From NCBI GenBank assembly GCA_021826315.1, contig JAKAZZ010000009.1:1-64000 (forward strand): DNA of 64,000 bases, given 5' to 3'. The position numbers and the translations under genes were made by a program. Of this stretch, positions 1 to 64,000 are shown piece by piece. Position 1 is the stretch's first letter. Every line of letters begins with the position of its first letter. Below the pieces are notes generated by a model. That model did not search any database, was not told the origin of the DNA, and saw only the letters and a program-made list of their open reading frames with translations. Source of the DNA: Actinomycetes bacterium (GTDB taxonomy: Bacteria; Actinomycetota; Acidimicrobiia; Acidimicrobiales; Acidimicrobiaceae).

Positions 1-303
1 GGAAGCGTAAAGCCGATCAATCAACAGCAAGGGAAGCAGACCGTTCATATAATCTTTCCAAAGGACTTCAAGGACTCGACCGAGGTTGCCATGCTCCTCA
101 GGGATGGTTATCCCGTCATCTTGAATTTGCAATACGTCGCTTCTACGTCACCGAGGCGAGTTATTGACTTTTGTTCCGGTGTGACCTTCGTCCTAGATGG
201 CCACATGGAACGAATTTCGCACAAGATCTACCTGCTAACTCCTCCGAATGTAACGGTTTCGCAAGAGGAGAAGGAGCGGCTACTTCAGCGAGGCGCTCTG
301 TAG
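1..303 (+). CDS. sepF: SepF cell-division protein, 5' end cut by window edge
   Basis: SepF tethers FtsZ filaments to the membrane and aligns the Z-ring. The frame is open from base 1, so only the last 100 codons are present and the N-terminal membrane helix lies outside the window. The visible part is the conserved SepF core: a segment with FPKDFKDSTEVAMLLRDGYP, then PVILNLQ, RRVIDFCSG and the family ending HKIYLLTPPNVTVS. An internal ATG at 91 is too late to be the real start. Downstream yggT and divIVA reproduce the sepF-yggT-divIVA order found at the end of the division cluster in many Actinobacteria and Firmicutes. The call is firm; only the start is unknown. Confidence 0.93.
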   Translation, partial: GSVKPINQQQGKQTVHIIFPKDFKDSTEVAMLLRDGYPVILNLQYVASTSPRRVIDFCSGVTFVLDGHMERISHKIYLLTPPNVTVSQEEKERLLQRGAL

Positions 304-394
304 ATTAATCTCTGTGGTAGGGTATGAGGTAAGTGATTCGAAGAGGAGAAACCTCTAACGACAAAGTTACCTTGCGACGAGAAGAGGTAGGCAG

Positions 395-667
395 TTGCGA
401 CTAATACAAGAGATCCTCTACCGAGGTTTAGAGCTCTACGTACTCGTAATAATCGTACAGATAATCCTAAGCTTCTTCCCGATCTCCCCTGGCTCACCAG
501 TTGAAAAGGCTAACGTTTACTTGCATAAGTTGACGGATCCAGTCTTTAGACCGCTCCAGAGGTTAATACCGCCGATTTCTTTCGGCTCTATCGCTCTCGA
601 TCTGTCGCCACTTGTTGTTCTTCTAGCGATTCAAGTCTTGATGTCAATCGTAAGGCCCCTTCCTTAG
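395..667 (+). CDS. YggT family small membrane protein
   Basis: An integral membrane protein of 90 residues. Two hydrophobic stretches are visible (about residues 10-27 and 68-87), joined by the family motif LTDPVFRPLQRLIPP followed by ALDLSPLVVLL, which is diagnostic of YggT. The function of the family is not settled; in bacteria with this gene order it is co-transcribed with sepF and divIVA and is thought to act in septum or envelope processes. The start is a TTG preceded by a purine-rich GAGGTAGG; no ATG or GTG lies nearby in frame. It sits 91 bases after sepF and 231 bases before divIVA on the same strand. Confidence 0.85.
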   Translation: MRLIQEILYRGLELYVLVIIVQIILSFFPISPGSPVEKANVYLHKLTDPVFRPLQRLIPPISFGSIALDLSPLVVLLAIQVLMSIVRPLP

Positions 668-898
668 TTTTAGCATGGTTTCGCAAGAGGGCGAGGCCAA
701 AAATTAACTGTAGGTGCGATTCGCAACAATGCCCTTTGTCAGGATCGCATTGTTTGAGAAGTACGAGTTGGTATCTGATCACTTCCTGCGGTTTTATTTG
801 AATATGCCTGCTCTTTATTAGAGGTAGAGGTGTGCATATTTTCAACTTTTTCACTATCAATACATCGTTGTAATTTAAATCTTGCTACCATCTAAGAC

Positions 899-1549
899 AT
901 GGACTTTAGTGCTGATCAGGTTCGCGAAGCTCAATTTCGTGATAGGGTTCGCGGTTACAATCCCGAAGACGTTGACTCTTTCTTGGAGCAAGTCGCCCGT
1001 GGAATAGAAGAGAAGGATCGTCGTTACGACTCGCTACTTGAAAAGCTGAGTCAAGCTAACGATGAAGTTATGCGCCTTAAAGCAGCTCTCTCTGAGGCGA
1101 TGGCAGCTAATTCGGGTAGCGAGTCTCGTGAGGTCAAAGTTGCGCCGACCCAGGATGCGAATCAAGAGCTATTCGAGATTTTCGCTTTAGCGAAGCAATC
1201 AGCGGATGATCTTATAGCGCGACGCGAAGTTGAGGCTCGTGAGCTTTTAGAGAAAGCCAATTTTGAAGCTGAATCACTCGTAGGATCTGCCCGTGCTGAG
1301 GCACAGGCGTTACGGGAGAGCGAGCTCAGCGCACTAGCTAGTCAAGTTAGCGAACTCGAAGGTAGATCGGCTCAGTTGCGAAGTGAAATTGCAAATCTCG
1401 GAGAGATTTCGGTATCGTCTCGAGAGAGGGTTCGAGATGTGCTGCGCGATGCACTCGCCCGAGTCGAAGAGAGTTACTCTCCAATATTTTCAGGAGAAGA
1501 CTTTGCCGACGAGGCCGACGAAGTTGAAGAGGCGGAAGACACCTACTAA
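899..1549 (+). CDS. DivIVA/Wag31-like polar growth scaffold
   Basis: A coiled-coil scaffold protein of 216 residues that in Actinobacteria marks poles and septa by binding curved membrane and recruiting wall synthesis. The N-terminal DivIVA domain is clear (residues 5-33, with FRDRVRGYNPEDVDSFLEQV, matching the family FxxxxRGYxxxEVDxFL pattern). Long heptad-rich segments follow (about 35-70 and 95-190), then an acidic tail of Glu, Asp and Ala. The start is ATG 899 directly before the conserved domain; no strong Shine-Dalgarno sequence is seen, so a leaderless or weakly led start is possible. It closes the sepF-yggT-divIVA cluster and converges with ileS. Confidence 0.9.
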   Translation: MDFSADQVREAQFRDRVRGYNPEDVDSFLEQVARGIEEKDRRYDSLLEKLSQANDEVMRLKAALSEAMAANSGSESREVKVAPTQDANQELFEIFALAKQSADDLIARREVEARELLEKANFEAESLVGSARAEAQALRESELSALASQVSELEGRSAQLRSEIANLGEISVSSRERVRDVLRDALARVEESYSPIFSGEDFADEADEVEEAEDTY

Positions 1550-1821
1550 CGGTTTCAGTTAGGTCGGTTCAAGATCTAGTCTGGTCGAATTTACCCGTAA
1601 AGGCTTTGGGGCCGGATATGGCTCAACCTATGGCGATCGGAATATCGGTCTTTGCGATTTAGTCTTTGTTGTAATATAAGTAGCTCGGGCAATTGTAGAT
1701 ATTCAGGTGTGACCGTAACAGGGTCTCTGACGCTATGAAAGTGGTACGAGTCGCATGCATCGTTGCCTTCGCGATCGAAAGTTATCTACGGTTTGAGTCT
1801 CGTTTCGCCGCTACCAACTTG

Positions 1822-1876
1822 AAAAAGGTCCCCGTCGAATCCAAAGCCAGACATCAGATTCGATGGGGACCTTTAT
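1822..1876 (-). terminator. Rho-independent terminator of ileS
   Basis: An inverted repeat pairs AAAGGTCCCC plus TCGAATC on the left with GATTCGA plus GGGGACCTTT on the right, around a loop of about 14 bases. Read on the minus strand it lies just past the ileS stop codon and ends in a run of five T. It could also stop divIVA transcripts, but the T-run favours the minus direction. Confidence 0.8.
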
Positions 1877-1882
1877 TGATTG

Positions 1883-4800
1883 TTACTTTCTAGTCAGGTT
1901 GATCGTCCATTCGACCAAGCTTTCATCGACCGCAAGATCAACTTCGTCGGAGAGAGTCTGAGCCTTGATCATTTCAATATGTTTCATGACAGCAAGGTGT
2001 TCGCTATCGGTAGATACAGCCGCCTTGACCGTGATACGGTCCGTGATGTCGAAGTTCTCTTCCTTGCGCATCGACTGGATTGATCTGATGAAGTCCCTAG
2101 CCGTGCCTTCGGCGATTAATTCCGCAGTTGGCTCAATGTCTAGGACTACTACTGCGGAGTTATTGAAGAGGCTACGGGAGGCCTCGGGAGACGATACGTC
2201 GACCGTTGCGACGTACTCGCCCTCATAAAGTATCGTCCCACCAACAATCATCTCCCCTTCGTCATTTCGGAAGAAGTCACCCGCCTTCGCCGCATTGATG
2301 ATCGACTGCGTCGATCCGCCAAGACGGGGGCCAAGGAGGCGAGGAACCAAGGTGATTGTCTCGCGCGCAAGTGAAGTTGGATCATCAACGAGTTCAACTG
2401 CTTTGACGTTGGTCTCTTGCATGATCAAATTGACAAATGGACTGAGTTTTGCGGAGTTTTCCGTAGCAATCGTCAAAGAGGCAAGTGGAAGCCGGGCACG
2501 TAAACCCCGCGCCTTTCGAATCGAGTGTGCCTGTGAGCAAGCCTCCCGGACGAGATCCATTGCGTCTACTAGGTCGTCGTTTGCTTCTGGGAGGTTCTCG
2601 GTTGGCCAATCGGTTAGATGGACGCTACGCCCACCTGTGAGCCCCTTGTAGATGTACTCCGTAAGCATTGGCAGCATAGGTGCAGTTACTTGTGTTAAGA
2701 GCAATAGGACGCTATGTAGGACGTTATAGGCCGCAACCTTATCGAGGTCGTTCTCCTTGCTAAAGGGAGTCTCTCTCCAGAAGCGATCGCGTGATCGTCT
2801 AATGTACCAATTAGTTAGAGCCTCTAAAAACTCTTCGACTTCGTTCGATACCTGGAAGAGGTCGTACTCATCGTATGCATTTTGGCAGTTTGCGATGAGA
2901 CGACTTGTTTTAGCGAGGATGTAACGGTCAAGGATGTTGTCGCTCGTCGTTACGTATTCGCCCTTGATCTTGTCGGCGTTTCCATAGAGAGTTAGGAAGT
3001 AGTACGCGTTCCAGATGGGGTTTATTACGCGTTTGAGGGCATCTACGATGCTGTCACGGTCCACTATTGCATCTTGGCCTCTTAGGACCGGTGACGAGAG
3101 AAGGAACCAACGCATCGCGTCTGCTCCGATCTCCTCGAAGACGTCCCAAGGGTCAGGATAGTTCTTTAACCTCTTCGATAGCTTCCGACCATCTTGACCG
3201 AGCAAGATTCCATGGGCCATGCAATTTTTAAATGGTGGCTTGTCGAAGAGGGCGACACCAAGGACGTGCAAGGTGTAGAACCATCCACGAGTTTGGCCGA
3301 TGTATTCAACGATGAAGTCGGCTGGGAAGTTGTCCTCAAAGTCGCTCTTTCGTTCGAAGGGGTAGTGGAGTTGGGCATACGGCATTGAACCTGACTCAAA
3401 CCAGCAATCTAGTACATCGGGCACCCTCACCATCTTGGATTTACCAGTCGGGTCGTCGGGGTTGGGTCTAGTCAGTTCGTCGATATATGGTCGATGGAGG
3501 TCTTTGGGTCTAACTCCAAAGTCGGCTTCGATCTGATCGAGTGATCCATAAACGTCGACTCTTGGATACGTTGGGTCGTCGCTCTTCCAAACCGGTATTG
3601 GAGCGCCCCAGAAACGATTTCTGGTCAAGGTCCAGTCTCTGGCGCCCTCTAGCCATTTGCCGAATGAACCGTCCTTTACGTGGCTGGGAGTCCAATTGAT
3701 CTTGGCGTTTTCTTCGAGTAAACGCTCCCTCATCGAAGATACTGCTACAAACCAGGATGATACGGCCTTATAGATCAAGGGAGTATCTGTTCGCCAGCAG
3801 TGAGGATAGGAGTGCTCGTATCTCTCGGTTTCGATCAGTAGGTCGTGTTCTTTGAGGTATTGGGTGATTGCGGGATTAGCCTCAAAAACCTGGACTCCTT
3901 CGTAGTCCGTAACAGGTGCGACGAAGCGTGCTCGATCGTCCACTGGTGCCACCGTTGCGATTGAGTACGATTCGCAGAGCTTCTGGTCGTCTTCGCCAAA
4001 GCCAGGCGCCATCTGTACAGTTCCCGTACCTTCATCTGTCGCTACAAAGTCGCCTAGAAGGACTTTGAAGGCGTTAGACCACCCTTCAAAGTAGTTGAAG
4101 ATGGGGGTGAATGAGAGACCCTCTAGAACGCTTCCCACAAAGGAGGTTACAAGCGTCGCCTCTTCGACGAATGCTGCATACTTCGCTGTTGCGGCAGCCG
4201 CTATCACAAATGGTCTCTTGCGCTTATCTGAACGGTAGAGGTTGTACGTGATCTCAGGGCCGACTGCTAGTGCAAGGTTGGAGGGGAGGGTCCAGGGTGT
4301 AGTTGTCCACGCCCATACCTCGAAGTCTTCCCGTAGAGCTTCGACTTCGTGGCTGGGGTCGGCATTTATCTGGAACGCGACTGTGACTGCTGGATCAACT
4401 CGCGCCCTATAAGAGTCGTCTTGCCGGGTTTCAAAGTTGGAAAGGGGGGTCTCGCACTCCCAGCAGTATGGAAGGACTCTAAATCCTTCATAGACCAATC
4501 CCTTTTCGTGAAGGCGAGAAAAAGCCCACATTACGGACTCCATGAAATCTAAGTCCATGGTCTTGTAGTCGTCTTGGAAGTCGACCCAGCGTGCCTGTCG
4601 CGTAACATATCGGTACCACTCGTCTGTGGTACGTTGGACGAGGCTGCGGCAGTGGTCGTTGAACTTGTCAATTCCAAAGTCAATTACTTCCATGCGACCG
4701 GTGACGCCGAGCTCCTTTTCGGTCGCCATCTCGGCCGGCAGACCGTGGCAGTCCCAGCCAAAGCGTCTCTCGACTCGCTTTCCGCGCATGGTCTGGTAAC

Positions 4801-5047
4801 GGGGAATGGCATCTTTGACGAAGCCTGTTAGTAGGTGGCCGTAGTGCGGAAGTCCGTTCGCAAATGGTGGACCGTCGTAAAAGACAAACTCTTGGCTTCC
4901 CTTTTCGCGGATGTCGACGGAGGCTTGGAAGGTATCATCCTTCTCCCAAAACCCTAGGATCTCCTCTTCTATCTTGGGCAGACGGATTGAGCTCTTCTCA
5001 GATCTATACGGCTGGTTACTCTCATCTTCATTCTCTAAAAATCCCAT
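1883..5047 (-). CDS. ileS: Isoleucyl-tRNA synthetase
   Basis: Charges tRNA-Ile with isoleucine in the cytoplasm, with an editing domain against valine. The class I signatures are present: HYGH at residues 68-71 inside GLPHYGHLLTG, and the KMSKS-type loop as KLSKR near residue 620 inside DGRKLSKRLKNYPDP. The length of 1054 residues, the PPFANG lead-in and the long anticodon-binding C-terminus match the longer, eukaryote-like IleS clade common in Actinobacteria, a clade that includes mupirocin-tolerant enzymes (family knowledge, not shown here). The start is ATG 5047 without an obvious Shine-Dalgarno sequence. I looked for a T-box leader in the 290 bases upstream and did not recognise one. A strong terminator follows the stop. 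Confidence 0.97.
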   Translation of the reverse strand: MGFLENEDESNQPYRSEKSSIRLPKIEEEILGFWEKDDTFQASVDIREKGSQEFVFYDGPPFANGLPHYGHLLTGFVKDAIPRYQTMRGKRVERRFGWDCHGLPAEMATEKELGVTGRMEVIDFGIDKFNDHCRSLVQRTTDEWYRYVTRQARWVDFQDDYKTMDLDFMESVMWAFSRLHEKGLVYEGFRVLPYCWECETPLSNFETRQDDSYRARVDPAVTVAFQINADPSHEVEALREDFEVWAWTTTPWTLPSNLALAVGPEITYNLYRSDKRKRPFVIAAAATAKYAAFVEEATLVTSFVGSVLEGLSFTPIFNYFEGWSNAFKVLLGDFVATDEGTGTVQMAPGFGEDDQKLCESYSIATVAPVDDRARFVAPVTDYEGVQVFEANPAITQYLKEHDLLIETERYEHSYPHCWRTDTPLIYKAVSSWFVAVSSMRERLLEENAKINWTPSHVKDGSFGKWLEGARDWTLTRNRFWGAPIPVWKSDDPTYPRVDVYGSLDQIEADFGVRPKDLHRPYIDELTRPNPDDPTGKSKMVRVPDVLDCWFESGSMPYAQLHYPFERKSDFEDNFPADFIVEYIGQTRGWFYTLHVLGVALFDKPPFKNCMAHGILLGQDGRKLSKRLKNYPDPWDVFEEIGADAMRWFLLSSPVLRGQDAIVDRDSIVDALKRVINPIWNAYYFLTLYGNADKIKGEYVTTSDNILDRYILAKTSRLIANCQNAYDEYDLFQVSNEVEEFLEALTNWYIRRSRDRFWRETPFSKENDLDKVAAYNVLHSVLLLLTQVTAPMLPMLTEYIYKGLTGGRSVHLTDWPTENLPEANDDLVDAMDLVREACSQAHSIRKARGLRARLPLASLTIATENSAKLSPFVNLIMQETNVKAVELVDDPTSLARETITLVPRLLGPRLGGSTQSIINAAKAGDFFRNDEGEMIVGGTILYEGEYVATVDVSSPEASRSLFNNSAVVVLDIEPTAELIAEGTARDFIRSIQSMRKEENFDITDRITVKAAVSTDSEHLAVMKHIEMIKAQTLSDEVDLAVDESLVEWTINLTRK

Positions 5048-5378
5048 ACATCTAAGTTAATCGCTACGAAGCTATTGCGAAGCTATGGACGTGGTAGTCG
5101 AGTGGACCTTGTTTGCCGATCTTAAACCTTCGACGTGTATACTTTTCGGAATTATTGCGCCCTCATCCGGTGTTTACAAGTGGCCAGCACAGAAGCGAGC
5201 TCAGATAACCTTTGAAGCGCTCGAAGATGTTGCACAACGGAGACTTTTAGCACCTTGGTGTTGGCGCGTTGGTACGATGGCTGCCACGGATGAGCTTGGG
5301 TAACTACTCAGGCAAGGACGTTGAAGTCATCTGACACTTATTGTGTGTGAGAAGCAATTTTCTCACATTGGAGGCTAT

Positions 5379-5810
5379 GTGAAGACCTACAGCAAGGAAG
5401 AGATCGAGGCTCTCTCTGATGAAGAGTACGACGCCTTGAGCGAAGAGGAGTATTTCGCGTCTCAAGTTATTTTGCTTAATGGCGAACGAGATACCTACCT
5501 CACTCAAGCCGAGATGTTCAAAGAAGAGGCGGCTACGCTGGCCCGGGAATCCGAGCCAGGAGACGTTCAGTTCGACGAGGAGTCGGGTGAGGGTGGCAAC
5601 TCAACTATGGAACGCGAGCGTGATCTAGCACTTCTAGCATCACACCTAGCTACCGTTGCCGAGATCGAAGAGTCCATCGAAAAGATTGACAAAGGATCGT
5701 ACGGAATCTGCGAAAACTGCAAAAACGTGATTCCGCGCATTAGGATGCGTGCCCTTCCCTATGCGAAGCTGTGCGTCCTCTGTAAGAGCGGTTCTGTCAC
5801 AAGGCGCTGA
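5379..5810 (+). CDS. TraR/DksA-type zinc-finger protein
   Basis: A small acidic protein (143 residues from this start) with a coiled-coil-like N-terminal half and a C-terminal four-cysteine zinc finger: CENC, then about 20 residues, then CVLC, preceded by GSYGICENC as in DksA/TraR and YteA-type proteins. DksA relatives bind the RNA polymerase secondary channel; whether this actinobacterial member does so is unknown. I chose GTG 5379 because GGAGG sits four bases upstream; an in-frame GTG at 5343 would add 12 residues. lspA begins 29 bases after its stop, so the two are probably co-transcribed, followed by the rluD-like gene. Confidence 0.85.
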   Translation: MKTYSKEEIEALSDEEYDALSEEEYFASQVILLNGERDTYLTQAEMFKEEAATLARESEPGDVQFDEESGEGGNSTMERERDLALLASHLATVAEIEESIEKIDKGSYGICENCKNVIPRIRMRALPYAKLCVLCKSGSVTRR

Positions 5811-5839
5811 AACTTATAAATATTTGAGCGAGGGTCGAC

Positions 5840-6340
5840 ATGACTTCAACAAGGTACAAGCCGCAATTTTTTGGGCTGCTAATCGCGGTTATTTGGACTG
5901 CGCTCGACCAAATTACGAAGTCAATAGCGCAGTCGACCCTTGCAAATGGTCCCCACTTTCTCTTCGGACATGTCGGATTCGCGCTGATATACAACTTCGG
6001 CTTCGCATTCTCACTCGCCTCTGGAAAGACCATTGCCGTCACCCTTCTCGAGGTGGGAATATCAGCCTTTGTCCTCTACTCTCTAGTGCGAACGCGAGAC
6101 CTTCCCATGGGAATTGCATATGGTCTGATCCTCGGTGGAGCTTTTGGCAATATCTTCGACCGCTTCTTTCGCCATAATCACGGGGGAGTGATCGACTTCT
6201 TTTACACTGGATTTTGGCCAACGTTTAACGTTGCAGATATCGGTGTTGTGGTAGGTCTGATAATGATCTTTTTCATCATGCGCCGCCCCCGCAATAGAGG
6301 CAAAGACACATCTACCCCTGTTGAAGAGTCCGCCAAGTAA
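5840..6340 (+). CDS. lspA: Lipoprotein signal peptidase (signal peptidase II)
   Basis: An aspartyl protease of the inner membrane that removes signal peptides from diacylglyceryl-modified prolipoproteins. Its length of 166 residues is normal. Four hydrophobic segments are visible. The two catalytic Asp motifs are intact: GGAFGNIFDR around residue 105 and FNVADIGVVVG around residue 130; the NFGFAFS segment corresponds to the conserved NxGxAF motif. The start ATG 5840 precedes the first membrane segment. The charged C-terminal tail (RRPRNRGKDTSTPVEES) is cytoplasmic. A client lipoprotein (the sugar-binding protein at 18.8 kb) lies in the same window. Confidence 0.95.
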   Translation: MTSTRYKPQFFGLLIAVIWTALDQITKSIAQSTLANGPHFLFGHVGFALIYNFGFAFSLASGKTIAVTLLEVGISAFVLYSLVRTRDLPMGIAYGLILGGAFGNIFDRFFRHNHGGVIDFFYTGFWPTFNVADIGVVVGLIMIFFIMRRPRNRGKDTSTPVEESAK

Positions 6341-6403
6341 CACCTTTGGCTCCATTGCCTCTAGGGTAGATACCTAACTTTTATTCTTGGAAGAGGTACC
6401 ACC

Positions 6404-7441
6404 ATGTCAAGTGACGACACATCGTATCTAGATGGTGATGGCGGAGATGGCCTTCTCTTCGACGACGAGACCGACATAGATCCCTCGGGAGAGATCGTGA
6501 TCGAGGTTCCTAATTCGATGGATCAGATCCGCCTCGATCGTATCGTTTCAACCTATACATCTTCATCTAGATCGATCGTAGAGCGAGCAATCGATGACGG
6601 CGAGGTATCTCTAAACGGAAAAGTTGTACACCAGAAGTCGCAACGAGTTAGCGAGGGTGACCTCGTAACAGTCAAGAGAGAACTTCTTGTTGCGGCTATA
6701 TCCCATGAAGTTCATGGAGAGACAGACATCTCATTCGGAGTCGTGTACGAAGATGATGACATACTAATTATCGATAAGCCGGCTGACCTCGTCGTTCACC
6801 CTGGGGTTAAAAATACGAACGGAACACTGATAAACGGAATTATTGGAAGGTATCCTGAGGTGGCAGAGGTTGGAAACCCGCTTCGCCCAGGAATAGTTCA
6901 CCGTATTGATAAAGGTACCTCTGGCTTGATTGTCGTCGCAAGAAGCGAAGTTGCTTATGAGTCCCTCTCGGAGCAGATGGCAGAACACAGCTCTAGGAGG
7001 CGTTATCTGGCACTCGTTGCGGGTTCGCTCTCGCCGGAAAGTGCCGTGATCGATGGACCCATTGCAAAGTCACTCCGCCAAATTGGTTTGATGCGAATTG
7101 CACCTAGCGGAAAGGCCTCTCGGACTAAGTACCATAAGCTCGGTGAAGGTACTTTTCGTTCAGAGTTAGTTTCGATAGCTTCATTCGAGCTAGAGACTGG
7201 TAGGACTCACCAGATACGAGTCCACATCTCGAATTACGGTTACCCAATTGTCGGTGACCGTTCGTATGGCTCCACCTTTGACTTGGGCGATCGCGTCTTT
7301 CTCCACGCCTTTGCCCTCACGTTAGATCACCCCGTAACCGGGGAGAGAGTTGAGTTTAGAGCTCCACTTCCCGCTGATCTAATCGCGCTCGAAGACGAAA
7401 TGGATGAGGGACTGGTCTCACTGTTTCGTCAATTTCACTGA
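6404..7441 (+). CDS. RluD-type 23S rRNA pseudouridine synthase
   Basis: Converts uridine to pseudouridine in structured RNA; the closest well-known type is RluA/RluD. Residues 1-35 are an acidic extension. An S4 RNA-binding domain follows (about 40-100, with MDQIRLDRIVSTY and GEVSLNGKVV), then the catalytic domain with IVHRIDKGTSGLIVVA, which contains the catalytic Asp, and later ELETGRTHQIRVH and GDRSYG, all hallmarks of the family. The length of 345 residues is slightly long because of the acidic leader. The start ATG 6404 has GGAAGAGG about 8 bases upstream. It lies 63 bases after lspA on the same strand, the usual lspA-rluD pairing. Confidence 0.93.
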   Translation: MSSDDTSYLDGDGGDGLLFDDETDIDPSGEIVIEVPNSMDQIRLDRIVSTYTSSSRSIVERAIDDGEVSLNGKVVHQKSQRVSEGDLVTVKRELLVAAISHEVHGETDISFGVVYEDDDILIIDKPADLVVHPGVKNTNGTLINGIIGRYPEVAEVGNPLRPGIVHRIDKGTSGLIVVARSEVAYESLSEQMAEHSSRRRYLALVAGSLSPESAVIDGPIAKSLRQIGLMRIAPSGKASRTKYHKLGEGTFRSELVSIASFELETGRTHQIRVHISNYGYPIVGDRSYGSTFDLGDRVFLHAFALTLDHPVTGERVEFRAPLPADLIALEDEMDEGLVSLFRQFH

Positions 7442-7515
7442 TTGAAACTGACGGGTAGTAACTTTAAATTGACCAACGGTTCCAAGAATTAACGGCTCAC
7501 GAAATTTTGATTCCA

Positions 7516-8982
7516 TCACGCCTCTCCAAATCCGTAGATCGCTGCGCCATTTATCTCGGCCGAATAGTCCTTGAGGTAAGGTCCATTCATGGTGACGCCG
7601 AGCCAACCTCCAGGTCCAGGCCCTGAATCGCCTTCTACTGTTGTCAAGGCTCCATCTGGCCAGACTTGGATGACGATTCCGGCATGAACAGAAGTATTTG
7701 TATTCTGCGGTCCCGTACCATAGAAGACAACGTCTCCCGCGGCTGGCTGGTCCTGCTCTGGAAGTACTACGTAGTTGTTGGCTATCTGAGTGTAGAGATC
7801 GCCTGTAAATCCGTCACTTGATGCCGATACCCCTGCTTGATTCCATGTCCATGCCGCAAAGAGGGCGCACCACTCTTCGCATGGACCATAGGGATTGCAA
7901 AAGTTTGGTTGAGTGGCTGGTCCGATCTGACTTTGGGCGGCGTTGATGATCGATTGGGAGTATTGGGTTGTACGCTCGTTTTGATTTATCGTTGGGACTA
8001 CTGAGATTGAATCTGGTGAAAGTAGCTGATATCCGAGCCCATCGTTCGATGGGATAATGGCTGAGATAGGAGTGTTAGGTAACTCTCCTCCAACCGATCC
8101 GTAGAATGGTGCATCACCAAAAGTGAATACTCCGCCATCGGTTCCAACTATCCAGTATCCTCTGTGGTCTGGCGTAGATGCCATGCCAGCTATGGACGCA
8201 TTGAGGTTTACGTCCCCAAGTGACCCATAGAACTGGGCATCACCGAAGGAGAAGATGCCCCCATCTGCCCCTACGAGCCAGTAGCCACCACCATCGGCTG
8301 TAGTTGCCATCCCTACGATCGCTGCATTCAGGTGCTGCCCACCCATGGAGCCGTAGAAGATTGCATCGCCAAAGGTAAAGATCCCACCATCGGAGGCCAG
8401 GAGATAGTATCCCTTACCGTCAGCGGTCGCAGTAATCGAGACAACTGGATTATTGAGCTTCACTCCCCCCATAGATCCGTAGAAGGTTGCGTCTCCAAAG
8501 GCAAAGACTCCGCCGTCTGCGGCAACGAAGTAGTAACCCTTTTGATCAGGAGTGAGTGTCATCCCGACGATGGGAGCATAAAGACCGATAGAGTATGCGT
8601 CTCCATAGTTGGTCGCACTCCCATATGTCATTAGTTGGCCTTGAGCTGTGACGAAGTAGTATCCTCCGCTCTTAGTTGGAACAGCGGCGACGATGATGGA
8701 GTGAGGTACCTGAGATGAAGGGATATTGATCGACGGTGCGTCTCCAAATCCAGTTAGAAGTGCGTGGCTGTAGACGACTTTCTGGGTCGAGATCGTGAAG
8801 CGATGTGTTGAGTTGAAATCCACATTTGTCAGCTGCACAACTGTCAACGCGACAGAGACTATCCCCAAAATAATTTTGAGTCTCCCTTTTGGGCGTGATT
8901 GAACTACAACGCGACCGAGTGCGTACCGCCTCCAACTGCTTTTTTCCGCAATCACTCTTCCACACCCATTCTCATTTTGCAC
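7516..8982 (-). CDS. Exported FGDA-repeat protein with C-terminal CHAP/NlpC-like hydrolase domain
   Basis: Predicted wall-associated enzyme of 488 residues. A basic N-terminus and one hydrophobic segment (KIILGIVSVALTVVQL, about 36-51) act as signal or anchor. Residues about 95-320 hold five to six repeats of 42 residues built on GY(Y/W)xxxxDGG(V/I)FxFGDAxFYGS, probably a propeller-like fold. The C-terminal part (about 335-488) has EEWCALFAAWTW, HAGIVIQVW and a later acidic/Asn-rich VEGDSG, the Cys-His arrangement of CHAP or NlpC/P60 amidases that cut peptidoglycan. The start is GTG 8982; no good ATG is in frame before the membrane segment. A related repeat array occurs in the protein at 45.5-48.6 kb. 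Substrate is not known. Confidence 0.8.
   Translation of the reverse strand: MQNENGCGRVIAEKSSWRRYALGRVVVQSRPKGRLKIILGIVSVALTVVQLTNVDFNSTHRFTISTQKVVYSHALLTGFGDAPSINIPSSQVPHSIIVAAVPTKSGGYYFVTAQGQLMTYGSATNYGDAYSIGLYAPIVGMTLTPDQKGYYFVAADGGVFAFGDATFYGSMGGVKLNNPVVSITATADGKGYYLLASDGGIFTFGDAIFYGSMGGQHLNAAIVGMATTADGGGYWLVGADGGIFSFGDAQFYGSLGDVNLNASIAGMASTPDHRGYWIVGTDGGVFTFGDAPFYGSVGGELPNTPISAIIPSNDGLGYQLLSPDSISVVPTINQNERTTQYSQSIINAAQSQIGPATQPNFCNPYGPCEEWCALFAAWTWNQAGVSASSDGFTGDLYTQIANNYVVLPEQDQPAAGDVVFYGTGPQNTNTSVHAGIVIQVWPDGALTTVEGDSGPGPGGWLGVTMNGPYLKDYSAEINGAAIYGFGEA
8040..8700 (-). repeat. 126-bp coding repeats (FGDA motif)
   Basis: Tandem imperfect repeats of 42 codons inside the CHAP-like gene. 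Each unit encodes a GYW/GYY start, a DGGVF core and FGDA..FYGS. The spacing between successive GY(Y/W) positions is 42 residues where I counted it. Confidence 0.75.
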
Positions 8983-9262
8983 CCGTTACTTATCGTTGCT
9001 GGATCAGAACGACCTCGCATGGGATTGTAATCTGCAATTGTTAACAGATTGTTTAGTCGATGATCTATCTTTCAAAGGGCCTTACTCCTTGGACCTTAGG
9101 ACTTACGGGAGGATAACGGATGGTTTCAGTCATTTGAATATCGGTGTGATGCCAGCAATCAACTTTTACTACTGAATCGTGTTGTATTGCAAACGCTAAA
9201 TGAACGACAATTGGGCCGGACTTTTGAAATGCGCAAAAATCGCAGGGAGTGAAGGGGGAGTT

Positions 9263-9299
9263 AAACGAAGAAGCGACCTAATAGGTCGCTTCTTCGTTT
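9263..9299 (-). terminator. 18-bp perfect inverted repeat after the sigma-factor gene
   Basis: A 37-base near-palindrome: 18 bases starting AAACGAAGAAGCGACC are repeated exactly inverted around a single central A. It lies 45 bases beyond the stop of the minus-strand sigma gene and upstream of the CHAP-like gene, so it most likely ends the sigma transcript. The U-tract on either side is short (TTT), so a protein-binding or processing role cannot be excluded. Confidence 0.6.
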
Positions 9300-9343
9300 C
9301 CATACCTGAGTTAATCTCAGATCGTGCTTCCGCTGAGACTAAC

Positions 9344-10288
9344 CTATGCGGCTGGAGCCTTTAGGCCAGGATGATCGGCAAGGCGATCGAGAGCAGCAGC
9401 TTCGAGGCGGCGCGCACGTCGCGGACCGATTCCTAATTGTTTGGCAGTCGCTTCGAGAGAGGCTGGACGGTTGCCGTCGAGGCCGAAGCGCAAGATCACA
9501 ACCGCACGTTCGAGAGGATCTAGCTCCTCGAGAGCTTTTCGGAGCTGATCACGAGTCAGAGCTTCGTCGACTTCGTCCTCGAAGGTGTTTTCGCTTCCGA
9601 CAACGAGATCCCCAAGACTCGTCTCTCCTTCTGGTCCAACCGCTTGGTCGAGGCTAGCAACCACACGGGCAGCATGGCGTACGTCGGCGAGTTGTGCCAA
9701 AGACAGATTTGCACTCTTTGCGATCTCGGTCTCCGTTGGATTCCTTTGATTTTCGTTCTGCAACTCGCGCGTTACGTTGTCAACCCTACGTGACCGCTCA
9801 GCTGCCTCCATTGGAAGGCGAATAGCTTGACCATGGTTGTGTACGGCTCGTTGGAGACTTTGACGCACCCACCAAGTCGCGTACGTTGAGAATTTGAATC
9901 CACGACGCCAGTCAAACTTCTCGACTGCTCGAATTAGCCCGAAGGTTCCCTCTTGGATCAGATCAGAGAGTTCGACACCTCGATCTTGATAGCGTCTTGC
10001 CCAGTGAACGACGAGCCTGAGGTTGGCTGCAACCATCTCCGATTTAGCGCTTTCGTCGCCCGCACGCACCCTTTTTGCGAGCTCAACTTGCTCAGCCGGA
10101 GACGGTAGCGGGTGACGTGCTAGATCATCAAGGAATAGACGAACGGCGTCTGCGCCTTGCCCTGAAATATTAAATATCGCCTCTACGGTTGCCGCATCGG
10201 ACTTACTTCTACGCTTGCGAGGAGCCTTGGCCGGCTCGACCTTAGCCTTTTCAACTTTTTTTCTTCCCGTTACGGTACTTTTCGTCAT
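9344..10288 (-). CDS. Primary-like (group 1/2) sigma-70 factor
   Basis: A sigma-70 family protein of 314 residues that directs RNA polymerase to promoters. A basic leader (about 1-35) replaces the long region 1.1 of a housekeeping sigma. Region 1.2 begins near residue 45 ([15 protein letters not shown]). Regions 2.1-2.4 are strongly conserved, with [17 protein letters not shown] and [19 protein letters not shown]; region 3 follows; region 4 has [17 protein letters not shown] and a helix-turn-helix ([20 protein letters not shown]). The size and the RARR variation in the region 4 helix suggest an alternative group 2 factor (SigB/HrdB-like) rather than the essential sigma. The start ATG 10288 has no close Shine-Dalgarno. 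No anti-sigma gene is adjacent. Confidence 0.9.
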
Positions 10289-11419
10289 CTGGCTTTACCC
10301 TACAAGTGTTAAATGAACCTATATAATATATTGCGCTGCTCGGACTTTTGGTCCGAAATGCCTAAAAATCAACTTTGATCACGATCTTTTCATCGAGTTG
10401 TCGGGCTAGCACCGTGGAGTGAATCGTCCTAAAAGCCCTCTAACTAAAAACTGAACTCTTGGCGCCAAGCTGATTTTCCCAGCTAGGACCCAAGATATAC
10501 TCGTTTTTTATTGAGAACTAGCGTAGAATCAGACGCACTGATGGGAGTTTTCACTTCATTCGTCTAGCTAACTATGCCGTAGCCACTTTTTCAAAATTTC
10601 TTGACCTCTTATTACTTGCACCTTTTGTCACTGCAGTTCCGCTAAAAGCTTGCTCAAGTGATCGATCTGACTGCCCGATGACGCTTTTCGCCTAATAAAT
10701 TTGAATTTTCGTTCCTGAGGAACTTCATCAACTTGTCGGCTATTTCAATGCGCCTGAAACAATGCAATCGAATGTTAGGTGCCTACTCCTCACTATTTCG
10801 TGGTCTCTCTGAGAATCCAAATGTTCTAAATTTATGGCGAATATATTGCGCCCTTGGCACTCCGTTGCTCCAAGTGCAGGTTGGCCACCTGGCCGTACCG
10901 CGCGCAGGTAACTACCTGACCGTTGTACACCCACAAAATTGCCGTGCTTATATTTTGGCAGGTAACGTGGGGAATTGCAAGTAAAAGTCAATATGACGCT
11001 TTGAAATTGAGTTGGATTTGTTTTTTGCACGATCGATTATCAACGACTTCATAGATTGTGCTCTAATTTGCTCCATGACCAGGAGAGACATTTTTCCTTG
11101 TGTATCGGGTATTTTCACCATAACCAAGGCAGCATGTATAGTAGAAGCTGTGGTTAGTGTAACAATTGCTACAGCGCCGAGTCGCCTATTTTTAAAGTAG
11201 AGAGGTAATCGCAGAAGCGCACTGAGAGTGTCTCTCCGGCTTGATTGATTCCTGCCTCCAAGATGAGGGTGAGCTGAGAAGTTCATGGGAGTCTTTGAAG
11301 TGATGGAGATAATACTCCGATGAGGAGTAGATTCAGGTTTATTGCGTTGTACATAAATGACAGTTGCCAGCGATTGAGATTTTTAGATTTCTACTCACTG
11401 AGGTTTTGAGAGGTTTAGT
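10289..11419. other. Intergenic stretch, no convincing gene
   Basis: About 1.1 kb between divergent genes. It is AT-richer than its surroundings. It contains a perfect 12-base palindrome CTTGGCGCCAAG at 10458-10469. A minus-strand frame at 10948-11286 could encode 112 residues with one hydrophobic segment but has no ribosome-binding site or recognisable domain. Otherwise I see only promoters for the two flanking genes. Confidence 0.5.
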
Positions 11420-12523
11420 ATGAAAAGTTCCTATATGAAGAGGTTGGTGCTCCCGATCGCGCTCGTCGGAGGATCCATTGCCACAGCTTCGATCTATCCA
11501 TCTTTGGCGTCAGCACAAGTTCCCAATCTTCCGTCGATCTCGGCGACGACCCTTCTTACGAAGGTTCTCGGAGCAAATACTCCGATCTACTCTGGAACAA
11601 TTCAAGTGGTCTCCAACACTGGGATACCATCTGCCGCGCTCACGGCAGCTATCCCGAGTTCTTCGAGTTCGCTCTCGTCGCTCGCAATCAGTGCATTAAC
11701 TGGTACGACTTCGTACAACTACTGGTTGGACGGATCGTCTCATGCCAGAGTGCAAGTTCCCCTTTCAAATGGTGAGGTGAATCTCTACACATCGCCAAGT
11801 GGAGCATGGATCTATGATTCCACGACCAATGTAGCGACCGAAATTCAGGCGCCTAGTGGTTCGTCGTCTACGGGTGCTCCGCCGAACTATAGCTCTTCCC
11901 CTAAGGTGACGCCTGCTACGGTTGTGTCGACCTTCTTGAATAAGCTCCCGTCGGGAACCACCGTATCCGTTTCCTCAAACGCATACGTAGGAGGCGAGGC
12001 TACCTACACTTTGGTAATCTCACCTAATGACCCGAAGTCGCTCATTACTTCGATAACGTTGTCCGTAGATGCAAATAACTTTGATCCTCTAGGTGCCGCA
12101 ATCAACACCACTTCTGGCCAGGCTCTGGCCATTAGCTATAGCCAATTGTCATTTACCAAGCCAGCGGCTTCCGTCTTTTCATTCGTACCTACCTCGTCGA
12201 TGATTCAAAAGCCAATCGCGCTAAAGAGTCAATCGTCGACTGCTACTACGCCGATGACCCCAACTTCAACTGGAACGAAGGCTTCAGTTACCCACGTAGG
12301 CCAAGGCTTCTCCTCGATAGTGGTGCACGCCTCGACGACAGCACCGTCGGCCAACTTGCAAAAGGAGTTGTCGATGCTCTCCAAGTTCGGTACAGCCGCT
12401 ACGACTTCTCTTGGTAAAGGGTATGTGGTTAGTCTCTCATTCGGATCGATCTTCATCGGGGCAAACGGCTCATACGCCGCCGGTGCAGTCGCTCCATCGA
12501 CGCTGCTAAGCGCTATTGCCTAG
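11420..12523 (+). CDS. Secreted LolA/RseB-like protein of unknown role
   Basis: A secreted protein of 367 residues with a clear Sec signal peptide (basic MKSSYMKR, hydrophobic core, cleavage likely after LASA near residue 32). The mature part is rich in Ser, Thr and Ala. Segments such as YSGTIQVVSNTG, YNYWLDGSSHARVQVPL and AWIYDSTTNVATEI resemble the LolA/RseB-type beta fold in which a lipid-binding sheet is followed by short repeats of the kind LYTSPSGAWIY. A low-complexity Ser/Thr linker (about 270-290) separates a C-terminal domain with a second LGKGYVVSLSFGSIFI segment. No lipobox is present. An ABC exporter pair follows downstream after a hairpin; a joint role is possible but not shown. 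Confidence 0.65.
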   Translation: MKSSYMKRLVLPIALVGGSIATASIYPSLASAQVPNLPSISATTLLTKVLGANTPIYSGTIQVVSNTGIPSAALTAAIPSSSSSLSSLAISALTGTTSYNYWLDGSSHARVQVPLSNGEVNLYTSPSGAWIYDSTTNVATEIQAPSGSSSTGAPPNYSSSPKVTPATVVSTFLNKLPSGTTVSVSSNAYVGGEATYTLVISPNDPKSLITSITLSVDANNFDPLGAAINTTSGQALAISYSQLSFTKPAASVFSFVPTSSMIQKPIALKSQSSTATTPMTPTSTGTKASVTHVGQGFSSIVVHASTTAPSANLQKELSMLSKFGTAATTSLGKGYVVSLSFGSIFIGANGSYAAGAVAPSTLLSAIA

Positions 12524-12583
12524 TGAGTGCAGTTCCAAAGAGCGCGACTAGCCTCGCGAAAGTGATCTAGAAAGATAATGATG

Positions 12584-12613
12584 CTGCGAGCTCACTTTAC
12601 AGTGAGCTCGCAG
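12584..12613 (+). terminator. 13-bp perfect hairpin between the LolA-like gene and the ABC exporter
   Basis: CTGCGAGCTCACT pairs exactly with AGTGAGCTCGCAG around the loop TTAC. The following TGATTTA is only weakly T-rich. It lies 61 bases after the LolA-like gene and 15 bases before the ABC ATPase start, so it may act as terminator or attenuator. Confidence 0.55.
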
Positions 12614-12627
12614 TGATTTAGGGCGAT

Positions 12628-13587
12628 TTGAACGGTGGCGAAGAGTTGAACTTAATTGAGTGTCGGGGCCTCACAAAGAGCTATGGTGGCAGCAAAGTCG
12701 TGAATGGAATTGACCTTGAGGTTCCAGAGGGGTCCATCTTTGGCTTCCTTGGTCCGAATGGTTCTGGTAAAACCACGACTATTCGCATGATCCTTGGTCT
12801 AATTTCGCCAACGTCTGGAGAGATCCGAGTCTTCGGTGAAGAAATTCCAAAGAAGATCGAGTCTGTTCTGCCCAAAGTAGGAGCCGTCGTGGAAGGGCCA
12901 GGATTGTATCCTTCGCTCTCTCCTCGTCGCTATCTCGAGCGAATGGCGAATCACTCCAGGTACTCGCGTCCCAAGGATCAACGCAACCCAGATATCTCTG
13001 CTGCTCTTGCTAGAGTTGGACTAGATAAGGTTGCAGATCGACGTTCCAAAGCATTGTCGCTTGGTATGAAGCAGAGACTTTCGTTAGCGAATGCGCTCCT
13101 CTTTCCGCGTCAATTGCTGATACTTGACGAACCAACAAATGGTATGGATCCCCAAGGTATCGTTGAGATGCGTGAGCTGATAACTGAACTCGCAAGCGAA
13201 GGCTCCACCATCTTCATCTCATCTCACATTCTCTTCGAGATCGAGCAGCTTTGCAGTCACGTGGCTGTAGTTCAGCACGGCAACCTCCTCTTCCAAGGAG
13301 AACTCGACTCGCTCCGAGCACAAATGCCTACTCGTGTCAGCGTGAAGACTTCTGACAATGCCAGGGTGGCTTTGTTATTGAGTGAGCAATTCGGTGCAGT
13401 TGTTGCCTCGAATTCATCGACTGGCGAATCGGATGCAATCCAAGTTGACCCCTCAGTCGTCGCCCCTGAGGTTGTTGCCAAAGCGGTTATAGGTGCCGGC
13501 TTTGAACTTTATGAGCTTCACCAAGAACGTCCGACCTTAGAGGAAGCGTTCGTTTCACTGACAGGAGCTCGCAGCGATGTATATTGA
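12628..13587 (+). CDS. ABC transporter ATP-binding protein (ABC-2 exporter type)
   Basis: Cytoplasmic ATPase of 319 residues that powers an ABC-2 exporter. Walker A is FLGPNGSGKTT (about residue 40), the Q-loop and D-loop are normal, Walker B is LLILDEPTNGMD (about 165), and the switch His follows in ISSHILFEIEQ. The signature motif is LSLGMKQRL in place of LSGGQ, a common exporter variant. A C-terminal extension (about 220-319) of the DrrA/CcmA kind ends with LEEAFVSLTG. The start is TTG 12628; another TTG at 12646 is also possible. The gene overlaps the permease start by 11 bases, indicating translational coupling. Substrate cannot be deduced. Confidence 0.88.
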   Translation: MNGGEELNLIECRGLTKSYGGSKVVNGIDLEVPEGSIFGFLGPNGSGKTTTIRMILGLISPTSGEIRVFGEEIPKKIESVLPKVGAVVEGPGLYPSLSPRRYLERMANHSRYSRPKDQRNPDISAALARVGLDKVADRRSKALSLGMKQRLSLANALLFPRQLLILDEPTNGMDPQGIVEMRELITELASEGSTIFISSHILFEIEQLCSHVAVVQHGNLLFQGELDSLRAQMPTRVSVKTSDNARVALLLSEQFGAVVASNSSTGESDAIQVDPSVVAPEVVAKAVIGAGFELYELHQERPTLEEAFVSLTGARSDVY

Positions 13588-14380
13588 AGAACTTCGTTTT
13601 ATCTTCTTCCGTCGTAGGACCGCCATCAGCTTTTTTGTTCTAGGCGCGATTGCGCTTCTACTCGGGATCGTTGTTGCTACGTTTGGTAACGGGCGAGGCG
13701 GAGGAGGGGGCAACCCCTTTTTGGATCAGATCTCACATAATGGGGTTTTTCTTGGCGTGTCGGCGATAACGACTGCTCAGATTGTTATCATTCCATTAGT
13801 AATTTCAGTCGCAGCTGGTGAGGCCTTCGCTCAAGAGGCAGCTTATGGAACTCTTCGATACCTATTGATATCACCAATATCGCGGCTTCGCCTTCTTGTG
13901 GTTAAGGCGCTAGCCCTATCTACGTACGCATTCGCTGCGATTATCTTTATGGCGACGGTCGGGTTGATTGTGGGAGCGATCCTATTTCCAGTCGGTAACG
14001 TCACTACTTTGTCAGGAACCACGGTCTCCTATATCGATGGGGTCGCTCGTCTTTATGGGGTGGCACTGGTTGAGATTCTGTCGGTGATGTCAATCGTTGG
14101 ACTAGGAATAATGGCGTCTACCTTGACAGACTCTGCAATTGGTGCAGCATCGATCTCATTCGGCATCGTCGTAATCTTGGAGATTCTGAATAACATCCCT
14201 CAGCTCGTGCACTTTGCACCTCTAATGCTTTCCAACTACTTCTCTGCTAGCAATGACATCTTTCGTAGTCCTATCGTCTATTCAAATGTATTGAAGGATC
14301 TATATGAGCAGCTTGGATGGATGGCGGTTACCTATCTCGTCTCCTGGGCTCGACTATCGACCAAAGATATTACGAGCTAG
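13577..14380 (+). CDS. ABC-2 type transporter permease
   Basis: Integral membrane partner of the ATPase immediately upstream, 267 residues. Six hydrophobic segments are visible, beginning at about residues 16-36 (FFVLGAIALLLGIVVATF). The segment GEAFAQEAAYGTLRYLLISPISRLRLL is typical of ABC-2 permeases, where a glutamate in an EXXXGTLR context faces the ATPase. An internal periplasmic stretch carries a Gly-rich patch near residue 37. The start ATG 13577 lies inside the end of the ATPase gene. The transported substrate is unknown; drug, lipid or ion export are all possible. Confidence 0.85.
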   Translation: MYIEELRFIFFRRRTAISFFVLGAIALLLGIVVATFGNGRGGGGGNPFLDQISHNGVFLGVSAITTAQIVIIPLVISVAAGEAFAQEAAYGTLRYLLISPISRLRLLVVKALALSTYAFAAIIFMATVGLIVGAILFPVGNVTTLSGTTVSYIDGVARLYGVALVEILSVMSIVGLGIMASTLTDSAIGAASISFGIVVILEILNNIPQLVHFAPLMLSNYFSASNDIFRSPIVYSNVLKDLYEQLGWMAVTYLVSWARLSTKDITS

Positions 14381-14597
14381 ATAAAGCGTAAGCAGGCAGG
14401 TAAAACCGTATTTTTGTGACCTTGAGGCTGATGTCAAGGCCAAGGGTGCTTGAATCTCAAATTGTACAGTATTTACCCAGTTGGCAGTTTTATTGTAGAC
14501 TAACACTAATTTGAAGGTGTCGTCAATTGAGGACATCCTTGATTGACATGCTCTTTCTTTATTAAACTGGTAAGGGAAGTCGTTTTTGGAGGTTTTC

Positions 14598-16064
14598 ATG
14601 GCCCTAGGTGAAGTAGAAGCTGTTGCTAAAGTTGGCAAGGGCCTTTTTATCGGAGGCAAATGGGTCGACGCTGCGGGAGGCAAGACCTTTTCAGTCGAAG
14701 ACCCGTCCACTAGAAGCCCCCTTTGCGAGGTTGCAGACGCAACGATCGAGGATGCAATAGCGGCTCTTGATGCAGCCCATGGAGCCTTTGAAGCATGGGC
14801 TGCAACGCCACCACGGTATCGAGCAGAGATAATCCGAAGGGCATATGAGATAATCATGGCCCGAAGTGAAGAATTGGCTTTGATCATGACCCTCGAGATG
14901 GGTAAGCCTCTGGCCGAAGCTCGAGGCGAAGTAGCGTACGCCGCTGACTTTTTTCGATGGTTTGCAGAAGAGGCGGTTCGAATCGATGGACGCTTTTATG
15001 TCGCACCTGATGGAAATTCGCGCGTCCTGACGATGAAGCAGCCCGTGGGTGTGGCTTATATGATCACCCCTTGGAACTTCCCGTTGGCCATGGCGACCAG
15101 AAAGATGGGACCAGCCCTAGCTGCTGGGGCGACAGTCGTACTCAAGCCCGCCGAGCAAACTCCACTTTGTTCTTTGGCGCTAGCGTCGATCCTTGAAGAG
15201 GCTGGACTGCCAGCCGGTGTTGTAAATATCATCACAACGAGCGACCCCGCTGGCGTCTCTGAAGCACTAATGAACGATGATCGCCTACGTAAGGTATCGT
15301 TTACCGGCTCTACCGAAGTTGGAAAGATCCTTGCTGAGAGGGCGGGGAGAAGGCTACTTCGCGTATCAATGGAGCTCGGAGGTAACGCGCCCTTTATCGT
15401 CTTCGACGACGCTGATATTGACTTAGCCGTTGGCCAGGCGATGATTGCAAAGATGCGCAATATGGGCGAAGCCTGCACCTCAGCTAATCGCTTCCTGGTC
15501 GATTCAAAGATTGCAAGCGAATTTTCTGAGAAATTAGCTGACAGAATGTCACACCTCAACGTAGGCCGCGGAACCGAGGCTGATACTAACGTTGGACCGT
15601 TGATCGATCAAGCTGCGATCGATAAAGTAACCTCCCTTGTCTCTGATGCTGTGGCAAATGGAGCTGCCATCTTGACGGGTGGGCGAGCGAATCTCGATGA
15701 TGGCTACTTCTTTGAACCAACGGTGATAGTTGGAACTTCGTCAAATAGCTCCATCTCGAAGAATGAAATATTTGGACCTGTTGCGTCGGTAGTCACCTTC
15801 AACGATGAAGCCGAGGCTATTGACCTTGCCAACGGAACCGAATATGGCCTTGTAGCATACGTCTTCACCAACAATCTGTCGCGCGGGTTACGCGTGATTG
15901 AGGCGCTAAAGACCGGAATGGTTGGCCTCAATCAAGGCCTAGTTTCGAATGCTGCGGCCCCATTTGGTGGAGTAAAGGACTCTGGTTTTGGTCGCGAGGG
16001 TGGATTTGAAGGCATCGAAGAGTACCTCGACTTGAAGTACGTCGCCATCAATCATCGAGCGTAG
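14598..16064 (+). CDS. NAD(P)-dependent aldehyde dehydrogenase, succinate-semialdehyde type
   Basis: Oxidises an aldehyde to its acid; the closest described group is succinate-semialdehyde dehydrogenase (GabD). The 488 residues contain ITPWNFPLAMATRK, the cofactor loop FTGSTEVGK, the catalytic-Glu motif MELGGNAPFIVFDDAD and the catalytic Cys in GEACTSANRF (about residue 290), then EIFGPVASV and the C-terminal GFGREGG. The start ATG 14598 has GGAGG five bases upstream; a TTG at 14586 is less likely. It stands alone with its own terminator. A class III aminotransferase at 61.5 kb could in principle supply a semialdehyde, but the two are 45 kb apart. Confidence 0.9.
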   Translation: MALGEVEAVAKVGKGLFIGGKWVDAAGGKTFSVEDPSTRSPLCEVADATIEDAIAALDAAHGAFEAWAATPPRYRAEIIRRAYEIIMARSEELALIMTLEMGKPLAEARGEVAYAADFFRWFAEEAVRIDGRFYVAPDGNSRVLTMKQPVGVAYMITPWNFPLAMATRKMGPALAAGATVVLKPAEQTPLCSLALASILEEAGLPAGVVNIITTSDPAGVSEALMNDDRLRKVSFTGSTEVGKILAERAGRRLLRVSMELGGNAPFIVFDDADIDLAVGQAMIAKMRNMGEACTSANRFLVDSKIASEFSEKLADRMSHLNVGRGTEADTNVGPLIDQAAIDKVTSLVSDAVANGAAILTGGRANLDDGYFFEPTVIVGTSSNSSISKNEIFGPVASVVTFNDEAEAIDLANGTEYGLVAYVFTNNLSRGLRVIEALKTGMVGLNQGLVSNAAAPFGGVKDSGFGREGGFEGIEEYLDLKYVAINHRA

Positions 16065-16140
16065 TGATCAAGGGTACTAGAGCGATGTTGTCGATTGAAT
16101 CGGGCTCATTCCTCGGGAGATCTTATTTGTCTTTAGATAT

Positions 16141-16180
16141 GGGAGGGTAGGAGAGAAGTTTCTCCTACGCTCCGTTTATC
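16141..16180 (+). terminator. Rho-independent terminator of the aldehyde dehydrogenase gene
   Basis: GTAGGAGA and TCTCCTAC form an 8-bp stem around GAAGTT, extended outward by GGAG/CTCC with a mismatch, and followed by the T-rich GTTTATCTTTATCTTT. It lies 77 bases after the stop codon. Confidence 0.7.
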
Positions 16181-17449
16181 TTTATCTTTAGCTGTGCTCA
16201 CTCGTTCTCATATCTCTGGCATATGGTTTTTAGGGGAATGCAAAGATGAGGGGCGAAATTAAAAAGGCGATCGAGCATCTTTATTTTTCATGCAACCATT
16301 GTTCACTCTGTCGAAAAATGATGGAGTGCATATGCATCGATGTAACTTTCCAGCCCTCAGGAAAGAATAAATTCCGGCTTTTGAATTTTGTGCGTAGTAT
16401 CGCAGTAGATTTCTTAACGATCTCGTAGAAATTCGGGATTTGATTAAATATGGTGGAATTTCGGCGATGATTTCTCCGGCGAAGAAGCTGTACTTAACCG
16501 GAAACTAAACCCGGTAATTGGATCTAGTAAATTGTTATCATATTCACTGATACAACTTTCAATGTCGTTAGGTGCTTAGAAGCATTGCTAAATCCTATTT
16601 TGACGCGCTCAGTTCTGCAGGTCAGAAGAGTTGTCTGGCTATGTTTTCCTCTAGAGTTGACAACGGAGCTATTTGTAATGATCAGCCGCATTTAGATTTA
16701 ATAATCCTTCCAAATGTATTATTTTGTTGTAATTGGTTCACTAAATTTTTTGAGTTCCGCTTTGTTCATTTCCGTACGCTGATTCAGAGCATATATTTAT
16801 TTATTCTCGTAACCTCTTTTCGCTATAATAATTGGACGTAGAGAAAATTTTTGTATAACCTAGCACTTGTGCCACTGCAGGCGATTTATTGATGGAAACG
16901 TTACTCGGTCTCGGCCACAAGATCGATTTCGAACTTCATTGACAATCATCGGAACGACGCGCTGTAGCCATTTCCAGACTTGCTATCCCGTATGACGTCC
17001 ACTTTCTCTTGGAACTTTTGGTCGGTCTCTACCTTGAGTCGGTATTACTAGGTCGTTGTAGGTCGAACTTTCACGGATCAAGATATCAAAGCTGTAACCA
17101 TGTTTGGCTTAGTTTCGAGATTTGAGTTAATTCAAGACGAGCGGGAGTTCCAGGGTTGTTGTTCGGTGTTGTGCCGCTAGGGAGGTTCCGTACCTTCTAT
17201 ATGTAACGTGACGCTCGTCCCCAAAAATCTTTTTGAAGATGATTTGGATTTTCTTGAGAATTCAATGGGAGCCTTTCAATTATCATGACTATAACTAGTT
17301 GCGTTGCAATTTGCCTCGTAGATTTGTTCTTTCTAACCTCTTAGGGCCTTCTTTTACATCTCCAATGATTAGGGAAAATTTTAATTTGTTGAAAAAAAGT
17401 TGGCTAAGTGGCTTGAATTACATTTACTCGCGAAATAGAGTGTTAACTT
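16181..17449. other. AT-rich intergenic region without a clear gene
   Basis: About 1.27 kb. A 60-codon plus-strand frame at 16246-16428 begins with ATG eight bases after AGGGGA and encodes a Cys-rich segment (CNHCSLCRK then ECIC); no family is recognised. On the minus strand around 16900-17230 short open stretches are broken by stops and frame changes, which could be a very decayed gene, but I could not identify it. Confidence 0.4.
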
Positions 17450-17465
17450 GTGGAAGCGCTTCCAC
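17450..17465. promoter_or_regulatory. LacI-family operator palindrome
   Basis: GTGGAAGCGCTTCCAC is a perfect 16-base palindrome with the central CG typical of LacI/GalR-family operators. It lies 112 bases before the chosen start of the LacI-type gene, next to a TTAACTTG stretch, so autoregulation is the simplest reading. I did not find a second copy before the sugar transporter genes. Confidence 0.75.
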
Positions 17466-17577
17466 GGAGTGAACGCCGCGAGGTGTGTGGTGCGGATGGG
17501 GGAACGTCCAGCCAATTGCTCGAAGGCGCATTTGAAGCAAAGCTTCGCCACAGGGTTTTAAAAAGAGGGGGGTGCTC

Positions 17578-18615
17578 ATGGCAGGTAACCAACGCGTCAA
17601 TATCTTTGACGTTGCAAATCAAGCGGGAGTCGCCCCTTCTACGGTATCGCGCGTTCTAAATGGTTCGTCGAAGGTATCGGATTCGACTAGGGCTCGTGTT
17701 CAGCTAGCGATCGAACTTCTTGACTTTCGACCCTCTCGCATCGCAAGTGGACTTTCGAAGGGAAGGGTTGCGAACGTTGCAATAGTCGCTCCCTATCTAA
17801 CTCGACCGAGCGTCATTGCCCGTGTCGACGGAGCACTCGAAGTCTTCGATAAGCGGGGCTACCAGACTGTTCTCTACTCAGCTGGTACTCCGGCGCAAGC
17901 GTCTGAGTACATCGAAAGGCTTATGGATAGGCACGAAGCGCTTGGAGTCCTTGTGATCTCTTTGCCATTGACTGAGCCTCAGCTACTCGGATTCCGTAAG
18001 TCAGGCGTGGAACTTTCGTTAGTTGACTCGTATGCCAGCGGGGTGGTAAACGTCCATATTGATAATGTCCGGGGTGGTTGGTTGGCGGCGGACCATTTGA
18101 TCAAGGTCGGCCACCGCAGGATAGGCATCGTCGGGGATATTGATAATAACTTCCATAAGTTTCGTTCGTCCCAGGAGCGCATCTATGGCTTCACGAAGAG
18201 GCTTCTTGAAGAGGGGATCTCACTCGACTCTTCTTTGATTCGGATTGGAAAGCATTCGCCGATCGAAGGGAGGCGGATGGCGGAGGAGTTGTTGGTTCGG
18301 AAGTCTCCTCCAACTGCACTCTTTGCGACTTCAGACACCCATGCGATTGGGATACTAGCTGCGCTAGAGGGGCTTGGTTTTTCGGCTCCTGATGACTGTG
18401 CGGTAGTTGGTTTTGACGATCTAGAGGTAGCTCGTCTTTTGGATCTTTCAACTGTTCGCCAACCGCTGGTAACTTCTGGCACCGTGGGTGCTGAGCGGTT
18501 GTGCGATCTTTTGGAGGGAAAGAGCCCAGAGCCAAAGGGGCTCAAGTTAGATCTTGAACTCGTGGCGCGGGCAAGCACGATGGGGAAAGTGGGGGTAGTT
18601 CTTGGTTCGAAGTAG
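17578..18615 (+). CDS. LacI-family transcriptional regulator
   Basis: DNA-binding repressor of 345 residues. The N-terminal helix-turn-helix is textbook LacI: NIFDVANQAGVAPSTVSRVL (residues about 8-27), then the hinge helix region RPSRIASGLSKGR. The periplasmic-binding-protein-like effector domain covers about 65-340, with HRRIGIVGDI, TALFATSDTHAIGIL and CAVVGFDDLEVARLL. The ATG at 17578 follows GAGGGGGG; a GTG six bases earlier is also in frame. The gene directly precedes a carbohydrate ABC transporter and a GH13 glucosidase, so its effector is probably an alpha-glucoside or a product of it. A matching palindrome lies upstream. Confidence 0.92.
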   Translation: MAGNQRVNIFDVANQAGVAPSTVSRVLNGSSKVSDSTRARVQLAIELLDFRPSRIASGLSKGRVANVAIVAPYLTRPSVIARVDGALEVFDKRGYQTVLYSAGTPAQASEYIERLMDRHEALGVLVISLPLTEPQLLGFRKSGVELSLVDSYASGVVNVHIDNVRGGWLAADHLIKVGHRRIGIVGDIDNNFHKFRSSQERIYGFTKRLLEEGISLDSSLIRIGKHSPIEGRRMAEELLVRKSPPTALFATSDTHAIGILAALEGLGFSAPDDCAVVGFDDLEVARLLDLSTVRQPLVTSGTVGAERLCDLLEGKSPEPKGLKLDLELVARASTMGKVGVVLGSK

Positions 18616-18756
18616 TTAATTATTTGTTTTTATGAAAGTTAATAAAAGTAGCTGCACGAAAAAGCCTTCCGGTAATTGAGGTTTGGGTTCCTAAAGACGG
18701 GAAGACTCGTTCGCAGCGAAGCACAAAAAAATGCAATCGCATAATAAGGAGTTTAG

Positions 18757-20112
18757 ATGAATAGTGATCGGGTAGAGCCAAAGGCTCGCACATGGCGTCG
18801 CCGTAGTGGCAAGTACGCAGTAGCATTGGCAACATCATCTTTCATTCTTGCAGCTTGCGGCTCTTCTGCTTCAAGCTCGTCATCATCGTCGGGAACGACG
18901 GCAGCATCTAGCGGTCCACAGACTATCACGTGGTGGTCTAGCCCTCTTGGAGCAGGCGCCGCTGACATAAGAGCAAAGCTGATTTCTACCTTCGAAAAGG
19001 CTTATCCGAATATCACGGTGAAGCTCGTTTCGGCACCGACGAATACTGACACAAATAGAGCACAGCTGACGACCCAGATCTCTGGAGGATCAGCTTCTCC
19101 AGACGTCTTCATGGGTGATGTGATCTGGCCGGCACAGTTCGGGGCCCATGGTTTAGCCTTGCCGCTGTCGAAGTACCTTCCATCTAGCTACTGGTCACAA
19201 TTTGCTCCAGGTCTAGTTCAGGGTGCGACCTACAAGGGCCAAATCTACGGATCTCCAATGTTCGAAGATCAAGGCTTTCTTTTCTATCGCAAGGATCTAC
19301 TTCAAGCAGCTAACTTACCGGTTCCAACTACCTGGCAACAGCTTGAGCAAGAGGCAGTTCAGCTGGTAAAGGCCGGATCTGTACAGAATGGTTTCGTATG
19401 GGAGGGCAACTCATATGAAGGTTTGACCTGTAACTTCATGGAGTATCTCGGATCCGCGGGCGGAAATGTGGTCAACTCGGGATATACCCAGTCGACGATC
19501 AATTCAGCGGCTGGTCAGAAGGCGCTCACCTTTATGCGCTCATTGATTACCTCTGGCGCAAGCCCAGCGTCGGTAACGACGATGCAAGAGCCACAGGCTG
19601 AGTCAACCTTTGTCGCAGGAAATGCGGCCTTCCTACGCAATTGGTCATACGCGTGGTCCGACTCTCAGACCACGGCTGGTTCGGCGGTAGTAGGAAAAGT
19701 CGGCGTTACGGCTCTTCCAACGTTTGCTGGACAAAGCGGAACTGGTTACGCTAACATCGGTGGGTGGAACCTCTATGTGAATCCACACTCTGCCCATGTG
19801 AGTGCTGACCTGACCTTTATCAAGTGGATGGCTGGTACTACGGCACAGACGATGCTTGCGAATGCCTCGTTCATTCCTACCCTCCAGTCGGTACGCCAGC
19901 AATTTGCTAACTCGACCACTGCTCCGCCTCCGTTGCAGATCGCCGCTAAGGAGAACTTGATACCAAGGCCATCGGGTTCGCCCAACTACGCCGCGGTCTC
20001 TCAGGCAATCTATACAAACGTGAACTCCGCCCTAACCGGTTCGTCATCTGTCTCTGCTGCCTTGACGTCTGCAGCTAGCCAGATGAACTCCGCTCTCGGC
20101 GGCGGCCTCTAA
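18757..20112 (+). CDS. Sugar-binding lipoprotein of a CUT1 ABC transporter
   Basis: Extracellular solute-binding protein of family 1 (MalE-like), 451 residues. The lipobox LAAC places the modified cysteine at residue 34, after a basic leader and a hydrophobic core; a Ser-rich linker follows. The fold shows ITWWSSPLGAG, VFMGDVIWPAQFGAHG, FLFYRKDLLQAANLPVPTTW and GNAAFLRNWSYAW, all characteristic of maltose/trehalose/oligosaccharide binders. ATG 18757 has AAGGAG seven bases upstream. It is followed by two permeases, a glucosidase and an ATPase in the same orientation. It should be processed by Lgt and LspA. Confidence 0.92.
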   Translation: MNSDRVEPKARTWRRRSGKYAVALATSSFILAACGSSASSSSSSSGTTAASSGPQTITWWSSPLGAGAADIRAKLISTFEKAYPNITVKLVSAPTNTDTNRAQLTTQISGGSASPDVFMGDVIWPAQFGAHGLALPLSKYLPSSYWSQFAPGLVQGATYKGQIYGSPMFEDQGFLFYRKDLLQAANLPVPTTWQQLEQEAVQLVKAGSVQNGFVWEGNSYEGLTCNFMEYLGSAGGNVVNSGYTQSTINSAAGQKALTFMRSLITSGASPASVTTMQEPQAESTFVAGNAAFLRNWSYAWSDSQTTAGSAVVGKVGVTALPTFAGQSGTGYANIGGWNLYVNPHSAHVSADLTFIKWMAGTTAQTMLANASFIPTLQSVRQQFANSTTAPPPLQIAAKENLIPRPSGSPNYAAVSQAIYTNVNSALTGSSSVSAALTSAASQMNSALGGGL

Positions 20113-20163
20113 AGACCCCTATGAGCGTCCTTCCTCTCCTTGTTTTAGGAAACTAGACAGGGA

Positions 20164-20186
20164 CCCTCACCCCAGGTTTGGGAGGG
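20164..20186 (+). terminator. Possible attenuating hairpin between binding protein and permeases
   Basis: CCCTCACCCC and the following GGGAGGG can form a short GC-rich stem around AGGTTT. It is 51 bases after the binding-protein gene. Such hairpins often keep binding-protein mRNA in excess over permease mRNA. There is no T-run. Confidence 0.35.
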
Positions 20187-20240
20187 CGCTAAATTACCCC
20201 CACCTCATGCGTCGTATTTCTCTTAAGAATTGGTGGTTCA

Positions 20241-21212
20241 ATGGCAGTAGTTGAAGTCGCTGACGAGGCAAAGGTTGATCCTTCAGCCAAGCAGAAGCCA
20301 AAGGTAAATAAGCAATTTCGGGATCGCAATCAGATCATGCTTGCGAGGTTAGGATGGCGCTTTACCACTCCAGCCCTCGTAATTGTCGGTGCTATCACGA
20401 TCTTTCCCGTCGTATTTTCGATAGTCCTAAGTCTCTCAAACGTCAATATAACCGGGAATGGCTTTCAGTTGCAAGGCTTTACCTTCAGCAACTACTCCCT
20501 TCTCATTCACTCTTCGGAGTGGAGGTACTCCCTCGGATTTACAGTCTTTTACACATTCGTATCCGTCTTCATTGAAGTTGTCCTCGGAACTGCATTCGCA
20601 GTTTTGATGGAGCGACTGTCTAAAGGAAGGGGCCCAATGATGGCCCTACTCCTTTTGCCATGGTCGATCATCACAGTTATCTCTGCTGAACTTTGGCAGT
20701 ATGTCTATCAAGGAACCTATGGCGTTCTGCAGTATCTGATCAACTCAGTAGGTTTTGGAAAGCCGGTAATTCTAGGGACTCCGACGCCAGCGATCATAGC
20801 GATGATGGCTGCTGACATCTGGAAGACTACGCCATTCGTTTCAGTTATTGTACTCGCCGGTCTGGTGATGCTCCCAAGCGACGTCTTTGAGGCGGCGTCA
20901 GTCGACGGATGCACCCCTTGGCAGTCCTTTTGGAAGATTACCTTCCCATTACTCCGACCAACGTTATCGATCGCGGTGCTCTTTAGGATACTCCAAGCAT
21001 TCGGAGTCTTCGACCTACCCTTCGTCCTTACAAGTGGCGGGCCAGGCACATCGACGACGTCGCTTGCGATCCTCGGCTACAAAGTGATGTTCGATAACCT
21101 TCAGTTTGGTCCAGGTTCTGCAGTAGCTGTGAGTGCAACTCTCCTAGTTCTTATCGGTTGCTTGGCTTTCCTTAGGGCATTTCGCACCCAGGTAAATGGA
21201 GGAGACCTATGA
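20241..21212 (+). CDS. Sugar ABC transporter permease, MalF type
   Basis: Integral membrane permease of 323 residues with a charged cytoplasmic N-terminus (about 1-35) and six hydrophobic segments. The cytoplasmic EAA loop that contacts the ATPase is clear near residue 218: FEAASVDGCTPWQSFWKITF. Also visible are LPWSIITVISAELWQ and the C-terminal LTSGGPGTSTTSLAI, a signature of MalF-like CUT1 permeases. It lies 128 bases after the binding-protein gene and overlaps the next permease by four bases (ATGA), showing translational coupling. Confidence 0.92.
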   Translation: MAVVEVADEAKVDPSAKQKPKVNKQFRDRNQIMLARLGWRFTTPALVIVGAITIFPVVFSIVLSLSNVNITGNGFQLQGFTFSNYSLLIHSSEWRYSLGFTVFYTFVSVFIEVVLGTAFAVLMERLSKGRGPMMALLLLPWSIITVISAELWQYVYQGTYGVLQYLINSVGFGKPVILGTPTPAIIAMMAADIWKTTPFVSVIVLAGLVMLPSDVFEAASVDGCTPWQSFWKITFPLLRPTLSIAVLFRILQAFGVFDLPFVLTSGGPGTSTTSLAILGYKVMFDNLQFGPGSAVAVSATLLVLIGCLAFLRAFRTQVNGGDL

Positions 21213-22051
21213 GGGTAGCTCGTGTTGGTTGGAGAAGGTATCTAAACGGCGTCAACTTCGGTGTCGTTGTAGTCATTCTCTTCGTAATGCTTCCTATCTA
21301 TTGGCTGGTGATATCGTCACTCAAGCAACCTGCTGCACTTGGAGCGACGCCGCCACAGTTCTTCCCAAATCCGCTTTCGCTGACGAACTATAGAGACGCC
21401 TTTTCGACCTATGGATTTGGCGTCTACTTTAGAAATTCAGTCGTCGTGACGATCGCTACAACGATCTTGGTTCTCTTCTTTGGCTCGTTAGCTGGATATG
21501 GTTTGGGTCGGCTACCGATGAGGGGCAAGAGTACTATCTTGATCACTCTTCTGATCATTTCACTCTTTCCTGGAATTGCAGTAGTTCCTCCGCTCTACCT
21601 CCTCGAGCGAACAGTTGGGATTCTAAATAGCTACCAAGCCCTGATAATTCCGTATACTGCCTTCAATCTTCCATTTGCGATATGGATCCTTCGCAATTAC
21701 TTCCAAGGAATTCCTAAAGAGATGGAAGAGACTGGCAGGATCGATGGTGCATCTCCCTGGAGGATCTATTGGTCCATCGTTATGCCTCAGGCTTTACCTG
21801 GTCTATTTACTGCAGGGGTTTTCACCTTTACGGCTGCATGGACTGAGTTTTTGATGGCGCTAACCTTCAATAATTCAAATAGTTTCCGCACTATTCCGGT
21901 GGGTATTGCCCTATTTGGAACTCCATTCAATATCCCCTATGGCACCATCTTCGCTGCCTCTGTAGTAGCTGTTATCCCGATTGGAATATTGGTGTTCGTC
22001 TTTCGAAAGTCGGTTGTTTCCGGCCTTACGTCTGGCTCTGTCAAGGGCTAG
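21209..22051 (+). CDS. Sugar ABC transporter permease, MalG type
   Basis: Second permease of the CUT1 system, 280 residues with six membrane segments. The N-terminal part has LPIYWLVISSLKQ and FPNPLSLTNYRDAF, typical of MalG. The EAA loop is EMEETGRIDGASPWRIYWSI near residue 172. It ends at 22051, five bases before the chosen GH13 start, so permease, permease and glucosidase probably form one polycistronic unit. The ATPase is encoded just beyond the glucosidase. Confidence 0.92.
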   Translation: MRVARVGWRRYLNGVNFGVVVVILFVMLPIYWLVISSLKQPAALGATPPQFFPNPLSLTNYRDAFSTYGFGVYFRNSVVVTIATTILVLFFGSLAGYGLGRLPMRGKSTILITLLIISLFPGIAVVPPLYLLERTVGILNSYQALIIPYTAFNLPFAIWILRNYFQGIPKEMEETGRIDGASPWRIYWSIVMPQALPGLFTAGVFTFTAAWTEFLMALTFNNSNSFRTIPVGIALFGTPFNIPYGTIFAASVVAVIPIGILVFVFRKSVVSGLTSGSVKG

Positions 22052-22055
22052 TTGG

Positions 22056-23699
22056 ATGGTTGAGGATCGAATCAACGACAAGGACTCATATTGGTGGAGT
22101 GGAGGGGTAATCTACCACATCTACCTCCGGTCCTTTGCTGATGGGAATAGTGATGGCCTTGGAGATTTGATCGGCGCGAAGAGTAAGCTTGCATACCTCA
22201 AAGAACTCGGTGTCGACGGCGTCTGGCTTTCGCCATCGATGCCCTCGCCGGATCGCGATTGGGGCTACGACGTCTCTGATTACCTCGACACATCCTCGTC
22301 CTTGGGTGGTATGGAGGCGATGGATGCCTTTTTGGAGGAGGCGAGACGCCTCGATGTAAAGGTGCTTCTTGATCTTGTGCCTAACAACACCAGCGATCAG
22401 CATTCTAGGTTCAAAGAGGCAATAGCTGGTAAGTCTTCTAAATATCGGGACTACTACCTCTTTGCTAAAGGCAGGGAGGGCGGTGCGCCACCTAATAATT
22501 GGCTCGATAACACCGGACAGAGCGCATGGAGCAAGGTAGACGATGACGACGAGTATTACATGCACAATTATCTTCCTAGCCAACCGGACCTCAATTGGTG
22601 GAACGAAGATGTGCACTTGGAGTTCGAAGAGGTCTTGAAGTTCTGGTTTGACAGAGGCATTGCGGGCTTTCGTATCGACGTAGCTCACGGCCTCTATAAG
22701 GACCGAGAGCTACGAGACAATCCAGAACTTGATCGATCAAACGAGAAGTTTGGTTTGGGCTTCGGCTACGAGCAGCGATACAATAAAAACCAACCTGAGG
22801 TGCATGGCATCTATCGGAGGTGGCGCGAGATATCCTCCTCGTATATCCAGGAGAGACTTCTCCTCGGCGAGACTTGGGTCTCTTCATTCGACAGGTTGAG
22901 GAGTTTTTATGGGAGCGAAGCTGAAGGTTTGGAGCTTCATCTGCCGTTCAACTTTCGCTTTACCTACTGCGACTTTTCACCACTCGCCATTGCAGAGGTG
23001 ATAGCTGAGACGATCGCGATGTTACCCGATGGCCAAGAGGTTGCATGGACAGGCTCCAACCACGATATCTCTCGCTTTCCTACCCGGTGGTGCAAGGGGG
23101 ATCCGAAGAAGGTTCGTATGGCCATGGCACTTTTGATGGTGCTTCCAGGGACGACCGTTCTCTACTACGGCGATGAGCTAGGCCTACAGGATGGAGATCT
23201 AGACGTTGAAGTGATGCAGGATGAGATGACCGCAAGGGTGGATGGTGCTCGGTTCCAGCGCGACAGGGCACGACTACCTATGCCTTGGAGTTCTAAGGCG
23301 GGGGCGGGTTTTACTAAGGAAGGGGTTATTCCATGGCTTCCTTTCTATGGAGACGATGAATTTGACGTTGAGACACAAATGGGCGACAAATCATCTAACC
23401 TTTTGTTTATGCGTAAGTTGATCGAAGTACGAAGATCATCGCCCTCCTTTGCGGGTAGTGACCTCTCTGTCGCCTCGGTCGACTCCAATCATCTTCTACT
23501 CCGAAGCGGACTGAGCTATTCGCTCTTCAACTTTGGAGATAGTGAAATCGTCGCCGAAGTGACTGGGGCTGGAAATGTGCTCTCTTCGCTAACCGGCGAT
23601 ACCGCTGACGTCTCGGGTGGGGAGACGTTCTACCTACAACCAAGTGAAACGCTCATCTTTTCAGATGGCGTTTCTCCGAAATTACGGGGGCATGCGTGA
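22056..23699 (+). CDS. GH13 alpha-glucosidase-like enzyme
   Basis: Predicted cytoplasmic glycoside hydrolase of 548 residues, likely cleaving imported alpha-glucosides. It opens with WWSGGVIYHIYLRSFADGN and DGVWLSP, as in oligo-1,6-glucosidase and alpha-glucosidase subfamilies. Conserved region II GFRIDVAHG carries the nucleophile Asp, region III LLGETWV the acid/base Glu, and region IV GSNHDISRF the third acidic residue. Region I reads LVPNNTSDQH where most relatives have NH, so the usual His is Asn. ATG 22056 is preferred because an upstream extension would overlap malG by 75 bases. No signal peptide is seen. It sits between the permeases and the ATPase of the sugar locus. Confidence 0.88.
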   Translation: MVEDRINDKDSYWWSGGVIYHIYLRSFADGNSDGLGDLIGAKSKLAYLKELGVDGVWLSPSMPSPDRDWGYDVSDYLDTSSSLGGMEAMDAFLEEARRLDVKVLLDLVPNNTSDQHSRFKEAIAGKSSKYRDYYLFAKGREGGAPPNNWLDNTGQSAWSKVDDDDEYYMHNYLPSQPDLNWWNEDVHLEFEEVLKFWFDRGIAGFRIDVAHGLYKDRELRDNPELDRSNEKFGLGFGYEQRYNKNQPEVHGIYRRWREISSSYIQERLLLGETWVSSFDRLRSFYGSEAEGLELHLPFNFRFTYCDFSPLAIAEVIAETIAMLPDGQEVAWTGSNHDISRFPTRWCKGDPKKVRMAMALLMVLPGTTVLYYGDELGLQDGDLDVEVMQDEMTARVDGARFQRDRARLPMPWSSKAGAGFTKEGVIPWLPFYGDDEFDVETQMGDKSSNLLFMRKLIEVRRSSPSFAGSDLSVASVDSNHLLLRSGLSYSLFNFGDSEIVAEVTGAGNVLSSLTGDTADVSGGETFYLQPSETLIFSDGVSPKLRGHA

Positions 23700-23773
23700 G
23701 GGACGACGAAATTTAACTTCAGTGAAGTCGATCTTAATCTGTGCGCTCGTGCAATTGAAAATTAGGGGGAATT

Positions 23774-24925
23774 GTGGCAACAATTGAAATGTCGAATATG
23801 AAGAAGCGCTATCCAAATGGTGCAGACGTTATCCGTGACGTCTCGCTCTCGATCGCAGAAGGGGAGTTCATGGTCCTAGTAGGGCCATCCGGTTGTGGAA
23901 AGACGACGCTCCTTCGAATGATCGCAGGACTTGAAGATATCACGGGCGGTGATTTGATGATCGGTGATCGTCGCGTAAACGATGTGAGCCCCAAGGATCG
24001 CGACATCGCTATGGTCTTCCAAAACTATGCTCTCTATCCGCACATGTCGGTTAGGGATAATATCGGTTTTGCCTTGAAACTTCGAAAGACCGATGACGGC
24101 GAGATCAAGCGGAAGGTCGAAGAGGCTGCTGAGCTTTTGGGGCTTACTCCATATCTCGACACCAAGCCCCGTCAACTCTCGGGAGGCCAAAGGCAGCGCG
24201 TTGCAATGGGCCGCGCAATTGTCCGCGAACCATCAGTCTTCTTGATGGACGAGCCGCTCTCAAACCTCGATGCGAAGTTGCGTGTAAAAATGCGTTCTGA
24301 GATCTTGAAGATTCAGAGGAGGCTCGGCGTTGCGACTGTTTACGTTACCCACGATCAGACCGAAGCGATGACGATGGGTGATCGTGTGGCTGTGTTAAGC
24401 AAGGGGGATATTTTGCAGTGCGATACCCCCCAAAACCTCTATGACCACCCAGTTGACCAATTCGTCGCTTCGTTTATTGGGTCCCCGTCGATTAACATGT
24501 ACTCCGCTCAGTTGTCCGAGGGAGCTAAGTTCCTAAATATTGGTGGCGAGTCTGTTGAGCTAACAGATGTGGCACACATCTCCCATCCGAGCCTTGCCTC
24601 TTATGCCAACAGTCGCATAACTGTAGGCATTCGCCCCGAAGACCTGGAATTGGTCGACAAAGGAACTCCAAATTCGATCACCGCTACTGTTGAACTCGTT
24701 GAGGCACTTGGTTCTGAACTTTTGGTCCACTTCAATACTGATGCTAAGGCAGTAGTAGTTGAAGGGGTAAAAGACGAGGAAGAGACCATTCTTGAGGCGA
24801 GTGGCGCGGGCGTTGCTCGAATTGAGCCCCGCGCTTCGGTAAAGGCCGGAGACATTATTGGCCTTCGTCCAAACCCAGCAGTAATGCACTTCTTTGACGT
24901 GAATACCGAACTAGCAATCTACTAG
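23774..24925 (+). CDS. MalK/UgpC-type sugar ABC transporter ATPase
   Basis: Energy-coupling ATPase of 383 residues for a CUT1 importer. Walker A is GPSGCGKTTLLRM (about residue 38), the Q-loop is MVFQNYALYPHMSV, the signature is LSGGQRQRVAMGRA and Walker B is VFLMDEPLSNLD; the switch His follows in VTHDQTEAM. The C-terminal regulatory OB-fold (about 240-383) has ITVGIRPEDLEL, so it is a full MalK-like subunit that can serve several transporters. GTG 23774 follows AGGGGGAA. Its placement after the glucosidase completes the locus. Confidence 0.93.
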   Translation: MATIEMSNMKKRYPNGADVIRDVSLSIAEGEFMVLVGPSGCGKTTLLRMIAGLEDITGGDLMIGDRRVNDVSPKDRDIAMVFQNYALYPHMSVRDNIGFALKLRKTDDGEIKRKVEEAAELLGLTPYLDTKPRQLSGGQRQRVAMGRAIVREPSVFLMDEPLSNLDAKLRVKMRSEILKIQRRLGVATVYVTHDQTEAMTMGDRVAVLSKGDILQCDTPQNLYDHPVDQFVASFIGSPSINMYSAQLSEGAKFLNIGGESVELTDVAHISHPSLASYANSRITVGIRPEDLELVDKGTPNSITATVELVEALGSELLVHFNTDAKAVVVEGVKDEEETILEASGAGVARIEPRASVKAGDIIGLRPNPAVMHFFDVNTELAIY

Positions 24926-24974
24926 AGCGTTTAATTGCCCTAGTAGCGGCGTGTTTATCTAGGTCGTCGAATGG

Positions 24975-27653
24975 TTAGCGCAGAGATCTTGTGATCGCGC
25001 TCGCCATCGGCGACCAGTCATTTAAGAGGATCTCACACTCGGATAGGTACGAACCGTTGGGTGTAGAGATTACGGTTGCGCAGAGATTTACGATTTCAAA
25101 GTTATCTTCTATGAGTTGGCTCACCCTCGATAACAGATCGACCAGGGAGGTGACGTCGTGGATCGTTCTTTCATAATCTCCCATAATGAGGCCGATAGCA
25201 GGTACGTCATCGATGAACTTTTCAACTTCGCCCTCATAGAAGGGGAGTGTAATGTGGTTGCTTGAATCAAGATAAGCCGAAATCTCACCCTGGACGGCCA
25301 TCGACATTACTGGTCCAAAGAGGCGATCGTGTACGACCTTTAGGTCGAAGGGTACCGCTAGTTCGTAGCTTAGGTACCCGGAAGTCTCCACGTGGGCGCG
25401 AGTTTCGATTTGATAGGCGCCAAGGGTTGCTGCGGTGTCACTTTCAGATAGCCACGTCGCCTTCACCGAGCCTTCTGGCGGCGAAGGGAGTGCTTCAAGG
25501 GTACTTCTAATAAGGCGATTTGCCCGCTCGTTGTCTACATCAGTAACCGCAATGGCCTTGGTTTTGAGGTCGTTTTTCCATCGGTAGTGCTCGGCCATGC
25601 GCGCTAGAACCGTCGCAGCCATTTCAGGAAAGTTATAGTTAGGTACCTCTGCTCCATTGGCAGTTAATTCAAACTTCAACCCGGGAATTGCCAGAAAATT
25701 TGCCAAGACTGTCTTCTTTTCATCGCCCTGGAACTTAGCGGCGGTAGTTGAGATCGATCGTGCGACCGCTTTGGCGACCGCGATTGCGGGTGGGTCTTCC
25801 TCTGGGTGATTTCGAGACTGTTCTTCACTGTAGCGTTGAGTAACTGTCGGTACATATACGACGATTACAGCGTCAACGCTTTCGTCCTTTAGAAGGATTT
25901 CAAGTGCTTCACCATAGGTCTCAGGAGGAACCTCCGCGCCAAACTCTATCGGGTTAGAGAGTCTCGAAGTCGCTGACCTCTCTTCAATCAGGGCTTGTGT
26001 CTCTGGAGATAGCTTTGCCATGTGAAGGCCGTTGGCTACGCAAGAGTCTTGAGCCAGCGGGGCGGGGCCTCCGCTGTTAGAGAGGATTGCTACAGACCGC
26101 CCTTTAGGGAGAGGTTGGCTAACAAGGCCTCTACCAACCTCGAAAAGTTGTTCCAAGGAGTCGACTCGTATGACTCCGGTGTGTTCTAGGAGAGCCTCAA
26201 CTGCGATCTCGTCTTCGACGATCTGAGGGTGACGTCCTTTGGGAGATGGAAGTTCTACCTCGATCTCGTCGATCTTAGGAAGACTCCGAGCCACCATTAC
26301 TCCGGTGTGGCCATATCGCCTGGCCTTTACCGCGACGATTGGTTTGGTTGCTGCAACCTTCCTGGCAATTCGGGCGAAGGAGCGAGGGTTGCCAAAGGTT
26401 TCGAGGTACAAAAGGATCACATCGGTCGTATCGTCGCTCTCCCAATACTGAAGTAGATCGTTAGCTGAGACATCTGCGCGATTTCCAGTTGACACGAAGC
26501 TCGATAAGCCGAGACCTCTCCTTCGTGCCTCCTCGACAATCGCAAGTCCTAGGGCACCGGAATGGGCGACGAGTGCGGCTCGGCCTTGACTTATGCCAAA
26601 CGGGGCGACCGTTGCATTCATGCTCACTAGGGGGTGGGTGTTTGCGACTCCCATCGAGGACGGACCAACTACTCGCATTCCGTTTCGGCGTGCAAGGCGT
26701 ACAATCTCGCGTTCGTGGTAAGCCCCCGGATTTGAGGCGTCTGAAAAGCCCGAAGAGATAATAACAATTCCGCCCACCCCCATCTCCGCTGCTTCGGAGA
26801 TGAATGCCTTTATATCTGGAGCTGGAATCGCAACGATAGCAAGATCGATCTCATCGTCTATCTCGGTTATCGACTTATAGGAGCGCACTGCGGATACGTA
26901 GTTTGTATGCGAATTGACTGGATATACCGGTCCGGCAAAGGAGGATTCGAGGAGATTGCGAAAGATGACGTTTCCCACTGACTGCGGATCCCGCGAAGCT
27001 CCAATTACAGCTATTGCTTTGGGGGCTAGAATTCTTCGCATCGACCGAGCCACTGCTCGTTGCTCCCTAGCGTGCATTCTGTTGATCGATTCGACAGTGG
27101 GATTGATGTCAAACCGCACCCTTATCACACCATCTTGAAATGAGCGAGAGTCTTCGAAACCTGCATCGCGGAAGACCCGTAGCATTCTCATGTTCTCAGG
27201 TAAGGTATCGGCGATGAACGTCGAAATACCGGCTTCCCGGGCAGCTTCGACTAAGAATTCGAGCATGATCGTCGCAATCCCTCGCCCTTGGTGCGCATCG
27301 TCAACTAGGAAAGCAACTTCGGCACTCGAACTACCCGGTAGGCGATCGTAGCGAGCAACGGCGATGATGGAGTCGCCCAAGAGTGCCACGAGTGCCATGC
27401 GATCGTCGTAGTCAACATTTACAAAGCGAGAGAGCATTGGTGGGGAGAGTTTTGGAAGGGGAGTAAAGAAGCGAAAGTAGATAGTCTCGGGTGATAGGCG
27501 GGAGTGCAACGCCTCGATTCGGGGCGCATCACTTGGTTTTATCGGCCGAATCGCAACTGTATGACCATCTGAGAGAACCGTATCAGACTCCCACTTGCTT
27601 GGGTAGATGATCAGGGGCGTATCTTTTGTTTGGCCATCTTCTAACTGCGTCAT
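24975..27653 (-). CDS. GNAT acetyltransferase fused to ADP-forming acyl-CoA synthetase-like region
   Basis: A fusion of 892 residues of the kind called Pat/AcuA-type protein lysine acetyltransferases. Residues about 25-185 are a GNAT domain (ETIYFRFFTPLPKLS, then VDDAHQGRGIATIMLEFLVEAA, the acetyl-CoA loop). Residues about 205-340 are a CoA-binding fold (IAVIGASRDPQSVGNVIFRNL); about 345-670 are the ligase-like domains (LVAHSGALGLAIVEEARRRG, then VAILSNSGGPAPL). The last 200 residues align with the ATP-grasp end (SYELAVPFDLKVVHDRLFGP), yet the segment that normally carries the nucleotide-binding Lys and HKSD motif appears shortened. The catalytic His of the synthetase should be checked. Alone on its strand, convergent with the sugar locus. 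Confidence 0.85.
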   Translation of the reverse strand: MTQLEDGQTKDTPLIIYPSKWESDTVLSDGHTVAIRPIKPSDAPRIEALHSRLSPETIYFRFFTPLPKLSPPMLSRFVNVDYDDRMALVALLGDSIIAVARYDRLPGSSSAEVAFLVDDAHQGRGIATIMLEFLVEAAREAGISTFIADTLPENMRMLRVFRDAGFEDSRSFQDGVIRVRFDINPTVESINRMHAREQRAVARSMRRILAPKAIAVIGASRDPQSVGNVIFRNLLESSFAGPVYPVNSHTNYVSAVRSYKSITEIDDEIDLAIVAIPAPDIKAFISEAAEMGVGGIVIISSGFSDASNPGAYHEREIVRLARRNGMRVVGPSSMGVANTHPLVSMNATVAPFGISQGRAALVAHSGALGLAIVEEARRRGLGLSSFVSTGNRADVSANDLLQYWESDDTTDVILLYLETFGNPRSFARIARKVAATKPIVAVKARRYGHTGVMVARSLPKIDEIEVELPSPKGRHPQIVEDEIAVEALLEHTGVIRVDSLEQLFEVGRGLVSQPLPKGRSVAILSNSGGPAPLAQDSCVANGLHMAKLSPETQALIEERSATSRLSNPIEFGAEVPPETYGEALEILLKDESVDAVIVVYVPTVTQRYSEEQSRNHPEEDPPAIAVAKAVARSISTTAAKFQGDEKKTVLANFLAIPGLKFELTANGAEVPNYNFPEMAATVLARMAEHYRWKNDLKTKAIAVTDVDNERANRLIRSTLEALPSPPEGSVKATWLSESDTAATLGAYQIETRAHVETSGYLSYELAVPFDLKVVHDRLFGPVMSMAVQGEISAYLDSSNHITLPFYEGEVEKFIDDVPAIGLIMGDYERTIHDVTSLVDLLSRVSQLIEDNFEIVNLCATVISTPNGSYLSECEILLNDWSPMASAITRSLR

Positions 27654-28392
27654 CGAACGCCCTCTCTCCGTGGATACGAAAGTCCAACGCTGAAATCAAC
27701 TACTCATATCCCATCTAAGACGATTTTGCCAAAGATCGGTAGGGGAGAAAGTGATTTTCGCCCAATCTCTTCATGGCGCCGGAGCCAGAGGTGGCTGAAA
27801 AGGGAACCTACCTGGAGTCTTAAGCCTTTAGTGCAAGGGTTTTAGTAGGCCGGTCTGCGTCCCTTTGAATCCAGTACCTAATCGTGCCGGAGCTGTAACT
27901 GCAAAATTGGAACCTTTTGCAGCCTCAATGAGCTCGGCCGTCAAGACCTGAGTTACAAAGCGGTTTCTGGGACTAAGCCTGGAGATGGTGGGGTCTTTAG
28001 TTTTGGTGATGCCACCTTTGAGGTTGCACCGTCGAGCCTCGTCCTCAATCGACCTGCAACTTCGATCAAGGCAAACCACCTTATCGTCCAAATTTCGATC
28101 TCAATTAATTGGCTGGATTGATAGTATGTCAGTGCTGTTTACGATAGTTCGCATGCAGCGACTTTGTAAGCGTCGTGGCGTGCAACGGGGATAATAGTTT
28201 GATTCCTTGGGCGAGATTAAGCAGATGCTGCGGCGTCGGTTCTAATTAATGGTGCGCCTGCTCATTGAAGAACGACGGTGTACTCTCAGAAAATTACAGT
28301 CCTGAAGCTGCAGTGAACACGGGTTTAGCCTTTGATCTTATGGCTGGATCGATGTACAAGACCTTGATTAGGGTCGCGTGCGCGTCTTGGCC
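27654..28392. other. Intergenic region with gene remnants
   Basis: About 740 bases between two minus-strand genes. It includes the FGDA-repeat remnant listed separately. A minus-strand frame at 27828-28091 has protein-like composition (LTAELIEAAKGSNFAV) but no recognised family. Part of this stretch would hold the promoter of the GNAT fusion gene. Confidence 0.4.
27978..28121 (+). pseudogene. Remnant of an FGDA-repeat surface protein
   Basis: An in-frame segment reads PGDGGVFSFGDATF, then a divergent stretch with LVLNRPATSI, ending at a TGA. This matches one and a bit repeat units of the kind in the proteins at 7.5 kb and 45.5 kb (DGGVFSFGDATFYGS, then KLN..PVVSI). No start codon, signal peptide or further repeats are found nearby, so it is read as the decayed end of a lost gene. 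Confidence 0.6.
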
Positions 28393-28869
28393 TTAGATTC
28401 CCCAGGCGTGGTCGTCGTTTGGAATGGTGATATCATATCGTTCGCCTCGGGCCCTCTTTACCATCGATGCCAAGGTGAAGGTGTCGAGATGGTGACGCAT
28501 GTGAGCGCCAACTTCATTCCATACTTCGAGGAGAACGCACTGACCCTCGTGTTCGCATGAACCGTTTTCGTGAGGTAAGCCAAAGTCACCGGCTTGGATT
28601 GGTCCATCAACTGCGCTGACGATTTGCCCTAAGGTGATGCGCTCGGGCGCGCGTGCGAGGATGTAACCGCCGCCAACTCCACGCTTTGACTTTACTATTC
28701 CTGCACCTTTGAGAGCGAGGAGAATTTGTTCGAGGTAGGGCTGAGGCAGCCCTGTCCTCTTTGCGACCTCTTGCACTGATGTTGGACCCGGCTCGTCGGC
28801 GTGCAACGCAAGTGAAAGTAGCGCCCTCGATGCATAGTCTCCGCGTGTTGATACTCTCACGTAAGCCAA
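28393..28869 (-). CDS. Rrf2-family transcriptional regulator
   Basis: A small winged-helix regulator of 158 residues. The N-terminal part is typical Rrf2: STRGDYASRALLSLALHA, then SVQEVAKRTGLPQPYLEQIL (recognition helix) and GVGGGYILAR of the wing. In the C-terminal half two cysteines are clear in GSCEHEGQC; iron-sulphur Rrf2 proteins such as IscR use three Cys, and I see only these two, so cluster binding is uncertain; a His-rich stretch (HMRHHLD) could contribute. ATG 28869 is the start. No obvious target operon is adjacent, which leaves sensing and targets open. Confidence 0.88.
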   Translation of the reverse strand: MAYVRVSTRGDYASRALLSLALHADEPGPTSVQEVAKRTGLPQPYLEQILLALKGAGIVKSKRGVGGGYILARAPERITLGQIVSAVDGPIQAGDFGLPHENGSCEHEGQCVLLEVWNEVGAHMRHHLDTFTLASMVKRARGERYDITIPNDDHAWGI

Positions 28870-29214
28870 TCTAGTTGGTTAATTAAGTCATGACATATCG
28901 GAAGTGAATTGAATGTCCTAAAAACTGATCATTTAAGTTATCTTTATTGCCAAGTGCTTCAGGTTTCACTCTCAACCATTACAAACGTTCTCCTGCGCAG
29001 TGCACGAATGGCGATTGGAGGTTGTCGAGCAGGCAAGCCAAAACTGTCAGTGGTAGCGCAAGCCCAAAGGGAGTTGCGAAATAGGTCACAGCTCACAGTA
29101 AATAACTTCCTCTGGAATGTCGATGGATATGTTGGACCGTTTCGTTATGGTATCTTGTAGAAGTTGGCTATTCGAACGCAACGGCGCGTTTAGGGAAGGT
29201 AACAGACTTTTAGT
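28870..29214. other. Divergent promoter region
   Basis: 345 bases between the divergently transcribed Rrf2 and phosphodiesterase-like genes. An 83-codon frame at 28909-29160 lacks a ribosome-binding site and family features. I see no strong palindrome. Confidence 0.4.
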
Positions 29215-30405
29215 ATGATAACCCCTAAGCCAGACTACGAAAGTGGCTGTATCTCCAATGTCATTGCAGCTACCTCATTGGCGCTCGCAAAGAATAGAGG
29301 CGGATACGATTGGCCCACAAGTGACAATCTTGAAGAGACGATTGCAGGCAGCAACTCCACTTACTCATTCGACTGCTCAAGTTGGTTACCACGAAGTACA
29401 GTCGAATCAAATCAAGTTGTAGTACTTGTGGTAGATGGGCTAGGTGCCCTACAACTAGATCAGCATTTGGGTCACTTGCCTAATATTTCCAAGCTGCGAG
29501 GCGGAGTCATTGACTCGGTAGCACCTACAACTACCGCGACGGCTCTCACCTCGATTGCTACAGGCAAGGCTCCGATTAACCACGGAATCATCGGTTACCG
29601 AATAAACCTATCCGATAACCACATTATGAACACTCTCACGTGGCGTTGCGATGGACTCGATGGTGCGTGGGGCCCTGAACCTTCGAGTATTGCCTTATCG
29701 CGGAGCTTTTTCGATCTAGAGGTAGCTGTCATCTCAAAGATTGTCTTCAAAGACACCTACTTCTCAAGGGCCTATCTTGGCGAGCGAAATTTTCGCTTCT
29801 TTCGCACTATCTCGTCCATGGTTGGTGAGATCAAGACCTCTCTTGCTGCCGGTTCTCCTTTGGTCTACAGCTACTACGAGGGCGTTGACAATGTCGCGCA
29901 CGAATTTGGACTTGGAGATCACTACTTCATGGAATTGGAGTTTTTGGACTTCTACGTCGGGGAGATATTAAAGGTTCTTCCAAAAGGAGCGTCGCTCCTT
30001 GTTACGGCGGACCATGGTCAAGTCGAGATCTTGGATAAGCCAATTCGAATGGATGACTTCATACTTGATCGCACAACGCGTATGAGTGGCGAGGGCCGAT
30101 TTCGTTGGCTTCACTGCGATCCTTCGCAAGTTGGGGCAATTTACGAGTGTGCAGACGAACTCTACAGAGACGTTGGGTGGGTTATTACCAAAGAAGAAGC
30201 GCTCGAGGGCGGGCTATTTGGTCAAGGTGCGAAGAAGAATCGTGATGTTGTTGCCTCTCGCCTTGGTGACGTTGCAGTCATCGCGCGAAGCGAGGTAGCC
30301 TTCTATGATCCCCTCGAAACTGGGCCGATGGAGTTGATCTGTCGTCACGGTTCGCTGACCGATGCTGAATTGAAAGTCCCGCTTATTGGATATTTGGCCG
30401 ATTGA
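29215..30405 (+). CDS. Alkaline-phosphatase-superfamily nucleotide pyrophosphatase/phosphodiesterase
   Basis: A predicted metal-dependent phosphodiesterase of 396 residues. Residues about 70-130 carry the active-site start VVLVVDGLGALQL and the nucleophile Thr region SVAPTTTATALTSIATGKAP, followed by HGIIGYRI. Later metal ligands appear as YYEGVDNVAHEFG (about 225) and LLVTADHGQVEI (about 263), and a C-terminal His in CRHGSLT. This is the pattern of type I phosphodiesterase/nucleotide pyrophosphatase proteins. No signal peptide is visible, so it probably works in the cytoplasm. The substrate is unknown. The proteasome activator gene lies 75 bases downstream. Confidence 0.82.
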   Translation: MITPKPDYESGCISNVIAATSLALAKNRGGYDWPTSDNLEETIAGSNSTYSFDCSSWLPRSTVESNQVVVLVVDGLGALQLDQHLGHLPNISKLRGGVIDSVAPTTTATALTSIATGKAPINHGIIGYRINLSDNHIMNTLTWRCDGLDGAWGPEPSSIALSRSFFDLEVAVISKIVFKDTYFSRAYLGERNFRFFRTISSMVGEIKTSLAAGSPLVYSYYEGVDNVAHEFGLGDHYFMELEFLDFYVGEILKVLPKGASLLVTADHGQVEILDKPIRMDDFILDRTTRMSGEGRFRWLHCDPSQVGAIYECADELYRDVGWVITKEEALEGGLFGQGAKKNRDVVASRLGDVAVIARSEVAFYDPLETGPMELICRHGSLTDAELKVPLIGYLAD

Positions 30406-30480
30406 CATCGATAGGCCAAATCCTTTGCGCGCCTTATAAGGTCGCAATTGGGGTCTTTGACTTCTAGATTGTATGACGAT

Positions 30481-30975
30481 ATGAGTGATGAACTGAATCC
30501 AAAGCTAATTCCAATTTCTGCGCCCGAGGGCATCATTGGAGATGAACCAACTGCCATAAGCGATGACTCTGGCGAGGGCATCTCCTCTCCAGCTAAAGTT
30601 CTAAGAGTCGGAACGATGGCGAAGACTCTGCTTGAAGAGTTGCGCACTTTGAACCTTGATGACCCCGCTCGAGCCCGTCTAAAGGAGATCTATTCGAGTT
30701 CGGTCCTTGAATTAAAGAGTGCGCTCGATAAGGGCCTTGCCGATGAACTCGATAGGATTTCGCTTCCATTCGTTACTGCAGACGACCTGACCGGGGCTGA
30801 GTTGATCATCGCGCACGCCCAATTGGTGGGGTGGCTCGAAGGTCTCTTCCATGGAATCCAAGCGATGCTCTTCGCTCAGCAGGCCCAAGCCCGTAGCCAG
30901 ATAGAAGAGTTGCGCCGTCGTGGTCTGCCAAGTGCTCCAGGCGAAGAAGGCGCGAGGCCAGGTACCTATCTCTAG
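30481..30975 (+). CDS. bpa: Bacterial proteasome activator Bpa/PafE
   Basis: An ATP-independent ring-shaped activator that opens the 20S proteasome gate and feeds it unfolded proteins. The 164 residues show the Bpa core: VLRVGTMAKTLLEELRTL, LKEIYSSSVLELKSAL and the highly conserved AQLVGWLEGLFHGIQAMLF, then a helical Gln/Ala-rich segment and a flexible Gly/Pro tail. The protein ends in GTYL; characterised homologues end in GQYL, where the penultimate Tyr docks into the proteasome alpha ring, so the key Tyr-Leu is kept. I prefer ATG 30481; a TTG 33 bases earlier is possible. It implies that this organism has prcBA elsewhere. Confidence 0.9.
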   Translation: MSDELNPKLIPISAPEGIIGDEPTAISDDSGEGISSPAKVLRVGTMAKTLLEELRTLNLDDPARARLKEIYSSSVLELKSALDKGLADELDRISLPFVTADDLTGAELIIAHAQLVGWLEGLFHGIQAMLFAQQAQARSQIEELRRRGLPSAPGEEGARPGTYL

Positions 30976-31047
30976 GAGATAGTGGAGATTGCGCCATGGG
31001 AATGGGCCCTTGTGGGTAGAGTTTTTCAGAAGTGTTGGGAGCTGTAG

Positions 31048-31524
31048 ATGAAGATCGCGATAGGGTCAGACCACGCAGGATTTGAACTAAAGGGTGCGAT
31101 CATTGATCATCTCAAGGCGGGCGGCCTTGAGGTGATCGACCATGGAACTTTCACCCCAGAGCCGATTGACTATCCAGATATATGTGCCTCGGTGGCGCGA
31201 AGCGTTCGGGATGGTGCCTGCGACTTTGGAGTTGTCCTTGGTGGATCTGGCCAAGGAGAGCAGCTAGCTGCCAATAAGGTAATTGGAGCCCGAGCGGCTC
31301 TCTGCCCCGATGAATTTACTGCACGCCTTGCTCGGGCGCACAATAACGCCAACATTATCTCGATGGGAGCACGCATCGTAGCTGAGGCGTACGCCATCGC
31401 AATCTTAGATGTCTTTCTAAATACACCCTTCGAAGGCGGTCGCCACGAAGCGCGACTGGCGAAGCTGCATCAGATTGAGGTCGATGAAGCTCGCTCCTTC
31501 ACAGGTGGTGCTGGGGGAGAGTAG
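31048..31524 (+). CDS. rpiB: Ribose-5-phosphate isomerase B
   Basis: Interconverts ribose 5-phosphate and ribulose 5-phosphate in the pentose phosphate pathway. The 158 residues contain IGSDHAGFELK at the N-terminus, IDYPDICASVARSV, GVVLGGSGQGEQLAANKV and AHNNANIISMGARIV, which are the RpiB active-site segments. As in mycobacterial RpiB, the loop reads GGSGxGEQ rather than the GxCGTGxG form with a catalytic Cys, suggesting a Glu base. ATG 31048 is a clean start. The hydrolase gene begins eight bases after the stop. Confidence 0.95.
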   Translation: MKIAIGSDHAGFELKGAIIDHLKAGGLEVIDHGTFTPEPIDYPDICASVARSVRDGACDFGVVLGGSGQGEQLAANKVIGARAALCPDEFTARLARAHNNANIISMGARIVAEAYAIAILDVFLNTPFEGGRHEARLAKLHQIEVDEARSFTGGAGGE

Positions 31525-31531
31525 ATAGATA

Positions 31532-32641
31532 GTGGCATCTCAGTCTTCGCGTGAACGTATTTCGCCGCCACGGGGTTTACCACCGCGTCGCCATCGTCTG
31601 ATTAGGTCAGCGCTGATCTTTTTTGCGATAGTGATCGTTGGCATAATTGCGATCGTCTCCCTGTCTCCCTCTCCGACGGTCACAACGACTATCTCCGGTG
31701 GATCAAGCACTACTACGGTGACTACCGCGGTACCTGCTACCACCTCTACGACTTTGGCGTTACCGGGAACGGTCCAGGGGGCTAACCTATACGGAGTTCA
31801 AAACGACACCATGTCGATCTCGGAGGCCAATACGAACCTTTGCGTTCCGAATGGACAGGGCGGAACTATCTGCGGCCCTCGAACGATCACTGTTGGTGTC
31901 TATTATCCTTACATCGCAAATGCTGCGAACCAAACGCCGTACCGAGTAAGCGACCGACTACCACTCGTCCTCTTTGCGCCGGGGTATAAAGAACCCTATA
32001 CAACCTATCTTCCGTTGATCAATTCTCTTGTTAGCGATGGATTCGTCGTCGCTGGAATCAACTTCCCACTAAATACCCCCTCCTCTCCTGGGGGTCCTAA
32101 TGAGGCCGATATCGTGAATCAACCAGGCGATATGACATATGCCCTGACCCAACTCATCAACGATGAACAGAGTCCAACTTCGGCCCTCTATGGCCTCTTT
32201 GATCCTTCAAAGGTGGTTGCTAGCGGTCAAAGCGACGGCGGCGACACTGTACTAGCACTCGCCGATAACTCCTGTTGTCGTGACAAGCGAATTGCTGCCG
32301 TAATCGTCTTTTCGGGAGCTGAATTGGGAACCTATAACGGTACCTACTTCGCTGGAACTACCATTCCAATCTTGATAATTCAGGGGACTAACGATACAAT
32401 CAATATCCCTTCTGACTCTGATCAGATCTATAGCGGTGCCAATACTCCGAAGTACTACCTTCATCTAGTTGGTGCAGATCATCTCACGCCCTATACCTCG
32501 AACGACCAGTACTTTCAGGTAGTCAACAGCGTCTCGGCTGACTTTATAGATGGATATCTTCTCGGGCAAAGTAGTGCTATCGCCAAGATGCTCACTGACG
32601 GAAACGTCTCTGGCGTCGCATCCATTGACCATAACCCCTAG
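31532..32641 (+). CDS. Membrane-anchored or secreted alpha/beta hydrolase
   Basis: A 369-residue protein with a basic Arg/Pro-rich N-terminus, one membrane segment (about 26-45, ALIFFAIVIVGIIAIVSL) and a Ser/Thr-rich linker, so the catalytic part lies outside the membrane. The hydrolase domain (about 110-365) has LPLVLFAPGYKEPY (oxyanion region), the nucleophile elbow VASGQSDGGDTVLAL, the acid in IQGTNDTINIP and the His in VGADHLTPY. This resembles chlorophyllase/dienelactone-hydrolase and PET-hydrolase-like folds; the true ester substrate is unknown. GTG 31532 is the start. It overlaps no neighbour but is so close to rpiB that co-transcription is likely. Confidence 0.78.
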   Translation: MASQSSRERISPPRGLPPRRHRLIRSALIFFAIVIVGIIAIVSLSPSPTVTTTISGGSSTTTVTTAVPATTSTTLALPGTVQGANLYGVQNDTMSISEANTNLCVPNGQGGTICGPRTITVGVYYPYIANAANQTPYRVSDRLPLVLFAPGYKEPYTTYLPLINSLVSDGFVVAGINFPLNTPSSPGGPNEADIVNQPGDMTYALTQLINDEQSPTSALYGLFDPSKVVASGQSDGGDTVLALADNSCCRDKRIAAVIVFSGAELGTYNGTYFAGTTIPILIIQGTNDTINIPSDSDQIYSGANTPKYYLHLVGADHLTPYTSNDQYFQVVNSVSADFIDGYLLGQSSAIAKMLTDGNVSGVASIDHNP

Positions 32642-32925
32642 ACCTAACTATTGGAAGAGATCCAACTCACCTCAAACCCGGCCCTTATCATCCGGGATCC
32701 TACGCTGTAGAAATCTACTGAGTGAGGTAGCCAAGAGCGGTATTCACGTTTTAGCCTCTCGTCCTGTGGGGTGAGTCAAAGCCCCAACTCTCTTAGGGGG
32801 CATATTTCTCTCCTGCTTTAGTCGTATTTACTGAGTTGCAAAATGTTTCACCTCTCTTGCTGGTTGAGTGCGGGGAATCCGACAGTGACATCAGTGATAG
32901 AGTCTGCCTAGGAAGAGGGTGAATT

Positions 32926-34146
32926 ATGAGTGACGAATTCAATTGGAGAATAGGGGAGGATCTCTCAACCAAGAGAAGCGGTGGAGTAAGCGACCCCAGA
33001 GTTGTAATAAAAGACATTCTCGATCTTGAAGGGTGTGTCACGACTGTGGGCTCCCGTCTGATAGCTAGTCGAAATGTAATGGCAACTTCGGATGCTGCCT
33101 CGCTCGAAATGATGGTCGATCGTGGCGTAACGATCGTAGGGAAGTCAAATCTGGTTGAGTTGGCCTTTGGAACTCAGGGAATCAATCCGTGGTTCGGAAC
33201 CCCAAGTAATCCGATTGATCCAACGTTGATTCCGGGAGGATCCTCCTCCGGATCGGCGGTAGCAGCTGCTATTGGAGCCTGTGACTTCGCAATTGGTACC
33301 GACACAGGTGGATCTATAAGGATTCCAGCTGCGTGCTGTGGTATCTACGGACTCAAGACTACTTGGGGCCGAATTTCCACCAAGGGCTGTTATCCCCTTG
33401 CCCCGAGTCTTGATTCAGTAGGGCCGCTGGCGGCGTCGATTGATCTTTTGGAGTCGGCTTTTTCTTACTTGGCTGGCGAAGTCGTCGACGTTTCTCTTGA
33501 TGAGTCGCAGATTAAGCTCTGCGTTCTTGGAGACTTTCTAACCCCTGTCTCTGCGATTATGTTAACTGCGGTCTTGGATAGTGCCGGAGTAAAGTACGAG
33601 ATTGTTCAAGGTGGAGATCGAAGTAGCGTACATCGCTCCGCTTCTGATCTACTCGCCGCCGAGGCGCTTTCTATAAACGAAGGTCTCCTCAAGGAGGCCC
33701 ATCGCCTTGACCCAGCGGTTCGTCGTAGGCTTATCGACGTTCTCGACCATGAGAGTTCGATCTCTGACGCCCTTGAGGTGCGCCATCACTTTAGCCACTT
33801 CTTAGATTCGATCTTTGATGAATTTAACTTCATTGTCGTTCCAACCTTAAATGATCGTGTGCCAACCATCAAAAGGGCCTATGACAAGCCGCTCAACCTA
33901 AATACCTTGCCATTCAACTTTGCAATGTTGCCCGCAATCAGTGTTCCAGTATCACGCGAGGTTGATGACAAAATCTGGAGTGAGATCAATAGGGCCACCG
34001 ATGATAATGAGATTAACTTCGAGCAGTTAGGAGGGCGCGAGAGATGGGAGACGCCATTCTCGATGCAGATAGTTGCGCCGCTCGGCAAAGAGGAGGCACT
34101 TATCGCTTATGCCAAAGCTCTAGCAAGTCACGATATTTTGAAGTAG
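32926..34146 (+). CDS. Amidase signature family hydrolase
   Basis: A 406-residue amidase of the Ser-cisSer-Lys type. The catalytic Lys lies in RVVIKDILDLEG (about residue 29), the cis-Ser in IPGGSSSGSAVAAA and the nucleophile Ser in GTDTGGSIRIPAACCGIYGLK (about 130). The length is short for GatA, and there is no GatB/C neighbour, so a small-molecule amide or carbamate is the more likely substrate. ATG 32926 follows GGAAGAGGG. It faces the etfB-mftE-SDR operon, with its stop 54 bases from the SDR stop, so it is a convergent neighbour and not part of that operon. Confidence 0.85.
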   Translation: MSDEFNWRIGEDLSTKRSGGVSDPRVVIKDILDLEGCVTTVGSRLIASRNVMATSDAASLEMMVDRGVTIVGKSNLVELAFGTQGINPWFGTPSNPIDPTLIPGGSSSGSAVAAAIGACDFAIGTDTGGSIRIPAACCGIYGLKTTWGRISTKGCYPLAPSLDSVGPLAASIDLLESAFSYLAGEVVDVSLDESQIKLCVLGDFLTPVSAIMLTAVLDSAGVKYEIVQGGDRSSVHRSASDLLAAEALSINEGLLKEAHRLDPAVRRRLIDVLDHESSISDALEVRHHFSHFLDSIFDEFNFIVVPTLNDRVPTIKRAYDKPLNLNTLPFNFAMLPAISVPVSREVDDKIWSEINRATDDNEINFEQLGGRERWETPFSMQIVAPLGKEEALIAYAKALASHDILK

Positions 34147-34200
34147 TTACCCTTCTATCGGGCTGAGAGATTTCAGTTGATGTGGAGCGAGGATCCTTAG

Positions 34201-34977
34201 CTACGCCCTCGACATGCCGCCGTCGACAACTACCTCTGCCGCGATCATCGCTGGATTTTCGTGTAAGGCCATGATGGCCATTGCGATCTCGTCAGCCTCG
34301 ATGATCCGCTTTGAAAGGTGATGGGTGGCGAATTCGTCGCTCGATGAAAGGTGGTAGAGGTCGCGAGATGCGTCAAGCATCGCTCCCCGGGTGGATCCAG
34401 GCGCAACGATGTTGAGGCGCACCTGCATATCACTCAATTCAACGGCTGCGACCATTAGGTAGGATCTAACTCCTCCTTTAGCCGCCGAATACGAGGCCAA
34501 GCCTCGAAGTGGCTTTATCGAGGCCACGGATGTAAGGGCTACTATCGACCTCGTATGTGGTTTCGTCCATGAGGTCGGTGCTAGATGTGGGACAAATGCC
34601 TTGATGCAGTTGTGAACAGAGATCACGTTCTTGGTTACGGCGTCGATTATCCCTAAGTCGTCCAATTCGAGGAAGCTTCCGCCTCCATCGATCGCGCCAG
34701 CCGTTATAGTAAGCGTGTCGACCTTGCCGAATGTATTGACCACCTCTTCGGCGCACCTCTTTGTTGCGTCCATATCTCTAAGATCCACACCAAGGGCGTG
34801 GTGATTAGTACCTTCGATAGATCCACTTTCGTAAATGCCAAAGTCGATGGGTTTAGGAAAGTCGAGGACTATCACTTCGTGCTCTAATTTGGCCAAAAAC
34901 TGCGCCACGCTAGCTCCAATGCCGCGCCCACCACCAGCAACGACCGATACCTTCTTATCCCTTGGTTTATTCGTCAA
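34201..34977 (-). CDS. Short-chain dehydrogenase/reductase
   Basis: NAD(P)-dependent oxidoreductase of 258 residues. The cofactor loop is VSVVAGGGRGIGAS (residues about 10-23), an acidic residue after beta-2 (IVLDFP) favours NAD(H), and the catalytic Tyr-Lys pair is intact in YSAAKGGVRSYL (about 165). The GMSRA C-terminus after EVVVDG is typical of FabG-like SDRs. The start ATG 34977 is 21 bases downstream of mftE on the same strand, so it is probably in an etfB-mftE-SDR operon. SDRs encoded next to mycofactocin genes often bind NAD(H) without exchange and use mycofactocin as external acceptor; this may be one, by context only. Confidence 0.85.
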   Translation of the reverse strand: MTNKPRDKKVSVVAGGGRGIGASVAQFLAKLEHEVIVLDFPKPIDFGIYESGSIEGTNHHALGVDLRDMDATKRCAEEVVNTFGKVDTLTITAGAIDGGGSFLELDDLGIIDAVTKNVISVHNCIKAFVPHLAPTSWTKPHTRSIVALTSVASIKPLRGLASYSAAKGGVRSYLMVAAVELSDMQVRLNIVAPGSTRGAMLDASRDLYHLSSSDEFATHHLSKRIIEADEIAMAIMALHENPAMIAAEVVVDGGMSRA

Positions 34978-34998
34978 TCTTTCTTCTTGCCTATCTGG

Positions 34999-35772
34999 CT
35001 AAAGGGTTGGCCATGCAACCGGGGCGTGAATTACGGTTGCGTAAAAGTTGTCAAAGCGCGCCACCAAAGAGTCGCTGAATGCCCCTAGGATGGCAGCCCC
35101 CTCCTCTTGGTTGGATCCGGCAGGATCTCCAATTACTCCATTGTCGGAGACTGCTTTTACTCCGTAGTTAATCATGTGGGGTACGATCTGTTCAAGGTCC
35201 TTCATCCCGCCAGACTCTGCTCTCTCTAGGTGTACCATATCTGGGGCGAGTGCCATCATCGCTGAAGTTTCGGTACGTCCAGCGTGAAGGTCGGGGTGCT
35301 CTAATCCACGCGCTTGGTCAGGTCCGGTCCACCTAAGCGCAGCTTCTCGAAGCACCTCTTGCGTGGGCCACCACGCGTTTACTCGCTGTTTCTCACCTCT
35401 GAGAATCTCGATTGCCTTAGCAATAGCGATGACATTACCACCATGTGCCGTAATAAAAAGGGTCCCCGCAAAGCGGGATGCAGTTCTGCCTAGTTCTACG
35501 ACCATCGCAGTCAAGACTTCGTTTCCAATCGAGAGAGTCCCTGGAAAGTGGAGGTGTTCGTGTGAGGCACCCACAGTTATGGGAGGAGCCAAAATTGACC
35601 TATCGGGGCGACGCTGAGCTAGGACTTCGGCGAGTGCGTTTGTGATGATTGAGTCGGTGAGGACAGGGAGGTGGGGGCCATGTTGTTCGGTCGATCCGAT
35701 GGGGATAATGAGAACCGAAGACTTCTCCACAGCCTCTACTTCGGGGTAAGTCATCGACGTCAAAAGGCGCAT
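34999..35772 (-). CDS. mftE: Mycofactocin precursor peptidase MftE (creatininase family)
   Basis: A creatininase-fold metallopeptidase of 257 residues. MftE releases the crosslinked C-terminal Val-Tyr unit from the MftC-modified MftA peptide. Metal ligands are visible in LIIPIGSTEQHGPHLP (Glu, His), the next Asp in LTDSI, the His in FITAHGGNVIAIA and the Glu in HAGRTETSAMM, matching MftE proteins. The GASHEHLHFPGTLSIG segment is also typical. Start ATG 35772 lies three bases after the ETF beta-like stop, indicating one operon. Its partner genes mftA, mftB and mftC lie 22-24 kb away at 58.2-60.1 kb, which is unusual since mftE generally sits beside them. Confidence 0.9.
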   Translation of the reverse strand: MRLLTSMTYPEVEAVEKSSVLIIPIGSTEQHGPHLPVLTDSIITNALAEVLAQRRPDRSILAPPITVGASHEHLHFPGTLSIGNEVLTAMVVELGRTASRFAGTLFITAHGGNVIAIAKAIEILRGEKQRVNAWWPTQEVLREAALRWTGPDQARGLEHPDLHAGRTETSAMMALAPDMVHLERAESGGMKDLEQIVPHMINYGVKAVSDNGVIGDPAGSNQEEGAAILGAFSDSLVARFDNFYATVIHAPVAWPTL

Positions 35773-35775
35773 GAT

Positions 35776-36570
35776 CTACCTCCTCACCTCATTTAGCTTC
35801 TCCAAAATAAGGCTAGCACCATCTTTGGGGTCGATAGCAGTTGCGATCTTTGATCTCTTTGGAGGACCTTCCATCAATTGGTCTCTGCGCAAAGATGCTT
35901 TGGCGGCCTCTGGTGCACTACGAATTGATGGTTTTACAAACCTTTCGGCTCGTCCGACTTCAAGAGGTTCTCGATGGGTGGCGTTGTTTTGTGCATTCAA
36001 GGCGGTTACCTCTAACGCTCTCGCAGCGATCTCGGAAGATACCTTCGGCCTTTGTTCTCTAGCGGTGGGGACCATTGCAGCAACAATGGGCCTTTCGCTT
36101 ACGAAAGTGATTTCAGAGGAAGGAAGCGATTGTGAGATACGAATTTGACTTTCATCGATCGAAAGATTTGAAACGTTTGCAATGTACTCGTACTCTAGAA
36201 GTGAGCTTGCGACAGGGGAAGGGTCTATGACATTGATCCCTTGCGGATACTGAGGAACTAGAACGATTTGCGCTGCCACATGATTGATTGCTGTGACTAA
36301 TTCGGCAACTCCCCAAGGCAAGTTAGATTCGCCTTTATTTTCCGTAGCGACAAAGATTGCCTCAGAGAGGCCAAAGGCCCGACAGTAAGCTATAAGTTCG
36401 CGATCGACCTCATCGGCGATAAGAATAACTGTTGCACTTTGACCCCTCTGCCCTTTGGCGATCTCGGCACCTAGCAGGAGGCAGTGAAGTTCACTCGGCA
36501 ACAAACGGGAAAGTTCGCTTTTGGATTTCCCACTCTCTCGCCTTCGAAAGAGCACGGCTGCTAGGTTCAT
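35776..36570 (-). CDS. Mycofactocin-associated electron transfer flavoprotein beta-like subunit
   Basis: A 264-residue protein of the ETF beta/FixA fold. Visible features are LHCLLLGAEIAKG near the N-terminus, a hydrophobic strand ATVILIADEVDRELIAYCRAFG, and a middle segment IVLVPQYPQGINVIDPSPVASSLL that corresponds to the conserved ETF beta stretch; FVSERPIVAAMVPTA follows. The C-terminal 70 residues are basic and less conserved. ETF accepts electrons from flavin dehydrogenases and passes them to a quinone reductase. It is the first gene of an operon with mftE and an SDR. The matching alpha-like subunit is encoded 15 kb away beside the FixC-like gene. Confidence 0.72.
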   Translation of the reverse strand: MNLAAVLFRRRESGKSKSELSRLLPSELHCLLLGAEIAKGQRGQSATVILIADEVDRELIAYCRAFGLSEAIFVATENKGESNLPWGVAELVTAINHVAAQIVLVPQYPQGINVIDPSPVASSLLEYEYIANVSNLSIDESQIRISQSLPSSEITFVSERPIVAAMVPTAREQRPKVSSEIAARALEVTALNAQNNATHREPLEVGRAERFVKPSIRSAPEAAKASLRRDQLMEGPPKRSKIATAIDPKDGASLILEKLNEVRR

Positions 36571-36843
36571 TTGAGCTCCTCGTAATTGTCCTACTTATTT
36601 CCTAACTTACTTGATTGAATTGCCATGGACGGCAAACTCTAGTTAAAACCTCTAGCTCAAACGTGCGAATAAAATCACTCACAACTGGGAAGAATCTATG
36701 GCGATCGCCATAGAAGTTAGATTCTGCACTTTTAATGCAGCGTAAATAGAGGCCCTCTGAACTGTCGTAAGAGCTCGATTGTGAGCCAATCAAATGTTGG
36801 GTTTTGGTGTTGGATTTGAATGGATCGGATCTTTGGTCCATAC

Positions 36844-37833
36844 CTAGTAGAAGGTGCATCGGCAACGATGGCGCGGCGAATCTTTGTATATCTTCTCCCT
36901 TCCCATGGTCCATAGGAGTTGATCGAGTTCGCGCGGTGATATTGAGATTGCGTGTACTTCGTTTAGAGCACCCACTATCGATTCGCAGGCCACCACTGTT
37001 GCGCTGCGAAGTTCGACCTCTTCGCTGCTCCCTCCTTCCAATATTTCACTATCCGCAATCATTCGAGTAAGTTCGTTGCTGTATTTGAGAACTCCTTCGA
37101 CGCGAAGGAGATTGGGAAGTACGTTATCTGCAAAAATAGTCAGGCGATTTAGATCATCAAAGGGTCTAAGGTCTTCACTTGCGACGAGTGCGATGTCGCT
37201 CGCTGTTATCTGTGCACGCTTGTAGAAGTACGTCGTCTGTGTTCCTTCTATAGTTTTGTCGTCGAAAAATGGCATTTTGATAAGGTTGCTGATCAGCGTT
37301 GCGGCGCTTCGATCCGCCTCCTCGATTAGGTGGATCGCCCGACCGTCGTAGCCATCTAAGAGGAAATGGCCAAGTTGGAAAAGTGCGATGCGGTAAAGGT
37401 CCATCAATTCTCTAGCTTCGCCATTTGTCTCCTGACCAACGATCTCCGCGACCTTGTCAGTAGTAAGCGATGTGAGTGCTGCTGGCCCGGGGATTCCAAA
37501 TTCTCTGCAGTACTTCGATAGAGCGATTGCAATGGAGACCGCGCCGGATTTGTCACCGATCTTTCTAAGGTGCGGAAACCACCCTGAGCCAAAGTTGATG
37601 GTATCGGCGATTAGAACGTAATAGATCTTTTTGTCAAGATCTTCTGATCCAAGAAACATGTCGTTGTCGACTGTGCCAATGACGCTCAGGTCGACTCTGG
37701 CAATCTTGTTTGCAAAGGCGCTGATGGCTCGTTCGTCGATGGAAAGGTGTTTGAGATCCCTAGTTCGCTCAAGGCAACTCATCCGGACGTGCTCGTATGG
37801 TGGTATGTTTCTAACTTCGAGTGGTGTAGTCAT
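36844..37833 (-). CDS. Queuosine salvage protein (QNG1/DUF2419-like)
   Basis: Predicted queuosine 5'-phosphate N-glycosylase type protein that frees queuine from salvaged queuosine nucleotides. From ATG 37833 it has 329 residues; that start has GGAAGG five bases upstream, while a TTG at 37851 lacks one. Diagnostic segments are VLIADTINFGSGWFPHLRK (about 80-98), FFDDKTIEG, TTYFYKRAQITASDIAL, LTIFADNVLPNLLRVEGVL, SEEVELRSATVVACESI and the C-terminal LDQLLWTMG, all matching the eukaryotic and bacterial QNG1 pattern. The gene is isolated by 273 bases from the etfB start. Whether this organism makes or only salvages queuine cannot be seen here. Confidence 0.85.
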   Translation of the reverse strand: MTTPLEVRNIPPYEHVRMSCLERTRDLKHLSIDERAISAFANKIARVDLSVIGTVDNDMFLGSEDLDKKIYYVLIADTINFGSGWFPHLRKIGDKSGAVSIAIALSKYCREFGIPGPAALTSLTTDKVAEIVGQETNGEARELMDLYRIALFQLGHFLLDGYDGRAIHLIEEADRSAATLISNLIKMPFFDDKTIEGTQTTYFYKRAQITASDIALVASEDLRPFDDLNRLTIFADNVLPNLLRVEGVLKYSNELTRMIADSEILEGGSSEEVELRSATVVACESIVGALNEVHAISISPRELDQLLWTMGREKIYKDSPRHRCRCTFY

Positions 37834-38781
37834 CGATGCCTTCCAACGCAAGTTTTATTTGCAAATTTCAACCTAACCTTAGGCCAAGATCGGTGAACTT
37901 AACGTACGGGAAATTGCTTGCCAAACACAACACGAAACTCTGATGTGCTTTGAGGCTTGCAACGCAATCAACGATTCGAAGAGTAATTCGGAATGCCACC
38001 AAGGCGGATGCGCCTTCTTCTACGTGGATGCCATTGGGTCCATGCGAAGATCTTGGCTCTCGCCTCCTTTTTAATGAAGAGAATGGACCTGATAGACGAG
38101 CTTTCACCGCACTTTCCAAAAGTGAGCCATTCGCTCATTTCAAAACTGAGCCACCCTCGAAAGTTGGAAAATGATTGAAATTGCAAAACCGGACAATCAA
38201 GCAGAGCTTTCATTTTACTGTTGGAGAAATACGGATATCAATAGCGAAGGGACTTGGTATGTCAGGCAAAACCGTCTCGAAGATTCTCATTTCATGCGAA
38301 CCACCAAATTACGAGTTTGCTTGCTCTCCTGATGAAGGCGGCGATTCCCGGAAACGATATCTCAGATTATTCGTACGCTATAATCTCGTACCTAGGTTAT
38401 TTGGCGTTATCACTGGCGGATCTGGATCTTAGGTGACTTCCGTAGTGGTTGGTTTTTGAGATCTCCATAACCGATATTGGGTCATTTTTGATTGCACGGC
38501 TCAAACCTTCTACGTGACTTTTCTTCCCTTGGATTTGATTTACATTCCACTACCTTTTCTCTTTGAGTTAGGTGGGTCGGTGTCACTTACCATGGGTAAG
38601 TTCAGTTGCGCTTTACCCAAATTGAAATGCGCAAAGGTGGGCACTTGCCAGAAGTTATGATCAGAAGAATCACCCTCCATGAAGGTGGGGTTCGCTCGTT
38701 CGCAATTCGGTGTCTAGGGTTAAAGGTTGAAATTGTTTTATTTGACACTTGGCTCTATCTGTAAAAGATCAACAATGAGAA
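37834..38781. other. Long intergenic region, no supported gene
   Basis: About 950 bases between divergent genes. A plus-strand frame at 38175-38432 has a helix-turn-helix-like stretch (ISIAKGLGMSGKTVSKIL) that recalls transposase or Xre-type helices, but no start signal or extended homology. Other frames are short. A small stem at 38680-38700 (CACCCTCC/GGTGGGG) lies about 90 bases before the aldo/keto reductase gene. Confidence 0.4.
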
Positions 38782-39669
38782 ATGCAGATGGAACTACGGT
38801 CGGAAGGTTATATTTTGGAAAAACTTGGTGGTAGGTTCAATATTGGTGGTTCGCTCGAGGTCAATCGACTCGGGTTTGGAGCTATGAGAATTACGGGAGC
38901 TGGAGTTTGGGGCGAACCCAAGGATAGAGCAGGCGCGATTTCGGTACTTCGCAAGGTGGTCGAGCTTGGAATGGATTTCATCGATACCGCAGATAGTTAC
39001 GGACCCTACGTCAGTGAAGAACTAATCAAAGAGGCACTTCATCCATATGGCTCAGGAGTGAAGATAGCTACCAAGGCAGGCTTAGTTCGAACGGGACCGA
39101 ATGAGTGGCACCCCGTTGGTCGTCCAGAGTACCTACGGCAAGAGCTTGAGATGAGTCTAAGGCGCTTGGGTGTTGAGCGAATTGACCTGTTTCAACTTCA
39201 CCGCATCGACCCAAAGGTTGACCTCGCTGATCAGATAGGCCTTCTCAGTGATCTGCAACGGGAAGGAAAGGTAGATCGTATCGGTCTTTCTGAAGTGAGC
39301 GTTGGAGATATCTTAGAAGCCTCTAAGTTTGCCAAGATTGACACGGTGCAGAATCTCTACAACTTGGTGAACCGGTCGTCCGAGGCAGTACTTGAGTACT
39401 GTGATGCGAATGGGATTGGATTCATCCCGTGGTTCCCAATTCAGATGGGTTCGCTAGCTGGAGACTCTGGAGTTGTTGGTGACATTGCTAAGGAGTTAGA
39501 TGCTACGCCGGCGCAGGTATCCTTGGCTTGGTTGCTTCAGCGATCTAAAGTTATGCTTCCAATTCCTGGAACATCTTCGGTTGAGCACCTTATTGAAAAC
39601 GCCGCCGCGGATAAAGTGACTCTTTCGGATGAGCAGTTCAAGCGTCTATTCGAAATCGGTAATAAATAA
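38782..39669 (+). CDS. Aldo/keto reductase
   Basis: NADPH-dependent oxidoreductase of 295 residues with an (alpha/beta)8 barrel. The catalytic tetrad is present: Asp in FIDTADSYG, Tyr in the same [11 protein letters not shown] segment, Lys in KIATKAGL and His in LFQLHRIDP. The NADPH-binding C-terminus has [21 protein letters not shown]. The fold resembles AKR subfamily members such as YdbC/pyridoxal reductases. The N-terminal 18 residues are poorly conserved; an ATG at 38788 or a later start is possible. It is convergent with the LysR gene and not clearly part of an operon. Substrate unknown. Confidence 0.9.
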
Positions 39670-39984
39670 TCTAGAGGGACAGAATTTTGAATCTGAGATA
39701 ACATTCGAAAACTGTATCCACTCTAAATTATTGATTTCAGATCATTTGTGAAATCGAAAAAGTTTAATGGTGGGAGATCCCTGCGGGTAGCAGCTCCCAC
39801 TATTGCTTTACAACCCCATTCGCGATAATTTGCAACTCGGTAATTTTGCAATTCTTTCGATTCGGCTCTTGGAATTAAGGCGTCGTCTGAATTGAATCGA
39901 GTTTCTCGGGGAGCATAGTCCTGTTGTGGTGCGAACCTTTGTGGGTTGTACCCTCTTACTTGACAGTCAAAGGGGCTAATGCCG
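39670..39984. other. Convergent intergenic gap
   Basis: 315 bases between the converging aldo/keto reductase and LysR genes. I see nothing that looks like a gene; no strong terminator stem was recognised. Confidence 0.4.
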
Positions 39985-40902
39985 CTATTCAGATTCGGAT
40001 TCTTTTGCAATCTTTAAGAACTTTTGCGTAGGTTCATCAAGTTCAAACTCGTTGATCCAAAGGGCGCGAATTTCTCGCGATAGTGACAGTCCTGCGATTT
40101 CGACTTCCACCATCCTTTCACGTTCGATGTCCTCACGAACGGCTAACCAGCTAATTACCGCAGGTCCTAGTCGTCCTTCAATTGCGGATTTGATAGCAGT
40201 AGTGGACGAGAGTTCAGCAACGGGGGTTACCAGTTTTCCAAAGGGCTTGATCGATCGTTCTAGGACTTCACGGGTTCCTGAGCCTCTTTCTCGGAGTACA
40301 AGGGGAGTCTTTGCAAGTTGATCTATGGAGACAGTCCGATTCCCGACCGTCCAGGGGTGATTCGGAGCAACAACGACTACGAGTCGGTCGTGATATACGA
40401 CCTGCGAGGCGAGTTCTTTGGGGTATTCAATCCCTTCAACGAAGGCTAGATTTACCTTTCCGGCTGTTACGAGACGTATTACATCAGAAGAGTTACCCAT
40501 AGTGATGGCAACAGTGAATGTTGGGTCATGGTCGTGCAGCTTTACGATCCATTTTGGTACAAGGTATTCGGCGACGGTCATGCTTGCACCAACTTTCAGG
40601 TGCGAGCTCTTTCCGTTTCTAAGTGCGCTGGAACCGATTTGAAGGTTAGAAATAGCCACCAAGACTGCTTCTGCCCACTCTAATACTGCTATTCCGTTTG
40701 GAGTTAGGTGGGCTCGACCGCTGGTGCGATCGATTAATGTTAGCCCTAGTACTCTCTCGAGCTCCTTAAGTCTCATGCTCGCAGCTGGTTGGCTGATCCT
40801 GTGAAAAATGGCAGCTTCAGTAATTGATCCAAGGAGAGAAACGCTCCTAAGTAGATCAAGCGAAAGGGCATCGGGAATTGGTTCGTTCAATGGCATAAGC
40901 AA
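39985..40902 (-). CDS. LysR-family transcriptional regulator
   Basis: A 305-residue LysR regulator. The winged helix occupies about residues 10-70: LSLDLLRSVSLLGSITEAA, then SQPAASMRLKELERVLGLTL. The effector domain (about 95-300) contains LKVGASMTVAEYLVPKW, VVVVAPNHPW and LVLRERGSGTREVLER, typical of the CysB/CbbR-like group that senses small anions. ATG 40902 is the start. It was originally divergent from a YeiH-type transporter gene, as the nearby duplicated segment shows, and LysR-yeiH pairs of this kind occur in many bacteria. A 5' remnant of this gene exists at 43147-43283. Confidence 0.92.
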   Translation of the reverse strand: MLMPLNEPIPDALSLDLLRSVSLLGSITEAAIFHRISQPAASMRLKELERVLGLTLIDRTSGRAHLTPNGIAVLEWAEAVLVAISNLQIGSSALRNGKSSHLKVGASMTVAEYLVPKWIVKLHDHDPTFTVAITMGNSSDVIRLVTAGKVNLAFVEGIEYPKELASQVVYHDRLVVVVAPNHPWTVGNRTVSIDQLAKTPLVLRERGSGTREVLERSIKPFGKLVTPVAELSSTTAIKSAIEGRLGPAVISWLAVREDIERERMVEVEIAGLSLSREIRALWINEFELDEPTQKFLKIAKESESE

Positions 40903-41053
40903 TTCTTATAATACCATAACTAATGGGGTCATAAAGGCTCTGTGTGAGTGCGTATCTTGTTTTACATCGACCCTAATGTAATTTCCTCGGGTACAAGTGA
41001 GCCGAAAAATAATGTTGAAAGGAGTCGTTACTCGCCAACTCGCATTGCATCAA
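40760..41053 (+). repeat. Left copy of lysR-yeiH divergent promoter duplication
   Basis: A segment of about 294 bases covering the first ~48 codons of lysR, the intergenic promoter and the first 35 codons of a yeiH-type gene. It is repeated in the same orientation at 43147-43440 at about 88% identity by eye, without sizeable gaps. Here the lysR side is intact and the yeiH side is broken. Confidence 0.9.
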
Positions 41054-41058
41054 CTTGA
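40948..41058 (+). pseudogene. 5' remnant of the yeiH-type transporter gene
   Basis: GTG 40948 opens a 36-codon frame reading RILFYIDPNV, then NNVERSRYSPTRIAS, followed by TGA. It matches the first 36 codons of the intact gene at 43336 (RILFYMDPNV, NNVEKSRYSPTRIAS), with mostly conservative or synonymous changes, so homology stops abruptly just before the stop codon. Confidence 0.85.
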
Positions 41059-41244
41059 AATGCAATTCGGGGTTAAGTAAAAGCTTCAGAAGATTCTTCC
41101 TCTAACTTTTCCGACACGACTCACCATTGGCGCTGCGGTAACCGGTGTTGATTTTATTAAAGAATTCTGGGGTTTAGGAAGAGCCAGAACTCCTCCTGGT
41201 ATGTTCTAGACAAAATGGGCCATCGCGTCGAGAGCAATTACAAC

Positions 41245-41282
41245 GTTACATGTAACTTGACATCGGTGAAGTTACATGTAAC
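41245..41282. promoter_or_regulatory. Twin-palindrome operator/promoter of mazEF-type genes
   Basis: The perfect palindrome GTTACATGTAAC occurs twice, at 41245-41256 and 41271-41282, 26 bases centre to centre (two to three helical turns). A TTGACA hexamer at 41257-41262 sits between them; a weak -10 (around TAACAA, 41279-41284) would place the transcript start at or just before ATG 41292, suggesting leaderless mRNA. Autorepression by the antitoxin is the likely use. Confidence 0.8.
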
Positions 41283-41291
41283 AATTGGTCC

Positions 41292-41507
41292 ATGCCTACG
41301 GAGAAAACGCCACCTACGAAGCTCCGAGTTGAAGCCCACCGGGCTCGTCTTCGCGCCCAGGGTCTACGCCCTATTCAGATCTGGGTACCCGACGTGCGAT
41401 CGCAGCAGTTCGTTAGCCAGGCGCATCTCCAGTCCCTCGCCGTGGCCCAATCGACCCACGCCGCTGACGACCAGTTCTACATTGACTCAATCTCTGACGA
41501 CCTTTAG
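41292..41507 (+). CDS. MazE-like antitoxin (DUF3018 type)
   Basis: A 71-residue antitoxin. The first half is basic with LRVEAHRARLRAQGLRPIQI followed by WVPDVRSQQF, the pattern of the DUF3018/antitoxin-MazE group, where this part forms the DNA-binding ribbon. The acidic C-terminus ending in SISDDL would wrap the toxin. The start ATG 41292 lies 10 bases after the second operator palindrome with no Shine-Dalgarno, consistent with a leaderless start. Its TAG overlaps the toxin GTG by one base. Located in the small island between the two lysR-yeiH segments. Confidence 0.85.
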   Translation: MPTEKTPPTKLRVEAHRARLRAQGLRPIQIWVPDVRSQQFVSQAHLQSLAVAQSTHAADDQFYIDSISDDL

Positions 41508-41836
41508 TGAGGCGCGGCGAGATTTGGACCGTAGCTGGCGGAGCCGGTTATCTCTCTAAACCACGACCGGTGGTGATAGTTCAGGACGACCATTTTGACG
41601 CCACAGACTCCTTGACGGTGTGCGCATTCACGACGGATCCTACCGAGGCGCCGCTATTTCGACTCCCGATCGAGACTTCGGAGACCAACGGCTCAAGCGA
41701 GCAGTGCAATCTCATGGTTGACAAGATCACGACAGTCCGACGGTCGAATCTTGGCCGGAAGATTGGGGAACTATCGCGGCTGGATCAGGTTCAACTAGAC
41801 CGCGCGATGATTGTATTCCTCGGGCTTGGTGGGTGA
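41507..41836 (+). CDS. MazF/PemK-type endoribonuclease toxin
   Basis: A 109-residue MazF-family toxin, expected to cut mRNA at short sequence motifs. Typical features are the N-terminal MRRGEIWTVAGG, the KPRPVVIVQDDHF strand with the conserved Arg-Pro, and CNLMVDKITTVRRSNLG with the catalytic-region residues, then a C-terminal helix LSRLDQVQLDRAMIVFLGL. GTG 41507 starts it in a one-base overlap with mazE. All conserved parts are present and no stop interrupts it, so it should be active unless neutralised. The TA pair is one of the few intact items in an otherwise decayed island. Confidence 0.9.
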   Translation: MRRGEIWTVAGGAGYLSKPRPVVIVQDDHFDATDSLTVCAFTTDPTEAPLFRLPIETSETNGSSEQCNLMVDKITTVRRSNLGRKIGELSRLDQVQLDRAMIVFLGLGG

Positions 41837-42055
41837 ATCCGTATTACTCATCCTTCGCCGGCCGCGCGACAACATTCGACGGTTTATGTCGAATTAGCGC
41901 GCCACCGCGATGACGTTAAAATCATCTCGGATGACGCCGAGCACGGCGTCGTAACGTTGGTCAATCTAGCTCGTCGCCCACAGGATGGGCCACCTTCTCA
42001 ACTTGAAGTCAAGGCCTGCCGAAGTTGTGCATTAGCGTAACGTTAGGGTCTGCAC

Positions 42056-42524
42056 ATGATTCCCTCCTCCACCGATTTCAATTTCATATTCGCCCCCTAG
42101 ACCGGTCATAACAAAATGCTGGTCGACCCGATCGATCCCCTCTGCTCGAAATGGGTTTACTTCGATGCAACGGACGAATCCCCACCGATTCCCTATGAAG
42201 TAGGGCACATACATTACATGTACGTTGCTCTACATACCTGGAGGTGACCCCTCTGAGGGCTTCACGCTTCGATTCTATGAACCGGCCACATCGACGTGGC
42301 GCATTTGGTGGAGTTCAACTCGGTCTCTTGGAATCTTGGAGATACCACTGGTCGGGCAAATGACCGATGGCAACGGCGTCTTTGAATGTGATGAAGTGCT
42401 CGCCGGCAAACCAGCGAAGGTCAGGTTCGGGTGGTTGAGCGACCCTGTGACGCCGCGGTGGCAGCGGGCGTTTGCATTTGACGCGGGAGTTACGTGGCGA
42501 CCTGAACTGACGATGGCTTTCTAG
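42056..42524 (+). pseudogene. Broken DUF1579-like gene
   Basis: Two reading frames together spell a DUF1579-type protein of about 155 residues. Frame one begins ATG 42056, has FNFIFAP, then TAG at 42098-42100 where relatives have Trp, and continues TGHNKMLVDPIDP. A +1 shift near 42221-42230 leads to the second frame: GFTLRFYEPATSTWRIWW, GNGVFECDEVLAG and RAFAFDAGVTWRPELTMAF. The stop and the frameshift mean it is not functional. The C-terminal 99 codons alone are open (42225-42524). Function of the family is unknown. Confidence 0.75.
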
Positions 42525-42744
42525 CGAGTTACCTCGTAGGCGGGAACGAAACTTCTAAGTTCAGATTTGGTTGGCGGGTTCAAGGGGTCATCGCAACGAT
42601 GCGAACGTTTGCCCCGAATCTGACAGTCCAATTGTCTTTTTTGTGACGGTGGCCATCGAACCTGTCGACTGACCGAGGTCTTCGACTTTGTTCGCCTATG
42701 ACATTGGCTGACCGTTTCGGGTCCTTTTGTTCAATCTCTATCGA

Positions 42745-43146
42745 GACGGTTGCGCTAGCAAATCAACCAACGAAGAGATGCGGAGAATGTTTCCAGAACG
42801 CTCGTGGACGTCCGTCAGCGCCAGATTTGTTGGGTCCACGAAGTGTAGTGCCCAACAACGTCCGGTGACGTCCTCTCGCGTTTGAATTCGTGCCTAGACA
42901 GTCGGCTAGACCCAGGATCGTTTCGGGGTCGGGTCGCTATTTGGTTTCGAGGGGCCTACAGTGAGGTGCTTTATCGCGCGGGCTGGTCCAACGAGGAACT
43001 CGATGATTCCGGCGTCGATCTCCGACCCTCCACGCGATCCGAACGACAGGTCGGTCTGAAACGTCAACTGAGCCAGATCGTGGAGAGATGCGCCGGGATT
43101 CTCGGCCATGTGTCTGAGTGTATCCCATTGCACGAGGCTGAGTCCC
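42745..43146 (-). pseudogene. Decayed MarR-family regulator
   Basis: On the minus strand the segment directly next to the lysR remnant reads LGLSLVQWDTLRHMAENPGA, then LHDLAQLTFQTDLSFGS, then a blurred wing with GPARAIKHLT. This matches the helix-turn-helix half of MarR regulators. Another frame further on has LALTDVHERS, like a MarR C-terminal helix. Its own N-terminus is missing, frames shift inside, and the first codons are replaced by lysR sequence, so this is a truncated pseudogene. Confidence 0.6.
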
Positions 43147-43283
43147 AGCTCCTTAAGTCTCATGGTCGCAGCTGGTTGGCTAATCCTGTGAAAAATGGCG
43201 GCCTCGGTAATTTATCCAAGGAGTGAAACGCTCCTCAGTAAATCAAGCGAAAGGGCATCGGGTATTGGTTCATTCAAAGCCAT
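43147..43283 (-). pseudogene. 5' remnant of lysR
   Basis: ATG (minus) at 43283 begins ALNEPIPDALSLDLLRSVSLLG, the start of the intact LysR with Pro2 changed to Ala, but codon 24 is TAA (43212-43214) where the intact gene has TCA. The frame then continues ITEAAIFHRISQPAATMRLKEL before passing into MarR-like sequence at 43146. It is clearly non-functional. Confidence 0.85.
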
Positions 43284-43440
43284 AAGCAATCCTTATAATA
43301 CCATAATGCAGGCGGGTCATAGGGGCCCCTTGTGAGTGCGTATCTTGTTTTACATGGACCCAAATGTAACTTCCTCGGATACAGATCAGCTGAATAATAA
43401 TGTGGAAAAGAGCCGTTACTCTCCAACTCGCATCGCATCA
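43147..43440 (+). repeat. Right copy of lysR-yeiH divergent promoter duplication
   Basis: Direct repeat of 40760-41053. Here the yeiH side continues into the full transporter gene, and the lysR side is cut to about 45 codons with a nonsense mutation. The shared TTATAATACCATAA stretch in the middle probably belongs to the original divergent promoters. Confidence 0.9.
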
Positions 43441-44433
43441 CTGGTTCCAGGAGTTGGTGCTGCGGCCTTAATAACTGCTGTAGCGACATATTTGGGTCAC
43501 CTAGTGCCAATCGTTGGCGCACCCGTCTTCGCGATTCTCATTGGGGCCTTATCGACAGTTTTCATCAAATTGCCGTCATCGTACACCCCAGGAATTCGCT
43601 TTACTTCGCGTAGCGTTCTTCAGACTTCGGTAGTTCTCCTGGGGCTTGGCCTTTCCCTCTCTGAGGTCTTGAGAGTAGGGGCTACGTCGCTACCAGTGTT
43701 AGCTGGAACGCTCATAGCAGCTATCGGTGGTGGATTTATCGTCGGGCGCCTTTTAAAGATCGAGCCAGATATTTCGCTATTAATCTCAGTTGGAACGGGA
43801 ATTTGCGGAGCTTCAGCTATCGCAGCAATGAGCGCGACGATCGAAGCAACCGAATCCGAGATCGCTTATTCAATTGCAACCATCTTCACCTTCAACGTGG
43901 CTGCTGTTTTGACATTTCCACTTTTGGGCCATCTGATTGGAATGAGTCCTCGGTCATTCGGCCTCTTCGCGGGAACTGCTGTAAATGACATGTCGTCGGT
44001 TGTAGCCGCTGCAACAGTCTTTTCCGGTGCTTCTGTTGGCTATGCGGTAATAGTAAAGTTGACCCGAACACTCGCCATAGTACCTTTAACGGTTGGAACT
44101 GCACTCATTCGCCAGCGTCGAAGCGAAGATCTAGAGACTTCATCGTTCGCACTATTCTTTCGTCAATTGCGCAAAGGGTTCCCTCCGTTTATCCTCTTCT
44201 TTCTTGTTGCCGTGGCGGTTAGCTCCGTCGGTATCGTACCAACCTTTATTCGAAGCCACGTTTCTACAGTCGCCACAGTCATGATCACAGGCGCATTGGC
44301 AGCGATTGGATTATCTACTCGATTTGACCAGATTAGGCGAGCTGGTTTTAAGCCCTTGGCGATGGGGGCAATTCTTTGGATTGCAGTAGCTGGAATTAGT
44401 TTGTCCCTCCAGACATTTCTTCACATCAAGTAG
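43336..44433 (+). CDS. YeiH/UPF0324 family membrane protein (putative sulfate exporter)
   Basis: An integral membrane protein of 365 residues with about ten hydrophobic segments starting near residue 35. Family markers are VVLLGLGLSLSEVL, SVGTGICGASAIAAMSATI (the re-entrant GICGxSA motif), YSIATIFTFNVAAVLTFPLLGH, GTAVNDMSSVVAAA and the final AIGLSTRF segment. YeiH relatives are annotated as putative sulfate exporters and are often next to a LysR-type gene. I keep GTG 43336 as start since it is conserved in the duplicated copy, while the next ATG (43354) is ATC there. Substrate is not demonstrated for this branch. Confidence 0.9.
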   Translation: MRILFYMDPNVTSSDTDQLNNNVEKSRYSPTRIASLVPGVGAAALITAVATYLGHLVPIVGAPVFAILIGALSTVFIKLPSSYTPGIRFTSRSVLQTSVVLLGLGLSLSEVLRVGATSLPVLAGTLIAAIGGGFIVGRLLKIEPDISLLISVGTGICGASAIAAMSATIEATESEIAYSIATIFTFNVAAVLTFPLLGHLIGMSPRSFGLFAGTAVNDMSSVVAAATVFSGASVGYAVIVKLTRTLAIVPLTVGTALIRQRRSEDLETSSFALFFRQLRKGFPPFILFFLVAVAVSSVGIVPTFIRSHVSTVATVMITGALAAIGLSTRFDQIRRAGFKPLAMGAILWIAVAGISLSLQTFLHIK

Positions 44434-45433
44434 CCACTCGCGCCAATTTCGTTACCGTTTTTTGGTGACACCGCTGTTACGGAGGTTTGATCTATCGACC
44501 TCTTGAGCACCGGCTTCGGCCTCGCCAGAGACCTTAAACGGATTTATAATATTTTTCTGAACAGAAGTTGTGACGGACTTCAAATTCAACTGATGTGTGA
44601 GACTCCATTGAGATGGGCGTGTCGACATCAGGGGTTCTGAGTTGTCAAGTGCGGCGCGGATGGAGAAGTCTCAAAGAATGCGTTTATTTGCAACCTTTTT
44701 TATAGCAAATTCAGATATCAGAAGGACTAATTCGTTTTGAAACTCGAGTGACCTGTTTTCTTCTTGACATAATTCGGTGTAGATTTCCTGACGGCGAGAA
44801 TGCATTTACTTCACAAGTCTTTTCAGTGCATAATCTTTGTGTCGCCGATCGCTTTGGTGATATGCGCCAGAACCGATTTTAGGCTATGTAAGGAGATGAT
44901 TCACTCCGCAGGCGGTAGGTAGTAGTAACTATTCCTGATAAAGCGGTTCGTCAAATTGGGCACTTACGATACGCTTTTGTTATTTTGACGCATTCATGTT
45001 GCATAACCGTTGACTCAATTTCTTTCAATTTACTGACTTCGAAAGTTCATCGACGAACTCAGTGCAACGAGGATACTTATAGGCCGCAAGTGTCGCTATG
45101 CGAAATTCGGTAGGTCAACTTCGCTGACATGGCACCATGTTTTGAGTATTAGGTGGGCTTGGATGACTCCGTTACACTATTCGCCTTTGAGTTCTAATTA
45201 CCGCGCAGCTTCGCGAAACGTGGCGTGGCTCCCCTAGAGAGGGTATTTTCGACCTCACAGGACCGGAATCAGTAATAGTTTTAAGGGCATTTGAGCGCCA
45301 TTTTATGATAGGTACATACTGTTCAAAGGAGGAGGAAATCAGAGCAAAAGTGCACAAACGATGTTCTGCTATGGCGGTTATCTTCGAAGGAGAGATTTGG
45401 CTGAAGTTGCCGCCGTAAGCCTTTTTTAAATTA
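44434..45433. other. Long intergenic region, no gene recognised
   Basis: About 1 kb after the yeiH-type gene. AT-rich, many stops in all frames. A plus-strand frame ending near 45418 stays open for about 75 codons (RETWRG, then ERHFMIGTYCSKEEEIRAKV) but has no start codon at its head; a remnant of an unknown gene is possible. Confidence 0.4.
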
Positions 45434-45467
45434 GCAACTCCGGTTAGTCGTAACCAACCGGAGTTGC
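45434..45467 (-). terminator. Hairpin beyond the lectin/repeat protein gene
   Basis: GCAACTCCGGTT and AACCGGAGTTGC form a perfect 12-bp stem with a 10-base loop, 51 bases past the minus-strand stop. On the minus strand it is followed by TAATTTAAAAAAGG, so the U-tract is imperfect. Plausible terminator. Confidence 0.6.
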
Positions 45468-45518
45468 GATGAATACGTCCGCGCTTTCAAACGTGGTTAT
45501 CTCACTGTATTCGATAAG

Positions 45519-48500
45519 TTATGGAATTATCGTTCCACTTCCTGAGGGGCCGCCGTAGTACTTGGCGTCTCCGTATGCGTAGACTCCTCCATTTTGAGCG
45601 ATCAACCAGTATCCCAATCCATCATTCGTGACGGAGATTCCAGAGATTGGGCTTACGTAGTCGCTGCTCGCTAGAGAGCCGTAGCTTGTCGCATCGCCGT
45701 AGGCGAATACCTGTCCCGTGGCACTTACCAACCAGTAGCCTTTGCCGTCCAATGTCGACGCTAGTGCGACGATGGGCGATGCTACCTTGGTTGCACCAAG
45801 CGAGCCGTAGAAGCTAGCGTCTCCGAAGGAGAAGACACCCCCATCGGCTGCTACTAGCCAGTAGCCGTTTCCGTCCGGCGTAGATTCAATTCCTACTACT
45901 TGTCCATTGAGCTTAGTGTTAGCCATGGAGCCGTAGAAGGTAGCGTCTCCGAAGGAGAAGACACCTCCATCTGTTGCGACTAGCCAGTAACCTTTGCCAT
46001 CTAACGATGGGACAAGACCTTCAACTGGACCATTTAGCTTAGTGTTAGCCATAGATCCATAGAAGTTTGAACCACCGAAGGCAAAGACACCGCCATCTGA
46101 TGCAACTTGCCAGTAGCCGTTACCCTGATAGTTGGCTTCGAGACCCACGATCGGTTGGTTGAGTTTGAGTTTCATAGATGCAGTCGATCCGTAGCTCGTT
46201 GCATCGCCGAAGCCGCTTACCTGACCCGATGATGTCGTGGTCCAATAACCTTTACCGGTCGCAGTACCCGCAATGCCATGGGAGGTATTAGGGGGTCCGT
46301 TTACTGTAAGGGTGTAGGTGTATACCGCGGTACCGCCACTAGGGCTAGCCGCAGTTACCTCGAAAGTGTACTTTCCGGGGGTAGTTGGATTGCCAGTAAC
46401 CTGTCCGTTAGCGCTGTCGAGGGTGAGTCCCGTTGGAAGTGACCCAGTCGTTATTGAATAGGTAGTCCCAGCAGGAGCATTCTGAACAGCTACGCTTCCC
46501 GAGTAGTTCTGTGCACTTGTTCCAGTTGTTACACTTCCCTTAGGAGTGTTTGGCGCTCCCGTAACGGTAAGTGTCAGCGTCTCAGTATTGCTATTATTGG
46601 CGCTATCAGTAACCGTCGAGACGATCGTATATACCCCTGGAGTAGTGGGAATTCCACTTATTACTCCAGTTAGGGGGTCTATAAGAAGTCCACTCGGAAG
46701 GCCTGTCGCTCTCCACGATAGGGCTCCGACTCCACCAACGACTGATCCGGGCGTAAAGGTATAAGCTGATCCAGCTGGTGTGGTTTCGCTTATAGCCGAT
46801 GATGATCCGGTAATTGAAATCGGCGGCGTGTATACATACGGTACGGTCGAACCCGAATACTGACCTTGCTCTTCTGCAACGACTTGAAGAGTTCCTTGCG
46901 CTAGTGCAGGCATGTACAGCGTCAAATCTTGACCTGAGAGGCTAAAACAGCTACTTGGAGTACCTGAGCCTGAGGGGCAAAGGTTCAAGGATGTTGCAGT
47001 TCCACCAGAGATTTGACTTGCCGTTCCGATCTTCACCGTTGTAGCTAAGTTCAAGTTTGTACCTGAAAGAGTCACGACGTTACCACCTGCGATAGGCCCT
47101 GATGTGGGCGATACAGCTGTGGTTGTGGGGAGCGGCGGTGGCGTTGCCGTTTGGGTTGAGGTCGACGTATACGACGGATTCGCGTCCGATGATGAAGCTA
47201 CCGTAACGTTATTTGCCTGCAAAGAAGATGCAGGCAATCCCGACGTATTCGTACCATTGATATATAAAGGAGGCAAAGTTGAACCTGGTGCAAGCGGTGA
47301 AGTTGGAGTATAGGTACAGTTGACCTGCTGACCTACGGGCGAAAGACATACCCAACCATTGCCACCGCCATTAATCGGAGTGACTCCAGTTGGAAGAGTG
47401 TCTGTAACCGTGACCGGCTGACTTTCAGATGCTCCTGATGAACCCACAGAGACATTGTCGGTGTAAGTAACGGGAGATCCAGAGGTCGTAGTCGGTGCAT
47501 ACTCTTGCTGCGAAACTTGCAGTACGGGTACAGGGTTGAGCGATACGACGTTCACACTGTTGACTTCGTGAATCTCAGTCGATCCGCCGGTGCTCGCAAC
47601 CCAACCGAAGATGAGCTGCTTTGGTACACCATTAGATCCAACCCAAGATGAAGGGACATATGAGTCAGATGGCAATGTGCCACCTAGAACCGTTTGGCTC
47701 CCACCTATTGGGGTAAAGACTACCGCGAAGTCGCCAGGAGTAACAGTTGTGCTACTCCTGGGCGATGTGAACGACGATGAAGTGGTGTTGATAATTACTT
47801 CAACGGGTACTGTAACGCCACTCCTGGATGTCGCTGAAGCATTGTGAAGGGCTAAAGGCGAGGATGAAGTTGACGTGGCAGTCGAGTAAAGGGGGCAATA
47901 TCCTGTTGTACTTGTGCCGGGGCCACGCACAACAACCTGCCCTGGAACCGTACTGCTGGCGCTGATCCACGCCGGAGCAGTTCCGCATCCAGATCCATTA
48001 TACGATCCGTTGGAGTAATTTCCATACACGTCGAATCCGATTCCGAGATAACCGTTCACGAGTCCATTTGATGCTGAACTGGATGAATAACCAAGAGAAC
48101 CCCCAGATTGTCCCATCGCAGATGGGGGTTGAGGACTCGTTGGGTCAGCAGCCGCTAGGACAAAGGCGATACCATCTGCACCCGTTCCGTTGTATTGGTA
48201 GGTGTTGAAGTTGATATCGAGCCCTTGGGTACTCGGAACTGAGACGGTTGAAAATACCCCACCCTCCTGAGTGCCTGATGCAGGTGTGAGCTGCAAGGCA
48301 CCGCTACCGTTAGAGTCGCTGGTTCCGCTGCAACTTGGAATGTTCGCAGTAGATCCCTGTACTGTCAAGCATGCCGCGTTAGCTAAACTGCCGGATGGCA
48401 ACATAGGAATGAATAACGACCCTCCGGTCGAGGATAGAGAATTATCGGTGAACGTTTGAGAGAATAGAGTTGTACCAGAAGATGTGGCCGAGGTAACGGT

Positions 48501-48626
48501 TGAGGTTGCAAATGTGACAACTCCAACTGATGCGGTCATGAGAGAGACCGCAAGCGCGCTCCGTCTCATTACCCCTCTGCGACTGAATTCTGGTGTCACT
48601 CGATGCTTTCTAGATGAATATGCCAT
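45519..48626 (-). CDS. Large exported protein: L-type lectin, TIG/Ig-like domains and FGDA repeats
   Basis: A 1035-residue surface protein. Residues 1-50 are a long basic signal region (RRGVMRRSALAVSLMTASVG). About 55-360 resemble a legume-type (L-type) lectin: ALQLTPASG, GADGIAFVLAAAD, GIGFDVYGNYSNG, FAVVFTPIGG and LIFGWVASTGGSTEIHEV. About 365-480 look like a DUF11-type repeat (TVTDTLPTGVTPINGG). An IPT/TIG domain follows (AVSPTSGPIAGGNVVTLSGTN), then two putative Ig folds of the He-PIG kind (WRATGLPSGLLIDPLTGVIS, then SLPTGLTLDSANGQVTG). The C-terminal 240 residues carry six FGDA repeats of 42 residues. Ser/Thr content is high. A sugar-binding adhesin or matrix protein is likely; no enzyme motif is seen. 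Confidence 0.8.
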   Translation of the reverse strand: MAYSSRKHRVTPEFSRRGVMRRSALAVSLMTASVGVVTFATSTVTSATSSGTTLFSQTFTDNSLSSTGGSLFIPMLPSGSLANAACLTVQGSTANIPSCSGTSDSNGSGALQLTPASGTQEGGVFSTVSVPSTQGLDINFNTYQYNGTGADGIAFVLAAADPTSPQPPSAMGQSGGSLGYSSSSASNGLVNGYLGIGFDVYGNYSNGSYNGSGCGTAPAWISASSTVPGQVVVRGPGTSTTGYCPLYSTATSTSSSPLALHNASATSRSGVTVPVEVIINTTSSSFTSPRSSTTVTPGDFAVVFTPIGGSQTVLGGTLPSDSYVPSSWVGSNGVPKQLIFGWVASTGGSTEIHEVNSVNVVSLNPVPVLQVSQQEYAPTTTSGSPVTYTDNVSVGSSGASESQPVTVTDTLPTGVTPINGGGNGWVCLSPVGQQVNCTYTPTSPLAPGSTLPPLYINGTNTSGLPASSLQANNVTVASSSDANPSYTSTSTQTATPPPLPTTTAVSPTSGPIAGGNVVTLSGTNLNLATTVKIGTASQISGGTATSLNLCPSGSGTPSSCFSLSGQDLTLYMPALAQGTLQVVAEEQGQYSGSTVPYVYTPPISITGSSSAISETTPAGSAYTFTPGSVVGGVGALSWRATGLPSGLLIDPLTGVISGIPTTPGVYTIVSTVTDSANNSNTETLTLTVTGAPNTPKGSVTTGTSAQNYSGSVAVQNAPAGTTYSITTGSLPTGLTLDSANGQVTGNPTTPGKYTFEVTAASPSGGTAVYTYTLTVNGPPNTSHGIAGTATGKGYWTTTSSGQVSGFGDATSYGSTASMKLKLNQPIVGLEANYQGNGYWQVASDGGVFAFGGSNFYGSMANTKLNGPVEGLVPSLDGKGYWLVATDGGVFSFGDATFYGSMANTKLNGQVVGIESTPDGNGYWLVAADGGVFSFGDASFYGSLGATKVASPIVALASTLDGKGYWLVSATGQVFAYGDATSYGSLASSDYVSPISGISVTNDGLGYWLIAQNGGVYAYGDAKYYGGPSGSGTIIP
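45540..46260 (-). repeat. Six 126-bp coding repeats (FGDA motif)
   Basis: Six imperfect units in the C-terminus of the lectin-type protein, each GYW followed by DGGVFxFGDA or a weakened form (SGQVSGFGDA, TGQVFAYGDA, NGGVYAYGDA at the ends). Inner units are better conserved than outer ones. Same unit length as in the CHAP-like protein. Confidence 0.75.
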
Positions 48627-49433
48627 ATGTACATTCCGATCTTCGTTCAGTTCGTCACGAATTCAAGAACTGTTATCGAAGGTGTTTCAGTTAATCTTTA
48701 AGGAATAATCTCTGAAAATTAACTTAATCTCGCAGATATTTATGGGGAAATTAGGATCAATTAGGACTTGATAATAGCGATGTGCGAAATGATTTTCATG
48801 GAAAATTCCTGATCGAAAAGGCGATGCTATCTTAAAGTTTCTATTTAATACTCGCTCATCATGAGTTTTGTGATTTACTCTAGGGCTTTAATTTCCAGAT
48901 TAATCATCGATAATAGGTTGTTCTGGCGTCTTAGGTTAATTTTGGGGGTTTCTTCTAATTTTTGAGACTTCAGGTTCAAATTATCAAAATTAATTGTTGT
49001 GTAGTTCTTTCCGTGGATATGAGCCACTTTTCCGAAAATGAGATATGTCCGATCCTAAGTGAGATGCTCAGCCTGAGGATTATGCCACTAGAACCCCTGC
49101 AGGCGGTCTCGCAGGGGCGTATCGTTCTCCTCGCCTCAAGATGGGTTTTCGGATTAAGGACATAAGGAGAATTGTGTTTACAGCCATTTGTAGTTGCGAC
49201 CATTTTGCATTAAGAGAAGTCATCGATGCCTCTAGGGCCTTTTAAGTCTGACCTTTACTTGCAGTGGTGTAGCGCTCTAATTCGAAGAGTTTTTGAGATT
49301 TCAATGCTTCGGAGTGTGTTTACCTTGTGCACTCAGGGCTTCTGTGTTTCCAAGAAAGCTGTCGTCACCACCAGCATATGTTACGCCCGACTGCGCTCGT
49401 GAAAGGAGTACGCGGTTGGATCATGGAGACAGA
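48627..49433. other. AT-rich intergenic region
   Basis: About 800 bases between the end of the fixX-like gene and the start of the lectin-type gene, both minus strand. A stem CCCCTGC/GCAGGGG at about 49084-49108 could end the mycofactocin-linked transcript but lacks a T-run. The part near 48650-48900 is strongly AT-rich and probably holds the lectin gene promoter. No gene is seen. Confidence 0.4.
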
Positions 49434-49865
49434 TCAACCGTGTTTGAAGGATACGCCATAACCACCGGTTGGGTAAGACCAGCTTACATAAGAAGGACAA
49501 GCAATGGCACACGCCCCACACTCGAAGCATCCTTCGTAGTTGAAGAGGATCGAGCCATCGGCGGTAAGTACGAAAAGGTTCGCGGGACAGACGTATAGGC
49601 ACCCTTTGCCAGAGCAACCTTCGCAGCCATCATCGACTATCTTGATGTGGGCATCTGATGAAGTTCTAAATGAGACAGCGTCGGTTAGGTCATCGAGCAG
49701 GTGGCGAAGGGAGGTCTCTTCTTTGGTAGCGATCTCGCTATCGAGTTGCCGAAAATCGCGGAGCGTTCCGCTGCCAACGGTGGTGTCATCGGGACTTCCT
49801 TGAAATCCGATCTTCAATCTTGTAGTCGAATTTTTCATCCTTTTTGATCCTTCATTTTCATCCAA
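49434..49865 (-). CDS. FixX-like ferredoxin with N-terminal extension
   Basis: A 143-residue iron-sulphur protein. The last 85 residues are FixX-like: two cysteine groups, CEGCSGKGCLYVCPANLF and CFECGACAIACP, followed by the GGYGVSFKHG ending that typifies ferredoxins paired with ETF:quinone oxidoreductases. The first 55 residues are an unrelated charged extension with Ser/Thr. FixX passes electrons from FixC towards quinone. Start ATG 49865 is only a few tens of bases downstream of fixC; both face the same way as etfA and the two flavoenzymes, so it is the last gene of that operon. Confidence 0.88.
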   Translation of the reverse strand: MDENEGSKRMKNSTTRLKIGFQGSPDDTTVGSGTLRDFRQLDSEIATKEETSLRHLLDDLTDAVSFRTSSDAHIKIVDDGCEGCSGKGCLYVCPANLFVLTADGSILFNYEGCFECGACAIACPSYVSWSYPTGGYGVSFKHG

Positions 49866-49910
49866 AGCGTCGTTGTCATGTTTTTGGCCTCAATCTGATA
49901 GTGGCGAGGC

Positions 49911-51269
49911 CTATCTAAAGAGGCGAAAGCCCCGGAGTAGCTCTTTTGCCAGCTCGCCGCGGCCGACGCGAGACTCCTTCATCGAAAGCTTGAAGGCCTT
50001 GGAAAACCCCATCTTTGCCTCGGGGTCGGTAACTGTAAAGACCTTATCAGCGAATGAATTGGCAAGCCTTGGTAGCTTTTGCTGTGCGAATTGTGATGAT
50101 GCGAATTCGAAGGCGCCAGCAAGGCGCCGATGGTTATCTCCAATGAACGACGATTCAACGCGCTTCTTCAGGCTTTTGAGAATCTCAAAGTCGCCCTTGA
50201 TCACCGAATCGGCTACCAGATTGGCAATTTCAATTCCAGAGGCGATGGCGTAATTTACGCCTTCGAGGTAGATACCAGCCGCTAGGAGGGTCGAGGCGGC
50301 ATCGCCTGCGAAAAGTACTCTTCCGATAGGGGCACCTGGAAAGTTGTGGTATCCACCTTCATTTAGGAGGTGCGCTCCATATTCAAGCCGCTTTCCACCT
50401 TTGATTAGAGGTGCAATGGAAGGGTGGTCTTTGAATTTTTCGAGCAGATCTTCGGGGCGTTGCGCCTTAGCGGCGAGGTCATCGATGTCAACTACTAGTC
50501 CGATCGAGATGGATGTTCGGTTGGTATAAAGGAAGCCGCCTCCCTTTACGTCTTGGGTGGCGCCGAGTACTTCGATGTCGACACCTCTTCCATTATCTAG
50601 TCCGAAGCGCTCATCGATAGTAGCTTCGTCGATGGCGATCGTCTCTTTTACTCCCAGCGAAAAGGCCGGGGCGACCCCCTTGTTTCCACTTATTTTTTCA
50701 AGTAGGCGCGGATTCGACCCCTCGGCCACGATCACCGACCTAGCAGAAAGAACTTCAGTGGAACCATCGCCGATCGAAACCATAACTTTTGCATTTGAAC
50801 TTCGATCGCCTGGCATGACATCTGTTACTAGGGCCTCTAATACTAAAGTTGCGCCACGACCTTTGGCGATCTCAGCTAAGAAGCCGTCGAACTCTCGACG
50901 GTGAGATGTTATCGCGTTCGGTAGATCCTCTACCCAACGAGGGTTGTCTACCGAGATCGTGATCGCACGATCCCCGCTTAGCACCATGGTGTTTCTTCGG
51001 ACGATCTTTCTTTCAAAGGGTATTGTGGCAATTTCGTCATCGGTTAGTAGCGTGCGCAAGATTGATAGGTAGATAACACCCCCGTAGAGGTTCTTGGCAC
51101 CGACGTAGCTTCCGCGTTCGAGTATGAGAACCCTAAGTCCTCGCTTGGCTGCTGTTATCGCGGCTGCGGAACCGGCGGGGCCACAGCCAACTACGATTAG
51201 GTCAAATACCTCGGTTTCGTCAACTGTATCGTCCTTAATCGCTTGAGGGTCGACGATTCTATCGGTCAT
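49911..51269 (-). CDS. FixC-like electron transfer flavoprotein:quinone oxidoreductase
   Basis: An FAD-dependent membrane-associated oxidoreductase of 452 residues. The N-terminal dinucleotide fold is FDLIVVGCGPAGSAAAITAAKRG (about 22-44), followed by GAKNLYGGVIY, the FixC/ETF-QO motif, and later GRVLFAGDAASTLLAAGIYLEGVNYAI (about 325-350), the second FAD contact. There is no C-terminal 4Fe-4S domain; it is supplied by the separate FixX-like protein next door. Its start overlaps the end of the ETF alpha-like gene by 11 bases. With ETF and FixX it should carry electrons from flavoenzymes to menaquinone. Confidence 0.88.
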   Translation of the reverse strand: MTDRIVDPQAIKDDTVDETEVFDLIVVGCGPAGSAAAITAAKRGLRVLILERGSYVGAKNLYGGVIYLSILRTLLTDDEIATIPFERKIVRRNTMVLSGDRAITISVDNPRWVEDLPNAITSHRREFDGFLAEIAKGRGATLVLEALVTDVMPGDRSSNAKVMVSIGDGSTEVLSARSVIVAEGSNPRLLEKISGNKGVAPAFSLGVKETIAIDEATIDERFGLDNGRGVDIEVLGATQDVKGGGFLYTNRTSISIGLVVDIDDLAAKAQRPEDLLEKFKDHPSIAPLIKGGKRLEYGAHLLNEGGYHNFPGAPIGRVLFAGDAASTLLAAGIYLEGVNYAIASGIEIANLVADSVIKGDFEILKSLKKRVESSFIGDNHRRLAGAFEFASSQFAQQKLPRLANSFADKVFTVTDPEAKMGFSKAFKLSMKESRVGRGELAKELLRGFRLFR

Positions 51270-52449
51270 GTTCTTCCATTACTAACTCGTAGAGTCGTTC
51301 AACGACCTCTCTGGCATCTGTTATGTAGGCATTGTCGACGAAGGAGTTTATTGGTGCGCCTTTGTCTACGTTGAATGAAAACCCCTCTTCAACTGCCTCG
51401 AGACCGCCGAGGTGTTGGGGCTGACCCGATACTCCAAGGGCGATGTAGAGCTTCGGTGAGATTGTTATACCAGTTGTGCCGATTTGACGCGAGTGGTCCA
51501 ACAGGCCAGCGTCACATATAACTCGCGTTGCGCCCAGTGCAACACCAAGCCGATCTGATATTGCCTTTACCTTAGCGATCATCTCTTCGTCCTTGAGGCC
51601 ACCGCCAACTACAAGGACCGCCTCTGAATTTGTGAGTGAAGTTTCATTGGCCGTAGCCAAGTTAACTCTGTAATCAATGAATGAATCTGCATCTGCCATG
51701 ATGTCTTTTGTGCCATCTTTGGGGGTACCGACGTCAAGATAGACCTCATTCGCGGTCTCGGCAGAACCTACATCGACCGATGGGCTTCGGCCATCGAACC
51801 TTAGTTTTGGTTCTGAATCAGGAGTGCTATCGATTACGGGATTTGCTGTGGCGGATGCTATCGGTGTTATTACGTAGCCACAAGTTCTTGGGCGTTCGTA
51901 ATAGGTGGCGCCGTTATCGCTATTTGTAGTTGCGATTCGATCTGAATAGACGGAAGCAACCGAACCGACGAAGGAAAGCGATGAGAGTGTGGCTAAGCGG
52001 GCACTTATTCCAATCGCCCTGTGATCCCCCATTACGAATATCGAATCAACGTTTATGGGAGTTTTTAACGCTAACGAAGCCTCCTTGAAGGAGCTCTTGA
52101 ACGAAGACTGGTGGTAGGGCGCGACGGGGGAGGTCAACGAGCAATCGGGCTTTGCCTCTTCGTTATTTTCATCGGTTTCTTCATCAAGTAGTCGAATCAA
52201 CGATGAATAAATTGAGTTAGCTACGAAGCTTGGATAGAGGTTGGGAGGCGCTAGAACCGAGATCAGATTGCCTAATTCTGCTCGTCCTCGACAATTCGGA
52301 CAGATGCTTGGCACATCGTTATCTACCCCACTATCGCTTGCACTGCTCTGAACCACGATTGCGATCGAATCTGGTCCAAGTTGACGACAGATAAGCGGAT
52401 CGTGGCCACCCCAAAGCAAGACCATTACTGAATGACTAGTTGATCTCAT
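51259..52449 (-). CDS. Mycofactocin-associated electron transfer flavoprotein alpha-like subunit
   Basis: A 396-residue ETF alpha-like protein. The C-terminal FAD domain is well kept: EAVLVVGGGLKDEEMIAKV (about 280), LGATRVICDAGLLDHSRQIG, then PKLYIALGVSGQPQHLGGLE, which holds the usual adenine and flavin contacts. The N-terminal half is divergent, with a CPNCRG pair near residue 50 and a long Ser/Asp-rich linker (about 195-260). The first ATG is used; a later ATG eight residues on is possible. The presumed beta partner is 15 kb away next to mftE. It overlaps fixC and follows the two FadH/OYE-type genes. Confidence 0.75.
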   Translation of the reverse strand: MRSTSHSVMVLLWGGHDPLICRQLGPDSIAIVVQSSASDSGVDNDVPSICPNCRGRAELGNLISVLAPPNLYPSFVANSIYSSLIRLLDEETDENNEEAKPDCSLTSPVAPYHQSSFKSSFKEASLALKTPINVDSIFVMGDHRAIGISARLATLSSLSFVGSVASVYSDRIATTNSDNGATYYERPRTCGYVITPIASATANPVIDSTPDSEPKLRFDGRSPSVDVGSAETANEVYLDVGTPKDGTKDIMADADSFIDYRVNLATANETSLTNSEAVLVVGGGLKDEEMIAKVKAISDRLGVALGATRVICDAGLLDHSRQIGTTGITISPKLYIALGVSGQPQHLGGLEAVEEGFSFNVDKGAPINSFVDNAYITDAREVVERLYELVMEEHDR

Positions 52450-52594
52450 CGGCCACCTCTTTGTGGCAGTGATAGGGGGCGATTCATATCGCTCCCTCTA
52501 GAGAAAGAGATGGCGAAGTGGCCTATTAGATGATGGGGTGGAATTTGGATGTAAGTTCGCAATCTTTTACCTTGTCGAATCGCTGCCTTATCTT

Positions 52595-54643
52595 CTATCG
52601 CTCTTTCCATAATCTTTTCTCCACCTCCCGGACAACGTCGCTTCCTTCAATGATCGCTGCGTGCGCACGCCTAGGTGAGAGGCTATCGCCAATTCGCAGC
52701 GAGGCGATTGAGAGCGCTTCTGCGACGTCGCTAAGGTGGCACTCCGGAAGGCGGGCTGTACTTAAGATGAGGTAGTCGGCGGTGATCTGGCTTTGGGCGC
52801 CGGTTATATGGTTGACGGTAGAAATCGTCTTACCTTCGATACCGGTGATGATTGTGTTTTTTACGATTTCAGCACCGCCTTTGGCCATCTTGATCCTCCA
52901 CCACTCAAGATCTAGTGTGAGTGATATTCCGCTTGCCGGTGATAGCGCTGGAGTAACGTAAGTAACCTTCGCTCCTCTCTCGAGGGCGAAGAGGGCGTTA
53001 GAAGTTGCGTCATGAAAGCCAACTTCATCGAAGACTACGACCCTATCTCCCTCATTGACGAATTTAAGGCCCATAAACCCTTCGTATGAGTCGAAGATCC
53101 GAAGTTCATCTGTGGAAGGGGCTATTTGAGCGAACGGATCGCTGTAGTTCGTGACAAAGTACGGTTTTTTCTTCTGTGACCCGGTCGCAACTACCAAAAT
53201 GTCGGGAGAAAGCTCCTCCAGCAAGGCGCGATCAACCGTTGTCCCGAGGTTGTAAGAGATGTTGACCTCGGATAGCTCTCGGGTTAGGTTTCTAATAAGG
53301 TCATAGAACTCTGCCCTAGATGGCCCCTTGGCTGCCGTGGTGACTGCTCCTCCGAGTTCGTCACTAGCTTCGAATGGAGCCACAAGATAGCCTTGGCTGG
53401 CTAAAGCTATCGTTGCTGCTAGGCCGGCAGGTCCACCACCTGCAATTGCAACCTTACCTTTGGTATTGGTTCGTCGGTCGAACTTCTTCAGGGATCTGAT
53501 TTGATTGCTCGATCCTCTTTCAATCAGAAATTCGCGACCGGCGCTTCGGTTTTCAATGCACCCAAGCCACCTATTTACCCCCATTCGTCCAACGCACTCT
53601 TGATTGCAGGAGAGGCAGGTTCGTATAGAGTCACTGTTCTCTAGATAGAGGGCTTTACGCGCGAAGTCGGGGTCTGCAATCTGTCCTCTAACTACTCCAA
53701 TAAGATCGCAGTCTCCATTTGCTAGGGCTTTTTCGCACTGCAGTGGATCTTTGAATCTCCCCACGCCAACAACTGGGATGCTCACACGTTGGCGAATCGC
53801 ATTTGGTATGAAGAGACTATAGGAGGGTGGTACAGCCATCGATGCCTCGATGGCATAGAGGCTGTAGGTGGCAACTCCGATCGAGGTGTTGATGTAGTCA
53901 ACCATCTTGGTATCTTCAACGATCGAGGCAACCTCGACGGTCTCATCGATGGTAATCCCGCCCTCGATGAGTTCATCACCGCAGAGTCGAACGCCTAGGG
54001 CCAACTCCGGCCCAATAGCGCCTCTAACTCCCTCGATTATTCTTATTAAGAGATGGCATCGAGCCTCGAGAGAACCACCATAGCTATCGCTCCTATGGTT
54101 CGTAGCACTCGATAGAAATGCTCTCACGATGGAGCTGTGTGAGCATTGTAGCTCTACGCCATCGAATCCTCCTGCAGCTACATTGGTCGCTACCTTTATG
54201 TAACCTTCGATGATTTCATCGATCTCGGCCTCGTCAACTTCGTGGGCTACCTCTTTGAAGAGGGGGTCGATAGTCGGCGATGGCCCCCAAACCTCTCGAC
54301 CGCTGTACCTTCCTGACCCTTGCCCTCCGTTGTGATTTATTTGAGCAAAGATCTTGCAGTTAAATTCATGAACTGCATCCGTGATCTTTCGGTATCCCTC
54401 GATAACCTCGTTACGAAAACCAGCGATCAACTTCTCATAAGGCCAGTCTGTTGGATGTGTCGAGTGCTCTTCAGTGATGATGAGACCGGCGCCTCCTCGA
54501 GCACGAGCCCGATAGTAGGCGACGTGGCGATCGGATGGCATCTGCTCTTCTGCGTAATTTGTCAAGTGCGCAGCAAAGACGATGCGGTTTTTGACTTCCA
54601 CTTCTCCTAATTTGATGGATGAACCAAGGAGCGGATACTTCAT
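52595..54643 (-). CDS. FadH/OYE-type flavoenzyme, mycofactocin-associated (type 2 of the pair)
   Basis: A 682-residue flavoprotein with the 2,4-dienoyl-CoA reductase layout. Residues 1-340 are an old-yellow-enzyme FMN barrel (VEVKNRIVFAAHLTNYAEEQ at the start, KIFAQINHNGGQGSGRYSG, GFDGVELQCSHSSIVRAFLS). Cysteines in CLSCNQECVGRMGVNRWLGC (about 345-364) can bind a 4Fe-4S cluster. Residues about 390-680 bind FAD and NAD(P) (GKVAIAGGGPAGLAATIALA). The start overlaps the stop of the upstream paralogue by four bases. Pairs of such enzymes are a known feature of mycofactocin neighbourhoods; their substrate is unknown. One of two adjacent paralogues. Confidence 0.85.
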   Translation of the reverse strand: MKYPLLGSSIKLGEVEVKNRIVFAAHLTNYAEEQMPSDRHVAYYRARARGGAGLIITEEHSTHPTDWPYEKLIAGFRNEVIEGYRKITDAVHEFNCKIFAQINHNGGQGSGRYSGREVWGPSPTIDPLFKEVAHEVDEAEIDEIIEGYIKVATNVAAGGFDGVELQCSHSSIVRAFLSSATNHRSDSYGGSLEARCHLLIRIIEGVRGAIGPELALGVRLCGDELIEGGITIDETVEVASIVEDTKMVDYINTSIGVATYSLYAIEASMAVPPSYSLFIPNAIRQRVSIPVVGVGRFKDPLQCEKALANGDCDLIGVVRGQIADPDFARKALYLENSDSIRTCLSCNQECVGRMGVNRWLGCIENRSAGREFLIERGSSNQIRSLKKFDRRTNTKGKVAIAGGGPAGLAATIALASQGYLVAPFEASDELGGAVTTAAKGPSRAEFYDLIRNLTRELSEVNISYNLGTTVDRALLEELSPDILVVATGSQKKKPYFVTNYSDPFAQIAPSTDELRIFDSYEGFMGLKFVNEGDRVVVFDEVGFHDATSNALFALERGAKVTYVTPALSPASGISLTLDLEWWRIKMAKGGAEIVKNTIITGIEGKTISTVNHITGAQSQITADYLILSTARLPECHLSDVAEALSIASLRIGDSLSPRRAHAAIIEGSDVVREVEKRLWKER

Positions 54644-56733
54644 CTCTGTGCCCCTACCAACTTAATTTCTTTGCTTGGACCATTCGCTTCGACGATGCGG
54701 CTTCCCTCTGCTAATGCACTTCTAATAGAGCGCGGCGCTAAGCAATCTCCTATTAATAGACCGCGGCCTCCACGAAATATTTGATCGTTAGCGAAGTATC
54801 GGTTTGATTCGATGAAGTAGTCAAAGTCGATGACCCTTTGGTGTTGACTGTAGATCTCTTCAACAACACAGGATCTCTCCTCAACGGCGGTAACTCTTGC
54901 CTCAAATAAAAGTTCGGCACCACTTCTAATCAGTGTGGTATTTCCTTCCACTAAGCCATTTGATAGGGAAAGCTGGCTAAAGGCAACTGGATCGGGGCAT
55001 ATGTATGTAAATTGAGCGCCAAGTGCGATCAGTCGTTTGACTACCGCGCGCGAAGCCTCGTCCCCGACGATGTCATAGAAGATAAAGTTAGATCCTTCAT
55101 CGATGAGCTGCTTGATAGATGATCCAAAGACGTGCATTGAATCGAGTTGTCCCTTAGCTGTTCCTCGGCTCGCACCAATGTCTACGATAGGTGGGCCCGA
55201 TCGGGGGCGGTAATTCGAGCCGGTCGCAATTACAACGTCGTCAAAGCTATCGACTTCACTGTAGCTGTCTACCCTCGCCGAGAGTTCTACCTCTATCTCA
55301 GCCAAAGCCACCTCTGTCACGAGGTCTTCTAAGAGATCCGTAAGGCGGTAGTTTGGGTGAGTCGAGCAGTAGCGACGTAGTTGTCCACCTAGATGGGGAC
55401 CTTCTTCAAAGAGGGTTACTCGATGTCGATTACGAGCCAGGGATAGTGCCGCGACCATCCCAGCTACTCCGCCTCCAACGACGGCGATCTTTGGTCCATC
55501 TGCGGCGAAAGGTCGCGATGACGCGGTAGGTATTCTTTCTTTGAAGCGCTTTGGCGCCTCAATATCGGGCGAGATAGAGGCATTGACTGCGCAGGAGATC
55601 GGAAAATTTCGCTGGTCTCCCACCATGCACCCTTGGTTGCACGCAATACACCTCCGTGGTCTATAAATTGCATCTAGAAAGTGGGGATCTGCGATAATAG
55701 GCCGGGTGAGATCTATCAAATCCACGTCTCGATCGGTTGCGAAGAGCTTCGCGAGGTCGGCGTCGGTGTAGATGCCACCGGAGTCGACAAGGAGTGGGCG
55801 GTCGTCGCCAAGACTCTCAGCTACTCGAGTGGCAAAGGTATCCATTGCGCCTGAGTTATAGAGAGATCCTGCGCTGTAGTCCGCCTCTGTATCTGCGGTT
55901 GAGTAGATAGAGCCCCGCTCGCAAAGTACATAGGAGACAGTACCCGGTAGTTCCTGCTCTAGGGCGATGAGATCCATGGCAGCTTGCTCTGGACCGAATC
56001 CTCCCCATGGTGCAAGTTCATCTATGGATTGACGAAGGCCGACGATACCACCCGCTGTTGACTTTGAAATCTCTCGTATCAGACTTCTTAGTAAGAGGCC
56101 TCTATCGTCTCCGTATCGATCGCTGCGCTGGTTTGTAAGAGGGGAGAGGAATGAGCGTATGAGCGAGTGTTGTCCTGCAGCTATCTCAATCCCATCAAAG
56201 CCAACTTCAAGTGCAAATTGTGCTGCCGTAGCGTAGTGCTTGATCAAATCTTCAATCTCGCTGATTGACATCTCGGCACAGATTTCACCGGATGTTACGT
56301 CGAGGTATGGAGATGGACCAGGGAGCGCACTCTGCGAAAGGGCGCTCGAGCCCTGTGGCCCACGATGGACGAGCGAGAGTAAAAACTTTGTGGCGCGAAA
56401 TTCGCCCTTTAGGCGCGGTAGTTCCCTTTTGATAGAAGGTATCGCATCGGTTAGCAGGGGCTGATATTCGTATGAGAATTCATCGAGTGAGATTGCCGCA
56501 CCTTCGAAGACGAAGATCGCAACTCTTTTGCTAGCGAGAACCTTACGACAGAAGTCAAAGTACGCCTTGGAGTAGTTGTCTCTGCGGTTCATGTTGGTCA
56601 CAATGGGGCCAAAGTAAGATCGATTTGCAAGACTCAACCGTTGCGATGAGATCTCGACCATCACTTTTTCGACCGCCCGGCTTTTGTCTTCCATTTGACC
56701 TTTCATATCCTTTGTTTCAAGTTCAATGTGCAA
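54640..56733 (-). CDS. FadH/OYE-type flavoenzyme, mycofactocin-associated (type 1 of the pair)
   Basis: A 697-residue paralogue of the next gene. The FMN barrel (about 25-355) has FLLSLVHRGPQGSSALSQSA, GFDGIEIAAGQHSLIRSFLS and LTNQRSDRYG. The cluster motif is CIACNQGCMVGDQRNFPISC (about 367-386), and the FAD/NAD(P) part starts at PKIAVVGGGVAGMVAALSLA (about 426). The barrel is more divergent than in the second copy, and the C-terminal NAD(P)-binding half has lost similarity in places. ATG 56733 is used; ATGs about 9-13 residues later are equally possible. It leads the operon flavoenzyme-flavoenzyme-etfA-fixC-fixX. Confidence 0.82.
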   Translation of the reverse strand: MHIELETKDMKGQMEDKSRAVEKVMVEISSQRLSLANRSYFGPIVTNMNRRDNYSKAYFDFCRKVLASKRVAIFVFEGAAISLDEFSYEYQPLLTDAIPSIKRELPRLKGEFRATKFLLSLVHRGPQGSSALSQSALPGPSPYLDVTSGEICAEMSISEIEDLIKHYATAAQFALEVGFDGIEIAAGQHSLIRSFLSPLTNQRSDRYGDDRGLLLRSLIREISKSTAGGIVGLRQSIDELAPWGGFGPEQAAMDLIALEQELPGTVSYVLCERGSIYSTADTEADYSAGSLYNSGAMDTFATRVAESLGDDRPLLVDSGGIYTDADLAKLFATDRDVDLIDLTRPIIADPHFLDAIYRPRRCIACNQGCMVGDQRNFPISCAVNASISPDIEAPKRFKERIPTASSRPFAADGPKIAVVGGGVAGMVAALSLARNRHRVTLFEEGPHLGGQLRRYCSTHPNYRLTDLLEDLVTEVALAEIEVELSARVDSYSEVDSFDDVVIATGSNYRPRSGPPIVDIGASRGTAKGQLDSMHVFGSSIKQLIDEGSNFIFYDIVGDEASRAVVKRLIALGAQFTYICPDPVAFSQLSLSNGLVEGNTTLIRSGAELLFEARVTAVEERSCVVEEIYSQHQRVIDFDYFIESNRYFANDQIFRGGRGLLIGDCLAPRSIRSALAEGSRIVEANGPSKEIKLVGAQR

Positions 56734-57372
56734 TCAGTCTTTCGTTGCATCGCTTCAATTGAAAAAACTCTTCCGCAATGCTACTTCACCTCTTCGCCAT
56801 ATCGATGGCCGATAAGCATCACCAACATCTAGTTGCCGACGAAAGGGCACTTTGTCTTCCTCGATAAAGAGCGTTGGAGTGGCACTAGAGGTGATTGACG
56901 AAGATTTGCAATCGAATAAATCGCAAGTGCCAATTTGACTATAAATCATCTCTAGCTACTTTTTCCGCGACACTAGGTTCCAAATCCGCTGCTTCCCTTG
57001 CTCCTACTTATGCCCTTAGCAGTTCATACAAGGAACTGCTCTACTTAGGCCACCTCTGACGGTGGATAAGCTAATCCGATGGTTCCATCCAAGGCACGCC
57101 CACCTCGATCGATGTTACTCAAGATCGGCTCGTTTTTATAGATAATCTGAATTGTTGTCCCCTTGTACGTTGACTTTTGCCAGGGCCTTGAGCGGTCCTG
57201 TTACCAAAGGTAGTTTTGAGATTTAGCAACGGGATTTTGCTGGGCGATCCTTCGGACAATAGGCCATTGGGTTAGGCTCTCGCCATAGAAGGTACAAAAC
57301 GAACGGTCGATATGTCGCAGATTATGTAGCGGCGCAGATTCGTTGCGATTGAATTAGTAGGAGAAGGTATCA
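56734..57372. other. Divergent promoter region of the flavoenzyme operon and an SDR gene
   Basis: About 640 bases. A stem AGCAGTTC/GAACTGCT with a 7-base loop lies at about 57017-57039. A 64-codon minus-strand frame (56755-56949) has no family match and no clear ribosome-binding site. Promoters for both directions are expected here. Confidence 0.4.
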
Positions 57373-58152
57373 ATGGATATAGCCGCGAAGAGGATATTGA
57401 TTACTGGCGGTACGAGTGGCCTAGGCCTAGCAATGGCTAGAGCCCTGGTTGGGGTAGGGTGCCAAGTCGCAATTACCGGACGTTATCTAGAAAGCGTGGT
57501 CCAAGTTGCTAACTCTTTAGGTGAAGGCGCAATTGGGGTTGCGATGGACGTGCGCGATGAAGTATCAATCACCGCCGGCCTTGAACTTATCAATAGTGAA
57601 TTCGGTTCGATTGACATGCTGGTAAATAATGCCGGGCTAGGGATGGTGAGTGTAAATCCAAAGTTCATGAGCAATCCAGAGCCCTTCTACCGAGTCTCGA
57701 AGGATGGTTTTGAGGGGGTATTTGACACTAAGGTTCTAGGGACATTCCTTGTTTCGAAGGCAGTCGTCCCTCAGATGCTCAACGGCTCCGGTGGAAGGGT
57801 AGTTATCATCTCTATGAATACCCAAACGATGGAGCGTAAGGGTTTTATCCCCTATGGCCCATCTGGAGCAGCAGTCGAGGCCATGGGTAGGGTAATGGCT
57901 GCCGATTTAGCTGGTAGTGGAGTCACCGTCAATCTTCTACTGCCAGGTGGAGCATCTGCTACTTCGATGATACCTCCAGATGTTCCGGATGCGATTAGGA
58001 GCCAACTCCTATCCCCAGAGGTAATGGCCGATCCGATCGTATTTCTCGCCTCATATGAGGCGAGCGACCTTCACGACCAACGGATAGTCGCGACTTCATT
58101 TGAAGAGTGGTTGACGAACTTTAGAAAAAGTCGAGACCAACAGAATCTTTAG
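57373..58152 (+). CDS. SDR-fold protein lacking the catalytic lysine
   Basis: A 259-residue short-chain dehydrogenase-fold protein. The cofactor loop is ILITGGTSGLGLAMARALVG (residues 8-27), LVNNAG is present, and a Ser precedes the catalytic site (VVIISMNTQTMERKG). The expected YxxxK motif reads YGPSGAAVEAM: the codon is GGA (Gly) where the catalytic Lys normally stands. C-terminal LLLPGGASATSMIPP matches a branch whose members I recall having YGPSR or YGPSK there. So it may bind nucleotide but catalyse poorly or differently. ATG 57373 has GGAGAAGG upstream. It is plus-strand, converging with mftC (22 bases apart). Confidence 0.82.
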   Translation: MDIAAKRILITGGTSGLGLAMARALVGVGCQVAITGRYLESVVQVANSLGEGAIGVAMDVRDEVSITAGLELINSEFGSIDMLVNNAGLGMVSVNPKFMSNPEPFYRVSKDGFEGVFDTKVLGTFLVSKAVVPQMLNGSGGRVVIISMNTQTMERKGFIPYGPSGAAVEAMGRVMAADLAGSGVTVNLLLPGGASATSMIPPDVPDAIRSQLLSPEVMADPIVFLASYEASDLHDQRIVATSFEEWLTNFRKSRDQQNL

Positions 58153-58174
58153 AAATCTTGTTGGCCTACTTGGT

Positions 58175-59278
58175 TCAACTCTTTAGGGTGAGTTCGCGCC
58201 TCCGCGGACTTCTATTGATCGAAATCAAAGTCGCCTCGGATCTTAAATTAACTGAGTTGGCTCCGTGGCCCTTAGCGCAATCGGGATCTGGGTCGTCGAG
58301 CGAGAGGCCGGTGAAGTATTTGGTTGCCATGCACCCGCCGTTGCAAGACGCAAAGGCACTGCAACTTGTGCAAGAGGTCGGCCCTTCACTCTCACGAAAA
58401 GATTGGAATAGAGGCGACTCTTGCCATATGGTTTCGAAGTCTTGACCCCTGATGTTTCCCGCCTTGAAGTTCTCGTCGATCGTAAACGGGCAGGCATATA
58501 CGTCACCGACCGGGTCGATGAGGCAGACCACGCGACCTGCGCCGCAGATATTCAATCCGTCTAGTGGCTCTCCTAGTGGTGAGAGGTGAAAGAATGAGTC
58601 GCCGGTTAGGACGTCACTTCTCCCCGAAAGCCATTCGTATAGGCCAAGTTGCTGACTTTGAGTTGGATTTAGGTAGCTATAGGAGTCGATACCTCGCCCG
58701 GAGGGGCGAAGACGGGTGATTCGAAGTTGAGCCCCATACTCATTTGCGATCGCATCTAGTTCATCGAGGTGTTCAACTGACTCCCTAGTTGCCACTACCG
58801 AGATCTTGGGTGTGGCAAAGCCAGCCTCTTTTAGGTTTGAAAGGGCAGTGATAGCCATGTCAAAGGCGCCGTCGCCCCTTATTGCGTCGTTTGAAGCTCG
58901 GTCGTAGCCGTCAATCGAGATCTGTACGTCGAGATAGTCCATAGATGCGATGCGGCGAGCAGCCTCTTTATCGATTCTGGATCCGTTGGTTGAAAATTTC
59001 ACTCCGACACGATTTGACGTAGCGTATTCGATGATTTCAAAGAAGTCTCGACGGATCATTGGCTCACCGCCGCCGATGTTGACGTAAAAGATCGACATTT
59101 CTCGGAAGCGATCGATCAGCGCCTTGCACTCTTCGGTTGTAAGTTCGTCAGGGCGTCGCCTTCCCGAACTCGAGAGACAGTGAACGCACGCTAGGTTGCA
59201 CCCATAGGTGATCTCCCAGGTCAAGCAGATGGGCGAAGCTAACCCTTTGCGCATCTGCTCTCTAAGCTCACCATTCAT
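58175..59278 (-). CDS. mftC: Mycofactocin radical SAM maturase MftC
   Basis: Radical SAM/SPASM enzyme of 367 residues that oxidatively decarboxylates the C-terminal Tyr of MftA and forms the Val-Tyr crosslink. The radical SAM cysteines are at 27, 31 and 34 (CNLACVHC), followed by the SAM-binding GGGEPMIRRDFF. The SPASM domain near the C-terminus has CGAGRVVCLIDPVGDVYACPF, GNIRGQDFETIWQ, then CTSCSAFASCNGGCMA for the auxiliary clusters. Length and motifs match MftC. The ATG overlaps the mftB stop by one base (TAATG), so translation is coupled. The partner MftB provides the RiPP recognition element. Confidence 0.95.
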   Translation of the reverse strand: MNGELREQMRKGLASPICLTWEITYGCNLACVHCLSSSGRRRPDELTTEECKALIDRFREMSIFYVNIGGGEPMIRRDFFEIIEYATSNRVGVKFSTNGSRIDKEAARRIASMDYLDVQISIDGYDRASNDAIRGDGAFDMAITALSNLKEAGFATPKISVVATRESVEHLDELDAIANEYGAQLRITRLRPSGRGIDSYSYLNPTQSQQLGLYEWLSGRSDVLTGDSFFHLSPLGEPLDGLNICGAGRVVCLIDPVGDVYACPFTIDENFKAGNIRGQDFETIWQESPLFQSFRESEGPTSCTSCSAFASCNGGCMATKYFTGLSLDDPDPDCAKGHGANSVNLRSEATLISINRSPRRRELTLKS

Positions 59279-59571
59279 TAAATCTTCTCCTCGCTAGCCT
59301 CAAATACTAAAGGCACATCGTTGTCGTAGGTTAGGATTCCCTTTTCGATCAGTTGATCTAGAGCGGCTTGAATCGATTGCGGGGTAAAGTCATCGAGCGC
59401 TTGATCTTCCACGATCTCATCTTTACTCCATTGACCACTCGCGACTTTATCCATAAGCTTTACTGTTATCTTGGACTTTGCCAAGAGGAGCTGTCGAGTG
59501 TTGAAGTTGTAAAAGAGGCCGCCAAACTCCTCTTTGCGGTACGAAAACTCTTTGGAGATTGCGATATTCAT
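59278..59571 (-). CDS. mftB: Mycofactocin chaperone MftB
   Basis: A 97-residue RiPP recognition element protein (PqqD-like winged helix) that binds the MftA leader and presents it to MftC. It contains EFGGLFYNFNTRQLLLAKSK, the pattern of the beta-hairpin part of MftB, then a helical part and SIQAALDQLIEKGIL (the wing helix). Size and order (mftA-mftB-mftC) are standard. ATG 59571 has AAGGAG six bases upstream. It starts 423 bases after the mftA stop, a longer gap than usual. Confidence 0.93.
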   Translation of the reverse strand: MNIAISKEFSYRKEEFGGLFYNFNTRQLLLAKSKITVKLMDKVASGQWSKDEIVEDQALDDFTPQSIQAALDQLIEKGILTYDNDVPLVFEASEEKI

Positions 59572-59994
59572 ATTGTCTCCTTCTTAGAAGCAGCCGTGCG
59601 ATATCGACTCAGTGCTGCTTTTTTTAGCGTGGTCTTACGCTCTTAGTGGATGTTCCATTGTGGAACGTCGCCTTTATTTTTGTATTCAGTGATATCGATA
59701 CATCGGATGCTGCGACTTTCTCCAGCCGCTTAACTTCAGGTAGAAACCATCGAAACTTAGCTGGACGGTTGTAATTCTACATATGGCGTCGACTGGTTGT
59801 CTAGTTGAAACTGTAAAGCAGCGCTCGTCGGTTTCAACCTAGGCACTCCAACAAAACACTTACCGTCCCTTGCATCAAGGCTACGAACCCCGAATCTCAT
59901 CCGTGAGGTTATCGATACACCCGCGATGTAGCGATCTTTTGACTTTGGAGGAGTGCTTGGACGGAGGACCAAATCGTCCTTGCATCTCGTCCTT
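59572..59994 (-). other. mftA-mftB intergenic gap
   Basis: 423 bases between mftA and mftB on the same strand. In most mft clusters these genes are close. A 71-codon frame at 59757-59972 has no recognised family. Two similar ATCGATACA-containing sites occur at about 59694 and 59912. The gap could hold an extra promoter or a processing site that lets mftA be expressed above mftBC. Confidence 0.45.
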
Positions 59995-60123
59995 CTAGTA
60001 GACGCCGCACATGGAATCTATCGAGATCTCTTCAAGGATCAAAACTTCGGTAACCTTTGCACCCTCAGCGTTTGGCTCAACTTCAGCCTCTTTGGTTGCG
60101 GCGTCAACTTTGTTCTCGTCCAT
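59995..60123 (-). CDS. mftA: Mycofactocin precursor peptide MftA, IDSMCGVY variant
   Basis: A 42-codon gene, short enough to be missed by length filters. It starts ATG (minus strand, 60123) with AAGGAG seven bases upstream. The leader is acidic (MDENKVDAATKEAEVEPN); the second half is KVTEVLILEEISIDSMCGVY and the stop is TAG. Known MftA peptides end in IDGMCGVY; here Gly is replaced by Ser (codon TCC) at residue 37, while Met-Cys-Gly-Val-Tyr is intact. Val41 and Tyr42 are the residues crosslinked by MftC and then released by MftE. mftB and mftC lie downstream on the same strand. Any effect of the change on MftC or MftE recognition is untested. Confidence 0.92.
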   Translation of the reverse strand: MDENKVDAATKEAEVEPNAEGAKVTEVLILEEISIDSMCGVY

Positions 60124-60399
60124 TTCATATCTCCTTGCATTCAATTATGTTGGGCGACTTTTCGCTTTATCTTTTTGGACGTAGCGCTCTTTTATCGGGT
60201 TACGTTTACAGCTCGTCGTGAAGCCCTGCATTTATAAATCTATCAAAGGTTGACGTGCGAAGTTGTACATCAATAACTTTGCGAGCCAATTGCGAGTCAC
60301 TTTGATAGGCAAGCCTTGCAATAAGCAAAAGGCGAGAGGTGGTGATCGTATAACTTCTGAGTCGAGATCGGGATATAGTCTTGACCCTCCACATGGAGG

Positions 60400-61374
60400 T
60401 CAACTCAGGCTCAGGAGGACCTTTCCAATACTTTTTCGAGAGGTGATTAAGTCATGGGCGTCACGGACATTATCAATCTTTACAACTTCGCCAATCTCGA
60501 GGGAAACCTTGCCACTCGTGAGATAGGCGAGTGCCCTCTCCATGAGCGGCGCAACCTCGGTTGGACGGTTCCTACGGAGATTGCCGAAGGAGTATCCGAT
60601 TACTGCCCGAGAAGTTGGGTGAAGGAGGTTAGAGGCTGCAGTTCCTGGACGCCCGCTTGCCATGCCAAAGACTACCACTCTTCCGAATGCGTTGGTCACT
60701 TTTAGATCTTCGCCGAGGGTTTCACCGCCAATCGAATTCAGGGCTAGGTCGATCCCTCCTCCGATTGCGTCACGGACCCTTTGAGAGTAGTCATTGGAAT
60801 CGCCATACAGTAGGCCAGTTGCCCCTCTCTCTTCCACGACTTTGATCTTTTCCTCCCGCGAAACCAGTGCAGCGATATTTGTTGCGCCATCTGCTTTTGC
60901 CATCGAAATGAGGGTGGTACCGACGCCGCCCGCACCAGCGTGAACCAAGATTGAGTCACTCGTTTGTAGGGAAGTCGCACTATGGAGGAGGCCATAGGCA
61001 GTGCCTAGCAAGAGAGGGGAGGCAGCTGCCTGGAGTTCGTCGGTTCCTGCGGCAACCTCAAAGAATTGGCCAAGCGTTGCGAGGCAGAATTCAGAGTATC
61101 CACCTTCGTCGACGAACGCGATAACCCTCTTGCCCACATAATTAGGGTCTACCTCGGAACCGACCTCCACAATCGTTCCATAGGCGTCGATTCCGGGTGT
61201 AAAAGGTGGAGTGCCAACTGCATAGTTTCCAGCAACTGCCATAATGTCGGCAAAGTTTACCGACGCGTACTTGGTCTCGATGAGGACTTGACGGCTGTTA
61301 GGTGTTGGTTTGGGGATATCGGCGATCTCCATCTTCGATGAGTCGCCGTGTTCGTGAACTACAACTGCTTTCAT
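60400..61374 (-). CDS. Zinc-free quinone oxidoreductase-like MDR protein
   Basis: NADPH-dependent oxidoreductase of 324 residues of the medium-chain family. The N-terminal GroES-like part has MKAVVVHEHGDSSKMEIADI and VGTPPFTPGIDAYGTIVEVG; no zinc ligands (the GHE motif and Cys cluster) are seen, as in QOR/crotonyl-reductase-type members. The Rossmann loop is VHAGAGGVGTTLISMAKADGA (about 145). The start ATG 61374 has no strong Shine-Dalgarno. It lies upstream of mftA on the same strand, 276 bases away, and downstream of the aminotransferase. A functional link with mycofactocin is not shown. Confidence 0.85.
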   Translation of the reverse strand: MKAVVVHEHGDSSKMEIADIPKPTPNSRQVLIETKYASVNFADIMAVAGNYAVGTPPFTPGIDAYGTIVEVGSEVDPNYVGKRVIAFVDEGGYSEFCLATLGQFFEVAAGTDELQAAASPLLLGTAYGLLHSATSLQTSDSILVHAGAGGVGTTLISMAKADGATNIAALVSREEKIKVVEERGATGLLYGDSNDYSQRVRDAIGGGIDLALNSIGGETLGEDLKVTNAFGRVVVFGMASGRPGTAASNLLHPTSRAVIGYSFGNLRRNRPTEVAPLMERALAYLTSGKVSLEIGEVVKIDNVRDAHDLITSRKSIGKVLLSLS

Positions 61375-61520
61375 TTAGCTCTTACCAATCTTTGTCTTTG
61401 TGCCTTCTATATCCGTGAGCACCGTGGCAACTATCGCTCATGACAACACTGCTTTGGTGGTTGTCGATGACCTTCGTGCGTCTAGTTCCATAGCCAGGTT
61501 GCTACTGCTATCTCTAAAGA

Positions 61521-62768
61521 TTATCGGTCGGCGGCTTTTAGTGCATCTACGAATGCATTTCCAAGGCGCTCGATCTCATCTTCAGTTACGCTAAGGGGTG
61601 GTGAGACCGCGATTGATGATACGAGAGGTCGAACTAAGAAGCCGCGACTCCTCATCTCCATCTGAACCTTTGCCATTATTGATGGATCGCTTTGGCGTCG
61701 ATCAGTGTCAAATTCGAGTGCTCCCAAGAGTCCGAGGCCTCCTCTAACCTCTTCGATGAGGGGTGAGTCAGACGATGCATCTAGGGCCTCTTTGAGCTTT
61801 CCTTCCAGCTCCTGACCTTTTGCGATGAGTCCTTCGTTCTCTAAAAATTGGCAGTTTGCTATCCCAGCAGCAGCAGCCAATGGGTGGCCGGCATAGGTTG
61901 GACCGTGGCGGAAGGTGGCACCTTTATTGAAGAATGGGTCTGCTATCTCTCCTGACACAACCACACCTCCGAGGGGTACATATCCAGAGGTGATGCCCTT
62001 CGCGAATGTGATCATGTCAGGAACTACGCCAAAGCGTTCTGGACCAAACCAGTAGCCGAGACGGCCAAAGCCACAGATCACCGAGTCGACGATCATGAGG
62101 GCGCCAATCTCCTTGGTGATCTCGCGGATGCGCTCGAGGTAGCCTTCGGTAGGAAGGTGGACTCCACCGGCACCGATCACCGGTTCGACAAAGATCGCGG
62201 CGATCTTATCGGAGCCAACTGAATTTGCTAAGTGGACTAGATCCTCGGGATCGTCGCGATCGACGAGCGCTACGCCAGAGATTAGATCTCCCCAGCCGAC
62301 GCGGTTCGGTGCAATTCCAGCGAGGGACGTTCCAAACCCATGCGTTCCGTGGTACGAGTCTTTACGGCTGACTATGAGGGTTCGATCGCCCTGGCCAAGC
62401 TCATGGAAGTACTTCCGAGCTAGCTTGGCAGCGGTCTCGATGGCGTCGCCTCCACCTGAGACGAAGAAGACTTTGGAGTTCTCCATCGGAGATCTTTGCG
62501 CGACAAAGTCGGCCAACTCCTCTGCGGGTTCATTGGTGATATCACCGAAGGTGGAGTAGCAGGCGAGCAGTTCTGCCTGGTTCTTTATGGCATCGATGAT
62601 CTCTCGACGCCCATAACCGGCATTTGCGTACCAAAGCGACGCCGTCGCATCGAAGTAGGCACGGTCCTCTTTGTCGTAGACGTAGTTGCCCTCTCCTCGT
62701 ACTACGGTAAAGCTCTTGTCCTTTACGTCGGACATATTTGCAAATGGGTGCCAGAATGAAGTTGCCAA
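61521..62768 (-). CDS. Class III (omega-amino acid) aminotransferase
   Basis: PLP-dependent aminotransferase of 415 residues. Markers are FWHPFANMSDVKDKSF at the N-terminus, VFFVSGGGDAIETAAKLARK (phosphate-binding), IVDSVICGFGRLGYWFG (the Asp that bonds the pyridine N; the common E in DEVITGFGR is replaced by Ser), and the PLP lysine in TFAKGITSGYVPLGG (about residue 270). This group includes beta-alanine, GABA and putrescine/omega-amine transaminases. It follows the PucR regulator by 119 bases on the same strand, so PucR may control it. ATG 62768 is used; a bit upstream no better start is seen. Confidence 0.9.
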   Translation of the reverse strand: MATSFWHPFANMSDVKDKSFTVVRGEGNYVYDKEDRAYFDATASLWYANAGYGRREIIDAIKNQAELLACYSTFGDITNEPAEELADFVAQRSPMENSKVFFVSGGGDAIETAAKLARKYFHELGQGDRTLIVSRKDSYHGTHGFGTSLAGIAPNRVGWGDLISGVALVDRDDPEDLVHLANSVGSDKIAAIFVEPVIGAGGVHLPTEGYLERIREITKEIGALMIVDSVICGFGRLGYWFGPERFGVVPDMITFAKGITSGYVPLGGVVVSGEIADPFFNKGATFRHGPTYAGHPLAAAAGIANCQFLENEGLIAKGQELEGKLKEALDASSDSPLIEEVRGGLGLLGALEFDTDRRQSDPSIMAKVQMEMRSRGFLVRPLVSSIAVSPPLSVTEDEIERLGNAFVDALKAADR

Positions 62769-62887
62769 AGTAGTGCCCCCCTATTTGGTGGAATCGATTA
62801 GATTCCTACGATACACCCATGTCCCTAGGTCAATCGATTCAAATTTGAGCTAAAAATTCGATATTTTCACAAATTTCCGTGGGGAAT

Positions 62888-64000
62888 CTAGTATCGGCGA
62901 TGGCGCTTCAAAGCTAGGTAGACGTCAACCAACTCTTCAAAGTCGTCGAGGTCGATACCTAGGCTCTCGCGTACTTTATTTAGACGATAACGCATTGAAT
63001 TGGGGTGAATGGCCAGCCGTTTAGCTGCTTCGGTGATGTCGAGATTGCACTCTAGGTAGGCGATTAATGTTGCAACCGTGTGTTTTTCAATCTCTAGCTG
63101 TTCTACTTTGGTCTTCTGCTTTGCTGCAAGTGCTACTGGTTCGACTTGAGCCAGTAGCCAAGTGGCCATCTTGACGTCTTCAAATCGGATCAAGTGTTGC
63201 CAATTGAGATTTGATGTTTTACGGTTACTCGCCTCGAGTTCGGAGAGCGATGAAAGGGCTTCGCGGTATCCAAGAACTAGGCCATTTGGCCCATCGATTG
63301 CTCGTGAGAGACCGATAAAGGTTGCTGGATAATTTGGATCCGATTGATTTATTAGAGTTTCAATTAAAGTTTTGTCGCATTGTATAAGGGCAATTAGGCG
63401 GTCATCGTGGACGTCGTCTATCTCGATTGCGCCAGATTCTTCGGCTCGTCTTCTAAAGTCTCCCTGGTATCGCTTGATATCCTCAGAGGAAGATACTGCA
63501 ACGTATACCGGTTGCGAAAAGTCAATTCCAACTGCAATGAGTCGCTCAAGGGATCCACGACCCCCGCGAATGGAAGATGCACGCGTCGGTTTTATTGCTA
63601 ATGATTCAATGAGGAGAGCGCGCTCTAGCGCACGCTTCTCGCTCGCTCGCTCATTTCTAGTCTGAAGGGCTATCGAAAGAATGTGGCCTGCAGATCTAAT
63701 CAACGGTAGCGATAGGTGAAATCCTACCTCTCCCGGAATGGCGGTAGTTTGAACTAGCGTTAGCCACGAGGGGTCTTTATCTCCATCGAGAACGGCTAGG
63801 GCAAGCCCTGGTCCAAAGTCGGTTTCGAACTCAAAGATCTGAGTCAACGCGATAACACTTTGGCTCTCGCTTGCCCCTTTGCCTCTGTTTCCGCCTCGTG
63901 CCTTTGCATTTGCCTTTTCGGTTTCGACGTGGCGCGAAACTTCGATAAGGATCGAATTAAGAACTTCACGACGGAGGCTGTCAGATGTAAAGCCAACAGC
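62888..64000 (-). CDS. PucR-type transcriptional regulator, 5' end beyond the window
   Basis: A PucR/CdaR-like regulator. An internal TTG at 63847 gives 319 residues, but the frame stays open for all 51 codons up to base 64000 (GFTSDSLRREVLNSIL, then IEVSRHVETEKANAKARGG), so the gene is probably cut by the edge. The C-terminal helix-turn-helix is clear: VATLIAYLECNLDITEAAKR, then AIHPNSMRYRLNKVRESLGI, the PucR C-terminal domain. The middle part (GGUD/GAF-like in some family members) holds RAIDGPNGLVLGYREALSSL. The aminotransferase downstream is a likely target; the inducer is unknown. Confidence 0.88.
   Translation of the reverse strand, partial: AVGFTSDSLRREVLNSILIEVSRHVETEKANAKARGGNRGKGASESQSVIALTQIFEFETDFGPGLALAVLDGDKDPSWLTLVQTTAIPGEVGFHLSLPLIRSAGHILSIALQTRNERASEKRALERALLIESLAIKPTRASSIRGGRGSLERLIAVGIDFSQPVYVAVSSSEDIKRYQGDFRRRAEESGAIEIDDVHDDRLIALIQCDKTLIETLINQSDPNYPATFIGLSRAIDGPNGLVLGYREALSSLSELEASNRKTSNLNWQHLIRFEDVKMATWLLAQVEPVALAAKQKTKVEQLEIEKHTVATLIAYLECNLDITEAAKRLAIHPNSMRYRLNKVRESLGIDLDDFEELVDVYLALKRHRRY

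Follow-up and report, generated by a model that had tools for sequence, protein, structure and literature searches.

A mycofactocin precursor peptide with serine at a nearly invariant glycine in one actinobacterial genus

In M. smegmatis, the cofactor mycofactocin originates from the small peptide MftA, whose core is the C-terminal Val-Tyr freed by MftE. MftC oxidatively decarboxylates and cyclises this dipeptide, MftE releases it as AHDP, MftD carries out a deamination and MftF a glycosylation (PMC7491314), and the cleavage by MftE takes place only after decarboxylation (PMC10885120). Seven of the last eight residues of MftA, including the Gly sixth from the end, were described as invariant (Haft 2011, PMC3023750), and the motif was given as IDGXCGVY (Haft 2017, PMC5264612), so that this Gly site has been taken as fixed. 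The MftA of Mycobacterium (TIGR03969/PF23709) is short, has a conserved CGVY end and is encoded next to mftB and mftC. In Saccharopolyspora, the clusters contain mftA, mftB and mftC together with an OYE-family enzyme (TIGR03997), and mftD is missing from the cluster (PMC11162802). The window analysed here, which is the whole stretch of 64,000 nucleotides, resembles both systems in these features, but its MftA has Ser at residue 37, where that of Mycobacterium has Gly and that of Saccharopolyspora keeps IDGMCGVY (PMC11162802). The invariance of this Gly has been reported from Actinobacteria to Archaea, and Ser37 departs from it in a tiny peptide for which mutational data are thin.

The peptide and its gene neighbourhood

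The minus-strand translation of mftA is MDENKVDAATKEAEVEPNAEGAKVTEVLILEEISIDSMCGVY, followed by a TAG stop, and an AAGGAG ribosome-binding site is located just 5' of the ATG. This translation confirmed the peptide described in the sequence-only reading, namely a 42-residue MftA ending in IDSMCGVY with Val-Tyr kept and a TCC-encoded Ser at residue 37, for which the strand had not been given. Membership in the MftA family is defined by the curated score, and the IDGxCGVY motif is descriptive only. The peptide scored 28.7 bits against TIGR03969 (E 8.7e-7; curated cut-off 25) and 31.5 bits against PF23709 (curated cut-off 27), above the cut-off in both cases, and it has the C-terminal Cys-Gly-Val-Tyr, but it deviates from the strict motif by the Ser at the Gly position. 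Judged by its scores, it is a variant of MftA and not a non-member, despite the motif mismatch. The gene lies directly upstream of mftB and mftC on the same strand, and the contig also carries mftE at a distance of 23 kb (Table 1). These scores and this context together identify the peptide as the mftA of an mft locus. Within the window's genome, a fragmented assembly of 110 contigs with 89.9% completeness, the pattern IDxMCGVY has a single match. Strict IDG-based motif searches would overlook real precursors of this kind.

Table 1 Features of the mftA locus and its surroundings in the window
Feature	Coordinates	Strand	Remarks
mftA	59995..60123	-	42-residue mycofactocin precursor ending in IDSMCGVY, stop codon included; TIGR03969 and PF23709
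mftA codon 37	60013..60015	-	TCC, encoding Ser where Gly is nearly invariant; gga on the plus strand
Val-Tyr codons of mftA	59998..60003	-	dipeptide that becomes the cofactor (role from PMC7491314)
mftB	59278..59571	-	peptide-binding chaperone; TIGR03967, 46.6 bits (cut-off 33)
mftC	58175..59278	-	radical SAM/SPASM maturase with Cys27/31/34 and an unusual Phe294; TIGR03962, 550 bits (cut-off 265)
FadH/OYE-family oxidoreductase, type 1-like	54640..56733	-	mycofactocin-associated; best match TIGR03996, 290.8 bits, below the cut-off of 627.9
FadH/OYE-family oxidoreductase, type 2-like	52595..54643	-	TIGR03997, 787 bits, just below the cut-off of 793
Mycofactocin-associated ETF alpha-like protein	51259..52449	-	best match NF038209, 119 bits, below the cut-off of 240
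FixC-like FAD oxidoreductase	49911..51269	-	NF007542, 207 bits
ETF-domain (ETF beta-like) protein	35776..36570	-	adjoins mftE; PF01012, 27.9 bits (cut-off 26.7)
mftE	34999..35772	-	creatininase-type peptidase releasing the modified Val-Tyr; TIGR03964, 222.8 bits (cut-off 172); syntenic in G399 and G402

The MftC of the window has its CX3CX2C cysteines at C27/C31/C34 and its SPASM cysteines at C303/C306/C312/C316/C334. From a PucR-type regulator to mftE, the gene order is common to the window and two further genomes of the genus, G399 and G402. The ETF alpha-like protein matches its family in the C-terminal third only, and its first 260 residues are divergent. A queuosine-salvage-type protein (PF10343; 36844-37851, minus strand) adjoins the mft genes, as it also does in G399, G402, G334 and G398. 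Two minus-strand genes (45519-48626 and 7516-8982) encode large, apparently secreted proteins made of GYWLVAxDGGVFSFGDAxFYGS-like repeats, one of which ends in a different C-terminal part.

Distribution and history of the serine

We surveyed residue 37 with the pattern [I/V][D/E]xMCGxY-stop, in which any codon was accepted at x. The class survey (395 genomes) gave 79 matches, with Gly in 78 and Ser only in the window; the family survey (42 genomes) gave 22 matches, with Ser in 4; and the phylum sample (396 genomes) gave 48 matches, with Ser again only in the window. When the overlaps among the three surveys were removed by hand, 124 loci in 121 sampled genomes showed Gly in 120 cases, Ser in 4 and no other residue. 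In addition, 84,980 species genomes were scanned for IDxMCGVY with a codon at x that does not begin with G, a scan blind to Ala, Val, Asp and Glu at x and to variants elsewhere in the motif, and the only 3 loci obtained all have Ser and belong to the window's genus (G396, G399 and G402). The earlier claim that Ser is rare and that other MftA peptides almost always have Gly was thus borne out, and the alternative that Ser is common at this site failed. On this evidence, the Ser37 form of MftA is genuine and rare, and within this known peptide family it is restricted to one clade. Among the papers searched, none combined mycofactocin with Acidimicrobi.

The C-terminal motif also varies naturally elsewhere in the same bacterial family. 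In the sister genus g4, the MftA encoded upstream of mftC ends in IDGICGVY in all six MftC-bearing genomes (L131-L136), and such peptides escape Met-based patterns. This variant differs from that of the window in that Met is changed to Ile at a position already known to vary, Gly is kept, and MftD is present, at scores over the cut-off.

The codons for Ser37 in the four metagenome-assembled genomes (MAGs) are TCC, TCC, TCA and TCG. The last 15 residues of MftA are identical in the window, G399 and G402, although synonymous sites in mftA are near saturation (pS 0.73-0.96), and mftC has a dN/dS of about 0.05 among these three genomes where dS is computable. By these measures, Ser37 is a selected, lineage-level trait of one genus and not a one-off. 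The fragmented state of the window's genome might suggest that codon 37 was sequenced or assembled wrongly, but there is practically no chance of such an error, because three more MAGs, each named separately, also encode Ser, through other synonymous codons, and TCN and GGN differ by two or more bases; the possibility, raised in the sequence-only reading, that the true residue is Gly failed on this point. Relaxed constraint, with Ser as a product of drift in a lineage where the pathway is decaying, might be read from the lack of MftD and MftF above the cut-off in the window's genome. We consider such decay very unlikely, since the C-terminal residues are identical and purifying selection is strong in the three genomes, MftB, MftC and MftE are intact, and MftD is equally missing from most of the Gly relatives within the genus.

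MftA was found in all 12 members of the genus, and 4 of the 12 have Ser. In the IleRS tree, G396 (Ser) is placed outside a group in which G214 (Gly) is sister to the Ser trio of the window, G399 and G402 (SH-aLRT 95 and 99). The MftE tree agrees with this order, but its support is lower. Unlike these two, the MftC tree pairs G396 with G214 (92/71), and a single Ser clade is rejected on it (AU p 0.0075). Convergence is not claimed here, because G396 has a long branch and the IleRS and MftE trees place it differently. Any of the trees would need at least two changes, Ser having been gained either twice or once with a later return to Gly in G214, and one gain is slightly favoured, because all four codons are TCN and lie two or more base changes away from GGN. 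Phe9 and Tyr11 of MftB, common to the four Ser genomes, were considered as Ser-specific residues and dropped; both are present in G214, which has Gly, and they are therefore markers of the clade and not of the trait. When Ser-specific residues were sought in MftE, only positions that vary in other members were obtained. The occurrence of Ser and Gly forms in closely related genomes, each with its own maturase, is useful in that peptide swaps would reveal the needs of MftB/MftC and MftE upstream of Val-Tyr.

Proposed maturation and position 294 of MftC

We propose that the gene functions as the mftA of an uncultured actinobacterial genus of the Acidimicrobiia type and that its Ser peptide is very probably processed as an ordinary MftA; every biochemical step, the acceptance of the Ser peptide included, is modelled on the M. 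smegmatis pathway. MftB and MftC would bind the Ser37 peptide, the C-terminal Val-Tyr would be decarboxylated and cyclised by MftC, MftE would cut after Gly40 and free the cyclised dipeptide (AHDP), and later enzymes would convert AHDP to a mycofactocin-type cofactor. Counted back from the MftE cut, Ser37 is residue four; it would therefore be discarded with the leader and be absent from the product, and the final cofactor is probably unchanged by it. The description of the variant as a non-canonical core, as given in the sequence-only reading, has to be corrected in this respect, since the core is Val-Tyr (PMC7491314) and Ser37 lies outside it.

A different product would be expected if Ser37 itself were modified or the cut site shifted, and Ser, unlike Gly, has a modifiable side chain. 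We regard this as very improbable, since Cys-Gly-Val-Tyr is unchanged, so that both the core and the residue at the cut site are of the usual kind, and no additional peptide-modifying enzyme was recognised among the genes annotated beside mftA. A further idea would refine the ordinary-MftA reading rather than replace it, namely that a change of Leu294 to Phe in MftC accommodates Ser37 in MftA, both sites having changed in concert on two branches within the genus, by two gains or by a single gain that was later reversed in G214. In an alignment of 128 MftC sequences, numbered as in the window, each of the four Ser genomes has Phe at position 294. Phe is found in none of the 119 others in which this column is occupied (113 have Leu, 5 Met and 1 Ile), and G214, which has Gly in MftA but branches within the Ser group on IleRS, is one of those with Leu. 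Whichever history is taken, MftA 37 and MftC 294 would have changed together on the same two branches, and in a matched null, 5 of 300 comparisons of a small clade with a long-branch leaf gave a unique shared residue at a conserved column. Such co-adaptation is possible but rather doubtful, as there are two independent events only, the association was found post hoc after looking through the protein, and a unique Tyr321 in MftC is common to the Ser trio and the unrelated G360, so that such coincidences do occur. Position 294 sits between the SPASM cysteine motifs, and the equivalent residue in PqqE appears to be Tyr, but nothing places residue 294 near the peptide; a single-sequence AlphaFold model of MftC (pLDDT 46) was too poor for use. 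The association of Ser37 with Phe294 is therefore a suggestive lead. If true, the two residues would form a co-evolved specificity pair, offering a natural means of studying how MftC recognises the peptide ahead of the residues that it modifies. It had been proposed earlier that this locus is a natural test of the tolerance of MftC and MftE; the rare natural variant is indeed there, but its cognate MftC is unusual, with Phe294 in every Ser genome, and hence what the locus probes may be the co-adaptation of enzyme and substrate and not how much a standard MftC tolerates.

MftD, MftF and the end product

No MftD (TIGR03966) above the cut-off was found in the window's genome at its given completeness (best 61.6 bits against 470.85) or in G396, G399 and G402, and no MftF (TIGR03965) over 280 bits was found in the whole family, the window's genome included. 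For this reason, the end product of the window's pathway could differ from the standard one, as far as gene content can indicate. In Saccharopolyspora, the clusters are without mftD, yet S. erythraea makes a methylated mycofactocin (PMC11162802). MftD is below the cut-off in most mycofactocin-encoding genomes of the family, including 11 of the 12 in the genus; these MftD-poor genomes keep MftA, MftC and usually MftE, and OYE-family enzymes are present in most of the clusters.

MftF-like genes scoring 148-154 bits adjoin the cluster in G399 and G402, and the window's contig, which ends at 64,827, stops before that point. Upstream of the cluster in G399, the divergent MftF-like genes are accompanied by an NDMA-dependent alcohol dehydrogenase (TIGR03989, 545 bits against a cut-off of 440), and homologues occupy the same place in G402. 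Elsewhere in the window's genome (G000), two contigs of 5 kb each, C45 and C47 (L233 and L234), carry pieces of an MftF-like glycosyltransferase that are 72% identical to each other and are possibly two divergent copies.
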